Positions 1 to 64,000 of a stretch of 64,000 nt of DNA are shown here, in pieces; the first letter of the stretch is position 1; every line of letters starts with the position of its first letter. Origin of the DNA: Turicibacter sanguinis. GTDB taxonomy: Bacteria; Bacillota_I; Bacilli_A; MOL361; Turicibacteraceae. The notes beneath the pieces were generated by a model. The model was given only the letters and a program-made list of their open reading frames with translations, was not told where the DNA came from and did not search any database. The position numbers and the translations under genes are program-made. The DNA lies in NCBI RefSeq assembly GCF_013046825.1, contig NZ_CP053187.1, positions 279,501-343,500 on the forward strand. The letters run 5' to 3'.

Positions 1-226
1 ATGTCGTAAATATCATGTTAAAAACATATTTTTTTATTCAAGAAATTTAAACAATTAAAATCCCGTTTATCTGTTGAAGCAAGAGAAATCGAATCTTTCA
101 TTATTGTCACATGACACAAATTTAAAGAAAATTTTATGGTAATTCATATCTTCTATTGTCTTTTTTAGAATAGATTTCTAAATAATTCAAAAAATATATA
201 GACAAAAAATGAAAATAGGTGACGAT

Positions 227-1756
227 ATGTTCAAATTTATCCGAAGTAAACTATCTTATTTGAAGAACCCCTCACTTTATCAATATAAACCCGCTCATTC
301 AAGTACTAACGCTGAACTACTTTCAAAGAATTTAACTGAAACGCTCCAAAGATTAAAAGAAAAATATCATGATTCGGCTGATTTAGTTATAAAAGAGACG
401 ACGATTAAAGGACGAAAGATTGCATTTATTACAATAGAATCTATGGTCGATATGACTCAGCTATCTGAAATGGTTCTAGCCCCAATGATGAACTTAGAAT
501 TAAACGACATAAAAAAAACAAATCTAAGTTCATTTATTAAAGATCACCTCGCGATGGGAGTTGATATTAAGGAGATTTCAACTTATGAGGAAATCTTTCA
601 TATGATTATGTCCGGATCAGTCACCATTCTAATTGATGGATATCAAGAAGCCATTGCATTCTCTATGGTCGGCTATGCATTTAGATCCCCCGATGAACCG
701 TCAGGTGAAACTAATATACGCGGTTCTAGGGAGGGATTTTGTGAAGTCATTCGAATTAACATGACAATGGTTAGACGACGATTAAAATCTAATCATTTAA
801 AATTTGAATTACTACAAGTCGGAAAAAAGAGCAACACAGATGTTTGTCTGATGTATTTAACCGATAAAGCAGATCCTGAATTATTAGCTTATATTAAGGA
901 TAGGCTAAATAAAATCAATTTAGACGTTATTCTGGATACAGGTTACCTGATTCCCTTTTTAGAAGGTAAACCCTTTTCAATCTTTTCAGACATCGGTACA
1001 ACCGAAAGACCAGATTTTGTTTGTTCTAAACTTTCAGAAGGAAGAATTGTGCTTCTAGTAGATGGGTCACCCTTCGCTATTTTCTTACCTTTCTTTTTTT
1101 CTGATCATTTTCAAAATCTTGACGATTATACGACTCAACCTGTTTACGTATCATTTCTACGTATCATTAAATATATTGCCTTTATCCTCACTACCTTACT
1201 ACCTGGGCTCTATGTTGCACTTGGAAATCATCATCCCGAACTACTACCTGAAATCTTACTCTACAGAATTGCTACTTCAGAGCAAACAACTGCTTTTCCT
1301 TTAATCTATCAAGCTTTAATCATTGCCTTAATCTACGAGATTATGCGTGAAGCTGGACTGCGTCTACCTCGGCCAGTTGGGACCGCAGTTAGTATTATTG
1401 GTGCTTTGGTAATAGGTGATGCTGCTGTTCAAGCTGGACTTGTCGGTACACCAATGGTCATGATTATTGCACTAACAGCCATTTCAGAATTTGTTATCCC
1501 TTCATTACATGTTCCATCCTCTTTTTTAAGAATGACTTTTATTTTATTAGGAGCTGCTCTTGGTTTATACGGGATTGCACTCGGTATATGCGGACTATTC
1601 ATCAATTTATGCGCTCTCCATAATACAGGTTATTCTTATATGACTCCATTAAGTCCATTAAAATTTAAAGCCCTAAAAGATACAATATTGAGGTTTAGTC
1701 TTAAGCACACGAATTCTTCGATGGATAATGTTAACCATTCATCTAATGAAGACTAA
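227..1756 (+). CDS. GerA-family spore germination receptor subunit A
   Basis: Membrane subunit of a germinant receptor; with the B and C subunits encoded next it senses nutrients in the spore inner membrane. A soluble N-terminal half of about 280 residues is followed by the family's membrane half, including the conserved stretch RPDFVCSKLSEGRIVLLVDG and later hydrophobic segments (about residues 310-460). At 509 aa it has normal family length. An in-frame ATG lies at 209, but an AGGTGA box at 217-222 fits the ATG at 227, so I chose that start. First gene of an A-B-C operon with 17 bp to gerB. The germinant cannot be read from sequence. A paralogue lies at 26909-28486 on the other strand. Confidence 0.93.
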   Translation: MFKFIRSKLSYLKNPSLYQYKPAHSSTNAELLSKNLTETLQRLKEKYHDSADLVIKETTIKGRKIAFITIESMVDMTQLSEMVLAPMMNLELNDIKKTNLSSFIKDHLAMGVDIKEISTYEEIFHMIMSGSVTILIDGYQEAIAFSMVGYAFRSPDEPSGETNIRGSREGFCEVIRINMTMVRRRLKSNHLKFELLQVGKKSNTDVCLMYLTDKADPELLAYIKDRLNKINLDVILDTGYLIPFLEGKPFSIFSDIGTTERPDFVCSKLSEGRIVLLVDGSPFAIFLPFFFSDHFQNLDDYTTQPVYVSFLRIIKYIAFILTTLLPGLYVALGNHHPELLPEILLYRIATSEQTTAFPLIYQALIIALIYEIMREAGLRLPRPVGTAVSIIGALVIGDAAVQAGLVGTPMVMIIALTAISEFVIPSLHVPSSFLRMTFILLGAALGLYGIALGICGLFINLCALHNTGYSYMTPLSPLKFKALKDTILRFSLKHTNSSMDNVNHSSNED

Positions 1757-1773
1757 AGATAAGGATGATATCC

Positions 1774-2841
1774 ATGAAAAAACCATTGAGTACCGCCCAA
1801 TTAGTCATATTATTATTCTTCTGTCGACACTACTCACTTTTAACCTATACCAATAGTGAACAAGCACTAGAAGCCAGTTTATACGCCATTGTAATAGCTG
1901 ATATAATCAACCTACTATTTTTAATTCCTGTATTTTTATTGTTAAAAAAAAATCATTCACGTAACCTTATGGCAATCGCTCAAGATATTTCTCCATTTTT
2001 AAATAAGCTGATTTATCTTGTACTTTTTGTCTTTTTTATTCTCACTACCTTTATTTCATTAACCGAGTTTGGAACCTTTATGACAACTACTATTTTTCCA
2101 ACTACTAGTTCGGCAATTATTCTGTTTAGCATGTTAATTTTTTGCATGTATGCTGCCATAAATGGACTAGAAACAATCGCCAAAACAGCTTCACTCCTTT
2201 TACCCATGATTATTATAGGGATTCTTCTTATTACCTTCTTTTCCATGTCTAATATTGATTTTGATAATTTTAGACCCATTTTAGAAAATCCAATCTTAAC
2301 CATCATAAAACGTGCATGGACCATCTCAATTAGAAATATCGAATTAGTTGCGCTTATTTATTTACTGCCGTTTTTTAATGGAAGTAATAAAAAAGTGGTT
2401 GGTGGATTCTTAGGATCTTACACCGTGTCACACGCACTCTTAATCTTCATGACAATTGCTGTTCTTGGCGAATACGCCTATGTCCAACAATATCCCTCCT
2501 ACTCTATTGCAACTGTCGCTAAATTTTCAATTTTCCAAAGACTTGATTCCTTATATATGGGGATTTGGGTCTTTACCGGATTTATTAGAATCTCTTTAAA
2601 TCTGTGGTTATCTATCCATCTCTTAAAATATTTAGTTCCTGCTAAATATCATAAATTTCTTCTTTTAATGACTTCAATCATTTTATTTATTGTCAGCCTA
2701 TATCGTAATTATTTCTTTAATATTTCATTAGCAGAATCTATTTTTCTTATTCATACGGTCCTATTTATCACTTGTCTCATCTTTTTCCCTCTACTATTGC
2801 TTATCATCCAAAAAATTTTTAAAAAGGAATCTTACTCATGA
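1774..2841 (+). CDS. GerB-family spore germination permease (subunit B)
   Basis: Integral membrane subunit B of the germinant receptor, a member of the amino acid-polyamine-organocation transporter superfamily and thought to hold the germinant site. About ten hydrophobic segments cover the 355 aa. The N-terminal MKKPLSTAQLVILLFFCR is typical of the family. An ATG at 1765 is in frame, but AAGGATG at 1761-1767 is correctly spaced only for the ATG at 1774. The stop overlaps the gerC start by 4 bp (ATGA), pointing to translational coupling. Confidence 0.93.
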   Translation: MKKPLSTAQLVILLFFCRHYSLLTYTNSEQALEASLYAIVIADIINLLFLIPVFLLLKKNHSRNLMAIAQDISPFLNKLIYLVLFVFFILTTFISLTEFGTFMTTTIFPTTSSAIILFSMLIFCMYAAINGLETIAKTASLLLPMIIIGILLITFFSMSNIDFDNFRPILENPILTIIKRAWTISIRNIELVALIYLLPFFNGSNKKVVGGFLGSYTVSHALLIFMTIAVLGEYAYVQQYPSYSIATVAKFSIFQRLDSLYMGIWVFTGFIRISLNLWLSIHLLKYLVPAKYHKFLLLMTSIILFIVSLYRNYFFNISLAESIFLIHTVLFITCLIFFPLLLLIIQKIFKKESYS

Positions 2842-4052
2842 TAAAAAAACTAATCTTCTCTTCTTTTATCTTCTGTTTTTTAACAGCCTGCACCAATATA
2901 AAACCTCTGAGTGAGAGATTAATTGTAGAGGTTATAGGAATAGATTATGATGCCCAAAATGGTGAATACAATTTGTCTATTCAACTATTTACACCACAGG
3001 GAAGAAGTAGTCCCACTACCATTGATCCTACTCAATCCAATACCAAACTAGTAAATGCTACAGGGGAAAGTATGTATGAAGCCTTACAAAATGCAACATT
3101 ATCGATTGGTAATAGTTTCTTTTATGGAGATACACGTATTATTATTTTAGGAGAATCTGCTTCAAAAAACTGTTTCCAAGAAATCATGGATTTTTTAAGT
3201 AACTTTAGCGAAACGAGTGCTAATCTAATGATTGTCACAACTAAAGGCCCCGCTTCCGAATTATTAAAGTTAAATATCACAGAAGGGATTACTCCTGCTG
3301 TCGGGATTACTAATTTATTAAAAAACTCTCGACTTACAGGGGAAGGGATAGAACTCTCTTACCTCGAAGCGATGCAAGGATATCTTAGCAAAACCCTTTC
3401 TCCTATTTTACCAGTTGTTTCTTTAACACAAGAGAAATCTAGTAGCGAGACTGCTGTCAATGGAAGTTCTAGTGAAAAAAATGATAGTCATTCATCTTCC
3501 GAAATTTCAAATACTGCTCCAATTAAACTTGATGGCACGGCATTATTTCTCAATAAAAAATTGATTGGCTATCTTAATCAAAATGAAACAAAGGGTCTGG
3601 CTATAATTAGAAATAAGCTTGATTCAACTCATTACACGGCAAAGATAGAAAAACTTAAATATGCTAATGTATCACTCTACAACTTAAAATCAACTATTAA
3701 AGTTGAACAAGAAGGAGATCAATTTAGTTTAAAAATAATCATTAAAACCCAAGGAGATATCAAAGCCTTTACGTTTGCCGATAACGTAAATAGCTTAAAT
3801 GATGACGATATCCGGCAATTAGAAAAAGAAATTGAAAATCAAATTAAATTTGACTGTGAGCAAACCATCACCAAGTCAATGAAAGAATTTAATGTTGATT
3901 TATTTAGGATAGGTGATAAAGTTTGGAAAAAAGATGCTAAAGCATATCCAAAAATTAGAGATAACTATGCTGATTTTATAAAAAACTTAGATGTCACACT
4001 CGATATCCATGTGAATATTAATCGAATTGGATTAGAAAATATCTTAAAATAA
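2838..4052 (+). CDS. Ger(x)C-family spore germination lipoprotein (subunit C)
   Basis: Lipoprotein subunit C of the receptor, anchored on the outer face of the spore inner membrane. A short signal peptide ends in the lipobox LTAC (lipidated Cys about residue 18). The mature part starts with the family-typical region containing RLIVEVIGIDYD and ends with VNINRIGLENILK. A Ser/Glu/Asn-rich insertion sits at about residues 195-230. At 404 aa it has normal family length. Last gene of the operon, followed by a hairpin terminator at 4162-4189. Confidence 0.92.
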   Translation: MIKKLIFSSFIFCFLTACTNIKPLSERLIVEVIGIDYDAQNGEYNLSIQLFTPQGRSSPTTIDPTQSNTKLVNATGESMYEALQNATLSIGNSFFYGDTRIIILGESASKNCFQEIMDFLSNFSETSANLMIVTTKGPASELLKLNITEGITPAVGITNLLKNSRLTGEGIELSYLEAMQGYLSKTLSPILPVVSLTQEKSSSETAVNGSSSEKNDSHSSSEISNTAPIKLDGTALFLNKKLIGYLNQNETKGLAIIRNKLDSTHYTAKIEKLKYANVSLYNLKSTIKVEQEGDQFSLKIIIKTQGDIKAFTFADNVNSLNDDDIRQLEKEIENQIKFDCEQTITKSMKEFNVDLFRIGDKVWKKDAKAYPKIRDNYADFIKNLDVTLDIHVNINRIGLENILK

Positions 4053-4161
4053 TGAAATTTAAATCGTTACTCAAACAAGATAAAAATCATTGATAGATAG
4101 GACAGCATTTCCTAATGATCTAGTCTTATTGCTATATCATATCTTCATTTTCTTTAGGACT

Positions 4162-4189
4162 AAAAAAGGCACTGATTAGTGCTTTTTTT
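4162..4189 (+). terminator. Rho-independent terminator of the first ger operon
   Basis: A-rich arm, GCACT-GATT-AGTGC hairpin with one G-T pair at its base, then seven T. It lies 110 bp after gerC and before an independent gene. Confidence 0.8.
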
Positions 4190-4224
4190 AATCCGTTAAA
4201 ATCACTTTTATAAAAACTTGGAAG

Positions 4225-4252
4225 ACATGTTAAGACTATTAGGCATATGCTA
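4225..4252 (+). promoter_or_regulatory. Possible sigma-K-type promoter
   Basis: CATATGCTA at 4244-4252 matches the sigma-K -10 pattern CATANNNTA, with AC at 4225-4226 and 17 bp between. It would start transcription near 4259, 36 bp before the GTG of the next gene. The pattern is short, so this is suggestive only, but it suits a gene beside a germination operon. Confidence 0.3.
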
Positions 4253-4294
4253 TAAGTGAATTAGTTTGAATTTTTATGAAAAGAGGGGATGAGC

Positions 4295-5107
4295 GTGAAA
4301 GAGAGTCAATTAAAACAATTTCGTTCAAAATTAAATAAGACCGTAGAAGAAATTCCTGAATCTACACCCGAAGAAGAAATGACCCATCAACTGATTGAAG
4401 CCTTATCAGATAAAATCGATGATATGAATTTATTTATTTCACAAACACAAGCACTGCTTTCCCAATCATCCCTTCAAAATAAATCTGATGTTCGCTCTTG
4501 TTCAACTGAATCCTCTACGTCTAACGGTAACTCTAACACCTCTACTTCATCTGATGCCTCTTCAAATCAGACTGCTTCATCTTGTGATTGTTCAACTAAT
4601 ACGACTTCGGCTAGTACTAATTCAGCTAATACGACTTCATCCAATGATACTGATGAGCGAATTGGAATTGTAGGCAGTGGCATTGGAGGAACAGCAGGTT
4701 CAAAAAAAATAAGCCCTGATACTTTTCTTTTAGGATCTAGTAATTATGAATACTACTCACCAGATAAAACAAACTATCTCTATGGATTTACCAACTCTGA
4801 ATTTTTTGCTTTTATTGGGGCATTAGACCCTATTGAATATATTCTTGTCATTACTGTCATTTCTATTTTAATCGCAACTCAATTAAATACTAATGAGCAA
4901 CAACTTGTGGGAGGTGCCTTAATCGACATTGGAGTCACCATTGGGAATATTGTCGAACAAACCCTATTCCAACAAGCGCGTCAAAATGAAATCAATACTA
5001 AAAAACGTCAAGCGGCCTTTCAAACCGATATCAGTAATATTTACAACAGCCTTGTCACCTTACAAGAAGAAATTAATGCCTTAAGAGATGAGCTTAATCT
5101 AGATTAA
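4295..5107 (+). CDS. Ser/Thr/Asn-rich protein of unknown function, possible spore-layer protein
   Basis: Not recognised. Reading from the start: a charged helical N-terminus of about 65 residues, a low-complexity Ser/Thr/Asn linker (about residues 66-120), a Gly-rich patch, a hydrophobic segment (IEYILVITVISILIATQL, about 190-210) and a C-terminal coiled-coil-like part (LQEEINALRDEL). An ATG at 4289 gives two more residues, but the GAGGGG box at 4284-4288 abuts it, while it is well spaced for GTG at 4295. It stands alone between two terminators. The possible sigma-K promoter and the neighbouring ger operon suggest late sporulation expression. That is inference only. Confidence 0.8.
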   Translation: MKESQLKQFRSKLNKTVEEIPESTPEEEMTHQLIEALSDKIDDMNLFISQTQALLSQSSLQNKSDVRSCSTESSTSNGNSNTSTSSDASSNQTASSCDCSTNTTSASTNSANTTSSNDTDERIGIVGSGIGGTAGSKKISPDTFLLGSSNYEYYSPDKTNYLYGFTNSEFFAFIGALDPIEYILVITVISILIATQLNTNEQQLVGGALIDIGVTIGNIVEQTLFQQARQNEINTKKRQAAFQTDISNIYNSLVTLQEEINALRDELNLD

Positions 5108-5114
5108 TTGACCT

Positions 5115-5143
5115 GCAAAAGCACTCCGTCCTTTTGCTTTTTT
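5115..5143 (+). terminator. Rho-independent terminator
   Basis: GCAAAAG / CTTTTGC stem around a 9-nt loop followed by six T, 8 bp after the preceding stop codon. Confidence 0.85.
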
Positions 5144-5153
5144 AAAAAAGTCA

Positions 5154-5184
5154 TTGACTCTCCACTTACTATACAGTTTACAAT
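5154..5184 (+). promoter_or_regulatory. MerR-type promoter with 19-bp spacer
   Basis: TTGACT at 5154-5159 and TACAAT at 5179-5184 are both good hexamers but are 19 bp apart, not 17. Overlong spacers of 19-20 bp are the hallmark of promoters activated by MerR-family proteins, which underwind the spacer when ligand is bound. The second gene of this unit is a MerR-family regulator, so autoregulation is likely. The dyad in the spacer is weak by eye. Confidence 0.6.
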
Positions 5185-5214
5185 AAAACATGATAGAAAA
5201 GGAGAGTTGATAAA

Positions 5215-6525
5215 ATGACTAAAAAGTTTTTAAGCTATGCCATTCCCTCAGCACTAGCCATGTTCGTAGCTTCCCTATACACCGTCATTGACGGAATCTT
5301 CATCGGAGCTGGAGTTGGAGACACAGCCCTGGCTGCCATTAATCTTGTCATTCCTCTAACCATCATGTTATTTGGAATGGCAACTATGTTTGCTGTTGGT
5401 GGTGGCGCTTTAATTTCCAAAAATCTCGGAAACAATGACCCCCAAAAAGCTAACCACCTGTTTAGGCAAGTCTTTAAATTTTTACTCATCATTAGCTTGG
5501 TGATTAGTTTTATTTGTGTTATCTTCACAGGTCCTATTGTCAAAGGACTTGGTGCAACCCCTGATTTAATGAGCGATGCTAAAACATACCTCAGATTCTA
5601 TTCACTATTTTGCATTCCAAACATCATTGGAATTGCCTTAAATAGTTTTATCCGAAATGACAGTCGTCCAAAACTAGCGATGATAGCAACCATCCTTGGA
5701 GCCATCACTAACATCACCCTTGATTATCTCTTCATTTTCCCGCTTCAAATGGGATTACGTGGTGCTGCCATCGCAACAGGGCTTGGACAAATCGTAACCG
5801 TAGCAATTCTACTTCCACACTTCATCAAAAAACGTGGATCGCTAAGCTTTGGAAACGTCAAATTAGACTTTACCGTCATCAAAGAATTTTCAAGTATTGG
5901 ATTCCCATCCTTCTTTGCTGAAGCCGCCTTTTCCATTATTATCTTTCTGACAAACATCGCCCTAATCCAAACCGTTGGTGAACAAGCCATCACCTCATAC
6001 AGCATCACCAACTACCTGACCACTCCAATCTACATGCTATTACTTGGTTTAGCATTCGGAGCACAACCTCTTTTAAGCTACCATTTTGGAGCCAAAGAAC
6101 CTCACACCATGTTAAAATACTATCGATTAACCATTATCACATCTTGTATCATTAATCTCATCTTTATTGGGCTCTGTTTCTTCTTAGGACGTCAAATGAT
6201 CAGTATTTTCACCCAAGATGCACAAATTATTAATATGACCTATATCGGGCTTAATATCGTCAACCTTGCCTTCACCGTAATTGGCATCAATTTAGCGACT
6301 ACCATCTATTATCAAGCGATTGAACAACCAAAATACTCAAACTGGATTTGTGCTTGTCGCTGTATCATCTTTTTACCCGTTGTCCTACTCATCCTGTCAT
6401 TCCTTTTTGGCATTCATGGTATTTGGGCAAGTCTACTCGTCTCAGAACTTTTCACGATGCTGACCTTCTATTTCAGAACCAATATGACTCAACTAACAAC
6501 TAACGCTATCGAAACTTATGCCTAA
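5215..6525 (+). CDS. MATE-family multidrug efflux transporter
   Basis: Inner-membrane exporter that extrudes drugs or toxic cations in exchange for Na+ or H+. The protein is 436 aa with about 12 membrane segments in two similar halves. Family signatures are the N-terminal SLYTVIDGIFIGAGVGDTAL and the second-half counterpart around LLGLAFGAQPLLSYHFGA. RBS AAAGGAGAG precedes the ATG. It is followed after 14 bp by a MerR-family regulator and preceded by a MerR-type promoter, so it is probably drug-inducible. The substrate cannot be told from sequence. Confidence 0.93.
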   Translation: MTKKFLSYAIPSALAMFVASLYTVIDGIFIGAGVGDTALAAINLVIPLTIMLFGMATMFAVGGGALISKNLGNNDPQKANHLFRQVFKFLLIISLVISFICVIFTGPIVKGLGATPDLMSDAKTYLRFYSLFCIPNIIGIALNSFIRNDSRPKLAMIATILGAITNITLDYLFIFPLQMGLRGAAIATGLGQIVTVAILLPHFIKKRGSLSFGNVKLDFTVIKEFSSIGFPSFFAEAAFSIIIFLTNIALIQTVGEQAITSYSITNYLTTPIYMLLLGLAFGAQPLLSYHFGAKEPHTMLKYYRLTIITSCIINLIFIGLCFFLGRQMISIFTQDAQIINMTYIGLNIVNLAFTVIGINLATTIYYQAIEQPKYSNWICACRCIIFLPVVLLILSFLFGIHGIWASLLVSELFTMLTFYFRTNMTQLTTNAIETYA

Positions 6526-6539
6526 GGAGTTGAAGAGAC

Positions 6540-7352
6540 ATGTCTACCTATTTTACAATTGGTGAAATTGCGAACATGTACAACCTTTCCATCCAAACAT
6601 TAAGACATTACGATAAAATTGGACTTCTAAGTCCTGCTTATACTAACCCTAAAACGGGATATCGCTACTACTCGATTCAGCAATTCGTTAAAATTGACTT
6701 CATCAAACATGGAAAAGCACTTGGCATGACACTAGATGAAATTAAAGTATTAATAAAAAAAGACCTCGACTTATTCGCTTTAACAGACGTTTTAAATAAG
6801 CAAAAACTTCAAATCAAACAAAAAATAATTGAACTTCAAGAAATTGAACAACACATCAACAATCTACAGGCAAGGTTATCTGAAGTTGAAACCTTTGGCC
6901 TAAATAAACCCTTTTTAAAAAGCGAAGACAGTCGTCACTTTATTCGCTACAACTACGTTTCAAAAAATGAAATTGAAGTTGAAATCAACATCCGAAATGT
7001 CGTACTTGATATGGAAACTAAATATGGTCGTCATAACTCTGAACTCGTACTGGAAGCCAACTATGAGATTTTAAAATCAGAAAATCGTGTTCAGTACGAT
7101 CAAATGCTCATTAAACTATTAGATTCTACCTCTTCAAACACAACATTAGAAGCGGGAACCTATGCGACATTATTTTATGACGACCATTATGGAAACAATA
7201 AAATCTATTATAGTCAACTAGAAGAGTTTATCTCTAAGCAACGACTAACCCCACTTAGCGATGTTTATGAATTTGTGATTATGCCTCGTATTGATCAAAA
7301 TGGGATTGAAAAATCCATCACCCAACTTCAAGTCCTAGTCAAAAAATCCTGA
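6540..7352 (+). CDS. MerR-family transcriptional regulator (BmrR-like architecture)
   Basis: Ligand-responsive activator, 270 aa. The N-terminal winged helix (FTIGEIANMYNLSIQTLRHYDKIGLL, residues about 5-30, then the NPKTGYRYYS wing) is textbook MerR. A long dimerisation helix spans about residues 80-115, and a C-terminal effector-binding domain of the GyrI/BmrR type ends in FVIMPRIDQNG. This layout is that of multidrug-sensing regulators. It likely controls the 19-bp-spacer promoter at 5154-5184 and so its own MATE pump. RBS AAGGAG lies 10 bp upstream. Confidence 0.92.
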   Translation: MSTYFTIGEIANMYNLSIQTLRHYDKIGLLSPAYTNPKTGYRYYSIQQFVKIDFIKHGKALGMTLDEIKVLIKKDLDLFALTDVLNKQKLQIKQKIIELQEIEQHINNLQARLSEVETFGLNKPFLKSEDSRHFIRYNYVSKNEIEVEINIRNVVLDMETKYGRHNSELVLEANYEILKSENRVQYDQMLIKLLDSTSSNTTLEAGTYATLFYDDHYGNNKIYYSQLEEFISKQRLTPLSDVYEFVIMPRIDQNGIEKSITQLQVLVKKS

Positions 7353-7378
7353 ATGCACATGCACTCAGGATTTTTTTT
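7341..7378. terminator. Bidirectional terminator
   Basis: AAAAAATCCTGA and TCAGGATTTTTT arms around a 12-nt loop. The merR stop and the stop of the convergent lipoprotein gene both fall inside the hairpin. A-tract and T-tract flank it, so it can serve both strands. Confidence 0.9.
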
Positions 7379-7931
7379 ATAAATCAGCCCCATCATTTAA
7401 TAAAAATCCAACAACTTGACGAATATCTTCATTCACATAAACTTTAATGATGCGTTGATTTAAATCTTCAAATCGGTAAATGACGTCATTTCCATCTTTT
7501 GATGAATCGAGCAATGATACGGTATCGGCTAACTGATGCTCACTTAAAAAACTCACGGCTAATTGTTCTAAGCTTTGTTCGTGATACTCACTATCTTTTG
7601 TATTAATATCAAAACGAATTCCAATTAATTGCCCCTCAATATATTCACCGACAATGCGATTCACATCATTTTCTTTTGGCTCACGATCTAGCACTAATCC
7701 AACACGGTCACCCTTATAATTGACCTGTGTGTCTTCTTCAGCTAAATCAGTTGATTCATAAACACCTACAGAATAATCATTTAAATCAATGCTTTGATGA
7801 AAATATAATTGATAATCCTCTACTAATTGATTAACCAGCGTTTTAACTTCTTCTGAGGGGACTTCATTCGCACACCCTGATAATATCAAAACTCCTACCG
7901 ATAGAAATAAAACTAGTCTCAACCACTTCAT
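7377..7931 (-). CDS. Lipoprotein of unknown function, third gene of the BceRS-like operon
   Basis: A 184-aa secreted lipoprotein. The signal peptide MKWLRLVLFLSVGVLILSGC carries the lipobox LSGC. The mature part is acidic, mixed alpha/beta and without a motif I recognise. It lies 74 bp downstream of the histidine kinase gene on the same strand, with RBS AAGGAGGAAG and no terminator between, so it is probably co-transcribed. A role in sensing or shielding against an envelope stress is a guess based on the neighbours. Confidence 0.8.
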   Translation of the reverse strand: MKWLRLVLFLSVGVLILSGCANEVPSEEVKTLVNQLVEDYQLYFHQSIDLNDYSVGVYESTDLAEEDTQVNYKGDRVGLVLDREPKENDVNRIVGEYIEGQLIGIRFDINTKDSEYHEQSLEQLAVSFLSEHQLADTVSLLDSSKDGNDVIYRFEDLNQRIIKVYVNEDIRQVVGFLLNDGADL

Positions 7932-8005
7932 TGATGCACTTCCTCCTTAAAAAACAACCTAAAATGCAACTTTAATAGTTACAGTATGGCAATTTTTAGA
8001 GGAAA

Positions 8006-9019
8006 TTATTTAAAAATTAATAAATTTCCTTGTGGAAAAATCAATTTAACAGTCGTTCCTTTGTTCACTTCCGAATCGAGATAAATTCCAATACTTAACT
8101 TATGACACAGTTTTTTACACAAATAAAGTCCCATTCCCGTCGACTTACCAAAAATGCGACCATTTTCACCTGTAAATCCTTTATCAAAAACACGTCCTAA
8201 ATCTTTCTCACTAATGCCTACCCCATTATCCTCAATCCTTAAAATAATTTGCTGATTATGCACGTTTGATGAAATCTTAACCACAGCATTCTCAGGTTTT
8301 GAATACTTAATGGCATTCACCACTAATTGATTAATAATAAATTCAACCCACTTTAGATCACTCAATAAGCAACCCTCGATTTCACCTAAATCGACGGAAA
8401 CTTTCTTTAAAATAAAGTCTCGTGAATTTTGACGAATCACCTTCATCACAACAGATTTCAACTCAAACTCTTTAATCACATAATCTTTACTGACATCATT
8501 GCTTCTCGCATAATAGAGTGCCTGTTCAATAAAAGCTTCCACCTTTTTCACTTCATCCTCAACACGACGTGCCACGTCACTTTCATTATTTTCAAGAATC
8601 AATTTCAAAGAAGCAATCGGCGTTTTAATTTCATGAACCCATGTCTCAATATATTCCCGATATTCCGTTTCAAGTTCTTCGTATTTATTGACATTTTCAT
8701 GCATCGATTTCGTAATATCATACAATAAACTGTGAAAAAGTTGGCCTTCTAAAAATTCTGGCTCTTCAACCACCTCTGCCACTAAATATTTCTCCTCAAG
8801 TTCTTCTAAGACCGACTCCAATTGATTAAAGTAACGTCGCCATTTAAAGTATTCAATCAGCATATAAGAGATAACTGGAATAAACCATAAACATCCAACT
8901 AAAAAAATAACGACTCCGCTCACTTTAGCAATAAGCATAAACATTAAAATAACTAAAAAAACTAACATTTGAATGACTAAAAAGGTAACATGATTCTTTA
9001 CATAATCAACGAATCTCAT
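8006..9019 (-). CDS. Sensor histidine kinase, BceS-like intramembrane-sensing type
   Basis: 337 aa. Two membrane helices (about residues 12-55) are joined by a very short external loop, with no HAMP domain. This is the pattern of intramembrane-sensing kinases that normally take their signal from a BceAB-type antibiotic-resistance transporter. H-box WVHEIKTPIASLKL (phospho-His near residue 129), N-box NQLVVNAIKYS, G1 EDNGVGIS and G2 STGMGLYLCKKL are all intact. The start overlaps the regulator stop by 4 bp (ATGA). No BceAB genes lie next to it in this window, so its signalling partner is unknown. Confidence 0.9.
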   Translation of the reverse strand: MRFVDYVKNHVTFLVIQMLVFLVILMFMLIAKVSGVVIFLVGCLWFIPVISYMLIEYFKWRRYFNQLESVLEELEEKYLVAEVVEEPEFLEGQLFHSLLYDITKSMHENVNKYEELETEYREYIETWVHEIKTPIASLKLILENNESDVARRVEDEVKKVEAFIEQALYYARSNDVSKDYVIKEFELKSVVMKVIRQNSRDFILKKVSVDLGEIEGCLLSDLKWVEFIINQLVVNAIKYSKPENAVVKISSNVHNQQIILRIEDNGVGISEKDLGRVFDKGFTGENGRIFGKSTGMGLYLCKKLCHKLSIGIYLDSEVNKGTTVKLIFPQGNLLIFK

Positions 9020-9687
9020 GGCATGATGTACCCTAGCCCACGACGCGTTTCAATCGCATCCTTAAGACCAATTTCCTCTAGTTTTTTTCGAAGACGTGTC
9101 ACATTCACCGACAACGTATTATCGTCAACAAATAAATCTGATTTCCATAAATGCTCCATCAAAACATCCCTCGAGACAATTTGGCCCTGATTTTTAATGA
9201 GACATCCTAAAATTTTCAGTTCATTCTTTGTAAGCTCCATCGTCTTTTGTTCATAAGTGATACTTCCATTCGACAAATTCAGCGTCAGACCTTTATAACA
9301 AAGCGTCTCACTTGCCGACAAAGAACCATACGTTCGTTTTAAAATGGATGAGATGCGCGCTAATAAAATTTGCGTATTATACGGTTTGGTAATAAAATCA
9401 TCAGCGCCTAAATTCATACTCATTAACTCATCTAGCTCACTATCTCGACTCGTTACGACAATAATTGGAACATCAGATGATTTTCGCACTTCTTTACAAA
9501 TATAATATCCATCAAAAACAGGTAAATTAATATCTAATAAAATTAATTGTGGCTTGATCGTTTCTACCTGTTCTACAATATTTGAAAAATCCGTTGGTGC
9601 TTCAACCTCATAACCATAACGGCTTAAAAAAATTTGAAGCTCTTCACGAATCACTTCTGCATCTTCAATAATCATAATTTTTTGCAA
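9016..9687 (-). CDS. OmpR-family response regulator, BceR-like
   Basis: 223 aa with an N-terminal receiver (acidic pair near IEDAE, phospho-Asp in LILLDINLP about residue 52, Lys in TKPYNTQ) and a C-terminal winged helix (TLSVNVTRLRKKL). The start codon is TTG at 9687, set by GGAGG seven bases upstream; the first ATG is four codons inside. It forms a translationally coupled pair with the kinase gene. Its promoter (9722-9765) carries a 15-bp box that also occurs in the micropeptide promoter at 10102-10145. Confidence 0.92.
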   Translation of the reverse strand: MQKIMIIEDAEVIREELQIFLSRYGYEVEAPTDFSNIVEQVETIKPQLILLDINLPVFDGYYICKEVRKSSDVPIIVVTSRDSELDELMSMNLGADDFITKPYNTQILLARISSILKRTYGSLSASETLCYKGLTLNLSNGSITYEQKTMELTKNELKILGCLIKNQGQIVSRDVLMEHLWKSDLFVDDNTLSVNVTRLRKKLEEIGLKDAIETRRGLGYIMP

Positions 9688-9721
9688 AATGATACCTCCA
9701 CTTCTAAATCCAACTACTCTT

Positions 9722-9765
9722 ATTATACCCTAGCGTCTGGTATAATTATCCTTACAATTTTGTCA
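9722..9765 (-). promoter_or_regulatory. Promoter and candidate operator of the BceRS-like operon
   Basis: Read on the minus strand: box TGACAAAATTGTAAG (9765-9751), a poor -35 GATAAT (9750-9745), a 17-bp spacer, then -10 TATAAT (9727-9722). A perfect 8-bp inverted repeat ATTATACC/GGTATAAT (9722-9729 and 9739-9746) spans -10 and spacer. A weak -35 with an adjacent upstream box is typical of an activator-dependent promoter. Confidence 0.6.
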
Positions 9766-9794
9766 CAAAAAAAAGAGTTCATCTATCTGAACTC
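9766..9794 (-). terminator. Terminator of the micropeptide operon
   Basis: On the minus strand, GAGTTC-8 nt-GAACTC followed by eight or nine T. It starts 5 bp after the stop of the second micropeptide. Confidence 0.85.
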
Positions 9795-9798
9795 AAGT

Positions 9799-9897
9799 TT
9801 ACTCTGCTACATATAACTCATTGACAGTCTCTTCTTTTACTCCGATTACTAAGACTAATACGATGACTTTTAAAATTTCCATTACTGCTCTTAACAT
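9799..9897 (-). CDS. Micropeptide, 32 aa, hydrophobic (second of a tandem pair)
   Basis: The 32-residue product starts MLRAVMEILKVIVLVLVIG and continues VKEETVNEL. One hydrophobic segment is followed by an acidic, charged tail. It aligns with the upstream 29-aa peptide across its length (EIL-VI-LVL-VG-KEE-VNE), so the two are paralogues. GGGAG lies 8 bp before the chosen ATG; in-frame ATGs at 9900-9903 give a two-residue variant. A terminator follows directly. No double-glycine leader or cleavable signal is visible. It could be a membrane-acting stress peptide, toxin-like peptide or transporter partner; I do not recognise a family. Confidence 0.65.
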   Translation of the reverse strand: MLRAVMEILKVIVLVLVIGVKEETVNELYVAE

Positions 9898-9944
9898 GAT
9901 CATCTCTCCCATCTTCCTTTAATTAAACTGATGTATTTAAAATG

Positions 9945-10034
9945 CTACTTGCACCACTCATTCACATTCTCTTCTTTAATCCCTACTATTAAGACTAAAC
10001 CAATTACGTTTAAGATTTCGATTACAAATTTCAT
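9945..10034 (-). CDS. Micropeptide, 29 aa, hydrophobic (first of a tandem pair)
   Basis: The product starts MKFVIEILNVIGLVLIVGIK and continues EENVNEWCK. The layout matches the second peptide: a hydrophobic stretch, then an acidic tail. GAGGAG lies 9 bp upstream; two further in-frame ATGs (10040, 10043) would add two or three residues. Conservation between the two peptides is at the amino-acid level with a diverged DNA sequence, which argues that both are translated. The gene has its own promoter (10102-10145) with the box shared with the BceRS-like operon. Confidence 0.65.
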   Translation of the reverse strand: MKFVIEILNVIGLVLIVGIKEENVNEWCK

Positions 10035-10101
10035 CTCCATCATCTCCTCAAAAAGTTTTGTTAAAACTCGCTGACAGATACATTATATCTCCTGCCCTAA
10101 T

Positions 10102-10145
10102 CTTATAACATCGAACTAGATGACAGAAATCTTTCATTTTTGTCA
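10102..10145 (-). promoter_or_regulatory. Promoter and candidate operator of the micropeptide operon
   Basis: Minus strand: box TGACAAAAATGAAAG (10145-10131), poor -35 ATTTCT (10130-10125), 17-bp spacer, -10 TATAAG (10107-10102). The box matches the one upstream of the BceR-like gene at 13 of 15 positions and sits at exactly the same distance from the -10. Confidence 0.55.
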
Positions 10146-10147
10146 TA

Positions 10148-10186
10148 TAAAAAAATCATCTCAATTCGTCTAAACGAAATGAGATG
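10148..10186 (-). terminator. Terminator of the alpha/beta hydrolase gene
   Basis: On the minus strand, the CATCTCATTTCGT / ACGAATTGAGATG hairpin is followed by a T-rich run. Confidence 0.85.
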
Positions 10187-10212
10187 AGCCTGTCTTCATA
10201 TTGTCATTCAAC

Positions 10213-11163
10213 TTATCTAACGTATTTCTCGATAAATTGATAAATTCCACTAAAATACTCCTTCTCCATTAAGTCATCCGCTTCACAATGACCGAGTCCC
10301 TCTATGTACCAAAGTTCTTTTTGTTCATGTGGAATCGCATCATAAATATACTGGCTACTCTCTGGTGGGGTAACCTTATCTTCTGTTCCATGAATTAATA
10401 ACACGGGAACCGTAATATTCGAAACAGCTTTAACAGGTTGAATATCATCATAAACTAGATTTTCTTTAAGTTTTAACACGACATTCCCAGCCCATTTAGC
10501 ATAACTCACCGGTAAAAATGGAATATTTTCAGCGATAATTCCAAGTTCAACAGCACTCTCCATCGTATGATATGGCGCGTCTAACACATAAAAATCAGCA
10601 TATTTACTTTCTTCATTTAACTCAGTATGCATCGTTGCTGTGGCAGCTCCCATCGAAAATCCGTGAATTCCTAAAATTCCATTTGGATATAACTCACGAG
10701 CAAATCCTGCAACAGCATCTAAATCAAATCGCTCATATAATCCAAACGTATAATTTTCACCACCTGTTAATCCGGTATGACGTTGATGGTAAACAACCAC
10801 ATTATAACCATTTTCTAAATAATTAAAAGCCGAATTTAAGACCTCATGATAATTGCTTCCGATTCCGTGAACAATTACCATCACATCATTTGTTGGCGTA
10901 TTCGCCTTAATATCTAAAACTTCAACCTCATAGCCATTTATAGGACTCTGTACAAAGGTTGTAGCATGTTCATATTTATCTAATGTGTCTAACACTTTAT
11001 CTTCACGCTCTGTGTAAAAAACAGTCATATCTTCTGCACTAACTGACGGATTCTTTCCAACTGTTCCATCATAAACCATATTCCCAATAATCCAAGTTGC
11101 TAACGCAAAAATAGATCCTGCACCAACCGTTGAACCGATAATGACCTTTTTCTTTTTTTTCAT
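10213..11163 (-). CDS. Membrane-anchored alpha/beta hydrolase
   Basis: Serine hydrolase fold of 316 aa. A Lys-rich N-terminus and one membrane segment (residues about 7-28) are followed by an extracytoplasmic catalytic domain. Visible elements are the oxyanion-side HGIG motif, the nucleophile elbow GFSMG (Ser about residue 171), a likely acid in HGTEDKVTPP and a His in GLGHCEADD. This resembles the YqkD/BAAT-like hydrolases that have an N-terminal anchor. The substrate is unknown (ester or amide). It is monocistronic, with its own terminator and AGGTGATTT-type RBS. Confidence 0.88.
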   Translation of the reverse strand: MKKKKKVIIGSTVGAGSIFALATWIIGNMVYDGTVGKNPSVSAEDMTVFYTEREDKVLDTLDKYEHATTFVQSPINGYEVEVLDIKANTPTNDVMVIVHGIGSNYHEVLNSAFNYLENGYNVVVYHQRHTGLTGGENYTFGLYERFDLDAVAGFARELYPNGILGIHGFSMGAATATMHTELNEESKYADFYVLDAPYHTMESAVELGIIAENIPFLPVSYAKWAGNVVLKLKENLVYDDIQPVKAVSNITVPVLLIHGTEDKVTPPESSQYIYDAIPHEQKELWYIEGLGHCEADDLMEKEYFSGIYQFIEKYVR

Positions 11164-11260
11164 TCTAAATCACCTCTTTTTGGAATTCAGTCATTGCTTT
11201 TTATTTATTATATCAAAATTATTTTGTTTTTCAAATTATTTGATTTGTAAACATTTAACA

Positions 11261-11291
11261 TTCATAACTTTACTCCTAAATTCTCATACTA
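11261..11291 (+). promoter_or_regulatory. Possible sigma-G/sigma-F-type promoter
   Basis: TTCATA (11261-11266), 18 bp, CATACTA (11285-11291). CATACTA equals the forespore -10 consensus and the -35 is a partial match. An overlapping TATAAT at 11290-11295 could instead serve sigma-A, but it has no good -35. Confidence 0.3.
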
Positions 11292-11332
11292 TAATTGTTG
11301 TTTAACAACAAATTTATTGGAGGATGATCACA

Positions 11333-11494
11333 ATGCATGATAAAAATCCAGGTGTCAAATGTACAGTAAGTAGTTGTAAATTTAATAACAATCAAAAACA
11401 TTTCTGTCAATTAAATCAAATCACAGTGGGAACACATGAAAAGAACCCAGTCCAATGTGAATGTACTGACTGTCAGTCATTTGAATTAAAATAA
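11333..11494 (+). CDS. DUF1540-like small Cys-rich protein
   Basis: A 53-aa protein with six cysteines arranged C-x4-C, C, then C-x-C-x2-C, beginning GVKCTVSSCKFN and ending CECTDCQSFELK. Short proteins with this cysteine pattern belong to the DUF1540 family, suspected metal binders found mostly in spore-forming Firmicutes. The RBS TTGGAGGATGATC is strong. It has a good terminator and no operon partner. A forespore-type promoter is possible just upstream. Confidence 0.75.
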   Translation: MHDKNPGVKCTVSSCKFNNNQKHFCQLNQITVGTHEKNPVQCECTDCQSFELK

Positions 11495-11524
11495 TCACAC
11501 GTTGTCTCCATCCTAATATCTTCT

Positions 11525-11548
11525 AAAGCTAGGGCTACCCTAGCTTTT
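11525..11548 (+). terminator. Hairpin terminator of the DUF1540-like gene
   Basis: AAAGCTAGGG-CTA-CCCTAGCTTT, a 10-bp perfect stem. The T tail is short. Confidence 0.7.
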
Positions 11549-11708
11549 AAAATTTCCCAGGAAAACCATATTTAATTCATTATATTCAGCAATTCCCTAA
11601 AATAAGACAACTGATTTAATAAAAAAGGATTTTTTTTACTTCCTATCTGATCATCATGTCTGTTTTCTTATATGCCCCTTAATTGAGTTAATAAACTGAT
11701 AGAAAATA

Positions 11709-11739
11709 AAAAAAGCAAACATCGAGCGTTTGCTTTTTA
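11709..11739 (-). terminator. Terminator of the VanRS-like operon
   Basis: AAAAAGCAAAC / GTTTGCTTTTT hairpin, with A- and T-runs on both sides. It sits 3 bp from the stop of the last gene. Confidence 0.85.
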
Positions 11740-11741
11740 AA

Positions 11742-12062
11742 TTAGAATAAAAATAATTGAACAATGTTTGCAACAATGGAAAAAATAACAAATCCTTTTG
11801 CCCATCCCGTACGATGTCGATAATATAAAATAAGTCCAACTAATGCACTTGTACCAATCAAAATTCCAATTCCTTGTTCTAAATAAAAATTCGTCGGCAA
11901 TGAAGTGACATTTATCCAGGCTAACCAAAAACTATAAACAGCTGAAATCCAGATCATAGCATGTGTTAGTTTAGACTTTTTAACGTTTATCAAAAGAACA
12001 ACGATTAAAAATGCTAAAATAAATAAAATAACAAATAACAAAAACAAATAACCAAGTGCCAT
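11742..12062 (-). CDS. Small integral membrane protein in a two-component operon
   Basis: 106 aa with three or four hydrophobic segments and little else. The open frame continues upstream to 12137, but AAAGGAGGG lies 6 bp before the ATG at 12062, giving an N-terminus MALGYLFLLFVILFIL. It is 68 bp downstream of the histidine kinase on the same strand and shares its terminator. Family not recognised. An accessory sensor or immunity role is possible from context only. Confidence 0.78.
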   Translation of the reverse strand: MALGYLFLLFVILFILAFLIVVLLINVKKSKLTHAMIWISAVYSFWLAWINVTSLPTNFYLEQGIGILIGTSALVGLILYYRHRTGWAKGFVIFSIVANIVQLFLF

Positions 12063-12130
12063 TTCATTCCCTCCTTTTTCTAACATCTGTATTATAGCAT
12101 CCAAATCTTTAAAATTTATGTTGAAAAATC

Positions 12131-13444
12131 TTAACAATTCTGTAGGATTGGTAACTCACACTCAAAAATAAACTGATCTGATTCTTGATAAACTTCTAGT
12201 TTTCCTCCAACACTCTCAATCAGCATACGACAACTTTGCAGTCCTACTCCATGACTTTCAATCTCATCACTGATTTGAAGTAAAACTTTATTACAAACCT
12301 TGATAACTAAAACATCTTCTAATTCGCAAATTCTAAACTTAATCGGATGTGAAGCATCCGCATATTTTAATAAATTTGAACAAATATTATCGATTAAACG
12401 GTAAAAATCATGACGTTCCATCTGTAAACTAAATGAATTCTCGATTTCAACCTCTACCAAAGCCTCAAACCCTTCACTTTCCAGTGAAGAAACGACTTCA
12501 TGTAAACACTGTTCAATCATCTCATCTGCATTTAGCGTCATAACTGGCGCTTTTTTTTCTTCTACAACACACTGACGAAACAACTGATCAATTAAATATT
12601 TGATCTGAAATGCCTTGCTAGACACAATCTCTAGATATTTCGTCTGTTCTCCCTTATCTTTTTCCTGCTTGATGATATCTAAATAAGAGATAACAGCGGT
12701 TAAGGGGGTTCTTAAGTCATGAGATAGTGATCTAATCATTTGAATGTTTTGCTGTTTTAATTCTTTCTCAAGTTCTATTTGTTGTTCTAAAGTTTTAGCC
12801 ATGTCATTAATGTCTGCTGCTAACTGAGAGATTTCATGCTGACCTCTCACTTCAATTTGAGTCGATAACTGACCATTTTTCATTCGTTCAACGGCATGGC
12901 TAATTTCTAAGATATAAGTAATCTGTCGATGCAACAAGGTCATAAAGGTAATCATAAAAATCACCATCGAAGCTATGACACACAATACTCGTCCCCACAA
13001 ATAAAAATTAAGATTAAAAAACGGATAAATATCTATCCAAGCCGTCCCGTCACTAAATTGGAGTGCATAAGTTTTTGGAATGTACATGACATCAGATTCT
13101 TGATACCCATAAGAGATTAAGCTTGAATCATAATAAAGTTCATCTCCTTGGTAAATCAAAATTAGCAAATCATCATGTGCTCGATGCCATTCTTCTAGTT
13201 GCTTAGCATTTTCTAAAGATAATTGATGATTCGTAATGTACGCCTGAATATCTCGATTGATTCGATCCATTTCGTCTGCATAACTGGGAGACTGATTCAC
13301 AACTTTACTCGTTAACGAATAAAGTGATTCCTCTAAAATAACATAACTTATAAAAGATAGTAATAATGAAATGACCACATATCCTGTAATCACTAAGCTC
13401 CACTTTGGTAACCCTACCTTTTCAAGAAATCGATTAATCCACAT
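12131..13444 (-). CDS. Sensor histidine kinase, VanS-like
   Basis: 437 aa. Two membrane helices flank an extracytoplasmic sensor region (about residues 40-150), followed by HAMP-like linker, dimerisation domain with H-box RSLSHDLRTPLTAVISY and an ATPase domain. The N-box (NICSNLLKYAD) and G2 (SHGVGLQSCRML) are visible, but the usual DxGxG G1 motif is not; the segment reads VIKVCNKVLLQISDE, as in some diverged GHKL kinases. The start at 13444 overlaps the regulator's last codons by 11 bp and has AAAAGGG 4 bp upstream. A longer in-frame start at 13501 has no better signal. Confidence 0.88.
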   Translation of the reverse strand: MWINRFLEKVGLPKWSLVITGYVVISLLLSFISYVILEESLYSLTSKVVNQSPSYADEMDRINRDIQAYITNHQLSLENAKQLEEWHRAHDDLLILIYQGDELYYDSSLISYGYQESDVMYIPKTYALQFSDGTAWIDIYPFFNLNFYLWGRVLCVIASMVIFMITFMTLLHRQITYILEISHAVERMKNGQLSTQIEVRGQHEISQLAADINDMAKTLEQQIELEKELKQQNIQMIRSLSHDLRTPLTAVISYLDIIKQEKDKGEQTKYLEIVSSKAFQIKYLIDQLFRQCVVEEKKAPVMTLNADEMIEQCLHEVVSSLESEGFEALVEVEIENSFSLQMERHDFYRLIDNICSNLLKYADASHPIKFRICELEDVLVIKVCNKVLLQISDEIESHGVGLQSCRMLIESVGGKLEVYQESDQFIFECELPILQNC

Positions 13445-14126
13445 AATACCCTTTTCCCCAAGCCGTCTTAATATAGACTGGATTTTTTGAATCCTTCTCA
13501 ATTTTTTTTCTCAAATTTCGCACGTGAACCATGACGGCATTGTCACCAATCACTTGCCCTGAATCATTCCAAATACTTTGATAAATTTGTTCCATCGAAA
13601 ATATTTTTTTACGATGAGTAATCAATAGTCGTAAAATCTCATATTCTGTCGTGGTCAAGGAAACCTCTTTTCCCTCTAAAATCACACGCGTCGAATTCAA
13701 ATCCACCACTAAATCACCAATCGTAATCGTCGGTTCTACCTTTACCTGAGTCGTTGAATGATACTGATACGCTCGTCTTAATAATGCTTTAACACGGATC
13801 AATAAATCACTATTTGAAAAAGGTTTCGTGATATAATCATCGCCACCCGCTGAAAATCCCATCGTTTTATCCGATTCTTGGCCATAGGCCGTTAAAAATA
13901 AAATCGGAACAAAAGACTTCTGACGTATTTCAGAGCAGACAACAATCCCAGACTTCTTTGGCATCTCGACATCTAAAATCACAAGTCCAATACTCTCATC
14001 CATTAATTCAATGGCTTCCTCACCATTACAAGCCGTCACAACCTCGTACCCATCACCTGTTAATAAGATTTGAAGAATTTGACGAATATCTTGATTATCA
14101 TCAGCGACTAAAATTCTATTTTTCAT
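13434..14126 (-). CDS. OmpR-family response regulator, VanR-like
   Basis: 230 aa. The receiver domain has the acidic pair ADDN, phospho-Asp in LVILDVEMP (about residue 52) and Lys in TKPFSNSDLL. The C-terminal winged helix has TTTEYEILRLL and VMVHVRNLRKKI. It is the first gene of a three-gene operon (regulator, kinase, small membrane protein). The signal is not predictable; close relatives often respond to cell-wall antibiotics. Confidence 0.92.
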   Translation of the reverse strand: MKNRILVADDNQDIRQILQILLTGDGYEVVTACNGEEAIELMDESIGLVILDVEMPKKSGIVVCSEIRQKSFVPILFLTAYGQESDKTMGFSAGGDDYITKPFSNSDLLIRVKALLRRAYQYHSTTQVKVEPTITIGDLVVDLNSTRVILEGKEVSLTTTEYEILRLLITHRKKIFSMEQIYQSIWNDSGQVIGDNAVMVHVRNLRKKIEKDSKNPVYIKTAWGKGYYVD

Positions 14127-14196
14127 CTACTTCATCCCACCTTTAAAAAAATTAACTTATCTCAGTTATATCATAAATTAAATAAAATTCATCAAA

Positions 14197-14222
14197 AAAA
14201 GACAACCATAGGTTGTCTTTTT
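14197..14222 (-). terminator. Terminator of the nucleosidase-like gene
   Basis: AAGACAACC-ATA-GGTTGTCTT with A- and T-runs on both sides, 16 bp past the stop on the minus strand. Confidence 0.85.
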
Positions 14223-14238
14223 CAATTATTTTATATTC

Positions 14239-14949
14239 CTAACAATAAACACCTTTTCGCGTCATGGCTTCAAGCATCGTATAAACAACATCACTTGATC
14301 GTTCATTAGCAGCTTGAAACGCCTGTTTAAAGGTTTGAAAAGCGTCATCATCTCCATAATGAGAGATTGCTTTAACACAAATAAATGGGAGATGATGACG
14401 ATAAGCGACTTGACCTAAAACAGCTGCCTCAACATCTATAAACTCAATGCGATAACTTTGATTTAAATGTTCGGAAATAATGCTACTATTAATAAAACGA
14501 TCTGCTGTTCCAAAAAGTCCAACCTGGCCCTTATAATCTAAATACTTACAAGCCATTAAAGCAAATTGCTTTAAATGTAAGTCACTTGGGAAAACAACTT
14601 GATTCGTTCCAGGAATTTCAAATAATCGATAATGATTGGCTTGAAAATCGACATCATATTGGAAAACCATATCTGAAATGGCAATATCTCCAAGATCTTT
14701 TTTTTGCTTTCCGATATATCCGCAATTTCCAAATCCAATAACCGCGGTAATCGGATACTTCTCTGTAATCACACCCATTGCATAAGCAAAATTAACTTTT
14801 CCCTCTCCTGCTTGAACCAAAATGATCTCTTTCCCATTCAATTTTATTTCATAAATGTTGAAGAGATAATCTGTGACGATTTTATAATCATTCAATTTAG
14901 CTAATAATTGTTGCGCTTCAAACTTAGATTCGCAAAAAATACACAACAT
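14239..14949 (-). CDS. MTA/SAH nucleosidase-like protein (PNP/UDP-phosphorylase superfamily)
   Basis: 236 aa. The fold signatures of the superfamily are present: a Gly-rich strand around VIGFGNCGYIG, EFIDVEAAVLGQVAY (counterpart of the conserved VEMEAAA helix that binds the ribose) and FICVKAISH. In characterised MTA/SAH nucleosidases the last motif reads AISD with the catalytic Asp; here it is AISH, followed by YGDDDA. So it may cleave a different nucleoside or use a shifted Asp. AAAGGG lies 8 bp before the chosen ATG; GTG 14958 and ATG 14955 are alternatives. It is monocistronic. Confidence 0.8.
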   Translation of the reverse strand: MLCIFCESKFEAQQLLAKLNDYKIVTDYLFNIYEIKLNGKEIILVQAGEGKVNFAYAMGVITEKYPITAVIGFGNCGYIGKQKKDLGDIAISDMVFQYDVDFQANHYRLFEIPGTNQVVFPSDLHLKQFALMACKYLDYKGQVGLFGTADRFINSSIISEHLNQSYRIEFIDVEAAVLGQVAYRHHLPFICVKAISHYGDDDAFQTFKQAFQAANERSSDVVYTMLEAMTRKGVYC

Positions 14950-15057
14950 GTTCATCACCCTTTATCCAATTCAGGATCAATTTTATCTGACTCATTTCTA
15001 CCTATCTTACTATATGCAATAGTTAATAGACGAGAACCTATTGAAGGGATTTCATAC

Positions 15058-15088
15058 AAAAACTCGCTCCAATTATTGAAGCGAGTTT
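15058..15088 (-). terminator. Terminator after the HTH-TPR unit
   Basis: AACTCGCT / AGCGAGTT arms around an 11-nt loop, with T5 on the minus-strand side. Confidence 0.75.
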
Positions 15089-15111
15089 AATTAAAATGAT
15101 GATCATTCGAC

Positions 15112-15235
15112 TTAAACACGAATATCTGGGGTCGTTTCCCAACCATGTTCTGTAGTGTGATCATAAGCTAAAACTTCAAAATTGAATAAATTACTATGGA
15201 TGAAGACCCCCATCATCACGAATAACCTTAATCAT
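15112..15235 (-). pseudogene. Tiny ORF with an apparent +1 frameshift at a G5 run
   Basis: From ATG 15235 the frame reads MIKVIRDDGGLHP and stops. If one G is removed from the run at 15207-15211 (C5 on the plus strand) it continues as IRDDGVFIHSNLFNFEVLAY and ends GWETTPDIRV at 15112, a coherent protein of 40 residues. Alternatively translation starts at the ATG pair just before the run (AAGG 9 bp upstream), giving 34 residues from MMGVFIHS. It lies 12 bp after the HTH-TPR regulator and is followed by a terminator, so it belongs to that transcript. No signal peptide. Function unknown. Confidence 0.45.
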
Positions 15236-15247
15236 TTTCTCTTCATT

Positions 15248-16519
15248 TTAATCCCTTCCTAAACATTCGACATGAAACATCCATAATTTGAACTGTCTTT
15301 CATCAATTTTATTATGATAAAATTGATCAAACAAATAAGATTTGACATGATGAAAAATAGCGGGTGATAAATACTTCTGACCAACATACTCATTTATTTC
15401 ATCAAAGAAGTTAATCATCTGTGATTCAACTCCTTTTAAAATGTACATATCAATTAAAGAACTCGTGACAGCTTTCGCTTGTTCGAATATCCCATATTTT
15501 AAAATTTTTTCTTTTGATTGATTTAAGTAATCCTCTGCCAGTTCATAATCACCTAACTCGTAATAAATAGTCCCCATTAATCCAAGTGCTAAATGCTTTT
15601 TTACTTCATCGGTCACAACCTGAACTAAATGATTTAAAACCTCCAATGCCTCTTCAAATCTCCCTTGAGATTTGTATAAATAACTTAAATTTTGATAAAC
15701 TTCGGTGACAAATGGCGGATAGCATGGATTTTCAATAAAAGCAACTTGCACGTCTATGGCCTCTTGAATTCGACCACATTTGCGCAAAACAATCCCTTTA
15801 AGAATAATGTGAGCTGCCCGAGTTAGAGGTTGGGGCGTCTCTCCCTCTCTTAGTGCTAAGTCAATATGATTTAACGCTAAATCAAGTTGGTCGACCTGAA
15901 AATATCCTTTGGCTAAATTATAAAGAATTTTATAACGATACTCCGTCATATCTGGGCTTAGTGAATGAAGGCTCATCTTCAAATAAGAAATGCTCTCTTC
16001 ATACATTCCCATTTTCTCCATATTTAAACCAATCCCACGGTACAATAACGTTGGATTTTGATGACTTAAAGAAGCGTAGGAAATCGCCAACGAAAAGTGT
16101 TGATTCGATTCAATCCATTGACTTTTTTGTTGATAATCAACGGCAATTAATTCTTCTAACTTTAGGCCTTCTTCATATAGTTCATACTGTGCCACGACTT
16201 TTTTAAATTTTTCATATTCAGTTGATAAGGTTTCCAATCGACAGCGCTCAGACACCCAATCCTTTGCCTGTTCAACGGCCGATTTTTTAAATGATTCTAG
16301 TGTAAACTCTTCTTGTAAAGCCCCATCTGATAACTCCAAAAGAATGCTATAAATCAACTCAACTGTTTCATTAGGAATAATGCGGCGTCCATTTTCTGCC
16401 ATACTAATATAACTACGAGAAATACCATACGCCTGAAAAGCCTCTTGCTTAATATGATATTGACGTCGACACCATTTGATTTTTTCTGATACTTCTAAAA
16501 ACAATTGCTTCAACTCCAT
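15248..16519 (-). CDS. HTH (XRE)-TPR regulator, RRNPP-like architecture
   Basis: 423 aa. The N-terminal Cro/C1-type helix-turn-helix (about residues 8-60: IKQEAFQAYGISRSYISMAENGRRII) is followed by some seven tetratricopeptide-like helix pairs, for example MGMYEESISYLKMSLHSL and GRFEEALEVLNHLVQVV. This layout is shared with PlcR, PrgX and Rgg-type receptors that bind short peptides. A tiny ORF 12 bp downstream in the same unit could be a partner but has no secretion signal. Such proteins can also be ordinary regulators without a peptide. Confidence 0.85.
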   Translation of the reverse strand: MELKQLFLEVSEKIKWCRRQYHIKQEAFQAYGISRSYISMAENGRRIIPNETVELIYSILLELSDGALQEEFTLESFKKSAVEQAKDWVSERCRLETLSTEYEKFKKVVAQYELYEEGLKLEELIAVDYQQKSQWIESNQHFSLAISYASLSHQNPTLLYRGIGLNMEKMGMYEESISYLKMSLHSLSPDMTEYRYKILYNLAKGYFQVDQLDLALNHIDLALREGETPQPLTRAAHIILKGIVLRKCGRIQEAIDVQVAFIENPCYPPFVTEVYQNLSYLYKSQGRFEEALEVLNHLVQVVTDEVKKHLALGLMGTIYYELGDYELAEDYLNQSKEKILKYGIFEQAKAVTSSLIDMYILKGVESQMINFFDEINEYVGQKYLSPAIFHHVKSYLFDQFYHNKIDERQFKLWMFHVECLGRD

Positions 16520-16800
16520 CCAATCTAAATCATCCTGAGAATTTAAGTCTTTTTGAGACTAAGACATCCTATAAGTATCTATTCTCAACTCCACGAGTAT
16601 CGCTAAAAATTTTCCAAGTATGAAAAACTTATTTTAAATGATAGATATAACCTAACTCTATTTTACAACAAAAAACATCATTTTTCTTGGTTTTAATGAT
16701 AGAAAATAAACTTCTCATCCTCTTAATATTCTAATTCATGATTCATCTCTTATAAACCTGTCATTTTATGCATTTAAATTTCACTCATCTAAATCATCTA
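16520..16800. other. AT-rich intergenic stretch, promoter region of the HTH-TPR gene
   Basis: No open frame of note on either strand and no strong hairpin. It must hold the minus-strand promoter of the HTH-TPR gene, but I see no convincing -35/-10 pair. Confidence 0.5.
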
Positions 16801-16804
16801 ACAA

Positions 16805-16851
16805 CAAAAAAAGTCAAGAACATTACAATTTAAGTAATCTTCTTGACTTTA
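16805..16851 (-). terminator. Terminator of the rRNA methyltransferase gene
   Basis: Long imperfect hairpin with AAAGTCAAGAA and TTCTTGACTTT arms and an inner GTAAT/ATTAC pairing. A run of seven T follows on the minus strand. Confidence 0.8.
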
Positions 16852-16943
16852 ATTCTAGTCGCAAGGTCTATGCCTTTAACCTTATAAAATTATCTTTTAT
16901 GACGCTTAAGATAAAATTTATGATGTCGATTCAGTCTCCTAAA

Positions 16944-18350
16944 TTAACGACGTGAATCTTTTTTTACTTTTTCTGATTTATCCATACGAGTTAAACGAAC
17001 AACCGCTTCAACATGAGATGTTTGAGGGAACATATCAATCGGTTGAATATAATCTACTCGGTATTTTTTTGTTAACTCTTTTAAGTTTTTAGCTAACGTT
17101 GATGGATTACATGATACGTAGACAATACGTTTTGGTTGGACACGTTTTAACATCTCAATTAACTCAGGCCCCATTCCCGTACGAGGTGGATCGACGATAA
17201 CCACATCTGGTTTGAATCCTTCATTTGCCCATTTTGGCACGATTGACTCTGCTTTACCAACCGCATAATACGTATTATCAATGTTATTTAATTTTGCATT
17301 TGCTTTCGCATCAATGATAGCCGCACGAGTAATATCCACCCCACGTACTTCACTTGCCTGATCAGCCACCCATTGACCAATCGTTCCAACTCCACAGTAA
17401 GCATCTACCACTTTTTCAGTTCCTGTTAAAGAAGCAGCATACTTCACTTGATTATATAACTTCACTGTTTGTTCTGGATTTAATTGATAGAAAGCGCGTG
17501 GTGATAAATTAAATTTAAATTTACCTAAACGATCTGTAATAAAATCTTCTCCCGCTACTTTAATCATATCTGGTCCAAAGATTTCATGCGTGTCATCAGA
17601 ATTATAGTTGACATAAACTGACTTCACTTCAGGACAATACTTCATTAAATCAAGCGCTAAAGAATACATCTTCTTGAAGTCTTTATTCGCTAATACAAAC
17701 GTCACTTGAATCTCACCTGTTCGATATCCACGACGAACGACAATGTGACGAGCTGTTCCTTTTTTCGTTTTGGGTGCATACGCAAAAACTTTATAATCAT
17801 CTAATAAATCAACCGCGTGATTCACGACTTTGTTGATTTCTTCGTATTGAACCTCACAATCTGTGACATTTACTAACTCTCGTGAGTTCATGCTATAGAA
17901 TCCGACCATCACACCATCTTCATCATACCCAACTGGCATTTGAGCACGGTTACGATAATTATATGGATTATCCATTCCCATCGTTGGACGGATATCTAAT
18001 TCTTCAGGATCTAAATTGGTGTAACGTTCAACCGCTTGCCAAATGGCATCGCGTTTAATACGCAATTGTTCCGGGTAGGTCATATGTTGTAATTGACATC
18101 CACCACATTGTCCATAAACCTCACAAGCTGGTTGACAACGATGTCTTGATTTTTTCTTAACGCGTACTAATTCTGCTTCTGCATAACCACCTGCTACACG
18201 TGTACAAGTTGCCACAACTTCTTCCCCAACTAATGTTCCTGGGATGAACACCGCTTGTTTTTTATAATAACCGATTCCCTCACCGTTAATCCCGATGCGT
18301 TTAATCGTCACTAAAAATTCTTGACCAACCTTTAAAGGTGACATATTCAT
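16944..18350 (-). CDS. rlmCD: 23S rRNA (uracil-C5)-methyltransferase, RlmCD/RumA type
   Basis: SAM-dependent enzyme that makes 5-methyluridine in 23S rRNA; 468 aa. A TRAM domain (residues about 5-60) is followed by a four-Cys iron-sulfur motif (HRCQPACEVYGQCGGCQ) and the methyltransferase domain with SAM site DAYCGVGTIG, DPPRTG, and catalytic Cys in VSCNPSTLAKNL. TTG 18365 is in frame, but GGAGG falls inside that extension and is 8 bp before ATG 18350. It is monocistronic. In Firmicutes a single enzyme of this kind (RlmCD) often modifies both uridines; which sites are used here is not visible. A tRNA U54 target is a less likely alternative. Confidence 0.9.
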   Translation of the reverse strand: MNMSPLKVGQEFLVTIKRIGINGEGIGYYKKQAVFIPGTLVGEEVVATCTRVAGGYAEAELVRVKKKSRHRCQPACEVYGQCGGCQLQHMTYPEQLRIKRDAIWQAVERYTNLDPEELDIRPTMGMDNPYNYRNRAQMPVGYDEDGVMVGFYSMNSRELVNVTDCEVQYEEINKVVNHAVDLLDDYKVFAYAPKTKKGTARHIVVRRGYRTGEIQVTFVLANKDFKKMYSLALDLMKYCPEVKSVYVNYNSDDTHEIFGPDMIKVAGEDFITDRLGKFKFNLSPRAFYQLNPEQTVKLYNQVKYAASLTGTEKVVDAYCGVGTIGQWVADQASEVRGVDITRAAIIDAKANAKLNNIDNTYYAVGKAESIVPKWANEGFKPDVVIVDPPRTGMGPELIEMLKRVQPKRIVYVSCNPSTLAKNLKELTKKYRVDYIQPIDMFPQTSHVEAVVRLTRMDKSEKVKKDSRR

Positions 18351-18544
18351 AAAAAAAACCTCCAATGCTTTTAAGCTACCCTTTATCTTACCACATTCGT
18401 GATTATTTTACATATCTTATTCGCAGATAGTTGACAAAATCCTCTCTTATTCGCAATAAATACACTGAGATGATGATCTTTCATTTATTATGTTGCAATG
18501 ATACGTAATTTTATACCATTTTTACTTATTTATAACAATTTATA

Positions 18545-18572
18545 TTGACTCTACAATAAAAGATGCTACAAT
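18545..18572 (+). promoter_or_regulatory. Promoter of the lysine riboswitch transcript
   Basis: TTGACT (18545-18550), 16 bp, TACAAT (18567-18572), giving a start near 18579 and about 25 nt before the aptamer. Confidence 0.75.
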
Positions 18573-18599
18573 AGGGATAATTGAATACGTCTCTGTTCT

Positions 18600-18775
18600 C
18601 TTTGATGAGTTAGAGGTGCATGGCTAAAGAGTAGGAATTTCGAGAGTGACGTCTAAGACAAATTCTAAAAGGTATCCATGCCGAAGTGAAAATAGTGTCC
18701 GCTATTTTTTGCTGGGGTTAGATTGAAGAAGTCTAACACTGTCACTGCCTATGGTAGTGGAGAACTAATGATCGG
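18600..18775 (+). ncRNA. Lysine riboswitch (L box) aptamer
   Basis: Conserved L-box pieces occur in order: AGAGGTGC (18612-18619), AGAGTAGG about 18629, GCCGAAG (18680-18686), the AAAATAGTG/CTATTTT arm, GCTGGGGTTAG with a TTAGA/TCTAA arm, then CACTGTCA-TGCC-TGGTAGTGGAGAACTA closing the junction. Spacing and order match the B. subtilis lysC leader. Lysine binding should favour the terminator at 18831-18870, so expression of the downstream transporter would fall when lysine is plentiful. Confidence 0.92.
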
Positions 18776-18830
18776 AGAGTTAAATAATACGTGTATCACT
18801 AAGGGATCTTTTTTTAGCTACCCCATTATT

Positions 18831-18870
18831 GAGCAATGTATGAGTTTAACTCTGCATTGCTCTTTTTTTT
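18831..18870 (+). terminator. Riboswitch-controlled terminator
   Basis: GAGCAATG / GCATTGCTC with inner GAGTT/ACTC pairing, then eight T, 56 bp before the transporter start. This is the expression platform of the lysine riboswitch. Confidence 0.9.
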
Positions 18871-18932
18871 ATAACTTTCAGAGCCGGACGAGATGATTCA
18901 ATCAAAGTTCAATATAAAAGGAGAGAATGAAA

Positions 18933-20540
18933 ATGGTTGGAACCATCTATGCCTTAATTCCGGCAATCCTCACAATTCTTTTGGTTATCATCACACGTCG
19001 CGTTATCTTATCACTAGGAGTCGGTGTCATCTGTGCTGCTTTAATTTTATCAGCATTTAGCATCGGAGATACCATCTCAACCATACTCATCACTTTTAGT
19101 TCTCTAGTCATTGAAGAGGATGGACTTTACGGATTCTTAAATGAGTGGAATATGTCCATCATCTTCTTTTTAATCGCCCTAGGTATTATTACAGGCTATA
19201 TCGTCTTATCAGGAGGGGCCACTGCTTTTACAAAAGCCATTATTCGTCGCGTTCAAACACGCGAAGGGGTACAATATACCGCTGCTATTTTAGGAATTCT
19301 GATTTTTGTTGATGACTACTTCAACGCTTTAGTCGTTGGAAATGTCTCAAAACCATTAGCCGAAGCACAAAAAGTATCGCGAGCTCGTCTCGCTTATATC
19401 GTTGATTCAACGTCAGCACCTATTTGTGTCATTTCCCCCATTTCAAGTTGGGCAACTGGAATCATGGGTTCTATGGCTGTCATCTTAGCAGGAGCAGGCA
19501 TTTCTTACAGTGCCTTCTCAGCCTTCTTAATGACCATTCCTTATCATTTTTATGTCATCACAACCCTCATCATGGTCTTCGTTGTCATTCGCTTTAACTT
19601 AAATCTTGGATTAATGAAAAAATACGAAGCCGACACGTTACAAGGAAGCGACAGCTCAATTGTAGGCAGCGAACTATCGAATCCTCATGAAAAAGATGTT
19701 GAATCTTCAAAAGGAACGATTTGGGACTTAATTCTTCCTATTCTAACCTTAATTATTGTCACAGTTGGAACGATGGCTATCACCGGAATTCAAGGGGCAC
19801 AATCAGTCACTGATCCTGAGTTTAACTTCTTCTTCACCGTCCTTGACAACATCGCTCTCTCTAAAGCACTTCGTTATGGAGGAATGGCTGGATTAATCGT
19901 TTCAATGGGACTGGCTTATCGTCATGTTTTAAACAAAGAAGTCACACTACCTGATTTTTTAAAAGCTTTTATGATAGGAGCTCGCTCTATGTTTGGAGCG
20001 ATTGGAATTTTATTATTAGCTTGGGCGATTTGTGAACTAGTTGGAGCCTTAGATGCTGGAGGCTATTTAGCTTCAGTGATTACAAGCACCAATATTAATC
20101 CAAACTTTATTCCAGTTGTCATGTTTATAGTCGCAAGTTTTATGGCTTTCTCAACCGGAACATCTTGGGGATCATTCGGAATCTTACTTCCAATTGCGGG
20201 AAGTGTTGCCGCAGCCATCGACTTAAATCTGATGATACCGGTTATGGCTGCTGTCTTATCGGGTGCAATTTTTGGAGATCACGCGTCACCGATTTCAGAT
20301 ACAACCCTTCTATCAGCCACTGGGTCAGGTTGTGACCTCGGAGCTCACTTCAACTCCCAACTCCCTTACGCTCTATTATCAGCAGGTATCGCTGCCTTAG
20401 GCTATATGGCGTTTGGGGTGACAGGGACTTTAATGACGTCTTACATCGTCATGGCTTTAGGATTTGCTTTGGTAATTTTCTATGCTCGACGTCAAAACGT
20501 TAAGAAAGTTGAAAACCTACACTTAATGCCAAATGAATAA
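18933..20540 (+). CDS. NhaC-family Na+/H+ antiporter-like transporter, probable lysine transporter (LysW-type)
   Basis: About 12 membrane segments in 535 aa. Family signatures are IFVDDYFNALVVGNVSKPL and the later FSTGTSWGSFGILLPIAG and FGDHASPISDTTLLSATG. Members under an L box have been proposed to import lysine (LysW), and the lysine riboswitch directly upstream strongly supports this over plain Na+/H+ exchange. AAAGGAGAG is spaced for ATG 18933 (9 bp from GGAG) rather than ATG 18927 (3 bp). It is monocistronic, with a terminator at 20573-20620. Confidence 0.88.
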   Translation: MVGTIYALIPAILTILLVIITRRVILSLGVGVICAALILSAFSIGDTISTILITFSSLVIEEDGLYGFLNEWNMSIIFFLIALGIITGYIVLSGGATAFTKAIIRRVQTREGVQYTAAILGILIFVDDYFNALVVGNVSKPLAEAQKVSRARLAYIVDSTSAPICVISPISSWATGIMGSMAVILAGAGISYSAFSAFLMTIPYHFYVITTLIMVFVVIRFNLNLGLMKKYEADTLQGSDSSIVGSELSNPHEKDVESSKGTIWDLILPILTLIIVTVGTMAITGIQGAQSVTDPEFNFFFTVLDNIALSKALRYGGMAGLIVSMGLAYRHVLNKEVTLPDFLKAFMIGARSMFGAIGILLLAWAICELVGALDAGGYLASVITSTNINPNFIPVVMFIVASFMAFSTGTSWGSFGILLPIAGSVAAAIDLNLMIPVMAAVLSGAIFGDHASPISDTTLLSATGSGCDLGAHFNSQLPYALLSAGIAALGYMAFGVTGTLMTSYIVMALGFALVIFYARRQNVKKVENLHLMPNE

Positions 20541-20572
20541 GAAATCAAAACGGGAGAATATGACATAAATTT

Positions 20573-20620
20573 AAAAGGAGTCAATGAACAGGGGGGAAAC
20601 TGATTCAATGACTCCTTTTT
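20573..20620 (+). terminator. Terminator of the NhaC-family gene
   Basis: AAAAGGAGTCA / TGACTCCTTTT arms with a G6-containing loop, then T5. Confidence 0.85.
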
Positions 20621-20697
20621 ATTATATTTCTAAGAGAGGTTGAGAATTGGAGAAAAGATTTATCATCTTGTACTAAACATAACATAGGGGGAGAGTT

Positions 20698-20883
20698 ACG
20701 TCTCATACAAGTACATTATGGGAACACTTTTCAAATCTTAAACAAAATAAACAAACTTTTTTAAAATTTTATTTTCTTCCTTTTATAGGATTTAATGTTT
20801 CAGATGTTGCAAAATCTGAAGAGGAAACTGAGGGCTTTATCATCACAATGATAAACTTTAAAATTCAACGAAAATCGTCATAA
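20698..20883 (+). pseudogene. Possible decayed small ORF without a start codon
   Basis: An open frame of 61 codons runs from ACG 20698 to TAA 20883, just after a good AGGGGGAGAG box. It reads like protein (WEHFSNLKQNKQTFLKFYF, then SDVAKSEEETEGF). No ATG, GTG or TTG follows the box in this frame; ACG may be a mutated ATG. It could be chance. The rest of 20621-20940 shows nothing else. Confidence 0.2.
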
Positions 20884-20963
20884 ATTTTAAAATAACTAAT
20901 AAAGTATAATAGGAAACAAATTACCTATACTAATAGTATTTCGAATAAAAGGAGAGACTCTTC

Positions 20964-21116
20964 ATGGAAAAAACAAAAACTTTCCAACTTACCGAAAGTC
21001 AATACAATCTAGTCGAAGAATTACTCGAAATCGCACCCGGTCATACCGAAGCTGAAAAACTCATTTCTGCTCTTGAACTTGCCGTCGAAGTCGGGGCTCA
21101 CACCGATATGTTTTAA
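20964..21116 (+). CDS. Small acidic protein, 50 aa, unknown function
   Basis: Begins MEKTKTFQLTESQYNLVEEL and ends HTDMF. It is mostly helical and acidic, without cysteines or membrane segment. RBS AAAAGGAGAG lies 8-10 bp upstream and an excellent terminator follows at once, so it is a real small gene with its own transcript. Family not recognised. Confidence 0.65.
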   Translation: MEKTKTFQLTESQYNLVEELLEIAPGHTEAEKLISALELAVEVGAHTDMF

Positions 21117-21157
21117 CATAAAAAGGTCCCAATAGAAGCGGGACCTTTTTATGTTAA
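21112..21157 (+). terminator. Terminator of the 50-aa gene
   Basis: AAAAGGTCCC / GGGACCTTTTT stem extended by TTTAACAT / ATGTTAAA, nearly perfect over 19 bp. It could also stop minus-strand transcripts. Confidence 0.88.
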
Positions 21158-21182
21158 ATAATAAAATTCTTTTATAAAAATG

Positions 21183-21430
21183 AGATGGGTCACCTAGCAT
21201 CTTATCCTCCGCTACTAGGCAATGGGTTACCTAGCGATTGGGACTAGCATCTTATCCTCCGCTACTAGGCAATGGGTTACCTAGCGATTGGGACTAGCAA
21301 TCTTCCCCTCCGCTACTAGGGAATGGGTCACCTAGCGATTGCTACTAGCAATCTTATCCTCCACTACTAGGGAATGGGTCACCTAGCGATTGCTACTAGC
21401 AATCTTATCCTCCACTACTAGGGAATGGGC
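21183..21430. repeat. Tandem repeat of 50-51 bp, about four and a half copies
   Basis: Units start near 21201, 21251, 21302, 21353 and 21404, each opening CTTATCCTCC (one CTTCCCCTCC) and containing CTACTAGG-AATGGGT-ACCTAGCGATTG. Later units hold the perfect dyad GATTGCTA-C-TAGCAATC. No spacers separate the units, so it is not CRISPR. No open frame crosses it. Copies differ at a few sites only, so the expansion is recent. Confidence 0.9.
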
Positions 21431-21448
21431 TCACACCTATGGTATTTG

Positions 21449-21846
21449 GCACCCCATTAGTGGAGAAAACCACTTCGTGGATGGGGTCCCCCTTGTTAGG
21501 ATAACTCGGCCTGACGCCGAGTACACCACAGGTGTATAGTTGTTCTATCCTTCACTTCGTTTAGGAAGAACAGCTAACATAGTAGCGCTAATCCATCATT
21601 CTGCTAAAATCTACACCTTCTATAAAAAAAGAGATAGACTCACGTCTATCTCAGCACTTGCATGGATAACTCCGCCTTTCAGTCTACTAAAAAATATATT
21701 TTCTATAAAAATACGATAGACTCTCGTCTATCGTGGCACTTGCATGGATAACTCCGCCAAAGGCGGAGTATAGTCCAACTAATTTTCGTAAAACGAAAAT
21801 AGTTGGGCTAACAAATAAACGGCCTGTGGGGGAACACAGACCGTTT
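21449..21846. repeat. Cluster of duplicated hairpin elements
   Basis: A 58-bp element (TTCTATAAAAA, 9-bp hairpin, GCACTTGCATGGATAACTCCGCC) occurs at 21619-21676 and 21701-21758. The hairpin arms are GAGATAGAC/GTCTATCTC in one and ACGATAGAC/GTCTATCGT in the other, so two pairs changed together. GGATAACTC plus a GC-rich hairpin recurs at 21499 (CGGC/GCCG) and 21744 (CCGCC/GGCGG), again with compensation, each followed by another hairpin and GCTAACA. Further hairpins sit at 21451-21486 and 21828-21845. Gene-free. Confidence 0.8.
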
Positions 21847-21983
21847 AGGGAGTGAGAAAACATAATGAATAAGAAAATCAAAGGGGGAGAAAATTTTTTA
21901 TCATTTTCATCCGTTTATATTATGACATATATTTATGTACGAATAATGAAAAGAGTATGTCTTTTTTGTGTTTTTTTGGGTTT

Positions 21984-22772
21984 TTATTCAATAGGTTCAG
22001 GCATATCACGTGTCAATAAATATTGCACAGATCTAAACTCATATCCTTCTTCTCGGAGTTTTGGAATTAGACGATCAAGGCATTCTGCGTTGTCCTTTGA
22101 AATACTGTGCATTAAAATAATCGCACCGGGATGAATGCGAGCCAAAATCTGATCATAGGCATACTGCCAACCACGTTGTTGATCGACGTGCCAATCCATA
22201 TAGGCTAAAGACCAGAATAGATTATAGTATCCACGCTCTTTTGACCAATCTAGAACTTGTTGATTAAAATGCCCTTCGGGTGGTCTTAAAAAGCGCACCA
22301 TTTCTTTTCCTGTAATTTCTGTATATTTATTTTCAATTAATGTTAATTCTTCGTTAAATTTTTCCTTGCTGACTTTTGTTAAATCGGGATGATGATACGT
22401 ATGGTTCCCGATAATATGACCGTCATCCACCATTCGTTGTACTAATTCAGGATTTTGTTCCATAAAATGACCTGTAACAAAGAAAATGGCTGGAACATCA
22501 TATTTTTTTAATACATCCAAGATTAATGGGGTATTTCCATTCTCGTAACCACAATCAAATGTTAAATATAAATCCATCTGATCAGCTGGTGCAATATAAA
22601 ATGCATCATTATTTCGAACGATATCATCATATTCTTGGCCTGGCCAAGGTTGTTGATGATTTTCACCTTTAGGAATTCCCCAACCAATATTCTTTGCTGA
22701 AGCCGTAAAAAATGACCCTAAACAAAGTAATAATGTTAACATTATTGTTCCAAAGTTGAACTTTCTTTTCAT
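21984..22772 (-). CDS. pdaA: Polysaccharide deacetylase, PdaA type (spore cortex muramic delta-lactam synthesis)
   Basis: Removes the acetyl group from N-acetylmuramic acid so that muramic delta-lactam forms in the spore cortex, a mark needed for germination lysis. The 262-aa protein has a signal peptide (cleavage near TASA). NodB motifs follow: YLTFDCGYENGNTP, GHIIGNHTYHHPDLT (metal His pair), FLRPPEGHFN and ILMHSISKDNAE. The PdaA-type N-terminal WGIPKGENHQQPWPG is present. GAGG is 8 bp before ATG 22772; the frame extends to a GTG at 22781. A sigma-G-like promoter precedes it. Near a germination operon, which fits. Confidence 0.92.
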   Translation of the reverse strand: MKRKFNFGTIMLTLLLCLGSFFTASAKNIGWGIPKGENHQQPWPGQEYDDIVRNNDAFYIAPADQMDLYLTFDCGYENGNTPLILDVLKKYDVPAIFFVTGHFMEQNPELVQRMVDDGHIIGNHTYHHPDLTKVSKEKFNEELTLIENKYTEITGKEMVRFLRPPEGHFNQQVLDWSKERGYYNLFWSLAYMDWHVDQQRGWQYAYDQILARIHPGAIILMHSISKDNAECLDRLIPKLREEGYEFRSVQYLLTRDMPEPIE

Positions 22773-22808
22773 TTTTATCACCTCTCATTATCAAAAAGAA
22801 TTCTATAA

Positions 22809-22839
22809 TAATTTGTCGAATTTCTGCACAATATATACA
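22809..22839 (-). promoter_or_regulatory. Possible sigma-G promoter of pdaA
   Basis: Minus strand TGTATA (22839-22834), 18 bp, CAAATTA (22815-22809), compared with TGMATA and CATWHTA. In B. subtilis pdaA is transcribed by sigma-G in the forespore, which supports the call. Confidence 0.4.
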
Positions 22840-22963
22840 TAAACAACTGATAAATTTTAGCGATAAATTTGATTCATTTATGATGATTCATTTACTATAA
22901 TGGAATTAAATGTTAAAATCTAATAGTTTTTTAATCAGAAATTATAAACAGGAGGCACACCCG

Positions 22964-23893
22964 ATGGAGCATATCTTTTCTCTCGAATTTCTTAAAAAGC
23001 TAAGTGAACAACTCAAAAAACGGGAAATCAAAGGATTACCCGAGCAAATTGCTTTTAACCTCGTGATGGCCATTGTTCCTCTTCTTGTTGTAATTGTTCA
23101 ACTTGGAACCTATTTATCTTTGAATACAGATTTAGTCGAGTATTTAATCATGGCTTATGCACCCAATGAGTTAAAACTACTTTTAATGAATCTTTTTTCA
23201 ACAACGTCGACCCCTTCTGGAAATATCTTTTTTCTTATTACAACGGGTATTTCGTTTATGTGGTTAATCTCTAAAGGATTCTACGGAATTGCCGCCGCTG
23301 CCAATACCACTTATCAAGTTCCTTATATGAAATTTGCCTATTTAGAACGTATTTTTTCTTTCCTTATTGTTATTTTCATGATTTTATCACTTGCCTTAGT
23401 CACAGTATTCGCTTTATTTGGTCAAGGCCTTATCATTTTAATTTTTAAAATTTTAAATATCCATATCCAATCTCATTTACTGCTGATTTTTAATATCATT
23501 AAATCACTGATTAGCTTCTTAGGTTATTTTAGCTTCTTTTTATCGCTATTCTATTTAGCACCAAGTATCAAAATGAGAGTGGGTGAAATCATTCCGGGAG
23601 CTCTTGTCACCTCAATTGGATGGAGTGTGTCATCAATTGGATTCACCTTCTATGCCAACCATATTGCAAACTATAATAAATTTTATGGGAGCCTATCCGT
23701 GATCATCATGCTACTGTTTTGGCTCTTTATTCTCGGATATACCATTATGATTGGCCTCCAAGTGAATTACATTCTTAAACGTGATTACTTCGGTGGCGTT
23801 TCCTACGAACAAAAACTTGGAATTTTCAATCGTTTTCGCTATCTATCAAAATGGACAAAATTTGCTCCTACAGAAATATCAGATTCAAAATAA
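22964..23893 (+). CDS. YihY/BrkB-family membrane protein
   Basis: 309 aa with six predicted membrane segments. The hallmark region GFYGIAAAANTTYQVPY and later PSIKMRVGEIIPGALVTSIGW belong to the YihY/virulence-factor BrkB family (once misnamed RNase BN). Function is unsettled; an envelope transporter role has been suggested. An open frame extends to 22910, but GGAGG 8 bp upstream selects ATG 22964. Divergent from pdaA. Confidence 0.88.
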   Translation: MEHIFSLEFLKKLSEQLKKREIKGLPEQIAFNLVMAIVPLLVVIVQLGTYLSLNTDLVEYLIMAYAPNELKLLLMNLFSTTSTPSGNIFFLITTGISFMWLISKGFYGIAAAANTTYQVPYMKFAYLERIFSFLIVIFMILSLALVTVFALFGQGLIILIFKILNIHIQSHLLLIFNIIKSLISFLGYFSFFLSLFYLAPSIKMRVGEIIPGALVTSIGWSVSSIGFTFYANHIANYNKFYGSLSVIIMLLFWLFILGYTIMIGLQVNYILKRDYFGGVSYEQKLGIFNRFRYLSKWTKFAPTEISDSK

Positions 23894-23958
23894 TCGCATA
23901 TCTTTAGCACCTCATGAATAGAATTTAGCAAGACTATTTTGATTACTGAGGTGAAATC

Positions 23959-24597
23959 ATGAAAAAATATTGCCTATCCTTCGCCATGCTCACGCTACTT
24001 TTAAGTGCATGCTCACAGGATTCAACGTTATCTAAAGTCTCAACGCCTCAAACCGTCGAGAACTTTATAACCAGTAACACCCTAACCACCACTGACACAC
24101 CAACAAAAGAGACGACGACTACCACCGAAACACCTGAAGTTTCAACTCCTCAAGAAGAAGTGGCTTTAACATTCGCCACTCAACAAGACTTTGTTGATTA
24201 CATGTATAAAAAAATTGTGGCCCTCGAAGACACCATTGCACTACTCGATTCTAATCTTTCACAACTATTTGCCGTGAGTACCTCAGAAGATACTTCTGGT
24301 TACCAAAGCATTCGTCAAAATTTATTTGATCAAGCCACAAATGAAATGGATAACATGGCGACTTTAACCTTACCTAACACTGAGGTAAAAACGCTACATG
24401 ATTATGTGCAAAAAGCATATCAATATACCATTAAATCCAAACAAGCAGAATATGATATTTTCAATTCTGAATCACTTGATGCACGCCAACAACTATTAGA
24501 AGCTAATTCTGAAAACGAACGCTTAAGTGCCCATTATATTCAATTATCATGGGACGAAATCGATCGCTTATCAACCACAACCATTTATCGTAAATAG
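23959..24597 (+). CDS. Lipoprotein with Thr-rich linker, unknown function
   Basis: 212 aa. The signal peptide ends in lipobox LSAC (Cys about residue 18). A Thr/Pro/Glu linker (about residues 35-70) leads to a helical C-terminal domain of about 140 residues that may form a four-helix bundle (DYMYKKIVALEDTIALLDS, HDYVQKAYQYTIKSKQAEY). No family recognised. GAGGTG lies 6 bp upstream. The stop abuts a bidirectional terminator shared with the convergent ger operon. Confidence 0.78.
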   Translation: MKKYCLSFAMLTLLLSACSQDSTLSKVSTPQTVENFITSNTLTTTDTPTKETTTTTETPEVSTPQEEVALTFATQQDFVDYMYKKIVALEDTIALLDSNLSQLFAVSTSEDTSGYQSIRQNLFDQATNEMDNMATLTLPNTEVKTLHDYVQKAYQYTIKSKQAEYDIFNSESLDARQQLLEANSENERLSAHYIQLSWDEIDRLSTTTIYRK

Positions 24598-24629
24598 AAA
24601 AAAGTGAGACTAATTTGTCTCACTTTTTT
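24598..24629. terminator. Bidirectional terminator between lipoprotein and second ger operon
   Basis: AAAAAAGTGAGAC-TAATTT-GTCTCACTTTTTT. The stop codon of the minus-strand gerB (24610-24612) lies in the loop, so its last codons form one arm. Confidence 0.92.
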
Positions 24630-25728
24630 CTATAGGATGCTTATGATATTTAATCTCACTAATAATCCAAACTAAAACAGGAATGGCTAATTCAAAGATT
24701 GGTAAGAGGTAAGTTGGATTTACATTTAAAATCTGATTTAAATTTTCAACTTGGCTTTCTTGGAAATGTGCCCCACATAGACACATTACTACAAGAATAG
24801 GAAAAGAAATAATTTTATGATTTATTTTTTTAAAGACTCCATTAATTAAGCTAGTACCGGCATAAAAATAAACACAAATCTTAAAGAAACAAGTGGTCAT
24901 TAAAATAATAATGGCAAGAGGATCAAGACGTTCAAAAAAGATATTGACTCCGACCATCTTCATCGAGTTAAAGAAGGGATAAACAAAGTTATAAACTAAA
25001 TCCTCACCTAATATTCCAATATTAAAAATATCTACCATTAAAAGCAAAATGGTTCCGCAAATTAAGGCTGCAAATCCAACCTTTAAAATTTTTGGACTCT
25101 GAGCTTTAGGCACTAAAGGGAAAATGACTAAAAAGGCAATCAATTCACCGTAAGGAAAAACAGTGGTTTTATAAATTTCTGGGATTACTTCTTTGAACCC
25201 ATGTTCTAAAATCGGAAAAAAATGATCAAAATTAAAGATACCTGATGTAAACACCCCTAAAACAAGTGGAATGAAACTGATTAATACCAAATAAAATAAC
25301 AATTCAGATGCTCGTCCAATCGTATTAAATCCTAACATCATTCCATACCAAATCACTAACGCTAACAATCCAAGAATTAAAAACATGCTAGCGCCTTCCA
25401 TGACAGTAAATTGAATCATATTACCAGTACTAATCACAATTCGATATCCCATATAAAGAAAATATCCTGAGTAGACTAGCACAACTAGGCTTCCTAAAAC
25501 CTTTCCAAATACATCTTGAAGAATTAGCGTTAAGGACTGATATCCATGTAAGTAACTAATTCGATGATAAATAACAAATAAAATACTACCCAAAACAGCC
25601 GCAATTAACATCACAATCCAAATATTTGGTCCAGATAATCGTCCAACATTACTTAGGGTTGCACTTGCGGTTAAGTATAGAATTAATAGGGTAAACATCT
25701 GATTTAAACTAATCCGTGATGTTTTCAC
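24610..25728 (-). CDS. GerB-family spore germination permease (second operon)
   Basis: 372 aa with about ten membrane segments. Family features include the N-terminal ISLNQMFTLLILYLTASATL and GELIAFLVIFPLVPK in the middle. The start is GTG with GGAGG 8 bp upstream, inside the 15-bp gap after gerC. It is the last gene of an A-C-B operon, an order that differs from the A-B-C operon at 227-4052. The proteins are clearly diverged, so the two receptors probably answer different germinants. Confidence 0.92.
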   Translation of the reverse strand: MKTSRISLNQMFTLLILYLTASATLSNVGRLSGPNIWIVMLIAAVLGSILFVIYHRISYLHGYQSLTLILQDVFGKVLGSLVVLVYSGYFLYMGYRIVISTGNMIQFTVMEGASMFLILGLLALVIWYGMMLGFNTIGRASELLFYLVLISFIPLVLGVFTSGIFNFDHFFPILEHGFKEVIPEIYKTTVFPYGELIAFLVIFPLVPKAQSPKILKVGFAALICGTILLLMVDIFNIGILGEDLVYNFVYPFFNSMKMVGVNIFFERLDPLAIIILMTTCFFKICVYFYAGTSLINGVFKKINHKIISFPILVVMCLCGAHFQESQVENLNQILNVNPTYLLPIFELAIPVLVWIISEIKYHKHPIEKSETN

Positions 25729-25743
25729 ACGACTAACCTCCCT

Positions 25744-26907
25744 TTATTTTTGTTGTAGATTTTGAATATCTCCAACGGATATAATATTAGCTTCTACTTC
25801 AACATCAAAGGTCAATGTCGGATAAATGTCTGACCAATACCCTTGCAACTCATGCCATTTTTTTGGATCTTTCATATAAATTTTTGATCCTACTCCAATA
25901 ATATCACTCTTAAATTCAGTTTGAGTTTTCGTAATGACTTGAATTAAATTTTCCTTCATTGCTTGTGCGATATAGGTTTCAACCGTTGTCAGATTCTCAG
26001 GTTTACTTAAGTCAATTGGATATTGATTTTCCATAATATAACCTGATACTTCACATTTAACGGATACCTTATTTTCATCCATATTTGGCTTAATGTCCGT
26101 TTTAGTCCCTCGTGCTTCAAACGTAATATTATAGTCATCAACAACGGCATTCACGACATAACGTTCGGCATTATCCATCAAAACATTATAGAACTCTGCC
26201 TCATGACTATTTAAATAGCCAACAAACTTATCTTGCTTAAAAGCCGCTAAATAATTAACCTCAAATTGACTAGGGGAATTAACCTCTAAAATATTATCAA
26301 CATTTTCCCCAGCACTTGGGTCATTACTTTTAATTTCAACACTATTTAAAACAAGCTCTACTCCTCTAGCATTTACCATATTAATCGCATCATATAAGTT
26401 ATAACTGACTTGTCTTCCGGTACACACATGACACATGTTCGTTAAAGAATTTAACTGATTAATCGGAATCGTCTCGTTTGGAGCTAACGTTGATAAAACC
26501 GTTGCAGCCATGGTTTCTTTTGCGACGACTAAGGAAATATTAGGACGAATTTTAACATTGCGAAGAGCAGCATCTAATACATCATTAATGCCATCTTTGG
26601 CAATGTTTTCATCAATGACAATCACGCTTAGATGAGGCAAATATAGCACTTTAGAAGTCAAATTTGATAATCGACGATACGACTCAAATATCGTACTCCC
26701 CTCAGCTTGAATCGTTACGATTGGAAGTGTATTTTGATGATTACCGGCAATCGAAGTTGGATTAACAACTTGAGCTGTCATCAAATATCCCGTTGATGTT
26801 TTATCAATTCCAAGCCCTGCCACAAGTCCAATATTGCTCATTTCAATTTTATGGGCGCATCCGGTTAAACAAAAACACATCATAACTAAGATAAACAACC
26901 GTTTCAT
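25744..26907 (-). CDS. Ger(x)C-family spore germination lipoprotein (second operon)
   Basis: 387 aa with lipobox LTGC (Cys 17). The mature part contains the family-typical VAGLGIDKTSTGYLMTAQVV and SKVLYLPHLSVIVIDE, and ends FDVEVEANIISVGDIQN. RBS GAGGAGGTATAAG lies in the last codons of gerA, one base separating the genes. Two cysteines in NMCHVCTG (about residue 162) are unusual and could bind metal or form a disulfide. Confidence 0.92.
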   Translation of the reverse strand: MKRLFILVMMCFCLTGCAHKIEMSNIGLVAGLGIDKTSTGYLMTAQVVNPTSIAGNHQNTLPIVTIQAEGSTIFESYRRLSNLTSKVLYLPHLSVIVIDENIAKDGINDVLDAALRNVKIRPNISLVVAKETMAATVLSTLAPNETIPINQLNSLTNMCHVCTGRQVSYNLYDAINMVNARGVELVLNSVEIKSNDPSAGENVDNILEVNSPSQFEVNYLAAFKQDKFVGYLNSHEAEFYNVLMDNAERYVVNAVVDDYNITFEARGTKTDIKPNMDENKVSVKCEVSGYIMENQYPIDLSKPENLTTVETYIAQAMKENLIQVITKTQTEFKSDIIGVGSKIYMKDPKKWHELQGYWSDIYPTLTFDVEVEANIISVGDIQNLQQK

Positions 26908-26908
26908 C

Positions 26909-28486
26909 TTATACCTCCTCTTCTCGTTTTGGATTTTCTAGATTGTGTTGGACACGATCTGGAGAGTTAAAAATTTTCGGTCTATATTTCATCCAAGAAA
27001 GCGGTAAACGAATAAATTGATCTTCTTGATCATGTAAATTAAAAGGCGCAATCGGTGCCATAAAAGGTTGATTAAAGGTCGTTAGACTACATAAATGCAG
27101 AATCAGAGCAAGGAATCCAAGGGTAATCCCATATAAACCAAATGCTGCACCGAGTAACATGAACACAAAGCTTAAAATTCGAACCGCATTATTTAAACGA
27201 ATATTTGATAAAATAAAAGAAGAAATAGCCGTTAATGAACCAATAATAATCACCATCGAGGAAACAAGTCCTGCTTGAACTAACGTTTGTCCGATAATTA
27301 ATGAACCCACAATGGTCATCGAATCCCCAATGGCTTTTGGTTTACGAACGGAAGCTTCCCGTAAAATTTCAAATAAGGTCATAATGATTAACGTTTCAAC
27401 AATGGTAGGGAATGGATTGGCACTCCGTTGATCGATAATCGTCACCAGTAAAACGGTTGGAATCATTTCTTGATGATACGTTGAAATCGCGATATAAAGA
27501 CCTGGAATCAAAATAACAATCATAAACGCTAAGTAACGAAGTAACCGTTCAAATGTTGCAATAACCGGACGATTATAGTAATCATCGGCTGTTTGAAACA
27601 TCATTGGAAAATAAGAGGGGGCAATGATTTGAAATGGTGTATTATCGACCATAATGGCAATCGCACCATGTACAACAGCGGCCGTTACCTTATCAGGACG
27701 TTCGGTTTCAATCAAACGTGGAAAAACGGTCCAATGATGATCTTCAATTAATTGCATCAACTGGCTACTATCCGTGATACAGCTAATATCAATCGCTTCA
27801 ATTCGTTGCTTTGCAATCTGAACGAATTCTTTATTTACTACCCCTTCAAGATAAACGACAAAGACATCTGTTTGAGAACTTCTTCCGACTTTATACGTGT
27901 CAAATCGAAGACGTGGGTCCTTAATATGACGGCGAATAAGCGCTGTATTCACGCGAATAGTCTCAACAAAAGAATCTTTTGGTCCGCGTGTGGCAATCTC
28001 TGTTTCAGGTGCTGTAATAGAGCGCATTTGCCACCCTTTACAGTCAAAAGCCATAAACTGAGCAACCCCATCTAAGATGACAATAATTTGTCCTGTCAAT
28101 AATTTATCGTATAGATCAGTATAATCTTCGCCACAACTTGCCGACATCATACTGATACGTGATTGATAAATCGTTTTAAAGGTTTGTAACGGTCGATCTT
28201 TTTCTCCACTATCACCTACTAGAGATAAATCAATCATTAAAACACGAACAATAAAATCCTCGGCTTGATTACTATCAATTAACCCATCAATTCCAAGAAC
28301 AATTCCTTTTAAGCCTGATACGCCTTTTAATTCAAATTCCCGAACAATTAAATCATTAGCATTTCCTAAATCCTGTTTAATTTTTTCTGTATTTTTATCT
28401 ATCTGCTTAAATAAAGGAATCTTTTTTGGCTGATGCTCAGGGGCTTTTGTATTTTTCTTTCCTTTAAAAACGCGAAAGATATCCAT
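26909..28486 (-). CDS. GerA-family spore germination receptor subunit A (second operon)
   Basis: 525 aa. A soluble N-terminal domain with a basic, Pro-containing lead (KGKKNTKAPEHQPKK) is followed by the membrane half with RPDKVTAAVVHGAIAIMVD and about five hydrophobic segments. The frame opens at GTG 28495, but AGG 8 bp before ATG 28486 supports the latter. First gene of the A-C-B operon, divergent from the ClC channel gene. A forespore-type promoter is possible at 28516-28545. Confidence 0.93.
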   Translation of the reverse strand: MDIFRVFKGKKNTKAPEHQPKKIPLFKQIDKNTEKIKQDLGNANDLIVREFELKGVSGLKGIVLGIDGLIDSNQAEDFIVRVLMIDLSLVGDSGEKDRPLQTFKTIYQSRISMMSASCGEDYTDLYDKLLTGQIIVILDGVAQFMAFDCKGWQMRSITAPETEIATRGPKDSFVETIRVNTALIRRHIKDPRLRFDTYKVGRSSQTDVFVVYLEGVVNKEFVQIAKQRIEAIDISCITDSSQLMQLIEDHHWTVFPRLIETERPDKVTAAVVHGAIAIMVDNTPFQIIAPSYFPMMFQTADDYYNRPVIATFERLLRYLAFMIVILIPGLYIAISTYHQEMIPTVLLVTIIDQRSANPFPTIVETLIIMTLFEILREASVRKPKAIGDSMTIVGSLIIGQTLVQAGLVSSMVIIIGSLTAISSFILSNIRLNNAVRILSFVFMLLGAAFGLYGITLGFLALILHLCSLTTFNQPFMAPIAPFNLHDQEDQFIRLPLSWMKYRPKIFNSPDRVQHNLENPKREEEV

Positions 28487-28515
28487 AAAGTTCACCTACT
28501 TTTTACATTTAGTCT

Positions 28516-28545
28516 TATTATTTGAGAATGTGAACCAGTTATACA
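28516..28545 (-). promoter_or_regulatory. Possible sigma-G promoter of the second ger operon
   Basis: Minus strand TGTATA (28545-28540), 17 bp, AATAATA (28522-28516), six of seven positions of the forespore -10. Start would be near 28508, 22 bp before the gerA start codon. Confidence 0.4.
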
Positions 28546-28648
28546 AAATTAACTTAATAATCACATTTACCTATTTTTGTAAAACTCCTTGAATTTCATT
28601 TCACGAGGAACTATAATAAAGACGAAAATCTTAGGAAGGGGGCCTATT

Positions 28649-30226
28649 ATGAATGATAGAATTTCGATAAGGGGGCTCATCACGCAGTTTGACCATTTAA
28701 AATTAAAACTAGCTATGCAAGGCATTTTAGTTGGGATAGCTTCGGGATTCATGGTTGTTTTTTATCGAATGATCTTAGAAAAAGCTGAGCATATTAGACA
28801 GCTCATCACCTTAAATCAACCATTATGGATGATTGGAGGATGGTTTATTTTATTAGTTCTCGCTGCCCTTTTCGTGGGACGGCTCATGATTAAAGATCCC
28901 ATGATTTGCGGGTCTGGAATTCCACAAGTGGAAGGGGTGCTTGCTAATAAACTGCATATGAATCCAGTGTCTGTATTAATTCGTAAATTTATCGGTGGAA
29001 CCCTTTGTATAGGAGCCGGGTTATCTGTTGGAAGGGAGGGGCCTTCTATTCAACTCGGAGCTGCAACTGCACAGTGGATTAGCCGCCTATTTAAACGCCC
29101 AAATATCGAGGAAAAATACCTGATCACAAGTGGTGCTAGTGCAGGACTTGCTGCCGCTTTTAATGCCCCTCTTGCGGGTGTCATGTTTTCACTAGAAGAA
29201 GTTCACAAACATTTCTCACCACTCATTCTAGTGTCCGCCATGTCTGCATCACTAACCGCTGACTTTATTTCTAAACACTTTTTTGGATTAAAACCTGTCT
29301 TTCAGTTTAATCGACTTGAAACCATTCCACTGACATCTTATGGACTTATCGTTATTCTTGGAATCATAACCGGCTTATGTGGGGTCTTTTATAATAAAAT
29401 AACGGAAAAAACATTAGATACTTACGACTCTATGACGTGGCTAAAAAAACAATATCGCCCTCTCATTCCCTTTTTAATGGCCGGCGTTTTACTGTTTGTG
29501 TTGCCTGAAGTTTTAGGAGGGGGGCACTCACTGGTTGAAAGTTTGACGGAAGGAAATTTTACAATTGCCTTTATTTTGATTTTGTTGATGAGTAAGTTTA
29601 TTTTTTCAATGATTAGCTTTGGCTCTTCAGTACCAGGAGGCATCTTCTTCCCATTACTCGTGCTCGGAGCTTTAACTGGTGCGCTTTTTGGAAATGTCTT
29701 ATCTGCTTATTTTAGAATCGATGAACAGTTTATTCAAAACTTTATCATTCTCGCGATGGCCGGTTATTTTACAGCGATTGTCAGAGCCCCTATGACTGGG
29801 ATTATTTTAATTACTGAGATGACTGGCTCATTTTCACATTTACTGTCACTGTCTTTAATCTCACTCATTTCTTATACAGTAGCTGAATTATTTAGAAGTG
29901 AGCCTATTTATGAAACACTTCTGCATCGTATTTTAAAAGGCAGCCAAACAGATTCAAATGATGCCCTGTGTGAAACCAAAACCTTGCTCGAAGTCCCTAT
30001 TTTCTTCGATTCTTTTATTGATGGCAAATGTGTGAAGGATTTGGCGTTGCCTGAAAATTGTTTGCTAGTCAGTGTGAAGCGAGGAAATGAGGAGATTATT
30101 CCAAGGGGAAATACGCTGCTTCATTCTGGCGATATTTTAATTGTCTTGGTAAGTGAATCGGTAGCAGGAACGATTAGAGATGACCTTCTCACCTACTGTG
30201 ATTCCACTCATATTAAAACGGCGTGA
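28649..30226 (+). CDS. ClC-family chloride channel/antiporter with C-terminal TrkA-C domain
   Basis: 525 aa. The ClC selectivity motifs are present: GSGIPQVE, GREGPSIQLG (with the gating Glu) and the GGIFFPLLVLGALTGALFG region, followed by FTAIVRAPMTG where the pore Tyr is replaced by Phe/Thr context. The external Glu suggests H+/Cl- exchange. A C-terminal regulatory TrkA-C-like domain covers residues about 440-525. The upstream frame opens at 28589, but AAGGGGG selects ATG 28649. The stop codon lies in the terminator stem. Confidence 0.9.
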   Translation: MNDRISIRGLITQFDHLKLKLAMQGILVGIASGFMVVFYRMILEKAEHIRQLITLNQPLWMIGGWFILLVLAALFVGRLMIKDPMICGSGIPQVEGVLANKLHMNPVSVLIRKFIGGTLCIGAGLSVGREGPSIQLGAATAQWISRLFKRPNIEEKYLITSGASAGLAAAFNAPLAGVMFSLEEVHKHFSPLILVSAMSASLTADFISKHFFGLKPVFQFNRLETIPLTSYGLIVILGIITGLCGVFYNKITEKTLDTYDSMTWLKKQYRPLIPFLMAGVLLFVLPEVLGGGHSLVESLTEGNFTIAFILILLMSKFIFSMISFGSSVPGGIFFPLLVLGALTGALFGNVLSAYFRIDEQFIQNFIILAMAGYFTAIVRAPMTGIILITEMTGSFSHLLSLSLISLISYTVAELFRSEPIYETLLHRILKGSQTDSNDALCETKTLLEVPIFFDSFIDGKCVKDLALPENCLLVSVKRGNEEIIPRGNTLLHSGDILIVLVSESVAGTIRDDLLTYCDSTHIKTA

Positions 30227-30245
30227 AAAATTTTCACGCCGTTTT
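30215..30245 (+). terminator. Terminator of the ClC gene
   Basis: AAAACGGCGTGAAAA / TTTTCACGCCGTTTT, a 15-bp perfect stem with minimal loop that includes the ClC stop codon. Confidence 0.88.
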
Positions 30246-30303
30246 GATTAATTTTCATAAAATCATCCATAACAAACTCACGAACTAAAAAAAGGAGTGA
30301 GTT

Positions 30304-30657
30304 ATGATGATACTTTACTTAAAAAACTATGAATTCAAAACAATTGCTCACAAGCTTGGGCTCATATACATCCTAAATATTATCGATTTAATGCTTGGGA
30401 TGATTTTATTTAACGCTAACTTTAAGCCTGCTACGAACGGATTCAACGCCATTTTATTCGGAAATCCTTTCGGTATTATCTTTCTTAAAATCCTTCTACC
30501 TATTGCACTCCTTGGATACCTCCTCTATCGCATCCAACAAATCGATGATCGCCGCATTCTACGCCTCATCAATTTGACCATTAGTTTAATTCTAATCTTC
30601 TTCTTAATCACAAACCTCGTTCATCTAAGTAACTGGATTAATACGTCATTCATCTAA
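30304..30657 (+). CDS. Small membrane protein, DUF5658-like
   Basis: 117 aa with three hydrophobic segments. The stretch LIYILNIIDLMLGMILFNAN followed by NPFGIIFLKILLP resembles DUF5658 proteins, in which a helix with Asn-x-x-Asp is followed by a small loop and two more helices. RBS AAAGGAGTG is strong. Own transcript ending in the hairpin at 30707-30740. Function unknown. Confidence 0.75.
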   Translation: MMILYLKNYEFKTIAHKLGLIYILNIIDLMLGMILFNANFKPATNGFNAILFGNPFGIIFLKILLPIALLGYLLYRIQQIDDRRILRLINLTISLILIFFLITNLVHLSNWINTSFI

Positions 30658-30706
30658 ATGATGGCTTGAGTCGTCCTGATCTTTTACTAAATCGTAACAA
30701 GACGAT

Positions 30707-30740
30707 AAAAAAAGTCGCTCAAACTTTGAGCGACTTTTTT
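30707..30740. terminator. Bidirectional terminator
   Basis: AAAAAAGTCGCTCAAA-CT-TTTGAGCGACTTTTTT, shared by the DUF5658-like gene and the convergent 40-aa gene. Confidence 0.9.
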
Positions 30741-30861
30741 AATTTGAACTACGTTTTCTTAACTTATTGAATCTTTCCTCTAAATGAACAGCATTTAACG
30801 TTAATAAAACGGTCAATACTAACATAAGCATACATAAACCTAAACCAATTAATAGGTACAT
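30739..30861 (-). CDS. Single-pass membrane peptide, 40 aa
   Basis: One hydrophobic helix (MYLLIGLGLCMLMLVLTVLL) is followed by a short amphipathic, basic C-terminus (LEERFNKLRKR). GTGGGGGAG lies 5-6 bp upstream and the bidirectional terminator sits at its 3' end, so it has its own expression signals. Topology should be N-out/C-in by charge. No family recognised. Confidence 0.6.
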   Translation of the reverse strand: MYLLIGLGLCMLMLVLTVLLTLNAVHLEERFNKLRKRSSN

Positions 30862-30953
30862 CGTTCTCCCCCACTTTCCTACGACAAATTATACCAAAAT
30901 CATTTTTATTTTTCAAAAATAATTGATGGCTAAATATCTGCTCAAAGTGTTTC

Positions 30954-30985
30954 AAAAAAAACTCGTAAGCTTTTGCTCACGAGTT
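30954..30985 (-). terminator. Terminator of the 196-aa gene
   Basis: Minus strand AACTCGTGAGC-AAAA-GCTTACGAGTT followed by T8. Confidence 0.88.
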
Positions 30986-31576
30986 CTATTGACTCATATA
31001 ATTTTCTATTTCAAGCCACGACGCCGCGTTCCAATCTTTATTAGCAATCGCATCCTTATCAAAACTTAATAACATGACTTCTCCAACTGGATTTTCAATA
31101 CTTGTAAAACGATTGTCAAGGTAGAGAATATCTAGCTGTTTAAGCTCACTGACATGCTCCATCTTTGAAATATCACGTAACAACTTTAACGTTTGTTTGT
31201 AAATTCGGCTTGTCATTTCATTTCTTGGATAATAATTCAACGCCATCTTAGGAATGACCTCAAACGTTAAACTCGCGATGCCATCTTCAAGCAAGACCGT
31301 TGTTTCGCACCCGACGACAAATCTTGAAATCCATTCTAATTCCGCAACCAAAGGATCAACTACCTCTTCAACTTCAACAGGCACAATCACTGGATTACTC
31401 ACCAAAAGGTCCTCTTGAACCAGTTCAGTCACCATTGAACGATTCTGTTGAAATGGTGCACTAATCATCGTAATAACCCATATCCCTCCACGATAAATAC
31501 CGTATCCTAACAGCCCAATCAATATGATAAAGACGATACAAGCTATCGTAAATCGTCGTGGATTAACAATTCTCAT
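30986..31576 (-). CDS. Membrane-anchored protein of unknown function
   Basis: 196 aa. A basic N-terminus (MRIVNPRRFT) and one membrane helix (residues about 9-38) lead to an extracytoplasmic domain with a Val/Glu/Pro-rich spacer (about 50-75) and a mixed alpha/beta C-terminal part of about 120 residues. No motif recognised. Same strand as the GH2 gene upstream, 69 bp apart, so co-transcription is possible. Confidence 0.72.
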   Translation of the reverse strand: MRIVNPRRFTIACIVFIILIGLLGYGIYRGGIWVITMISAPFQQNRSMVTELVQEDLLVSNPVIVPVEVEEVVDPLVAELEWISRFVVGCETTVLLEDGIASLTFEVIPKMALNYYPRNEMTSRIYKQTLKLLRDISKMEHVSELKQLDILYLDNRFTSIENPVGEVMLLSFDKDAIANKDWNAASWLEIENYMSQ

Positions 31577-31645
31577 CCTAATACTCTCCTATATTTTATT
31601 TATTTTTACTAATTATAACAGATTTTCTACTATTTAAATACACTT

Positions 31646-33952
31646 TTAAATAATTGCAAACTCAACTTCACAGTCCCCAAACTGCCCGCTTCTAATCATC
31701 ACATCCCCCATTCCCTTACCTGTCGTTTTCACATAAATCGCAGCTGCTCCTCCAACAATGGCTGGTGCATGACCAACCAATTCAATCGGACCTAGCGTTT
31801 CAACTCTTAAACTATCAAATGCATACGGCAACACATTCCCATTCTCACACCTCACCTGAACCACAATTCGATTTATCTCATACGTCTCATGAAGAGGCAC
31901 CACCTCATAATCAGCCTTTGCCACCAACCTTGGATTTCTCACTGATCCCAAGCACTTCGTCTTCACCAACTGTCCACCTTTATATCCTTCTAGTCGATAT
32001 ACCGTGTGCGAATCTTTGAGATTTCCGACATACTTTCCATACATCCCCATCTCTTCTTCAACACTAATGCCATATCGAAGGATGGCAATCGCCATTCGTA
32101 ACTTATAGCGAGGTGGTAAATTCATGCCATGCATCGAAGATGCCATCAACACCTTTTTAACATTATCAGCATCCCACTTCGTCATTCCTTCCTCTTCCTG
32201 AAGCATATCTCCAATCAAATCATCAATTAAAATAGGAGGATGCTTCAAATACTTAAACTCCCTGTGATTTGGATAAAATCCTTTAATTAACACATCATTC
32301 TTAAATAAATTTACATAATCACAATTTGTAAACACATAAATCGGACCGAGTATCCCACCAGCATGCTCCCCAATATTAAAGCTTGTTCCGACCTCCATAA
32401 CGGGAATCTTTTCTTGCTGTGAAGCATAAACAAAAGCTGATAACTTTGGAATGCGATTAAAATCAAGCACCCCGTGATAACACATGCCATCGCCACTTCC
32501 AAACTCCATATGCGTTGGATAATCAAACAAACAGCATCCAATAGCTCCACTTATTCGTTTACTTCCCATCATCTTATTCATCACTTTAACATGACGCATC
32601 GCCTGCTCTAATCGCTGTTCCTCATTATCATAACGTTTCGTCGGATACATATGACCGGTATGGGCACTGACTAAATAAGGAATCTTCGAATCCTTTACCA
32701 CCTTTTTCGTACTTAAGAGTGGCGCATTTGAAAAATCATCAAACGTGTAAACATCTTCAAATAATTGAGGATGCCCAAACTGACCTCCACCTCCCGTTTG
32801 ACGAGTCGGATCCAGGTCATGAGCGAGTAGATTGGCCTTTGTATAAAGGGACTCGTCATCAGATGAATCATTAACTCCCACTCCCCAAAGCACAATGCTT
32901 GGATGATTTCGGTCCCTTAAAATCATATCCTGAACATTTTGAAGCATTAAATAGTGCCATGATTCACTCTCACCAACAGATTGCCAGCCTGGAACTTCCT
33001 CAAAAACTAATAATCCCAGTTCGTCACAACGATTTAAAAAATGTTTCGACTGCGGGTAATGAGACGTTCGTACCATATTCAACCCGAGTTCCTGCTTCAA
33101 AATTTCTGCATCACGCTCTTGTAATAATCTTGGCATCGCATCCCCAACACCGGGGTAACACTGATGGCGACTTAATCCAACCAATTTCACTAATTGATCA
33201 TTTAAATAAAACCCATCACTTCTAAACTGTGCATCTCGAAATCCAAAACGAGTTGACGCCACATCGATGACTTCATCTCCTTTTTTCAATCGAACCTCAA
33301 CCGTATATAAATAAGGATGCTCTAAATCCCAAAGTTTTGCCTGCTTCATCAACGTCGTTAAATGAACCACCTTCTGATTTAAAATAGGTACCTGTATCGC
33401 ACGAACAACATTTTTTTCATGCGAGATCATGACATCAAGTTTATCAACTGACGTTGTCGATGATAACGTCACATCGACGTCGATAACCTTACTTGCTGAT
33501 CCGCGTACAAAAATATTTTCAATGTAAACAGATGAGACTCGCTTCAAATAAACTTCCCGATACATCCCCGCATAAGTTAAATAATCAATCACGCCTCCAA
33601 ACGGTGGAATATGCGCTTGCTCGGCACCATCGACCTCTACCTTAAGCTCGATATCACCTGAGGGAATTTCGACCTCAAATGGCGTATAGCCACCCTCATG
33701 ATGAAAAATCAACTCATCATTCACAAAAACTTTGGCCGTTGTCGCCACCCCATCGAATGTTAGGAAAAAACGTTCCCCTTTAAATCTTGGCGCAAGGCTC
33801 AATGATTTACGATAAAGACTCTTGAATTGGTATGCCTTTGCGTCTAAGTAATTAGGCGGCATCATCGTATGAGTATGAGGAATTTTCACCAATTCCTCTT
33901 CATGTCCATCATATGAAAAATACCAATCATCTAGAAATTCGACTATTCTCAT
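31646..33952 (-). CDS. Glycoside hydrolase family 2 protein with substituted catalytic residues
   Basis: 768 aa with the GH2 order: sugar-binding beta-sandwich, Ig-like domain, TIM barrel (about residues 240-500) and a C-terminal extension. The barrel has the family landmark NMVRTSHYPQSKHFLNRCDELGLLVFEE. At the acid/base site, where GH2 enzymes have NE(S/P), it reads WGVGVNDSSDDE (Asp 362, codon 32867-32869). At the nucleophile site, where relatives have SEY-NGHM, it reads VSAHTGHM (Ala 430, codon 32663-32665). So it may be inactive, binding or regulatory. No signal peptide. GAGGG 8 bp upstream selects ATG 33952 over an earlier TTG (33967) and ATG. Confidence 0.85.
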   Translation of the reverse strand: MRIVEFLDDWYFSYDGHEEELVKIPHTHTMMPPNYLDAKAYQFKSLYRKSLSLAPRFKGERFFLTFDGVATTAKVFVNDELIFHHEGGYTPFEVEIPSGDIELKVEVDGAEQAHIPPFGGVIDYLTYAGMYREVYLKRVSSVYIENIFVRGSASKVIDVDVTLSSTTSVDKLDVMISHEKNVVRAIQVPILNQKVVHLTTLMKQAKLWDLEHPYLYTVEVRLKKGDEVIDVASTRFGFRDAQFRSDGFYLNDQLVKLVGLSRHQCYPGVGDAMPRLLQERDAEILKQELGLNMVRTSHYPQSKHFLNRCDELGLLVFEEVPGWQSVGESESWHYLMLQNVQDMILRDRNHPSIVLWGVGVNDSSDDESLYTKANLLAHDLDPTRQTGGGGQFGHPQLFEDVYTFDDFSNAPLLSTKKVVKDSKIPYLVSAHTGHMYPTKRYDNEEQRLEQAMRHVKVMNKMMGSKRISGAIGCCLFDYPTHMEFGSGDGMCYHGVLDFNRIPKLSAFVYASQQEKIPVMEVGTSFNIGEHAGGILGPIYVFTNCDYVNLFKNDVLIKGFYPNHREFKYLKHPPILIDDLIGDMLQEEEGMTKWDADNVKKVLMASSMHGMNLPPRYKLRMAIAILRYGISVEEEMGMYGKYVGNLKDSHTVYRLEGYKGGQLVKTKCLGSVRNPRLVAKADYEVVPLHETYEINRIVVQVRCENGNVLPYAFDSLRVETLGPIELVGHAPAIVGGAAAIYVKTTGKGMGDVMIRSGQFGDCEVEFAII

Positions 33953-34029
33953 CAGCATATCCCTCAAACTTCATTTTAATATCTAGTCTTATTCTAACCG
34001 TTCGTCCGTATTTTAAATCAAATATAAAT

Positions 34030-34062
34030 TAAAAAGACCAATCTTTACGACTGGTCCTTTTC
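34030..34062 (-). terminator. Terminator of the AhpF-like gene
   Basis: Minus strand AAAAGGACCA-loop-TGGTCTTTTT, 10 bp after the stop. Confidence 0.82.
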
Positions 34063-34071
34063 TATATTCAA

Positions 34072-35742
34072 TTAAGCGATGAAATTAATCATATCCTGGA
34101 TTGATTTTGATCCGAATGTTACTTTTTCATCGTTGATGATCATACATGGTACTGACATGACTTTGTGTTTTGTTTTTAATTCTGGGAAGTTTGCGATGTC
34201 TAACATTTCTGTTTCAACGTTTGGATTTTCAATCGCAATACGTTGTGCTCCGACTACAACGTCTGGACATAAGTGGCATGATAATGACACGGCAACTTTA
34301 ATGTTAACTTTTTTGTCGATTCCTTTGATTGCTTCTAAAACAGATGCATCTAATGCTTGTCCTGGTCCAGCTAAATTATAGATAGCTAATAAGAATGAGT
34401 TTAACTCATGTCCACCAGGTACTCCGTGGAATTTAACTCCTGAATATTCTCCATCTTTATTTAATAAGGCAACCACTGGATATTTATCGGCATTTACTTT
34501 TTCTTCTAGAGCTTGGTCTTCACCTTTAATTTTCACGACTGCTTCTAACTTATCACCTAAGTTTGCAATATCAATCACAAGGTCACGTAACTCGATTGAT
34601 TTTTCGTTAGATGGATCCACGATTGTTACTAAAGTCACGTTATTTTCCATACGACTTAAAACGGTTCCGATTTGTTCACGTAAGGCATCATTTAATAAAG
34701 CTGAACGTCCTCCAACTGGAGCCGCTTTTGGCGCTTCAGGTTGTTTAACTTCTTGTTTAGGAGCCTCTTCTACAACTTCTTCTTCAACAATTCCTAAACG
34801 TTCTTTTTCATGAGCTACGTATTTTTCAGCTTCTAAAGAAGCGATGGCTCCATCAGATACAGCTGTTACAATTTGACGTAACATTTTTGGACGTAAGTCT
34901 CCGGCTGCATAAACTCCTTCTACACTTGTGTGCATATTTTCATCCGTGATGATATATCCTTGACGGTCCATATCAACTAAACCATTAAATACTTTTGTTT
35001 GTGGCACGTATCCTGCAAAGATGAAGATTCCAAAAGTTCCATCCTCTTCTGACGCTACATGCTCAAAAGTTTCTCCCGTTTGATTATTGATGAATTTTAC
35101 TCGACGTAATAATTCGTCCCCAGTCGCTTCTACTACTTCAGTGTTGAATTTAACTTCAATTTTTGGATGAGCTAATACTTTATCAGCGATTGTTTTTGCA
35201 CAAGTGAATTCAGGTTCACGGGCGATAACTGTTACTTTACGAGCGAAACGAGTTAAGAAAATCGCTTCTTCAGCTGCTGCAAATCCAGCACCAATCACGA
35301 ATACTTCTAAACCTGTATAGAACTCACCATCACAAGTTGCACAGTATGCTACCCCACGTCCACGATATTCTGCTTCACCTGGGAATCCAAGTTGTCGTGG
35401 AGTTGCTCCAGTTGCGATGATCACTGAACGCGTTTGGAAATCACCATTTGTTGTTTTTAAAACCTTAACTTCACCTTCTAAGTTAGCTTCTAAAACTTCA
35501 GCTTGAGTAAATTTCACACCGAAATCTTCAGCTTGCTTATGCATTTCTTCCATTAACTTTGGTCCTGTTGTGTGACGTACCCCTGGGTAGTTCACGATTT
35601 CATTTGTTGTTTTCGCTTGTCCCCCAGCAGAACCTTGCTCTAACACTAACGTTTTCATTTTCGCACGTCCAGAATAAATTCCAGCAGACATCCCAGCTGC
35701 TCCAGCACCAATAATAATAACATCATAAATTGTTTTATTCAT
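34072..35742 (-). CDS. Thioredoxin reductase fused to AhpF-type thioredoxin-fold domains (permuted AhpF homologue)
   Basis: 556 aa. Residues 1-310 are a thioredoxin reductase: FAD motif GAGAAG (12-17), redox CATC (134-137), NAD(P)H motif GAGFAA (151-156), AAGD near 285. A Glu/Pro/Ala linker (about 315-350) leads to a tandem thioredoxin-fold domain with SLSCHLCPD (Cys 489 and 492), like the N-terminal part of AhpF. In AhpF the order is the reverse. Homologues with this order are known next to ahpC in anaerobes and thought to reduce AhpC. ahpC lies 750 bp upstream on the same strand. The protein should pass electrons from NAD(P)H to AhpC. Confidence 0.9.
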   Translation of the reverse strand: MNKTIYDVIIIGAGAAGMSAGIYSGRAKMKTLVLEQGSAGGQAKTTNEIVNYPGVRHTTGPKLMEEMHKQAEDFGVKFTQAEVLEANLEGEVKVLKTTNGDFQTRSVIIATGATPRQLGFPGEAEYRGRGVAYCATCDGEFYTGLEVFVIGAGFAAAEEAIFLTRFARKVTVIAREPEFTCAKTIADKVLAHPKIEVKFNTEVVEATGDELLRRVKFINNQTGETFEHVASEEDGTFGIFIFAGYVPQTKVFNGLVDMDRQGYIITDENMHTSVEGVYAAGDLRPKMLRQIVTAVSDGAIASLEAEKYVAHEKERLGIVEEEVVEEAPKQEVKQPEAPKAAPVGGRSALLNDALREQIGTVLSRMENNVTLVTIVDPSNEKSIELRDLVIDIANLGDKLEAVVKIKGEDQALEEKVNADKYPVVALLNKDGEYSGVKFHGVPGGHELNSFLLAIYNLAGPGQALDASVLEAIKGIDKKVNIKVAVSLSCHLCPDVVVGAQRIAIENPNVETEMLDIANFPELKTKHKVMSVPCMIINDEKVTFGSKSIQDMINFIA

Positions 35743-36491
35743 TTTTATTTCCTCCTTATAATTCTTCTCTTCTTATAGTTATTGTGATTAAACGTAGTGA
35801 AACCAAGAGGGAGTTTTATAGCTATTCTTGGCGAGATTTTTTGAGCTTTAGAATAGCTTAATCCTTTAGGGAATCCCGGAGATTTAAAATTTCTGTTGAA
35901 CTCGTTCAACTTAGAAATTTTTCTCTGGGGATATTTCCTCCATTATCCACATTTACATTCTCTTATCTTAAATGATGAGTCGCACACCTCTTCATTTAAA
36001 TGCTTCTTTATTTTTTCGTTATTATAAATAACGATCAAAGGGACTTAAATCAGTTCCTCTCATCACACATTTATAATGAATATTACAATATTATACAATT
36101 TTATTGAAATCATTTTCTATTAGTATATTTATAAGAATAAGGAGGAAATCTCCTTATTCTTATAAAATGTTACAAACCTCTTGATTTACCTAGCCTGATT
36201 ATAGCTTTGTTTTATACATCACCTATCAGGACTTTGTATAAAGGCCTATCTACAAATCCAGCTTCGATTGGCAACACACTGGTAAAATTCAATAGCCACT
36301 TGTGTCTCTGACACTACGGGCTCTTATCATTTTCTGCGTGTGTTAAGCGCCAATCTCAGCTTTTTATAATCAATCTAGTTTCATCGAGCAACATCTCTAT
36401 AAAGTTCTTCTCCCTCTCCTTGTTCACAATTCGAACAATCCGGTGAGAATTCACTTTTACGAGATGATAACCGCTCGACTCAACCTTTTTC
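35743..36491. other. 750-bp structured spacer between ahpC and the AhpF-like gene
   Basis: No convincing open frame. It contains a hairpin at 35887-35920 (AAATTTCT-TTGAAC / GTTCAA-AGAAATTT), a perfect 14-bp inverted repeat at 36131-36163 (ATAAGAATAAGGAG / CTCCTTATTCTTAT), a TTATACA/TGTATAA pairing at 36212-36244 and the long rod structure at 36261-36366 listed separately. A PerR-box-like TTATAATGAATATTA lies at 36071-36085. The spacer is unusually long if both genes form one operon. Confidence 0.6.
36261..36366. ncRNA. Candidate structured RNA (long interrupted hairpin)
   Basis: Nested pairings in order: GATTGGC (36266-36272) with GCCAATC (36349-36355); AACACAC (36273-36279) with GTGTGTT (36338-36344); AAAAT (36284-36288) with ATTTT (36329-36333); AGCC (36294-36297) with GGCT (36319-36322); GTGTC (36302-36306) with GACAC (36310-36314). 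Together they make one rod with near-symmetric internal loops. On the plus strand AGC and T5 follow. It matches no riboswitch class I know. The strand is uncertain. Confidence 0.45.
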
Positions 36492-37055
36492 TTATAGCTT
36501 ACCTACTAAGTCTAAGCTTGGTGTTAATGTTTCTTGTCCTGGTTTCCATTTTGCAGGGCAAACTTGGTCTCCGTGAGCAGCTACGAATTGAGCAGCTTGT
36601 ACTTTACGGAATAATTCGTCTGCATCACGTCCGATTCCATTGTCATGGATTTCGTAAGCTTTGATAACACCTTCTGGATTAACAACGAAGCTTCCGCGTA
36701 AAGCCATACCTTCTTCTTCGATCATAACTCCGAATGCACGAGTTAATTTTCCAGTTGGGTCAGCTAACATTGGATATTGAATTTTAGCGATTGTTTCAGA
36801 TGCATCAGCCCATGCTTTGTGAACGAAATGAGTATCTGTTGAGACAGAGTAGATTTCGCATCCTGCTTCTTTAAATTCAGCATATTTATCTGCTAAATCT
36901 CCTAATTCAGTTGGGCAAACGAAAGTGAAATCTGCTGGATAGAATACATAAACAGCCCATTTTCCTTTAGCTGCTTCAGCAGTGAATTCTTTGAACTCCC
37001 CGTTTTGATAACCTTGTAATTTGTAATCCATAATTTGAGTACCGATTAATGACAT
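36492..37055 (-). CDS. ahpC: Alkyl hydroperoxide reductase subunit C (2-Cys peroxiredoxin)
   Basis: Reduces H2O2, organic peroxides and peroxynitrite in the cytoplasm. The product is 187 aa, the standard AhpC length. Peroxidatic Cys 47 lies in FYPADFTFVCPTELGDL and resolving Cys 166 in HGDQVCPAKW. The AhpC-type GVMIEEEGMALRGSFVVNP is present. The frame runs up to 37133, but GAGGAGG 8 bp upstream selects ATG 37055. The promoter carries two palindromes (37082-37133). The electron donor is probably the permuted AhpF homologue downstream. Confidence 0.95.
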   Translation of the reverse strand: MSLIGTQIMDYKLQGYQNGEFKEFTAEAAKGKWAVYVFYPADFTFVCPTELGDLADKYAEFKEAGCEIYSVSTDTHFVHKAWADASETIAKIQYPMLADPTGKLTRAFGVMIEEEGMALRGSFVVNPEGVIKAYEIHDNGIGRDADELFRKVQAAQFVAAHGDQVCPAKWKPGQETLTPSLDLVGKL

Positions 37056-37081
37056 TTTACATTCCTCCTCTAAAATAGAAA

Positions 37082-37133
37082 CAGTAATCATTACTGATAT
37101 TAGTATTATAGGCTTTGACTTCTTAAAAGTCAA
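37082..37133 (-). promoter_or_regulatory. ahpC promoter with two candidate operators
   Basis: Minus strand TTGACT (37133-37128), 17 bp, TATAAT (37110-37105), a near-consensus sigma-A promoter. CAGTAAT-C-ATTACTG (37082-37096) is a perfect 7-1-7 palindrome at the start site, the geometry of Fur/PerR-family boxes, matching the PerR consensus only in its core. TTGACTT-N5-AAGTCAA (37115-37133) covers the -35. Confidence 0.7.
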
Positions 37134-37230
37134 TATGATTTCAAAAAAATTTAAAGCTTTTTATTTGACCTAAATACCCTTGATTATTATGAACCCGTCA
37201 AAGTTGTCTATACTCAATTATCTGATAACA

Positions 37231-37274
37231 AAAAAATGAAAAGAATTTAGACTCATTCTAAACTCTTTTCATTT
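37231..37274 (-). terminator. Terminator of the zinc-ribbon membrane protein gene
   Basis: AAATGAAAAGA and TCTTTTCATTT arms with inner TTTAG/CTAAA pairing and a run of T on the minus strand. Confidence 0.8.
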
Positions 37275-37285
37275 AAGTTTCTTAT

Positions 37286-37696
37286 CTATTCTTTTTTTAC
37301 TTTAAGCCAATTTAAAATTTCTTTATTGACATTCGTTAACTCTTCAATTGCTTTAGCCATTTGATAATTTTCTTTTTCAACTTGTACCATCCAATCTAAA
37401 ATCTCTGCTAGCCCTAAAAAAAGAATAATGACTACCATCATTCCAAATCCAATGATACTTGCCATCATTAAATCTTCTTCATGAAGAATTTGACTGAGTA
37501 TCAGAATCAATCCAAACAAAGATCCTCCAATAGCTAAAACTCGCAAACTATTAGCATATGAGCTTAACATAAAAAAAGAGTTTCTCGTTAATTTATCTGC
37601 TGGTACGACATATGCCGTCTTTTTTTCACCACATGCCTGACAAAAATTCGCTTTTTGTCTATTTAATTTTGCACACTTTTCACAGCTCCACTTCAT
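37286..37696 (-). CDS. Zinc-ribbon membrane protein
   Basis: 136 aa. An N-terminal zinc ribbon (CEKCAKLNRQKANFCQAC, residues about 4-21) is followed by two membrane helices (about 52-72 and 82-105) and a charged helical C-terminus (KENYQMAKAIEELTNVNKEI). GGAGG 7-8 bp upstream selects ATG 37696 over 37714. Such small ribbon-plus-membrane proteins are common in Firmicutes and uncharacterised. Confidence 0.75.
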   Translation of the reverse strand: MKWSCEKCAKLNRQKANFCQACGEKKTAYVVPADKLTRNSFFMLSSYANSLRVLAIGGSLFGLILILSQILHEEDLMMASIIGFGMMVVIILFLGLAEILDWMVQVEKENYQMAKAIEELTNVNKEILNWLKVKKE

Positions 37697-37882
37697 TAAA
37701 TATCCTCCAATCATACTAAATTTACCACCATTACAAAAAGATGTCTACTCTTATTCTCAATAATATTCATTTAGATATTTAATAAAATGAGGCAGAACTT
37801 TAAATAGAAAGTACTAACTTTCGTCAACTGGATTTAAACCCCTCCACTTTGTATGAAATAAACTATTTTCCTTATTAATTAA

Positions 37883-37950
37883 TAAAAATCACCTTTCTTC
37901 AAAAAAATAGTAGTCTGAACAACTCTATTATAGAATGAAAGGTGATTTTA
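37883..37950. repeat. 68-bp inverted repeat in a gene-free stretch
   Basis: AAAATCACCTTTC and GAAAGGTGATTTT arms are separated by about 40 bp that hold an inner AATAG/CTATT pairing. No T tail follows on either strand, so it is not an ordinary terminator. The remainder of 37715-38055 shows no gene. It could be a small inverted-repeat element or an RNA structure. Confidence 0.5.
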
Positions 37951-38055
37951 CATTTCTCTCAAAAAAGCTATAGTCTTTAATGAAAAAGAGCATCTGACTC
38001 CATGACTATATCATCTCAGTCATTTAATACAGCTCATCTCTTAATGACACATCAA

Positions 38056-38382
38056 TTAACGTCCTAAATCAATAACATTTTGAACTAGTGCTTTACAACG
38101 TCCGCAAGCTGTCCCAGCTCCCGTTTTTTCTCCAACTTCTTCAACCGTTGTGGCTCCACCTTCAACAGCTGCTACCACATCCGCTAACATCACTTGTTTA
38201 CATCCGCAAACAGAATCTAAAATCGCTTGGATTTTTGGTAAACATCCACCACAAGCTGTTCCAGCTCCTGTCATTTCTTTAATCTCGTCAATCGTACGAG
38301 CTCCCTGAATCATTGCTTTACGAATTGTAATGTAATCCACTTGCTTACAGTGGCAAATCATTTTGTGTGCATGTCCTGCCAT
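38056..38382 (-). CDS. Double BFD-like [2Fe-2S]-binding protein
   Basis: 108 aa made of two tandem copies of the bacterioferritin-associated ferredoxin/NifU-middle type module. Copy 1 is ICHCKQVDYITIRKAM to GTACGGCLPKIQAIL, copy 2 is VCGCKQVMLADVVAAV to GTACGRCKALVQNVI. Each has C-x-C and C-x2-C, so each should bind one [2Fe-2S] cluster. GGAGG lies 8 bp upstream. Standalone gene. Likely an electron carrier or iron-release partner; its proximity to ahpC suggests but does not prove a redox-stress role. Confidence 0.85.
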   Translation of the reverse strand: MAGHAHKMICHCKQVDYITIRKAMIQGARTIDEIKEMTGAGTACGGCLPKIQAILDSVCGCKQVMLADVVAAVEGGATTVEEVGEKTGAGTACGRCKALVQNVIDLGR

Positions 38383-38466
38383 GATTTGATTCCTCCTAAT
38401 AAAAAATAATCCTTTTTATCATAGCATATTTTGTTAGTTTGTCACATCATTTGCAAGATTATTCCC

Positions 38467-39681
38467 CTACTCCAAGTCTAACCAACGAATTAAATCTGAA
38501 CGTTGTTTCATTGAATTCATTCCGAAGAAAAAGAATCTAACTTTTTCCCCTAACTTGTAATCCGAATGAAAAACACCAGCAAAAAAGTGGTGAATCCACG
38601 CCACAAGAGTTAAGTACCGACGTTTTTTTGCATAATCATATTTCTCACTCATCGAGTCAATCGGTGGAAAAATAAACTTCAAAAATCGCTTAAATAACTG
38701 GCGTTCTTCGCGATTATACGCCATTTCTTTAACAATTAAATTCCCTTTTTCACGGAGTCCATGGACCCCGCAATCTAAAATTTCGGTTTCTAAGGCATCT
38801 AAATACTTCAAATTCACATCTGCAATCTCTTCTAATTCCATTGGAATCTTAAAATCAAATAAATCTTCACAACAGCAAAGCATAATTCCTGTAAACGTCT
38901 CAATCTCACACTGACGAATATCTTTCTTAAATTGTGCCCAATCAATATAAGCTCCTTCTTGCTCAATCATCAACACAATATCTGTTAAAAAACGAACGCC
39001 GAATCCATGTGAAGCTGCATGAGAAGCCATATGAATCATTAAATGTAATAAAAAATCATTATAACCGAGCGTTAGTGATCTAACCCCTTCAACCTCAACC
39101 TCGCGAACTCGATTCCAAATACTTTTCTCATACTCAACACATCCTTTAAACGTTCTCTCATGACTAAGCATCCAGTGAACTTCAACCATCGGATAGCCAG
39201 ATTTAATATAGACATCATGTTTTTCGCCTTCTTCTTGATACTTATAATAACCTAAAGACGTTAATAGACTTTCAACTTTTCTCAAATCTTCTTCATGGAC
39301 TAAAACATCTACATCATTCATAGTTCTTAAATCTGGCGCTGGATATAAATAACGCAGTACCACGCCCTTTAACACAATGACCGGAATCTGTGCTTCATTA
39401 AATGAATTTAAAAGCTGGGCGACTTTTTTGATATGTTCCGATTGGTTCAAGCTGCCGAAAATGATATCTTTTTTCCACTTAACTAGCGTGCTTGACTCGA
39501 TATCAAAAGATTCAATATTTCGTTTCAAGGCGGTATACACTAAGCCACTTACCTTATGTGCTTCTGCTTCTTCAATCAACTGATTCCAATCGTTCCCCCG
39601 AAGATTTACGCTTTCAACTGATTGTTTTTTTATTGCAGAAGATAAAAGATTAATAAATTGACGTTGAATTGAATTCATCAT
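38467..39681 (-). CDS. Nucleotidyltransferase-family protein (NTP_transf_5 type)
   Basis: 404 aa. The core VIVLKGVVLRYLYPAPDLRTMNDVDVLV has the LKG and D-x-D pattern of the NTP_transf_5 family, a branch of polymerase-beta-like nucleotidyltransferases of unknown substrate, often near glycan biosynthesis genes. A long helical C-terminal half follows, with a Cys cluster (MLCCCEDLF). The frame starts at 39708, but AAGG six bases before ATG 39681 fits better. Single gene, own promoter. Confidence 0.82.
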   Translation of the reverse strand: MMNSIQRQFINLLSSAIKKQSVESVNLRGNDWNQLIEEAEAHKVSGLVYTALKRNIESFDIESSTLVKWKKDIIFGSLNQSEHIKKVAQLLNSFNEAQIPVIVLKGVVLRYLYPAPDLRTMNDVDVLVHEEDLRKVESLLTSLGYYKYQEEGEKHDVYIKSGYPMVEVHWMLSHERTFKGCVEYEKSIWNRVREVEVEGVRSLTLGYNDFLLHLMIHMASHAASHGFGVRFLTDIVLMIEQEGAYIDWAQFKKDIRQCEIETFTGIMLCCCEDLFDFKIPMELEEIADVNLKYLDALETEILDCGVHGLREKGNLIVKEMAYNREERQLFKRFLKFIFPPIDSMSEKYDYAKKRRYLTLVAWIHHFFAGVFHSDYKLGEKVRFFFFGMNSMKQRSDLIRWLDLE

Positions 39682-39792
39682 CCCCATCCTTTCACTTCTT
39701 GCTCTCATTATTTCATATTATAAAGAGCTTTCTTTAAAAAATTTAGCACCTTTTGTCTTTTTTTATAAAATGCGTAAAAGTTTTTTACAACT

Positions 39793-39816
39793 AAAAAAGA
39801 GGATTCACATCCTCTT
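39793..39816 (-). terminator. Terminator of the two-lipoprotein operon
   Basis: Minus strand AGAGGAT-GTGA-ATCCTCT followed by T6, directly after the stop codon. Confidence 0.85.
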
Positions 39817-40371
39817 CTACAATTCAGCTATACTCCCGTCCTCACCTACAAATAACAGCAATACAATGGGATCATCAGCTCCTTGTTCTTCAAGCTCCAC
39901 TGATTTTAAGGCGACATAATAACCGATTAAATCATCGCCGTAATGTTCTGGCATCTCATCATACATATACACAATATCATCACTAGCTCCATAAACTTCA
40001 ATGGCTAATTGAATGGCATCTGTTCCTGAAAAATCATGCGCGTGCGCATACTCTGAACTTGTATCCTCAGCACTCTCAATCAAAGTTTCAAGCTCCTCAA
40101 TCTCAGGATAATCTTCTAAACTGAGTCCCTCAACTTCAATCAATTCTATCACATTAGCAAGCTCGAGCTCAGCACCACGTGTCTCCCCTAAACCGAGCAA
40201 CATCGCAACATAATCAAGGCTTTCTGAAATAGTGGACTCAACACTTACTTCCTCGACCACATCCAAAGACTCTTGATAATCAAGCGTCAATCCCTCCGCA
40301 CTTTCAAATCGCACAATATTCCCGCTACATCCGGCCAACAACAAAACAGTCAATACGCCTAACCTTTTCAT
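39817..40371 (-). CDS. Acidic lipoprotein of unknown function
   Basis: 184 aa. The signal peptide MKRLGVLTVLLLAGC is one of the shortest possible for a lipoprotein (lipobox LAGC). The mature protein is very acidic, with Glu/Asp-rich segments (IEVEGLSLEDYPEIEELETL), and ends in a small beta-rich piece. RBS AGGGGG favours the second of two adjacent ATGs. It is 6-9 bp downstream of another lipoprotein gene, so the two are an operon. Family not recognised. Confidence 0.78.
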   Translation of the reverse strand: MKRLGVLTVLLLAGCSGNIVRFESAEGLTLDYQESLDVVEEVSVESTISESLDYVAMLLGLGETRGAELELANVIELIEVEGLSLEDYPEIEELETLIESAEDTSSEYAHAHDFSGTDAIQLAIEVYGASDDIVYMYDEMPEHYGDDLIGYYVALKSVELEEQGADDPIVLLLFVGEDGSIAEL

Positions 40372-40380
40372 CATATCCCC

Positions 40381-40875
40381 CTATTCATTCATCCGTCTTC
40401 GCAAATACTTAAGCTTGGTCATCTGCTCATCAAAAACCTTCATATCGCCAAGTCGCTTAATCACCTGATTAATCATCCCTTTTTCCTCACTAAACTCGCC
40501 ACTCTCAACCGCCTCTTCGCAGGTAACAATCATCTCACCTAGCATCTGCTGCAGTTTCTCAATGGCAACCTCTTTAACGACCTCGGACTTCGTGTTCACC
40601 AAATTCAAATCCGTCCAAGCAAGAAGAGCGGCATCAAGCTCACCTTCCTCTAAGTACTCCATCATCTCGATTAAAGACTGCATCTGTGCATATAAAGAAG
40701 CATACTCGGGATCGTTACCTTCATTTTGCGCAAACGCAATATAAGAACGTGCCTCCTTAAAATCACCTTCCTCAAGCGCTTCAATCGCCCATCTCATCGA
40801 TTGAACCGCCAAATTCTCAGAACAACCACCTAATAACAAACAACTCATCATCATGAAGACAAAGTATTTTTTCAT
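40381..40875 (-). CDS. Helical lipoprotein with TPR-like repeats
   Basis: 164 aa with lipobox LGGC (Cys 18). The mature part is all-helical, with pairs such as MRWAIEALEEGDFKEARSYI and MMEYLEEGELDAALLAW that resemble tetratricopeptide repeats, so it may bind a protein partner on the outer membrane face. First gene of the two-lipoprotein operon. Family not recognised. Confidence 0.78.
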   Translation of the reverse strand: MKKYFVFMMMSCLLLGGCSENLAVQSMRWAIEALEEGDFKEARSYIAFAQNEGNDPEYASLYAQMQSLIEMMEYLEEGELDAALLAWTDLNLVNTKSEVVKEVAIEKLQQMLGEMIVTCEEAVESGEFSEEKGMINQVIKRLGDMKVFDEQMTKLKYLRRRMNE

Positions 40876-41040
40876 CTCATCGCCTCACGTCATCTTTTAT
40901 TCACTTGAGGATAACATGGATTAATTCAAAATTTTGGCGCATTCTCGAGAAAAATTTTTCTACTTCTGTCTCCTTTTATCAAACAAAAAGAAAACCGCCA
41001 AACGTTGACGGCAGATCACAAAAGCCTATTAAATCAATAA

Positions 41041-41095
41041 AAAAAACGGTGAAACAGACACATCTATTCAGCAAATGTGAAATTTCATCGTTTTT
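41041..41095 (-). terminator. Imperfect hairpin, possible terminator
   Basis: AAAACGGTGAAA and TTTCATCGTTTT arms with inner CACAT/ATGTG pairing and T8 on the minus strand. It could end transcription from the decayed sequence at 41223-41330. The rest of 40876-41401 has no intact gene. Confidence 0.5.
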
Positions 41096-41222
41096 CCTCT
41101 ACTTCTCATAAATCATAACCTCATATGATGTATCAACAATTTCTTTTTGATCATTAATATTTCTCCCAACTGCTAAAGAAGATAACTTAATCCAAAAAAT
41201 ATTTAACGTCACCTTCATTAAA

Positions 41223-41330
41223 TCAAACATCCCAAATAATTTTAGCTGGATTCCCTACATTCAAAAAGGTATCCTCCACTAGTCGAGCAATCCCTTATTA
41301 TAGCCTGATTCGCTATTAAATAAAATGAAA
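41223..41330 (-). pseudogene. Fragment of a hexapeptide-repeat acyltransferase
   Basis: Minus strand reads GIARLVEDTFLNVGNPAKII then WDV and stop at 41223, the usual C-terminal end of left-handed beta-helix O-acetyltransferases (GNPAK-I). Upstream, IANQAIIRD is in another frame, so at least one frameshift is present and the rest of the gene is missing. Confidence 0.4.
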
Positions 41331-41401
41331 CATTTCATTCAATAGCCTGTTATCTCTACTAGCCTGATACGACATGATAAAGCTTATCGTAAAACTAGTG
41401 A

Positions 41402-42328
41402 CTACTCTTCCACATTATTGTCTGTCACCTCAATTAAATCTTCTTTATCTTCTACAACTTTTTGACTGAGTATTTTTATCTCTGATTCTGTACTCCTAAT
41501 TTTCTCCTGAAGTGTCATAATCTGCTGTTGTGCTACTTCAAGCTCTGATTCCATTTTTAGATTCCTCTCGTGTTCTATCATTCCGATTATCAATAAACAT
41601 CCCAGCATAATTCCTACAACCTTCAAACGAAACCTTTTTCTTAATTTAACATAAGAAGTCTGTTGTGCTTTGATTCTTTGTTGTAAACGTCCAAGCATCT
41701 CTTGAACACCTATTCTTTCCTGAGTTTCATAAACCTCAATCGGTTCTGTAATATCCGTAAAAGTCTTCAATAAATTAAATAGGCGATCAATTTCTTCAAG
41801 GGATAAAATTGATTTTCGACTCTTCATCGTCCGATTTAACATAGTTGCTAAATCATAAATCATCACTACATCTTCTTCATGCTCAATCCCATGAGAGTTC
41901 AATCTTAGTTCACACTCCTGATTACTAAAGACAACGACAGATTTCATTGGCTGATTCATGCCCAATTTTCTAAGCGCTCGAATATGATATTCATTCTGAA
42001 ACATAGGATTTAAAAACGTATTATTCTTCACAGTACGAAAGTACTGCGTCCACCGTTTTCCATCTAGATCCCCATAAATAATTCCTTTATAGTTTTTCAC
42101 CTCAAATACATATATCCCCGTTTCATGAATCATCAATAAATCAATTTCTGTCTTTTTCCCGTCAATTGGGACATTCAAATTCATTAAAACTTTAAACTTT
42201 CCTTCAACATATTGTAAGATTTCTGAAAGCACCTCAAATTCTCCAATATAGCCCTTCGCTCGCTCATTTCTTAATTCTTTTTGTCTCTCAACATCTACCC
42301 CTGTTAAATTCTTGTATGCTTGCTTCAT
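41402..42328 (-). CDS. NERD-domain protein with membrane helix and coiled coil
   Basis: 308 aa. The NERD (nuclease-related) domain covers residues about 25-140: GYIGEFEVLSEIL, then EIDLLMIHETGIYVFEVKNYKG with the D...ExK pattern of restriction-like nucleases. A basic helical segment, a membrane helix (about 233-250) and a C-terminal coiled coil (EVAQQQIMTLQEKIRSTESE) follow. Other NERD proteins are suspected DNA-processing enzymes, and some occur with defence genes. No defence partner is visible here. Confidence 0.85.
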   Translation of the reverse strand: MKQAYKNLTGVDVERQKELRNERAKGYIGEFEVLSEILQYVEGKFKVLMNLNVPIDGKKTEIDLLMIHETGIYVFEVKNYKGIIYGDLDGKRWTQYFRTVKNNTFLNPMFQNEYHIRALRKLGMNQPMKSVVVFSNQECELRLNSHGIEHEEDVVMIYDLATMLNRTMKSRKSILSLEEIDRLFNLLKTFTDITEPIEVYETQERIGVQEMLGRLQQRIKAQQTSYVKLRKRFRLKVVGIMLGCLLIIGMIEHERNLKMESELEVAQQQIMTLQEKIRSTESEIKILSQKVVEDKEDLIEVTDNNVEE

Positions 42329-42433
42329 CTCTCTTTCATCCTCCTACCCTACGAATTATAACAAATTTTTCCTAATATTTTATAAATTCATTATGATATA
42401 CGCTTAATTTATCTAAATTCTTTTCTAAATATG

Positions 42434-42462
42434 AAAAAAAACTAGCTACGAAGCTAGTTTTA
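42434..42462 (-). terminator. Terminator of the first SHOCT paralogue
   Basis: Minus strand AAAACTAGCTTCGTAGCTAGTTTT followed by T-run; it overlaps the stop codon. Nearly the same sequence recurs at 43213-43236. Confidence 0.85.
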
Positions 42463-43131
42463 CTTAATAATCTTTCTCTTTTGCGCCTTAAATTCTTCCT
42501 CTGTTAAGACGCCACTACTTCTTAACCTTCCCAAACGTTCGAGTTGTTCAAGCTTCTTCTCATTTAAATCTGTGGCTATCTTTGCACTCCTTTTACTATC
42601 AGGAATAACTTTTACCATACTACCCGAGATAATCAATTCATTACCCGATGAATCATACGCTATATTAATAATCTTATTATATCCATACCATTTGGCATAA
42701 AATCTTAGATGTGCTATTTGTACCCATTTATTTTTGGGAGATGTGACCACTCTAAAATGATACGGTTCTTTCGTTGAATCTATTTTGAAATTTTTGTGGT
42801 ACGTATTTGGAAATGTCTCAATTTCATTATAATCTAACTGAACCTGATTTGCCTTTTTCAATAATTGCGCCCGTACTCTCTCATAACAAGTTTGACACAA
42901 ACAAGGATTATCTTTTGGAACGCCATAACTTTTAATCAATGAATCCAAATCAAAATGATTCGTTAAATAAGGAGGCTCGGATAACTCGTTAATTAGACTT
43001 TTACGATACCCAATATCCCCTTTTAGAAAAGATTTTCGTTTCGCTTCTTTATTACATCTTCCACATCTCGCATTGGCTTCTAAACTAATCTTATTTAATC
43101 CATACGCCACCAATGGCAACCACTCATCCAT
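42460..43131 (-). CDS. Zinc-ribbon/SHOCT-domain protein, paralogue 1
   Basis: 223 aa. An N-terminal CGRCNKEAKRK and later CLCQTCYERV form a split four-Cys site (about residues 23-26 and 76-81). A central beta-rich domain follows (FRVVTSPKNKWVQIAHLRFYAKWYGYNKII), and a C-terminal SHOCT motif ends the protein (LERLGRLRSSGVLTEEEFKAQKRKII). Some 35-40% identical by eye to the gene 100 bp upstream over its whole length. AGGAGG lies 10 bp upstream of the ATG. SHOCT is a short oligomerisation motif; the overall family is not characterised. Confidence 0.82.
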   Translation of the reverse strand: MDEWLPLVAYGLNKISLEANARCGRCNKEAKRKSFLKGDIGYRKSLINELSEPPYLTNHFDLDSLIKSYGVPKDNPCLCQTCYERVRAQLLKKANQVQLDYNEIETFPNTYHKNFKIDSTKEPYHFRVVTSPKNKWVQIAHLRFYAKWYGYNKIINIAYDSSGNELIISGSMVKVIPDSKRSAKIATDLNEKKLEQLERLGRLRSSGVLTEEEFKAQKRKIIK

Positions 43132-43212
43132 CCTCTTAAGTCCTCCTTATTCGTTTACCTCACTTATTAAAACACTTAATAAAGTTTATGCCTAATGAAT
43201 TAAAATAGAATA

Positions 43213-43236
43213 AAAACTAGCTACGAGGCTAGTTTT
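43213..43236 (-). terminator. Terminator of the second SHOCT paralogue
   Basis: AAAACTAGC / GCTAGTTTT hairpin with T5 on the minus strand, a copy of the one at 42434-42462. Confidence 0.82.
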
Positions 43237-43831
43237 ACTTAATAATTTTTTTCTTTTGCACCTCAAACTCTTCTTTAGTTAACACACCACTCTTTAATAA
43301 GTGCCCGAGTTTTTCAAGTCCCATCAATTGTTTGATCCATTTGTCAACATCGTGGCCTGCCTTCTTTTCCTTCACCAAGTGCACCAAACTTCCGGACAAC
43401 TTAATACCGTCCTCAACCGGTGTCTGTCGCAAATTAATCACTGCATTATACCCATTCCAGCAGCCATAAAACTTCACGTGGCTCAGCTTTAACTCTTTCT
43501 CATCCTTTGTTGTCAACACCTCAAACGTATGAATGGGTTGCTCGGACTTTAGCACATACTCGCCCTTAAACGAATTATCAAACACCTTCACATTATGATA
43601 ACGAACCTGCACATCCTCAGCCATCCTAAATAATTCTTCGTGCCATTTCTCATAACAATTTTCACACAGCCAATCGAACTCAAACATTGACTCAAAATCA
43701 AAGCAATCGAACAAATAAGGGGAGTCCTTCAAATCGTTAAGCAACTGCTCTTTGTAATGAACACCATCCTTATAAAACTGCTTTTTCTTGTATTTTTCTC
43801 CACACTCATGACATACCTTATGAAACCCCAT
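43235..43831 (-). CDS. Zinc-ribbon/SHOCT-domain protein, paralogue 2
   Basis: 198 aa. Same layout as paralogue 1: HECGEKYKKKQF and CENCYEKW (four-Cys site, with VCHEC at the start), a beta-rich centre with LSHVKFYGCWNGYNAVINL, and SHOCT end LEKLGHLLKSGVLTKEEFEVQKKKII. The N-terminus is shorter. GAGGG 8 bp upstream favours ATG 43831; ATG 43837 and GTG 43840 are possible. The duplication includes the terminator. Confidence 0.82.
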   Translation of the reverse strand: MGFHKVCHECGEKYKKKQFYKDGVHYKEQLLNDLKDSPYLFDCFDFESMFEFDWLCENCYEKWHEELFRMAEDVQVRYHNVKVFDNSFKGEYVLKSEQPIHTFEVLTTKDEKELKLSHVKFYGCWNGYNAVINLRQTPVEDGIKLSGSLVHLVKEKKAGHDVDKWIKQLMGLEKLGHLLKSGVLTKEEFEVQKKKIIK

Positions 43832-43905
43832 CGCCATCACCCTCTTATTTAAAAGTATGTCAGTCTAATCCAAAAGATGTCTCCATTTATTAACCCCGAC
43901 AAAGA

Positions 43906-43934
43906 TTAACAAAAACATTCATTTATGATATAAT
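43906..43934 (+). promoter_or_regulatory. galU promoter
   Basis: TTAACA (43906-43911), 17 bp, TATAAT (43929-43934), start near 43941 and about 38 nt of leader before ATG. Confidence 0.78.
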
Positions 43935-43978
43935 AGGGTGTCAATAAAACGGGATTATTGGGATAGGAGAGTTAGTTT

Positions 43979-44860
43979 ATGCGCAAACCAGTACGTAAAG
44001 CCGTGATTCCAGCTGCAGGATTTGGAACTCGTTTCTTACCTGCAACAAAATCACAACCAAAAGAGATGTTACCAATCGTTGATAAGCCAACGATTCAGTA
44101 CATTATTGAAGAAGCGATTGCTTCAGGAATTGAAGAAATTTTAATTGTCACAAGTTCAACTAAACGTTCAATTGAAGATCACTTTGATAAATCATATGAA
44201 CTTGAAGATACATTAGCTAAAAAAGGAAAACAAGACATGTTAGAAATGGTTCAAAACATTTCAAATATGGCCCAAATTCATTACATTCGTCAAAAAGAAG
44301 CGAAAGGTTTAGGGCATGCGATTTTATGTGCTAAAACGTTTATCGGTGATGAACCCTTTGCTGTCCTTTTAGGAGACGATATCGTCGTAAACGAAGAAAA
44401 TCCAGCAACAGGGCAATTAATTCGTGCCTACGAAAAAAATGGATGCTCAATCATGGGAGTTCAATCCGTTGCGGATGAGGACGTCTCAAAATACGGAATC
44501 ATGAAACCATCTACTTCATCTAAACCAGATGGACGCTTAGTGAAATTAAGTGGAATGGTTGAAAAACCAAAACAAGAAGAGGCGCCATCTAACTTAGCCG
44601 TGATGGGACGCTACGTCTTAACACCTGAAATCTTCGAAATGTTAGAAACGCAAGAACCAGGAGCAGGTGGAGAAATCCAATTAACAGACGCGATTGACCG
44701 TTTAATGGACCGTCAAGCGGTTTACGCTTACGACTTCGAAGGAAATCGTTACGATGTCGGAGACAAATTCGGCTTCATTAAAGCAACGATCGACTTTGCT
44801 TTAAGCCGCGAAGACTTAAAACACCAAGTAGAAAATTACTTGAAAGAGTTAATGGCATAA
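43979..44860 (+). CDS. galU: UTP-glucose-1-phosphate uridylyltransferase
   Basis: Makes UDP-glucose for glycolipid, teichoic acid and polysaccharide synthesis. The product is 293 aa, standard length. Motifs: [23 protein letters not shown] (nucleotide loop), [10 protein letters not shown] (metal/UDP), [23 protein letters not shown] and [25 protein letters not shown]. Own promoter; no operon partner. It can feed the polysaccharide cluster at 54.3-64 kb. Confidence 0.95.
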
Positions 44861-45017
44861 TTTCTGTTATACTAAACTACTTATTTAAATAAAATAATGC
44901 CCGAACACCTGTATCATATAATAATTATGTAAATGATATGATTTTAAAGAATCCGTAACAACCAATATCATTTATATAAAGCCTTCTTTAATTAAAAAAG
45001 TCATTCTTCAAATCATT

Positions 45018-45067
45018 TACCCTATTGTGTAGACAATGTAAAAAAGTCTACGCTATAGGGTATTTTT
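45018..45067 (+). terminator. Hairpin, probable galU terminator
   Basis: TACCCTAT...GTAGAC / GTCTAC...TATAGGGTA followed by T5, 158 bp after galU and just before the IS3 remnant. The stretch between (44861-45017) shows only an AAATGATAT/ATATCATTT pairing. Confidence 0.65.
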
Positions 45068-45106
45068 GTTATAATTATATTTATTTAGTTTTTCGGAGGA
45101 GTTAGC

Positions 45107-45407
45107 GTGAACAAAAAGTTATTTACATCAGAAGAAATTGAATAAAATTAAGGCTGAACTTTTAATGTTAAAAGCGGGGAATGAACTATTAAAAAAGTTG
45201 AGACATGTTAGGAAAATACTCGAGTAATTAGTGCAGCACAGAAATTCGAATTAATCCATGAATTAATTAGGAAAGAATCATTCAAATATTTAATCTCTTA
45301 TCTATGCGATTGTTGTGAGGTCTCACAATCGGAATACTATCGCTATTTTTCAATGGCGGCTAAATTAGCTTGTGTAACCCGAAAAGCACATGACGAGGAG
45401 CAATAGT
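45107..45407 (+). mobile_element. Remnant of an IS3-family element (orfA/orfB pieces)
   Basis: After CGGAGGAG a GTG opens NKKLFTSEEIE and stops. A second frame gives IKAELLMLKAGNELLKKL, resembling an orfA leucine-zipper end. A third frame gives AAQKFELIHELIRKESFKYL and CEVSQSEYYRY, resembling the start of orfB. Three frames and missing parts show decay. It abuts the 3' end of the LRR pseudogene. Confidence 0.6.
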
Positions 45408-47102
45408 AACAGTGACTTCATTATCCTTTACCACATAGGAAATATAATCACTTAAGCTTCCCCAAACCTCAATACCATCAAAATCTAATTCTTTTAAATG
45501 GACTGTTCCTGCCTGCGAACCAGTATATACTGGATTATTATAGATATTATATTCTAAGTATCTGTCTTTAATGATTTGAGCTAAAACTAATACATCTTGG
45601 ATTTGATTATTTGCTACATTTAAACTTCATAAAGATGGTAATTTAATCAATAAGCTAATAGGGGTAATATTATTTGAAGAGATATCCAAATAACTTAAAT
45701 ATGTTAATATTTCTAATATAGAAATATCTTCAATCTGATTATTTGAAAGATTTAAATCGTAAACATTTTCTAATGATTGTAACGGCGAAAGCATTGAATT
45801 TTGATTTTTTGATAAATCTAAGATTGCTAATAACCTTAATGGACTTAATGCATCGATATTTTTAATCTGATTATTAGCTATCCTTAATTCAGTTAAATTC
45901 CTAAAAGATTCTAATCCTCTTAAATCCGTAATTCCTTTATTTTACAAATCTAACACCTTCACTTGATTAGCTTCAAACTCCGTAATCATTCCATCCTTAT
46001 CTAAATCAACATCTTGTTCAATCAATGCTAACTTTAAATTTTCATCGTTAAAAGAAATCGTACTCTTTAGGTGAGCAACATTGTAAGGATTTTCATGACC
46101 GTATTGATCATAAATCATCAATTGATTATATTGAGAATGATTTGGTAACACAAGCTTTTGATTCTGTAAGATATAAGTTTGTTCATTTACAATGATTTCT
46201 TTTACATCTAAATTCTCTTTAAAAGTTAATGTTAACTCTTTATCATTAATTGAATATGAAACATAATCATCAACAACAATCCAAACTTCAATATCTTCAA
46301 ACATATCTAGGCCAGAAGGAATCGTCAAATTTTCTAGTTTTACTGCATTTGGATGATCTTCATTATAAAAACAATTTTTCCAGCATTCAAATAAATCTTA
46401 TACTGAGTATCTTGAAGTAGCTTAGCAATTAGCGAAATATCTCTAACAGATTGAACCCCAGACAACATTAAATATTTTAAATTTGTTAAATTACGTAAAG
46501 GTGTAACATCTGATGCTGATGCCATATAAATCTCTAATCTTTCAAGATTGGTTAGATTTTGAAGTGGAGTAAAATCTTCAATAATATTGTAAACTGTACT
46601 AAATTTCTTTAATGATGTTAAGTTTTTAATCGGACTTAAATCAATAACCAAATTAGACGTTATATCTAAAGATTCTAAGTTTACAAAATGCTCCAGTCCC
46701 GATAAACTAGAAAATCGAATACCTTCACCATCATAATCATATAAATTTCCTAAGTTTAAATTTGTTACTACTAATGCTTCTGCATAACTGATTTCTCCAT
46801 CGCCATTTTAATCAATTTTTTGACTTGATAGTGACATTATTTTCTTTCTTTAAGTTTTAATCTGCAAACACAATGTTTTCAATAACCACTTGTGATTCCT
46901 CGATGACTTTTTCTGTTTCTTCTACTACTTCCTCATCATCACCCTCTGTAACCACTATCTCTAATAGATTTTCTTCGGTACTTACGTCCAATAATTCAGC
47001 TCCTTCCTCAACTACGATATGAGCTGTAGGTAATACTGATCCTAATGGACTTAATGTCTGATATAACATTGCCCCTGCCATTAATATGTTTAATCTTTTC
47101 AT
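45400..47102 (-). pseudogene. Decayed leucine-rich-repeat surface protein (internalin-like)
   Basis: From ATG 47102 the first piece has a signal peptide (SPLGSVLPTAHI) and an acidic Glu/Val-rich segment, stopping at 46857. Homologous sequence continues in other frames: an EF-hand-like NGDGEISYAEAL, LRRs at 46340-46651 (LTNLERLEIYMAS, LRNLTNLKYLMLSGV), a beta domain at 45942-46328 ending in a second EF-hand (QDVDLDKDGMITEFEANQV), then more LRRs (NNQIKNIDALSPLRLLAILD) and a last beta domain. At least four stops or shifts break it, and the end is lost at the IS3 remnant near 45400. Once a secreted or surface protein. Confidence 0.8.
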
Positions 47103-47167
47103 CCTCTTTGTCCCTTAATTGTAATAATATTACAATTATCCAAAAAAATCTCTTTGACAAAGAACCT

Positions 47168-47200
47168 AAAAAAGACTAGTCACTAAAGCAACTAGTCTAA
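47168..47200 (-). terminator. Terminator of the repeat-rich surface protein gene
   Basis: Minus strand TTAGACTAGT-loop-ACTAGTCTTTTTT. Confidence 0.85.
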
Positions 47201-47217
47201 TATGTATGCATATTCAA

Positions 47218-50200
47218 TTATTTACGTCTTAACTTTCTTGAGTTAGTAGTAACCCAATTAAATCCTCCAACTGTAATAACTCCAATTCCAATGAACAGAT
47301 ATGCCAATTTTTCTATTCCTGTAATAGGTTTACTAGTTCCCGGTGTATCGGTTGCTGTACTAGGTATCGTTACTGTTCCACTATTGTTTGAATCAATTGG
47401 TTTGTCTGTATCAATTGGTTTGTCTGTATCAGTTGGCTTATCTGTATCAATTGGTTTGTCTGTATCAGTTGGCTTATCTGTATCAGCTGGTTTGTCTGTA
47501 TCAGTTGGCTTATCTGTATCAGTTGGTTTGTCTGTATCAGCTGGTTTGTCTGTATCAGCTGGTTTGTCTGTATCAGTTGGTTTGTCCGTATCAGCTGGTT
47601 TGTCTGTATCAGTTGGTTTGTCTGTATCAATTGGTTTGTCTGTATCAGCTGGTTTGTCTGTATCAGTTGGTTTGTCTGTATCAGTTGGTTTGTCTGTATC
47701 AGTTGGTTTGTCTGTCACAATAAGATTTCCTTGCTCATCTAATTTATAATCATATTTTGCTGATACGATTAAATCATTTAACTCAATTTCTTTAATAGTG
47801 TCATCAAGTTTAATTGTTTTAAAGTTTAAATCAGATGATTGATCAACTTCTATTTTTCCCTCACTTTTAAATCTGATGTCACCTTCACCCGAATTATCAA
47901 AATTAACCACAGAACCATTTTTAATATTAACCTGTGCTCCATCAACGGTTAATGCACGTCCTGTAGAATTTGTAATCGTAAGTTTAGAATTATCTAATGT
48001 AAGATTTAATCCTCCAGCCGTACTATTAATTCCATTATCCTGTCCATTCATTGTTACTGTAGAATTTTTGATATTAATCCTTCCATCTAAAAAACCACGT
48101 ACAGTATTTTCGAAGTTTAAAGTAGAGTCAATAATATTAATCTTTCCAGATATTTTATTACTAGTTTTAATCACTCCTCCAGCTGAACTTCCATCATTAC
48201 TTACATTTAAGATAGAATGATTTTCAATATTTAATGTACTATCATTATATACATAAACTAAAGCATATGGTGAAATATAGTCATTAGCTTGTAATTCAAC
48301 TGCATTTAAAGTTAAGCTAGCACTACTTCCATAATGACCTACTCCTAAGATACAATCTGCATTACCTACAATTCCATCTAAATTAATTTTCCCATTTTTA
48401 AATTTAACATTGGCATTATTCGTAAAAAGATTAGTATCCTTTGTGAACTTTAAAGTGTATCCATTTAAATCAATTGTATAATTCTGTCTATCAATTTCCA
48501 GTGCGTCAGTAAGGATAACATTCCCGTCCAGGATAATTAGACCATTTTCATCACTTTTCCCTAAAAATTGTGTACTAGTCATTTCTCCTGCTACTGGTTT
48601 AGGTGTAATGACAATATTTCCATCCTCATCTAACTCATAGTCATATTTTTCTGAAACAATTAAGTTTCCTAGATTTGTTACGTTAACAGATTCATCAAGT
48701 TTAATTGTTTTAAAGTTTAAATCAGATGAGTGATCAACTTCTATTTTTCCCTCACTTTTAAATAGGATATCCCCCACAAGTGAATTGCTTAAATTAAGTA
48801 CAGAATTATTTTTAACATTAACAGTCGTCTCATTAATTGTTAATGCACGACCGATACTTCCGGTAATAGTAAGTTCAGAATTGTCTACTGTTAGTTCTAA
48901 TCCTCCAATACTACTATTAATCCCGTTACTTAATCCCTTCATATTAACTGTAGAGCCTTTTAGAATTATAGTTCCATCCACAAATCCTCGTGCAGCATTC
49001 TCGAAGTTTAAAGTAGAGTTAGTTACATTTATTTTTCCACTTTTTCCATTACTAGCTTTGATAACTCCTCCAGATAAACTTTTTTCATTTTTTACATTTA
49101 AAATAGAATCATTTTCAATATTTAATGTACTGTCATTATATACATATATTAAAGCATATGGTGATGTATAGTTTTTAGCTTGTAATTCAACTGCATCTAA
49201 AGTTAAGTTTGCATTACTTCCATAATGACCTACCCCTAAAATACAATCTGCATTACCTTTAATATCATCTAAATTAATTGTTCCATTTTCAAATGTAATA
49301 TTAGCATTATTTGTAAAAATGTTAGTATCCTTTGTGAATTTCAAAGTATACCCATTTAAGTCAATTGTATAATTCTTTCCATCAATTTTTAATGCATCAG
49401 CCAAAGTAACATTTCCATCTAAGATAATTCTACCATTTTCATTACTTTTTTCTAAGAATTGTATACTAGTCATTTCTCCTGCTACTAATTTAGGTGTAAG
49501 GATAACACTCCCATCTTTTCCTAACTCGTAGTCATATTTTTCCGATACAATTAACTTTCCTAATTCTGTCTCGTCAATAGCTTCATCAAGTTTAACTGTT
49601 TTAAAGTTTAAATCAGATGATTGATCAACTTCTATTTTTCCCTCACTTTTAAACCTGATGTCACCTTCATCCGAATTATCAAAATTAACTACAGAACCAT
49701 TTTTAATATTAACCTGTGCTCCATCAACGGTTAATGCACGTCCTGTAGAATTTGTAATCGTAAGTTTAGAATTATCTAATGTAAGATTTAATCCTCCAGC
49801 CGTACTATTAATTCCATTATCCTGTCCATCCATTGTTACTGTAGAATTTTTGATATTAATCCTTCCATCTAAAAAACCACGTACAGTATTTTCGAAGTTT
49901 AAAGTAGAGTCAATAATATTAATCTTTCCAGATATTTTATTACTAGTTTTAATCACTCCTCCAGCTGAACTTCCATCATTACTTACATTTAAAATAGAAT
50001 GATTTTCAATATCTAATGTACTGTCATTATATACATATATTAAAGCATATGGTGAAATATAGTTATTAGCTTGTAATTCAACTGCATTTAAAGTTAAGCT
50101 AGCACTACTTCCATAATGACCTACTCCTAAGATACAATCTGCATTACCTACAATTCCATCTAAATCGATTTTTCCATTTTTAAATGTAACATCAGCATTA

Positions 50201-50460
50201 TTGGTAAAAAGATTAGTATCTTTTGTGAACTTTAAAGTATATCCATTTAAATCCATCGTATATTTTTTTTCATAAATTTCCATGCTATCAGTGATGGTAA
50301 CATTCCCGTCTAAAATAATTAGACCATTTCCATCACTTTTCCCCAAAAATTGTGTACTAGTCATTTCTCCTTCTATCATATCAGTAGCGAATGCCAACTG
50401 GGTAGACATCATGAATAGCACAAATATCAACAAAAACGCTTTCGAAAAGTTTTTTTTCAT
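47218..50460 (-). CDS. Repeat-rich cell-surface protein with stalk and sortase-like C-terminus
   Basis: 1080 aa. Signal peptide (cleavage near QLAFA, residue 25); three tandem 297-aa repeats (about residues 29-919), each opening GEMTSTQFL-KS and built of short beta-strand units (ITFENGTINLDDIKG, LTLDAVELQAKNY, INIKNSTVTMDG) that suggest a right-handed beta-helix; a Thr-Asp-Lys-Pro stalk of 18 six-residue units (about 917-1025); then PITG, a hydrophobic helix (LAYLFIGIGVITVGGF) and basic tail RKLRRK. The sorting motif reads KPITG rather than LPxTG. RBS AAAGGAG. Likely wall-anchored adhesin; ligand unknown. Confidence 0.85.
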   Translation of the reverse strand: MKKNFSKAFLLIFVLFMMSTQLAFATDMIEGEMTSTQFLGKSDGNGLIILDGNVTITDSMEIYEKKYTMDLNGYTLKFTKDTNLFTNNADVTFKNGKIDLDGIVGNADCILGVGHYGSSASLTLNAVELQANNYISPYALIYVYNDSTLDIENHSILNVSNDGSSAGGVIKTSNKISGKINIIDSTLNFENTVRGFLDGRINIKNSTVTMDGQDNGINSTAGGLNLTLDNSKLTITNSTGRALTVDGAQVNIKNGSVVNFDNSDEGDIRFKSEGKIEVDQSSDLNFKTVKLDEAIDETELGKLIVSEKYDYELGKDGSVILTPKLVAGEMTSIQFLEKSNENGRIILDGNVTLADALKIDGKNYTIDLNGYTLKFTKDTNIFTNNANITFENGTINLDDIKGNADCILGVGHYGSNANLTLDAVELQAKNYTSPYALIYVYNDSTLNIENDSILNVKNEKSLSGGVIKASNGKSGKINVTNSTLNFENAARGFVDGTIILKGSTVNMKGLSNGINSSIGGLELTVDNSELTITGSIGRALTINETTVNVKNNSVLNLSNSLVGDILFKSEGKIEVDHSSDLNFKTIKLDESVNVTNLGNLIVSEKYDYELDEDGNIVITPKPVAGEMTSTQFLGKSDENGLIILDGNVILTDALEIDRQNYTIDLNGYTLKFTKDTNLFTNNANVKFKNGKINLDGIVGNADCILGVGHYGSSASLTLNAVELQANDYISPYALVYVYNDSTLNIENHSILNVSNDGSSAGGVIKTSNKISGKINIIDSTLNFENTVRGFLDGRINIKNSTVTMNGQDNGINSTAGGLNLTLDNSKLTITNSTGRALTVDGAQVNIKNGSVVNFDNSGEGDIRFKSEGKIEVDQSSDLNFKTIKLDDTIKEIELNDLIVSAKYDYKLDEQGNLIVTDKPTDTDKPTDTDKPTDTDKPADTDKPIDTDKPTDTDKPADTDKPTDTDKPADTDKPADTDKPTDTDKPTDTDKPADTDKPTDTDKPIDTDKPTDTDKPIDTDKPIDSNNSGTVTIPSTATDTPGTSKPITGIEKLAYLFIGIGVITVGGFNWVTTNSRKLRRK
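47388..47716 (-). repeat. 18-bp tandem repeat encoding DTDKPx
   Basis: About 18 units. On the plus strand the units read TTGTCTGTATCA followed by GTTGG-, GCTGG- or ATTGG- variants, giving Thr, Ala or Ile at the variable position. The period is a multiple of three, so length change keeps the frame, and alternative frames also stay open. Copy number is expected to vary between strains. Confidence 0.92.
47720..50375 (-). repeat. Three tandem 891-bp coding repeats
   Basis: Matching landmarks lie 891 bp apart (for example the GCACTACTTCC block at 48320, its variant at 49211, and 50102). Copies 1 and 3 are almost identical over long stretches, while copy 2 is more diverged, so copy 3 or 1 has been recently copied or converted. 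Confidence 0.88.
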
Positions 50461-50724
50461 TTTTCACTTTCTCCTTTCATACTCACTAATTTTTATTAAT
50501 TAGACATGTTTCCCCAATACAAAAAAATCATCCTTTTTATATAAATTTTATACACATCTAACATTAAAAATATTACAACAAAAAACACCATATATCAACA
50601 TAGTTTATACAACAAAACCCAAATTTCGAAATATTTACGTTTTTTTTTGTTATATTGGCGCACTTTTTAAAATTTTTTATATTTTTTCTGATATAATATT
50701 TTTTAATATTTTTTATAAGACGAA
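50461..50724. other. AT-rich upstream region of the surface protein gene
   Basis: About 85% A+T, with long T and A runs and no gene. The minus-strand promoter of the surface protein should lie here; no pair of hexamers stands out. Confidence 0.4.
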
Positions 50725-51667
50725 TTGTCAATACAAATGTGACAGTTGCTCAATTAACCTCATCTTCAGTTATCCATGCTAAGTCTGTCTTCTTCAGGAA
50801 AAATTTCGAAGAAGACCATTGGTGTTTTTATTACTTACTTTTTGCCAAGATGAATAGGCCTCTGCAAAATAAACAAGTACCTTTAATTCAGCTTCAACTG
50901 CGAATAGTAGGCAAACCCTTTTCCTCGATCAATCGTATATGTTTTAAATGTATTGAGTAGATAGCGTATATACATTTTCGATACATTTCTAAAGCCGAGC
51001 GATTTTCTACCTTAAGCGCCACATAAAAGCGTGTTTGACGTTCAACAAAGGCTGCTAAACAACCTTTACCAAAACTTGAAACAATCGTATCAAATTCTCA
51101 ATACCCAAATGTTTCACGTTTTTTTTACTTCTTTTGAACGTTGGTGAATAGATGTTCCAATGTTAAAACGGCCTCGTATTTCTCGAGGTTTTCGGCGCTT
51201 TCCTTTTTGCCTTAAACAACTTAAATCTCCCAATAAAATCGGTCCGTCATACATCAAACGATAAATAGTTTTAAATGAAATAACGTCTTTTAAAACCATA
51301 TTAGAAATTTGTTCGGGCGACCAAGTTAGCTTTAAATAGTGTTGGATGGTTTGAATAACTTCTTCAGATTTCTCTAGACAATAACAAACTAAACGACGCT
51401 ATCCAGCCAGTCCATCTGCTAACTCAGCCTGATACGTCTGTTGACTATCTCGTTTGAGTTCACGGGCAATCGTTGAGTAATGGCGATTTAATTTCCCTCG
51501 TTTAATAACCCCTTTTTGAAAGAATTTCTATACGTGTACATTCAAATGTGTTAAGATGTTGATAGCTCATAAATAGATCTCCTTGTTAAGAATTTGGTGT
51601 GGTAACTTCATTCTATAACAGGGGCTCTATCTATGAGATTTTTTTATGTGTCGTACTGGATTGTCAA
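50725..51667 (-). mobile_element. Degenerate IS30-family element
   Basis: Ends TTGTCAATACAAATGTGACA (50725) and, inverted, TTGACAATCCAGTACGACAC (51667) are imperfect inverted repeats. The transposase frame starts at ATG 51570 (MSYQHLNTFECTRIEIL) and is broken several times. The clearest piece (51114-51299) reads TIYRLMYDG and LRQKGKRRKPREIRGRFNIG, the IS30 signature. Not functional. It overlaps or abuts the next element. Confidence 0.75.
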
Positions 51668-51674
51668 CACTAAA

Positions 51675-52508
51675 CTAAACAACTTTTTTAAGGGTATTTT
51701 GACGATATTCAACTGGGGATAAATATCCCAGTGAAGAGTGGATCCTATGATTGTTATACCAGTTAACGTAGTCGGCAAATTCATAACCTAGTTGTTCTTG
51801 GGTTTCAAATATCTGATGGTTTACAAATTCTGTTTTGATTACTTTATAGGTCGCTTCTGCAACAGCGTTGTCATAGGGACATCCCTTCATACTTAAAGAG
51901 CGTTCAATTTCAAATACCTCTAAAATCTCATCAATGATTTTATTCTTAAATTCGTTACCTCGATCCGTGTGGAAAATCTTGATTTGACTTAGGTTAGTTT
52001 GGACTGTACTGAACGCCTTCTTAACTAATTCTGCATCCTTATTAGGCCCAGAGCTATAACCGATAATTTCACGATTAAACAGGTCTACAAGCACACAAAG
52101 ATAGTGCCAGCGATTTTTTACACGAACGTACGTTAAATCACTGACAACAACGTTTAAATGTGGTTGTTCATCAAAGTTACGATCCACGATATTTTCAGTG
52201 TTATCTTCGTTACATTTAGCTGTATGCGGCTTAAATTGAGCAACGGTATAATTCGATACAAGGCCTTCTTGTTTCATGATACGACTAATACGACGACGTG
52301 AAACTTGTTGTCCCATCTTTTTTAACTCTTGCTTAATTTTTCGAGTCCCGTAATTATTTCGGCTTCGACGAAAAATCTCAATGATATCAGTAACCAGTTG
52401 AGTTTCATCTTTCTTCGGTTTAGACTCATAATAATAAGTGCTACGAGGCACATTAAGGACTTTGCACATCTCTGAAACTGAATATTTGTGTGTATTGTTT
52501 TTAATCAC
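51675..52508 (-). CDS. IS3-family transposase OrfB (element A)
   Basis: 277-aa DDE integrase domain. The catalytic triad lies in VVVSDLTYVRV, IFHTDRGNEFKN and DNAVAEATYKVIKTE, with the IS3-type N-terminal HTH region RRISRIMKQEGLV before it. The GTG start overlaps the region just after the orfA stop in the -1 frame. orfA carries a TTTAAAG slip site (T-TTA-AAG) near its end, so an OrfAB fusion by -1 frameshift is expected as the active transposase. No internal break is visible. Confidence 0.9.
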   Translation of the reverse strand: MIKNNTHKYSVSEMCKVLNVPRSTYYYESKPKKDETQLVTDIIEIFRRSRNNYGTRKIKQELKKMGQQVSRRRISRIMKQEGLVSNYTVAQFKPHTAKCNEDNTENIVDRNFDEQPHLNVVVSDLTYVRVKNRWHYLCVLVDLFNREIIGYSSGPNKDAELVKKAFSTVQTNLSQIKIFHTDRGNEFKNKIIDEILEVFEIERSLSMKGCPYDNAVAEATYKVIKTEFVNHQIFETQEQLGYEFADYVNWYNNHRIHSSLGYLSPVEYRQNTLKKVV

Positions 52509-52510
52509 AT

Positions 52511-52807
52511 TTATCTTCGTCCTAAGATCAGCGCGGCTTGCTTTAAAATATCATTTTCCATTTCCAATTGCTTAACTTTTTTACGAAGTTGGATTAACTC
52601 CTGTTCTTCTTCTGAGCGGTTATCTTTCTCCTTAAAAGAACCTGTAGAAGTTGACTGTTTAATCCATTTATCGAGTAAAGACGATGAGATATCATATTCA
52701 CGAACAATATCACATTTACGTTTCCCATTTAAATAAAGCTGGACTAATTGGTTTTTAAATTCATCTGTATACGTACGGCGTGGTCTACGAGTTTTAGTTT
52801 GGGTCAT
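52511..52807 (-). CDS. IS3-family OrfA, helix-turn-helix protein (element A)
   Basis: 98 aa. The HTH YTDEFKNQLVQLYLNGKRKC-DIVREYDISSSLLDKWI is followed by a leucine zipper (LIQLRKKVKQLEMENDILKQ). It recognises the IS ends and is the N-terminal part of the OrfAB fusion. Intact. Confidence 0.9.
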   Translation of the reverse strand: MTQTKTRRPRRTYTDEFKNQLVQLYLNGKRKCDIVREYDISSSLLDKWIKQSTSTGSFKEKDNRSEEEQELIQLRKKVKQLEMENDILKQAALILGRR

Positions 52808-52951
52808 GTTAAAGCTCCTTTAGATTGATATTATTTATAATTCTACATGACCTTAAAAAAACTGTCTAATTAATTGTAACCTATCCAAGTTTTATGGACA
52901 CATTTAAGTTAAGTCGTTAAAATAGACTTAATCATTAAAGGATGTGTCGAT

Positions 52952-53212
52952 ATGAAAAAATATAATACTGAATTTAAATCAATGATTGTTGAACTGTATA
53001 AGACTGGACGATCAGTGAAAGATTTAAGTCGTGAATATGGTGTGTCAGAAGTGACAATTTACAAATGGATTAAACAGATTTCTCCAATTGCCTCAGTTGA
53101 GGATACAGAGATTACTCTGGAAGACATTAAACGTATGAAGCAAGAAATGTTACGTTTACAAGAGGAGAATGAGATTTTAAAAAAGGCTATGACCATATTC
53201 GCGAGAAAGTAA
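52952..53212 (+). CDS. IS3-family OrfA (element B)
   Basis: 86 aa. HTH (KYNTEFKSMIVELYKTGRSV, then SREYGVSEVTIYKWIKQ) and leucine zipper (RMKQEMLRLQEENEILKKAM). Near its end TTA-AAA-AAG (53177-53185) offers the -1 slip site A-AAA-AAG, used in IS3 elements to fuse OrfA to OrfB. Element A's OrfA is only distantly similar. Confidence 0.9.
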   Translation: MKKYNTEFKSMIVELYKTGRSVKDLSREYGVSEVTIYKWIKQISPIASVEDTEITLEDIKRMKQEMLRLQEENEILKKAMTIFARK

Positions 53213-54090
53213 GTCAATCTGAATTATGTCAGTTTATCGATCAGCATCGTTCAGAACATGATGTTAAGCAACTTTGTGAGGTTTTAAATGTTCCAAGAAG
53301 TACTTTTTATCAATCTAAGCATCAAAGCGAGTCTAAGTGGAAACTTAAAAATCAACAACTGCTTGAACGTATTAAGAAAATTTATTTTGAGAGCAAGCGT
53401 CGATACGGTGCCATTAAGGTACATCGTCAATTGCTTAAAGAAGGATTGTATGCCAGCTTGAAACGTATCCAACGCTTAATGAAATTAGCTGGATTAGCCT
53501 CTATTATTCAAAAGAAATACACCCCTTATAAACAATCTAAAGAACTTGTTCTAGAACGTGATAACATTCTAGAACAGGACTTTTCAACGACCTCAATTAA
53601 CCAAAAATGGGTATCAGATATTACTTATATTCACGTTCAAGAAGAAGGTTGGTGCTATTTAGCATCAGTGATGGATTTACATTCAAAAAAAATTATTGGT
53701 TATCACTTTTCTAAACAAATGACAACGGATATTATTGTTCAAGCTTTAAAAAATGCTTATATTTCTCAAAGACCTAAAGATGAGGTTATTCTTCATACTG
53801 ATCTAGGCTCACAGTATACAAGCAAGGACTTTAAAGACTTAATTTCGGATCTGAATATCGTTCAGTCCTTTAGTCGTAAAGGGTGTCCTTACGATAATGC
53901 CTGCATTGAATCTTTTCATGCGACACTAAAGAAAGAAGAAGTGTATCAAACAGTCTATGTTACCTTTAAACAAGCTAGAATGGCTTTATTTCAATACATA
54001 GAAGGCTGGTATAATCGCAAACGAATTCATGGAGCGATTGACTATTTGACTCCTGAAGAATGTGAGCAACTTGCACGACAGACTGCTTAA
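53173..54090 (+). CDS. IS3-family OrfB frame, made by -1 frameshift (element B)
   Basis: The -1 frame is open from 53173 to the stop at 54090 and, read through the A6G slip site, continues KKGYDHIREKVSQSELCQF. HTH-like RIQRLMKLAGL and DDE motifs follow: WVSDITYIHV, VILHTDLGSQYTS and DNACIESFHATLKKE. No good start codon lies near the frame's beginning, so the protein is made mainly as OrfAB. The ATG-like start at 53431 would give only the C-terminal 219 aa. Intact as far as seen. Confidence 0.85.
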   Translation, partial: DFKKGYDHIREKVSQSELCQFIDQHRSEHDVKQLCEVLNVPRSTFYQSKHQSESKWKLKNQQLLERIKKIYFESKRRYGAIKVHRQLLKEGLYASLKRIQRLMKLAGLASIIQKKYTPYKQSKELVLERDNILEQDFSTTSINQKWVSDITYIHVQEEGWCYLASVMDLHSKKIIGYHFSKQMTTDIIVQALKNAYISQRPKDEVILHTDLGSQYTSKDFKDLISDLNIVQSFSRKGCPYDNACIESFHATLKKEEVYQTVYVTFKQARMALFQYIEGWYNRKRIHGAIDYLTPEECEQLARQTA

Positions 54091-54128
54091 AAACTTAACT
54101 TTTTTGTGTCCAAAATATTGACCTAGAT

Positions 54129-54169
54129 CCACAAAATAAGCTTGTACTAACCTACTTATTTTGGTTTTT
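54129..54169 (+). terminator. Hairpin terminator after element B
   Basis: CAAAATAAG / CTTATTTTG arms, 14-nt loop, then T5 after GG. It faces the polysaccharide operon, which ends at 54295. Confidence 0.6.
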
Positions 54170-54294
54170 ATGATTACAATATTATCATTATAAAATATTA
54201 GTTGCACACCTAAGTTGATTTCATATAATAAGCTAATCTAAATATCGAGATAATTGAACAATAAATTAACAATTTTTAATGCGGAAGCAAAATA

Positions 54295-55446
54295 TTATTT
54301 ATATAAGCCTTTTTTTAAGAATTTTAAATATAAAAGGGAGCTATCCTGTTTATAGATTAGATTCTTAGAATTTCTACTTACATAAGAAACAAGCACATTT
54401 ATAATATATGAACATACTAAACTTATAATTATTAACATTCCTACTATCAATATAGACAGTCTTGGTAAGTATATGAATTTTTGAAAATATAAGTTGCAAA
54501 AAAAGCCGTGAATTAACCATAAATTATTAGAATGATTTCCCATTATTTTTAATAACTTATTGATTTTAAACAAATCAATAATATTTAAACTAAAATATAA
54601 AAATAAAGGTGCTAGCACTGCATCTATCGTGACAATATTACTTAAAGCTAATTTATAAAAAATACTGTGAATCAGGTAATTTCTTAAAAACACTACTAAT
54701 ATTACTCCTACTATACAAACAAAAATTTTTTTTGTTACTTTCAGCGTGAATTTTTGATTTATTTTATCAAAAATTCTATATTTAGCACATAAAATTCCTA
54801 CACTAAAATTTATTTGATAGGCTAATGTTAGTAATATGAAATTGTAAATATTCAAATTACTAATTAAAACAAATTGAGGTAGTATGTTATCCATTAAAAA
54901 AGTACAGTAGTATAAACAATGAATACCTAAAATCAATATAATATTCATAAAAAAATTACTTTTATTAATTATATTATTCAATAATAGAAATAATAAAGTC
55001 AATCCTATATAGGGAGCTATAAACCACCAATTAGGATTATAAGAATACTTTAAAAAAAAGAAGTTTTCTATAAACTCTTTCAAATTAAAATTGTCAATAA
55101 ATCCATAAAAAAATCCAACGGATATAAAAATTAAAAAAATTATCCATACTCTCGTGATAAATTTACTTAACCGAATTACAATATCCTTAATCGTTATTAT
55201 TTTTCTTATACTCTGAACATACATTCCATAACCACTTAAAAACAAAAAACCACCAACGCATATTTTTCCAAAATTACCAATATAAAATTCGATTGGAATA
55301 TTATTTATTTCAAAGATAGACATATATGTTACGTCTTTTAACCACTCAGGAAATGCAAAGAGATGATGAATCAACATTAAAATAATTAATATTCCTTTTG
55401 CACTTCTTACCCTATCTTTTGAAAAAAACTCATTTTTCTCTAACAT
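54295..55446 (-). CDS. Acyltransferase-3 family membrane O-acyltransferase
   Basis: 383 aa with about ten membrane helices. The family's N-terminal motif is present as DRVRSAKGILIILMLIHHLF (the His-rich first helix), with GGFLFLSGYGMY in helix two and NPNWWFIAPYIGL further on. Such proteins O-acetylate or O-succinylate surface glycans, taking acyl groups across the membrane. Overlaps the flippase gene end by 7 bp. Last gene of the polysaccharide operon, so a late decoration step is likely. Confidence 0.88.
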   Translation of the reverse strand: MLEKNEFFSKDRVRSAKGILIILMLIHHLFAFPEWLKDVTYMSIFEINNIPIEFYIGNFGKICVGGFLFLSGYGMYVQSIRKIITIKDIVIRLSKFITRVWIIFLIFISVGFFYGFIDNFNLKEFIENFFFLKYSYNPNWWFIAPYIGLTLLFLLLNNIINKSNFFMNIILILGIHCLYYCTFLMDNILPQFVLISNLNIYNFILLTLAYQINFSVGILCAKYRIFDKINQKFTLKVTKKIFVCIVGVILVVFLRNYLIHSIFYKLALSNIVTIDAVLAPLFLYFSLNIIDLFKINKLLKIMGNHSNNLWLIHGFFCNLYFQKFIYLPRLSILIVGMLIIISLVCSYIINVLVSYVSRNSKNLIYKQDSSLLYLKFLKKGLYK

Positions 55447-56990
55447 ATCGATCTCTTTTCTTCATATTTGAAATTAATTTTATTAACTATTTGATTTTTT
55501 AATATTTTCAATAAATACTTTACTTCTTTCGTTCTCAAAAATAGAATTAAAAAAATAATATTAGGAACACTGATACAAATTAATCCCCTAATAACTAATG
55601 ATACAAATGTATATCCTATAATATTTGAACAAATTATTGTTGTTATAGTAAGATTGAATACAAGAATGATTAGATACTTGAAATAATCTACAAAATAAAT
55701 TTTTAAAGATTTTTGAAATAATTCTTTATAAACAACTTTTGGCTGTGTCCAAAAAACAGTAAGAATAGTGCTTAGTGTGGTTCCTAAAAAAACTCCAATA
55801 AAATCAAATCTTTTAATTAGAATAATAGATCCTATTAGATTTATAACTCCCTCAAAAATAGACACATATTTATCTTGGACAAATAATCCAGCTTTATTTT
55901 TAAACGTTGAGATAGGCCCCCTCATTCCTGCTATATAAAAATTAAGCAAAATGACAATGAGAACACTTTTATCCAATAAATATTTTTCACCAATCCACCA
56001 ACTAATAAAAGGTTCAAGTAAATTGAATAAAAAAATAGTAGCAAATCCATATATCCAAAAACTTATTAAATAGGATGTTTTAAAAATAGAATATGTTTTC
56101 TCTTTACTTTCAGTTGCAATTAAATTTCCTACACTTGCCGATATGCCCGATGTAATAGGCGTTAATAAGGCAGATAATTGACTAATAATCATTGTGTAAT
56201 TAGAATATAGCCCTACTGCTTTAACACTTACTAACGCAGATATTAATAAATTATCTGTACTAGTCACCAGATACCCACCTATATTATGAAAAAACATCGC
56301 TTTAACATTTTGATTAATATTAGCAGTTGTCTCTTTATCCAAAGGAACAACGTTTCGTTTATTTAAATAAGGATATCTTCGCCTTACAATAAAAGTATTA
56401 ATCAGATTTTGCATAATAAAAATAAGGATTTCTACAATTAAGAATAAAATATAGCTCTCTGTTTTAACTAAAACTATAATTTTAGCAATGGTTGTTAGGA
56501 TTTGAAATACCATATTACTTCTAGCAATAACATATCCACGTTGATCAGCATTTATTAATGCCCACTTATACGCATTTAAATAAGAGATAATATTTTTCAT
56601 CACAAAAATAAAGTATACTAATCCTAGTCCAGGAATAGGTTGCTCTAATTTCATAAAATAATTTAAGAATGGATATAAACCTAAACTTACTAAAGACATA
56701 ATAACAGCTAGTATAAAATAAGCCTTTTTATACATAAAAACTAACGTGTTTATTTTTGAATAATCATTTTCTGCCAAAGGTTTATATAAATTATAGACAA
56801 TACTAATCCCAATTCCACTTTCAATAAGTACCATCATTGAAAGAACATTAGTCATAACACCATTTATCCCTAAGTATTCAGATCCTAAACTATTAATAAA
56901 AACCTTTCTAGAGATAAATCCCAGTAAAACAATAATTAGTTGTGATACCAAGCCTACAAATATATTTTTCATAGCAAATTTTGTACGCAT
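55440..56990 (-). CDS. Wzx-type polysaccharide flippase (oligosaccharide translocase)
   Basis: 516 aa with 12-14 membrane helices, MOP superfamily. Typical start RTKFAMKNIFVGLVSQL and SRKVFINSLGSEYLGINGV, and a central QNVKAMFFHNIGGYLVTSTD. It flips lipid-linked repeat units to the outside. The frame opens at TTG 56996, but GGGGAG is better spaced (9 bp) for ATG 56990. Lies between the glycosyltransferases and the acyltransferase. No Wzy polymerase is seen in the window. Confidence 0.9.
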   Translation of the reverse strand: MRTKFAMKNIFVGLVSQLIIVLLGFISRKVFINSLGSEYLGINGVMTNVLSMMVLIESGIGISIVYNLYKPLAENDYSKINTLVFMYKKAYFILAVIMSLVSLGLYPFLNYFMKLEQPIPGLGLVYFIFVMKNIISYLNAYKWALINADQRGYVIARSNMVFQILTTIAKIIVLVKTESYILFLIVEILIFIMQNLINTFIVRRRYPYLNKRNVVPLDKETTANINQNVKAMFFHNIGGYLVTSTDNLLISALVSVKAVGLYSNYTMIISQLSALLTPITSGISASVGNLIATESKEKTYSIFKTSYLISFWIYGFATIFLFNLLEPFISWWIGEKYLLDKSVLIVILLNFYIAGMRGPISTFKNKAGLFVQDKYVSIFEGVINLIGSIILIKRFDFIGVFLGTTLSTILTVFWTQPKVVYKELFQKSLKIYFVDYFKYLIILVFNLTITTIICSNIIGYTFVSLVIRGLICISVPNIIFLILFLRTKEVKYLLKILKNQIVNKINFKYEEKRSIC

Positions 56991-57005
56991 TTTCAAATTC
57001 TCCCC

Positions 57006-58109
57006 TTATCCTAATCCTTCCATAACGTCTTGTATCTTGACTACAATATTGTTTACTTCAGAATCGATTAAATAACCATTTTCTCCGTCAGTTATCTGCT
57101 CTAATGCCCCTGCAAACTTTGTTGCAATCACTGTCTTATCTAAACACAAAGCTTCCGCTAATGTTAAACAATAACCATCATGTCTTGATGGTTGGACATA
57201 TAAGTCTGCATGCTTCATATAAGGATAAGGGTTCGCTGTCGCTTCAATAAAAAAGAAATCATTTTCTAATCTATACTTTTGCACAAGAGCTTCGTATTGT
57301 TTTCTAGCACTTCCACTCCCAATACAATACCAGTGAACTTTATATCCTTCTGACTTTAAAACATTCAATGCCTCTATTGCTAAATCTTGACCTTTTTCTT
57401 TAGATAATCTCCCAACGGTTACAATATTAAAATAATGTTGATTAAATGTAACTTGAGGGACTTCATTTGCCATTTCTCTAATTAAATCTGGGGAGATAAC
57501 ATTATAAACTACCTGACACTTTGTTTCCTTTGAAGGAAACTTTTTTATTAACTGCTTACAAGCCTCTTCTGACACCACGTAAAGTTTATCAAAATTCCGC
57601 CATATACAATCATACAACGAATGGTTAATTGGAAACTTAGACACATCAAAATGAATCCAACTAATTTTTTCTTTTGCCTTTACTTTGAATGAAATATAAA
57701 TATCTATGATTTCAGTAGGGGCTGCATAAGCAATGGCGATATCATATTCATCATACAGTTCAGGAATCCACCTCATAATTTGCTCATAATACTTAAGTCG
57801 GTTCTCTCCTTTTTGATCCATCATATAGCCATATAAAAAACGTAATCCTTTTATCCATTGAAACTTTTTAATAAAACTTTGAATTGTTTGATACGGGCTT
57901 TGCATAATAATAGGCTGAATTTCTTTAAACCAGGTGGCCTCTTCTACTTTAACCCATTCCGGTAACATCTCTAAAAATCCACCTTTTTTCTCAAGCAACA
58001 GTACCGTCACATCATACTTATCCTTTTCCATCGTTGACAACAAAGATAATAAAGATTTTTCTACTCCTCCAATATTCATACTGCTAAGCATAAATAAAAC
58101 TTTTTTCAT
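57006..58109 (-). CDS. Glycosyltransferase family 4 (first of three tandem paralogues by position)
   Basis: 367 aa, GT-B fold. N-terminal acceptor-side motif MLSSMNIGGVEKSLLSLLS. C-terminal donor site with NIVTVGRLSKEKGQDLAIEA and the E-x7-E region PSRHDGYCLTLAEALCLDKTVIA. The motif order is that of retaining GT4 enzymes. Shares its layout and many residues with the next two genes upstream, so the three arose by duplication. Sugar and linkage are not predictable. 9 bp after its neighbour. Confidence 0.9.
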   Translation of the reverse strand: MKKVLFMLSSMNIGGVEKSLLSLLSTMEKDKYDVTVLLLEKKGGFLEMLPEWVKVEEATWFKEIQPIIMQSPYQTIQSFIKKFQWIKGLRFLYGYMMDQKGENRLKYYEQIMRWIPELYDEYDIAIAYAAPTEIIDIYISFKVKAKEKISWIHFDVSKFPINHSLYDCIWRNFDKLYVVSEEACKQLIKKFPSKETKCQVVYNVISPDLIREMANEVPQVTFNQHYFNIVTVGRLSKEKGQDLAIEALNVLKSEGYKVHWYCIGSGSARKQYEALVQKYRLENDFFFIEATANPYPYMKHADLYVQPSRHDGYCLTLAEALCLDKTVIATKFAGALEQITDGENGYLIDSEVNNIVVKIQDVMEGLG

Positions 58110-58117
58110 AATGCCCC

Positions 58118-59296
58118 CTAAGTAGTTAATTCATACAGTAGACTCAGTTGATTTTCCTCCTGTTCTTCAGATGAAAAATGATTACTTTCTAAATTTTTAG
58201 TATCTATGCTTTGTTTAATAGCCTGATATAAATCACACGCCTTAGCTTCTACAATCTTGGCCGAATGATAAGTTATTAACTGCTCCTTAGCACCCGTAAA
58301 ATCTGTACTAATAATAGGCTTATTAAAAATCTTTGCTTCAGCTAAGGTAATACAGTAGCCTTCATGCCGAGAAGACTGAACATACAGATCACATTGTGCC
58401 ATATAGGGATAAGGATTAGTGGTAGCACCTAATAAAATAAAATCACCTTCTAATTCATACTTTTTAATTAATAGCTGTAATTCCGAGCGAAAATTTCCTT
58501 CACCAACGCAATACCACTTAACGTTATACCCTTCTTCTTTTAATAAACGTAAAGTTTTAACACATAAATCTTGACCTTTTATATAATCTAGACGTCCTAC
58601 CGTTAAAATTTTTAATCCATCATAACCATCTAAAAATCCAGCATGTAATCTTGACTGCAATAAGATTTGTTCTTTTGAAATAATATTATGAAAAACCTCA
58701 ATCTTATCTGCAATGCTAGGAACAACTTGACAAAGTTTTTCTTTTCCTTCTTTTGAAACAACAAAAATACGATCAAACATCGGATAAATTTTCTTAACAA
58801 AACTAATATTAAATCCTATTTTTGTAATATCAAAATGAATCCATTGAACTTTTTTATTTGCTTTAATTTTATTTAAGACGTAATAACTAATAAAATCCAT
58901 AGGACCAGCATAAGCCACTGCTACATCATATTCATCCTCAATATTTTTACATGATTCTAAAAGGTGATTAAAAAAAACGATTGAATTTCTATAAAGCTTA
59001 GTCATTGCATAAAAATATAAATATTTTAATCCCTCTAAGTATTTCTTATTTTTAAAATAGTCAATTGCTATTAAATGAAGTGGTGTTCTTAAAATATGTT
59101 TAAATTTTGGAAATTCATTTACATATTTAATCTGAATCCAAGAAGGGATGGAATCTAAAAATCCTCCATACTCTTCTAGCATCAAAATAGTAACCTCGTA
59201 TTCTGTTGAATCAATTTGTGAGAGCATGCTTAATAATGCTTTTTCAGTTCCCCCAATATTCATATTAATCATCATAAATAATAGTTTTTTTTTCAT
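58118..59296 (-). CDS. Glycosyltransferase family 4 (second paralogue)
   Basis: 392 aa. MINMNIGGTEKALLSMLSQ at the N-terminus; ILTVGRLDYIKGQDLCVKTL and SSRHEGYCITLAEAKIFNKP in the donor domain. Closest to the 57006-58109 product (also AGP/AAP-containing middle, DVAVAYAGPMDFISYY). Tight operon spacing on both sides. Presumed cytoplasmic-face enzyme adding one sugar to the lipid-linked unit. Confidence 0.9.
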   Translation of the reverse strand: MKKKLLFMMINMNIGGTEKALLSMLSQIDSTEYEVTILMLEEYGGFLDSIPSWIQIKYVNEFPKFKHILRTPLHLIAIDYFKNKKYLEGLKYLYFYAMTKLYRNSIVFFNHLLESCKNIEDEYDVAVAYAGPMDFISYYVLNKIKANKKVQWIHFDITKIGFNISFVKKIYPMFDRIFVVSKEGKEKLCQVVPSIADKIEVFHNIISKEQILLQSRLHAGFLDGYDGLKILTVGRLDYIKGQDLCVKTLRLLKEEGYNVKWYCVGEGNFRSELQLLIKKYELEGDFILLGATTNPYPYMAQCDLYVQSSRHEGYCITLAEAKIFNKPIISTDFTGAKEQLITYHSAKIVEAKACDLYQAIKQSIDTKNLESNHFSSEEQEENQLSLLYELTT

Positions 59297-59313
59297 AAAT
59301 AACTCTCTCTTTT

Positions 59314-60498
59314 TTAGAAGTTCTCAACTAATTCATAGAACTTTTCCAACTCTTCAATGTTTCCTTTTTTTTCATTAGTCAAATATTCCACAATAGATTT
59401 TTTCAACTGTTTATCTTCAATAAATTGCTTAATCCCCTCTGCCACGGATTTCCCATTCATATCCACAACTAGACCATTTTTCCCGTGAATCATCTGATTA
59501 TACACCGCATCAAATCGTGTTGTAACAATAGGTTTATTTAACATACGAGCCTCCGCAATAGCTAATCCAAATCCTTCGAACTTTGACGTTTGAACATAAA
59601 TATCACAATCTTTTATATAAGGATAGGGATTTGACTTTACTCCTAATAAAATAAAATAATCTTCTAACTGATAATCATTAATTAATTTTCGGATTTCATT
59701 TTCTAAGGGTCCAACTCCTAATGCGTACCACCTAAAATTAACTCCCTCATCTCTAAGAATACGACACGCCTCCAATGCAATATCATATCCCTTTTGATGT
59801 GCTAAACGACCAATCGTTAACATTCTAATTCCCGTAAAATTATCCTGATAACTTTGTCCTGAATTAGCCATTTTACAAATCAGGTTAGCATCATTAATAT
59901 CATAAATAACTTCTATTTTAGACGAATATTGAGGAAAAACTTCAGAAAATATCTCTTGTGCAGAATCTGAAACAGCCACAATCTTATTATATTTTTCATA
60001 ATATTGAGTTTGAAATTTTTTATCTTTTCCTTCTAGTCGATAACTAACATTGACCCAAGCATACTTGTTCTTTGCTTGAACCTTGTCAACTACATAAAAA
60101 GTTGGAACTCCTTGTGCATAACTAATAGCTATATCGTACATTTTAGGACTGTTCTCAATAACTGAAGAAACACTCTGCCAAAAAACACGTGCTTTTTGAG
60201 CGTTATTATATTTTTTTATTCTTAAAGCTAATGAGTATCTTAATCTAGCACTCCCCAATCTGAATTTATTTAATATTAATGCCTCCCTGATACCTAAATC
60301 AGCAAAATTAAAATATTCCAAAGGAGGTAGGAGATTAACTTCTTTAGGAAGCATTTCTTCTAATGCTCCCCCATATCCAAACAACTGTAAATCCACTTCA
60401 TATTGATAATAGTCTAATAAAGATAATAGAGTTATTAAACTTTTTTCGGCCCCTGCACAATGAAGTGAATCTATCACGAATAACATCTTTTTTTTCAT
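59314..60498 (-). CDS. Glycosyltransferase family 4 (third paralogue)
   Basis: 394 aa. Begins KKKMLFVIDSLHCAGAEKSL. Donor site RMLTIGRLAHQKGYDIALEA and TSKFEGFGLAIAEARMLNKPIV. More diverged from the other two; the His in the E-x7-E loop region is replaced (SKFEGFG against SRHEGYC), which may mean a different donor sugar. 15 bp downstream of a GT2 gene. Confidence 0.9.
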   Translation of the reverse strand: MKKKMLFVIDSLHCAGAEKSLITLLSLLDYYQYEVDLQLFGYGGALEEMLPKEVNLLPPLEYFNFADLGIREALILNKFRLGSARLRYSLALRIKKYNNAQKARVFWQSVSSVIENSPKMYDIAISYAQGVPTFYVVDKVQAKNKYAWVNVSYRLEGKDKKFQTQYYEKYNKIVAVSDSAQEIFSEVFPQYSSKIEVIYDINDANLICKMANSGQSYQDNFTGIRMLTIGRLAHQKGYDIALEACRILRDEGVNFRWYALGVGPLENEIRKLINDYQLEDYFILLGVKSNPYPYIKDCDIYVQTSKFEGFGLAIAEARMLNKPIVTTRFDAVYNQMIHGKNGLVVDMNGKSVAEGIKQFIEDKQLKKSIVEYLTNEKKGNIEELEKFYELVENF

Positions 60499-60513
60499 AA
60501 ATTCCTCACATTA

Positions 60514-61494
60514 TTAAACAAATTTTCTAACTTTAGAGTATAATCTAGGACTAACATAAAACAATCCTAAAATTAATTTATGATTAAAGGAAATATACAC
60601 ACCTTGGCTAAATAACCTAAAGTTTTTTCTGTATAATTTTCTCATTTCTTTAAGTTTTTCATGATTATAACCTACTTCTTTTTGAATACATTCATAACTC
60701 CAAAAATATAAGTCGACAAAGTCTTTATTAGCTCTATACATCAAATTAATTAAATTATGTTCTTTATAAAATTTAATTCTATCTAATTTAGCCAATATCT
60801 TATCCGCTTTCTTGATATTTGAAGAAGATCCTAAAATACTACTCTTTCTCTGTAAATAGTAATAATAACATTCTTTTAGACATACAACATTTTTTGATTT
60901 AAAAAACAATTTATGAGCAATATATTCATCCTCATAAATTAATCCTTCTGGAAAATAAATATTATTAAATAAATTTTTTTTATAGAGCTTATTCCAAGGG
61001 AGAATATAATAATCGTCCAATCTATAAAAGTCCTTTAAACAATCTATACCACTTTGTATAGAATCGAATATTCCTTTAATTGAAGGTTTACTATCTAATA
61101 ACATCTCTGTTTGTTCATCTACTAAATAAAAATTACATATTACTATATCTGCTTCATCTTTGATCGAAGCTTTATATAATATTTCATACATATTTTCATG
61201 AATATAATCATCTGGATCAATGAATGCTATATACTCGCCAATTGCACAATTAATTCCGACATTGCGAGCACTCCCTACTCCTTTGTTAGATTGATGTATT
61301 ACTTTAATCCTTTTATCCTTTAAACTATATGCATCACAAATTTTTCCACTTTCATCTGTGGATCCATCATTAACTAATATTAACTCAAAATCTTTAAATG
61401 ATTGGTTTAATATTGAATCAACACATTTTGACAGATATTTTTCAACATTATATATTGGAACTATAATACTAATTTTTGAGCATTCTAAATTCAT
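60514..61494 (-). CDS. Glycosyltransferase family 2
   Basis: 326 aa, GT-A fold. SIIVPIYNVEKYLSKCVDSI, LVNDGSTDESGKICD (nucleotide-binding Asp), SARNVGINCAIGEYIAFIDPDDYI (D-x-D metal site) are all intact. The C-terminal half has no membrane helix. Similar to the GT2 at 62462-63439 in its first 120 residues. Acceptor and donor unknown. Confidence 0.92.
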   Translation of the reverse strand: MNLECSKISIIVPIYNVEKYLSKCVDSILNQSFKDFELILVNDGSTDESGKICDAYSLKDKRIKVIHQSNKGVGSARNVGINCAIGEYIAFIDPDDYIHENMYEILYKASIKDEADIVICNFYLVDEQTEMLLDSKPSIKGIFDSIQSGIDCLKDFYRLDDYYILPWNKLYKKNLFNNIYFPEGLIYEDEYIAHKLFFKSKNVVCLKECYYYYLQRKSSILGSSSNIKKADKILAKLDRIKFYKEHNLINLMYRANKDFVDLYFWSYECIQKEVGYNHEKLKEMRKLYRKNFRLFSQGVYISFNHKLILGLFYVSPRLYSKVRKFV

Positions 61495-61508
61495 TTTCTT
61501 TTATTCTC

Positions 61509-62465
61509 CTAAAATTTTTTAGTCATTGTTAATTTAATTTTTATTTGTTTTAAAATATAACCAAAACCATAATTTAGTAAGTAATATAAAGAAGTAATTT
61601 TTCCCCTAGAACCTCCGATATTAGCAATGTCATTATAAGTTATTAGTTCTATTTCCAATTCTTTAAACTTTTTAATAATATCCTCATCTAACATTAACTG
61701 ATATTCATAAATTCTTTCTTGATATGTTGAGGTAATTTCTCTAATATCTTCTCCATCAATTGCAGGATGAATATGTACTTCATTTATACCTTCTGGAATA
61801 TTTTCAAGTAACCTTAAAAAAGAACTCTTTTTAGAGTCGTAAGATTTTAAAACATCTGCATAAGGAAACTTATATACATAATCAGGAATTGGAACTTTTA
61901 ATAAATCTGCTATACATGAGAAAAAAGCTGCTGCTGGATTTGAATCACAAAGATTTGGAATCTTCTCATCAATAAAATAACTACCTTTTCGACACCATCT
62001 TGTAGCCACATTAATCTGGCTACACTTTAAACATAAGTAAAAAAAGACAAATGGATTATATGTCGGATAAATAGAATAGCGATGTGTATCGACATGCGAA
62101 ATTTTAATACCATCACTTAATACTTTCTTAAACTGTAAATCAATTTCTCTTTTCAAATCCTTAAATTTAAAATTTTTCATAAAACAAAACTTATCTAAAA
62201 ATAAAAAACCATTTTCATTTTCTAGTGTTTTCCCTCGACTCAAACTTTTAAAATTATAAGATGAACCACCATTAACTAAAGTTAAATGTAATCCAACCTG
62301 ATTTATCTTCCCTTTACTCCACTCCATTGCCTGATTATAATGTGAAGTATTAGGCATTATTGTAGCAGATGAAATACGTTTTTTTTCAAGCAAATCAATG
62401 ATAGCTGAGTTAACATCTGCGCATAATCCAAAATCATCAGCATTTATAATTAAATACTTCTTCAT
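61509..62465 (-). CDS. YdjC/ChbG-family carbohydrate deacetylase
   Basis: 318 aa. Motif YLIINADDFGLCADVNSAI (metal-binding Asp pair), VGLHLTLVNGG, SHVDTHRYSIYPTY (metal His) and EVHIHPAIDGEDI match the YdjC family, which removes acetyl groups from N-acetyl sugars. Its start overlaps the upstream GT2 stop by 4 bp. In a glycan operon it would free an amino group on a repeat-unit sugar. Unusual partner for this pathway, so worth noting. Confidence 0.88.
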   Translation of the reverse strand: MKKYLIINADDFGLCADVNSAIIDLLEKKRISSATIMPNTSHYNQAMEWSKGKINQVGLHLTLVNGGSSYNFKSLSRGKTLENENGFLFLDKFCFMKNFKFKDLKREIDLQFKKVLSDGIKISHVDTHRYSIYPTYNPFVFFYLCLKCSQINVATRWCRKGSYFIDEKIPNLCDSNPAAAFFSCIADLLKVPIPDYVYKFPYADVLKSYDSKKSSFLRLLENIPEGINEVHIHPAIDGEDIREITSTYQERIYEYQLMLDEDIIKKFKELEIELITYNDIANIGGSRGKITSLYYLLNYGFGYILKQIKIKLTMTKKF

Positions 62466-63439
62466 CTTAATCCCCTCTTTAAATCATTAATATACAGTAC
62501 AGTATTTGGATTTATATATAGCAAAATTAAATTAAATTTATTACGAATTGTCAAAATAGGGCTTTTTAAAATTAAATATTTTTCTTCTTTAAAATATTTT
62601 CTAATTACATTTAAAAATTCAATTTGTTTTTTCTCATCATCCAGTTGGGATAAAACATACGTCATATGATCTAAACAAAAATAACTATAACAGGCAATCA
62701 CCTGATTAATTAACTTAGGATATCTCTGTTTGATAAATTCAATTATCTCTTGCCACCCCATAAATGCCTGTAACCTCTTTTCATTATAGCGACTAGTTAG
62801 TATGCTTTCTTCTCTCTTCACATAAATATAGCCTTTAAAACTCTGATAGACTATCTTAGAAGCCTTTGAAAATAATAAGTATGTTGTCGATAAATCCTCA
62901 TGTATTCTTCCCTCAGGAAATTGAATCCCTTCAAAGCAATGCATCTTAAATAACTTATTACATAATGAAAAACGATATAATATCCCCTTAAATAACTCAA
63001 CCATTCCATGTTCATTGTCTAACTCGATTATTTGTTTTTCTTCCTCATTATACTGAATTTTTCCGTTTATTTCCCTAGCAAACTTACATACCGAAATATC
63101 AGCATTTCTATCCTTACACAAATTAAATAACGTTGAATACATCTCAGGATCAATATAATCATCAGGATCAACAAATCCAATATAATTCCCTCTTGCAGTA
63201 TCTAATCCAGCATTTCTTGCAGAACTTACACCACCATTTTCCTTATGAATAACAACAATTCTTGAATCTAACGCTGCATAGCTATCACAAATTTCTCCAC
63301 ATTTATCTGGGGATCCATCATTAACTAATATCAATTCAAAATTTTTGAAACTTTGATTTAGGATACTATCGATACACTTTGGCAAATATGTTGCAACATT
63401 ATATATTGGCACAATAATACTAATATCTATATTTGACAT
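62462..63439 (-). CDS. Glycosyltransferase family 2
   Basis: 325 aa. DISIIVPIYNVATYLPKCID, LVNDGSPDKCGEICD, SARNAGLDTARGNYIGFVDPDDYI. All GT-A landmarks are intact. Overlaps the deacetylase gene by 4 bp and lies 9 bp after tagD. Could add the first or second sugar. Paralogous to 60514-61494. Confidence 0.92.
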   Translation of the reverse strand: MSNIDISIIVPIYNVATYLPKCIDSILNQSFKNFELILVNDGSPDKCGEICDSYAALDSRIVVIHKENGGVSSARNAGLDTARGNYIGFVDPDDYIDPEMYSTLFNLCKDRNADISVCKFAREINGKIQYNEEEKQIIELDNEHGMVELFKGILYRFSLCNKLFKMHCFEGIQFPEGRIHEDLSTTYLLFSKASKIVYQSFKGYIYVKREESILTSRYNEKRLQAFMGWQEIIEFIKQRYPKLINQVIACYSYFCLDHMTYVLSQLDDEKKQIEFLNVIRKYFKEEKYLILKSPILTIRNKFNLILLYINPNTVLYINDLKRGLR

Positions 63440-63448
63440 AACATCCCC

Positions 63449-63868
63449 CTATATCGCCATCAACTTCTCTCTTAAAATAGTTGACGATGTATTCTTTGTA
63501 TATGGGAAGTACACCACATCAACGCCAATTCTTTTAAACTCTTTTTCGACCTCCATAAACAATGGTTTCCCTTTCCAATCATCGCCTACAAACATCACAT
63601 CAAATTGCAATTTATGTTGAGCAGCTATCTTGTCTCGACTTTTTTGAGCCACAACTAAATCAACAAATTCAATCGATTGAACAATCTCAGCCCTCTCCTC
63701 GAACGGAATAATCGGTAACTTATGCTTATACCCCATCACTAACTCATCTGTACTAACCCCAACAATTAAATACTCACATTGTTCTTTAGCTCTTTTCAAA
63801 ATGTTTAAATGCCCCACATGAAACATATCAAAAACCCCTGTCGTATACCCTACTTTATATTTTTTCAC
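63449..63868 (-). CDS. tagD: Glycerol-3-phosphate cytidylyltransferase
   Basis: 139 aa, the usual TagD length. KVGYTTGVFDMFHVGHLNIL holds the HxGH nucleotide-binding motif, and NTSSTILREKL is the counterpart of the ISTTxI/R motif. It forms CDP-glycerol from glycerol 3-phosphate and CTP. The frame runs up to 63895, but GGAGG is 8 bp before GTG 63868, which I take as start. It overlaps the end of the upstream gene. A different alcohol phosphate is possible, but the upstream glycerophosphotransferase-like end supports glycerol. Confidence 0.88.
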   Translation of the reverse strand: MKKYKVGYTTGVFDMFHVGHLNILKRAKEQCEYLIVGVSTDELVMGYKHKLPIIPFEERAEIVQSIEFVDLVVAQKSRDKIAAQHKLQFDVMFVGDDWKGKPLFMEVEKEFKRIGVDVVYFPYTKNTSSTILREKLMAI

Positions 63869-64000
63869 ATGTTGTCCCTCCATAACAAACTTCACGAATT
63901 CTCTCTACCACTCTTTCGCAGCACCTTCCATCTTCAAAACTACCGACTTGATTTAAGAATCTAACCACTTCTTGTTCATAATTCTCCTGATTAAACTGAT
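63855..64000 (-). CDS. C-terminal end of a glycerophosphotransferase-like gene (partial)
   Basis: Frame open from the window edge to a TAA at 63855-63857. The last residues include NYEQEVVRFLNQVGSFEDGR and VVERIREVCYGG, like the C-terminal end of CDP-glycerol glycerophosphotransferases (F..G...DGK....V...I). It overlaps the tagD start by 14 bp, so the two are coupled. Only 47 codons are in the window, so the call is tentative. Confidence 0.55.
   Translation of the reverse strand, partial: QFNQENYEQEVVRFLNQVGSFEDGRCCERVVERIREVCYGGTTCEKI

Follow-up and report, generated by a model that had tools for sequence, protein, structure and literature searches.

Two covarying hairpin repeat families, one of them mobile, at an intergenic locus of Turicibacter sanguinis

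Introduction

The bacterial repeats that come closest to those described here are the REP sequences and BIMEs with their RAYT transposases, which are short, palindromic, and mostly extragenic, occur in many copies, stand singly or in arrays, and are supposed to be mobile hairpins (PMC3733652, PMC2817692). Among Firmicutes, the nearest counterpart is the BOX element of Streptococcus pneumoniae, one of the modular interspersed repeats, with a hairpin module that comes in variable tandem number (PMC3049150).

Here, we take up one intergenic region within a window of 64,000 nucleotides from Turicibacter sanguinis. A preliminary description had pointed to duplicated hairpins whose arms change together and had read them as a structured RNA or cruciform family. 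A literature search of partial coverage found no description of such repeats in Turicibacter. What are these hairpins, then, and how do their arms come to change in step?

Results

The region lies between a minus-strand polysaccharide deacetylase gene (Pfam) on its right and a small plus-strand ORF (20964-21116, 50 codons) on its left, and because the 3' end of the deacetylase gene faces that ORF, the locus is convergent. Its letters are all as first described. Read on both strands together with its flanks, it is a mosaic drawn from two families of structured repeats, which we call F1 and F2 (covariance models R1 and R2), and the stretch 21440-21860 folds as a single strand at -155 kcal/mol vs. 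-99 for shuffled sequence (z = -9.8, with 0 of 100 shuffles as good). Rfam, searched at gathering and relaxed thresholds with the region and with loci carrying F1 or F2, returned weak matches only and no credible match to either family; blastn of the region against a phage collection gave chance-level matches of about 25-32 bp, and the deacetylase protein as query found no match in the genome contig collection.

The 58-bp copies that first drew attention are parts of larger units, duplicated in tandem at 21596-21678 and 21679-21760 (83 and 82 bp; pairwise comparison, unstranded), within which 21625-21676 and 21707-21758 are 87% alike. Each copy holds a hairpin, C, which is GAGATAGAC..GTCTATCTC in copy 1 (21631-21652) and ACGATAGAC..GTCTATCGT in copy 2 (21713-21734). 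Two of its nine pairs differ between the copies, and both changes are compensated, just as had been claimed; a simple count, for four changes among 18 stem positions, puts the chance of such matching letters at ~0.0013. The next hairpin, too, changes in compensated fashion (CTCGGC/GCCGAG vs. CTCCGCC/GGCGGAG). On the minus strand, hairpin C runs directly into TTTTTTT in copy 1 and ATTTTT in copy 2, and in both, therefore, its 9-bp stem with an immediate T-run looks like a predicted intrinsic terminator; F1 and the F2 core, unlike intrinsic terminators, have no T-run directly after the stem. Both copies had also been said to end in a further hairpin and GCTAACA. Two such stretches do exist, but they are the F2 elements at 21491-21579 and 21737-21813, and the first copy does not end in a hairpin at all: it contains a partial F2 and stops within the F2 stem, in the GGATAACTCCGCC arm, without the 3' arm.

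Next to the repeats, on the minus strand and 3' of the deacetylase gene, a block at 21816-21977 is conserved in the genus (83% in one congener). It is C-rich (TCTCCCCC, CTCCC), has a promoter-like start and terminator hairpins, one of them terminator-like at 21816-21847 (minus strand, downstream of the deacetylase gene), and is perhaps a small RNA. RsaE/RoxS was tried as its identity and rejected (27.6 bits against a cut-off of 79, with no match in three congeners). Elsewhere in the window, a lysine riboswitch (Rfam RF00168, 119 bits) at 18603-18775 stands upstream of a membrane-protein gene (18927-20540) whose product is probably a transporter, and a weak, degenerate F1-like match (16.1 bits) lies in the intergenic stretch 41247-41289 (minus strand).

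In F1, some six pairs form the outer stem (CCCYA...TRGGG), there is a one-sided 5' bulge of about 12 nt with GAGGA (YARTGGAGGAWA), and an inner hairpin, whose sequence and length vary, is followed by GACCC or CCCC. On the complementary strand, the loop of the inner hairpin is often a GAA triloop (C-GAA-G), including GCGAAGC, an unusually stable DNA mini-hairpin. The window has five minus-strand copies across 21186-21425, one of them truncated, and a single plus-strand copy. The truncated one, its inner hairpin mostly lost, forms the end of the tandem array (21186-21221; R1 31.8 bits, E 1.7e-5); the others lie at 21223-21271 (36.9 bits), 21273-21323 (40.7 bits), and, as 51-nt units, 21324-21374 and 21375-21425 (62.2 bits each, the sequence of the former being part of the model). 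The plus-strand copy, CCCCAT[TAGTGGAGAAAA]CCAC-TTC-GTGG ATGGGG (21450-21492; 39.6 bits), is also part of the model.

With the best 150 candidates scored per genome, F1 has, at E<=0.1, 58 matches in this genome (G000), 57 in G001, 16 in G002, 47 in G003, and at least 145 in G004, as well as 20 in G006, from a sister genus; at that threshold, G005 and G007 have none. Across the class, 6 of 296 genomes match—five Turicibacter and the one from the sister genus—and the other 290 hold none. A strict F1 pattern run against the genome contig collection matched Turicibacter sp. UBA7094 and one Roseobacter MAG; matches in two viral contigs, at 16.5 bits or less, were taken as chance. F1 occurs on either strand, and 23 of its 25 clusters in this genome lie outside ORFs, the other two being inside genes that a family search identifies as ISL3-type transposases. 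The idea that copies always sit between convergent genes does not hold, with 7 of 24 scorable clusters so placed, compared with 6 of the window's 51 gene pairs (one-sided p = 0.066). The tandem units differ in their flanks, and no end modules common to them were seen. At another locus (L171 985-1377, G000:C1:454984-455376), four F1 copies at 114-nt spacing apparently share the same extra flank, forming a composite repeat in which about 63 nt accompany F1.

Clean insertions of 44-54 bp demonstrate that F1 is mobile. In an ISL3 transposase gene, filled copies read GATTTAA, then TTACCC...GACCC, then AATG, and empty copies read GATTTAAAATG (site GATTTAA^AATG); the unit there measures 45 bp in G000 and G001, and in G003 it measures 54 bp and its stem differs. 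G003 also carries a 44-bp F1 at another position, GCTCC^CTCGG, in a second ISL3-type gene, of which the same genome has empty copies; with the gap counted, filled and empty copies share 91.8% identity across the 560 bp compared. At both sites the inserted unit ends TT(A)CCC...GACCC, and the filled/empty comparison reveals no target duplication. Insertion of 45 bp leaves the reading frame intact and lengthens the gene by 15 codons, and insertion of 44 bp causes a frameshift. One transposase-gene site thus has a 54-bp F1 in G003 (L239, L244) and a 45-bp F1 with another stem in G000 (L209), which may reflect repeated insertion at one site or the replacement of one copy by another. As for the array in the window, it is missing from the syntenic region of three congeners and must therefore have arrived or grown in this lineage or been lost in the others.

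Could F1 simply be a set of REPs mobilized by a RAYT (Y1 tyrosine transposase)? Like REP and BIME sequences, it is short, palindromic, mostly extragenic, and single or arrayed, and its 58 matches at E<=0.1 amount to many extragenic imperfect palindromes; a RAYT origin would also suit the bulged hairpin, the mixture of tandem and dispersed copies, the lack of target duplication, and the Y1 genes present in G001, G002, G003, G004, and G006. Unlike REPs, however, F1 has no GTAG or CGTC tag at its unit ends, no REP-flanked Y1 gene, a large 12-nt one-sided GAGGA bulge, and head-to-tail arrays. Furthermore, its own genome, for all its 58 copies, gave no match to a Y1 transposase (Y1_Tnp), and of 12 Y1 loci in the relatives a single one has solid F1 matches, which lie over 1 kb away from the transposase gene. 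With neither the GTAG tag nor a flanked Y1 gene, F1 is therefore not filed as REP, and we regard a RAYT-driven family as quite unlikely. The Y1 genes themselves are unevenly spread, with seven equally scoring IS200-like ones in G003 (loci including L098, L102, L103, L105, and L107) and no match in G000.

The other comparisons are similarly mixed. F1 resembles BOX in being a structured, interspersed, intergenic Firmicute repeat with tandem hairpin modules and no clear target duplication, but, compared by description rather than by sequence, its arrays show no constant flanking A and C modules, and it moves alone as a 44-54-bp unit. Rickettsia palindromic elements (RPE) are palindromic units found inside protein genes, and F1 is like them in lying inside protein genes and, once, in frame, where it lengthens an ISL3 transposase; it is unlike them in being smaller and mostly intergenic and in shifting the frame at the second site. 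It is short, non-coding, and mobile, as MITEs are, but makes no target duplication and is thus not a classical MITE; its ends carry only the hairpin arms, and a non-exhaustive search found no IS matching them. On the whole, F1 works most like REP/BOX-type repeats.

F2 is built otherwise. On the minus strand it reads TGTTAG-hairpin A-CTATA-hairpin B-TTATCC, with the two hairpins adjacent. The complete copy at 21737-21813 (minus strand; R2 74.1 bits, in the model) has a positional counterpart in an F2 of the species G004; the copy at 21491-21579 (minus strand; R2 49.4 bits, E 3.3e-12, in the model in trimmed form) has an extra small hairpin, ACACC..GGTGT, between A and B. Hairpin C, which has its T-run in G004 as in the window, closes F2 downstream in both. 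F2 is rarer than F1, with about a dozen good matches in G000, a handful in G004, and one good match among three mostly weak ones in G001; the model search found none in G002 or G003, and the F2 pattern was too loose for the viral contigs, where it gave at least 120 chance-like matches.

Where F2 stands may say something about what it does. It is often directly behind the T-tract of a terminator, or at the end of the purA gene, oriented like the unit upstream of it, and G000 and G004 share four F2 sites whose flanks are homologous: behind the conserved block beside the deacetylase gene (an sRNA-like locus), at the end of purA, behind the rpmF terminator, and behind a T-box terminator (T-box match by Rfam in G004), the names purA and rpmF coming from C-terminal sequence rather than a family search. 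At these orthologous sites the stems have turned over. Among the 58 alignable pairs, 22 differ between the species: in 15 both partners were replaced and pairing persists, in 5 a single partner was replaced with pairing intact, and 2 are unpaired in one species. Omission of the degenerate rpmF stem A and T-box stem B of G000 tilts this count in favor of pairing.

One explanation of such upkeep is function at the RNA level, in which F2 and hairpin C would be a transcribed 3'-UTR or read-through structure (a second terminator, an exonuclease block, or a bound RNA) whose stems are kept by selection on the RNA. The same-sense placement of several copies behind terminators or at the purA end, the T-run of hairpin C in two species, and the four sites kept with paired stems all speak for it. 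Against it, one-sided intermediates are few (5 vs. 15 double changes), no Rfam family matches, and F2 is thin or not found beyond two species; it is missing at the syntenic place in G001 and G003, and is therefore not needed there. We consider RNA-level selection possible but doubtful.

How general is the pairing? Among the 13 copies of the F1 seed, pairing holds in 93% of cells vs. 68% in shuffled and 34-45% in slid controls, and both partners vary at 10 of 13 pairs; in 37 distinct copies of this genome, mostly outside the model, 90% are paired vs. 70% shuffled and 32-52% slid, with a covariation score of 0.378 vs. 0.106. For F2, both partners vary at 8 of 15 pairs in the seed (7 rows); in a held-out set (nine loci, 11 rows) 93% of cells are paired, both partners vary at 10 of 15 pairs, and the score is 0.487 vs. 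0.177. The second alignment of each family was fitted to the model, and such CM-fitted alignments lean towards structure; kinship of the copies likewise inflates the excess over shuffles. The slid controls retain that kinship, yet they fall short by a wide margin. Further copies thus have an excess of paired changes, and the original proposal that pairing rather than sequence is being kept stands, genome-wide and genus-wide, in seed, new, and held-out copies alike. Covariation exceeds both shuffled and slid controls in F1 and F2 and fits an RNA hairpin and a DNA hairpin equally.

Such numbers leave very little to chance hairpins in a neutral duplicated spacer. The two copies at the outset hold, by themselves, just two paired changes; the genus-wide models, the largely new copies, the slid and shuffled controls, and the fold z of -9.8 tell strongly against chance, and the 37-copy F1 test refutes it. 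We hold it to be extremely improbable.

A subtler possibility is mutational. Replication template switching in quasi-palindromes, a mechanism described for RNA genes (PMC8794818), rewrites one arm from the other and so yields pairing without any selected function. Neighboring pairs do change jointly (GA/TC to AC/GT in hairpin C; TCT to AAC at purA), double changes outnumber single ones, and of 418 F1 cells only 6 are G-U, with 371 Watson-Crick and 18 A-C. What it leaves unexplained is the constant sequence (the 12-nt bulge, the outer CCC/GGG pairs, CTATA/TTATCC) and the clean insertions, and as a full account we rate it a tentative one at best. An asymmetry of A-C and G-U, as a marker of which strand folds, disagrees between data sets.

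Discussion

The reading that we favor, and think reasonably probable, is that this locus is a pile-up of Turicibacter hairpin repeats between convergent genes, in which a mobile F1 has joined an older, settled F2. F1 inserts as one clean unit of 44-54 bp, without target duplication, and would multiply into head-to-tail arrays. We infer that it moves as a single-stranded hairpin recognized by its shape—bulge, stem length, and loop—and not by stem sequence, and under such recognition the stems would be free to drift so long as they stay paired. F2 would be the older structured element, settled directly behind terminators and gene ends and closed downstream, in the window and in G004, by the T-tailed hairpin that is the duplicated hairpin C; its pairing and that of hairpin C might be kept through action at transcription ends or by template switching that copies arm onto arm.

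This changes how the first reading should be worded. A structured family is real, but in F1 it is an insertion unit, found on either strand and with rare G-U pairs; "rather than neutral repeats" was too strong, since REP/BOX-type mobility or template switching also yields compensated changes. Structured RNA usually evolves via G-U pairs. The rarity of G-U in F1 and the excess of double over single changes in F2 therefore lean towards upkeep at the DNA level, by hairpin-DNA transposition or template switching, without proving it, while the orientation of F2 behind terminators and the T-run of hairpin C would still fit a role at transcription ends. One could go further and suppose that F1 is a minimal mobile element of 44-54 bp that has no form other than a DNA hairpin and whose enzyme, probably single-strand-acting, reads stem length and the 12-nt bulge rather than sequence, and that F2 stems, at sites that stay fixed, turn over by DNA-level copying, largely pair by pair and mostly without G-U intermediates; we offer this more specific version as speculation that is rather unlikely to hold in full.

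Small hairpin repeats are common in bacteria, but filled and empty sites that compare cleanly for such a short unit are useful, as are orthologous F2 sites with paired stem replacement. Together, the F1 sites and the F2 orthologues make the origin of covariation testable—selection on RNA, hairpin-DNA transposition, or template switching—and that question is important, since many accept covariation as proof of a functional RNA. For Turicibacter itself, a common gut genus, these repeats would account for part of the intergenic DNA.
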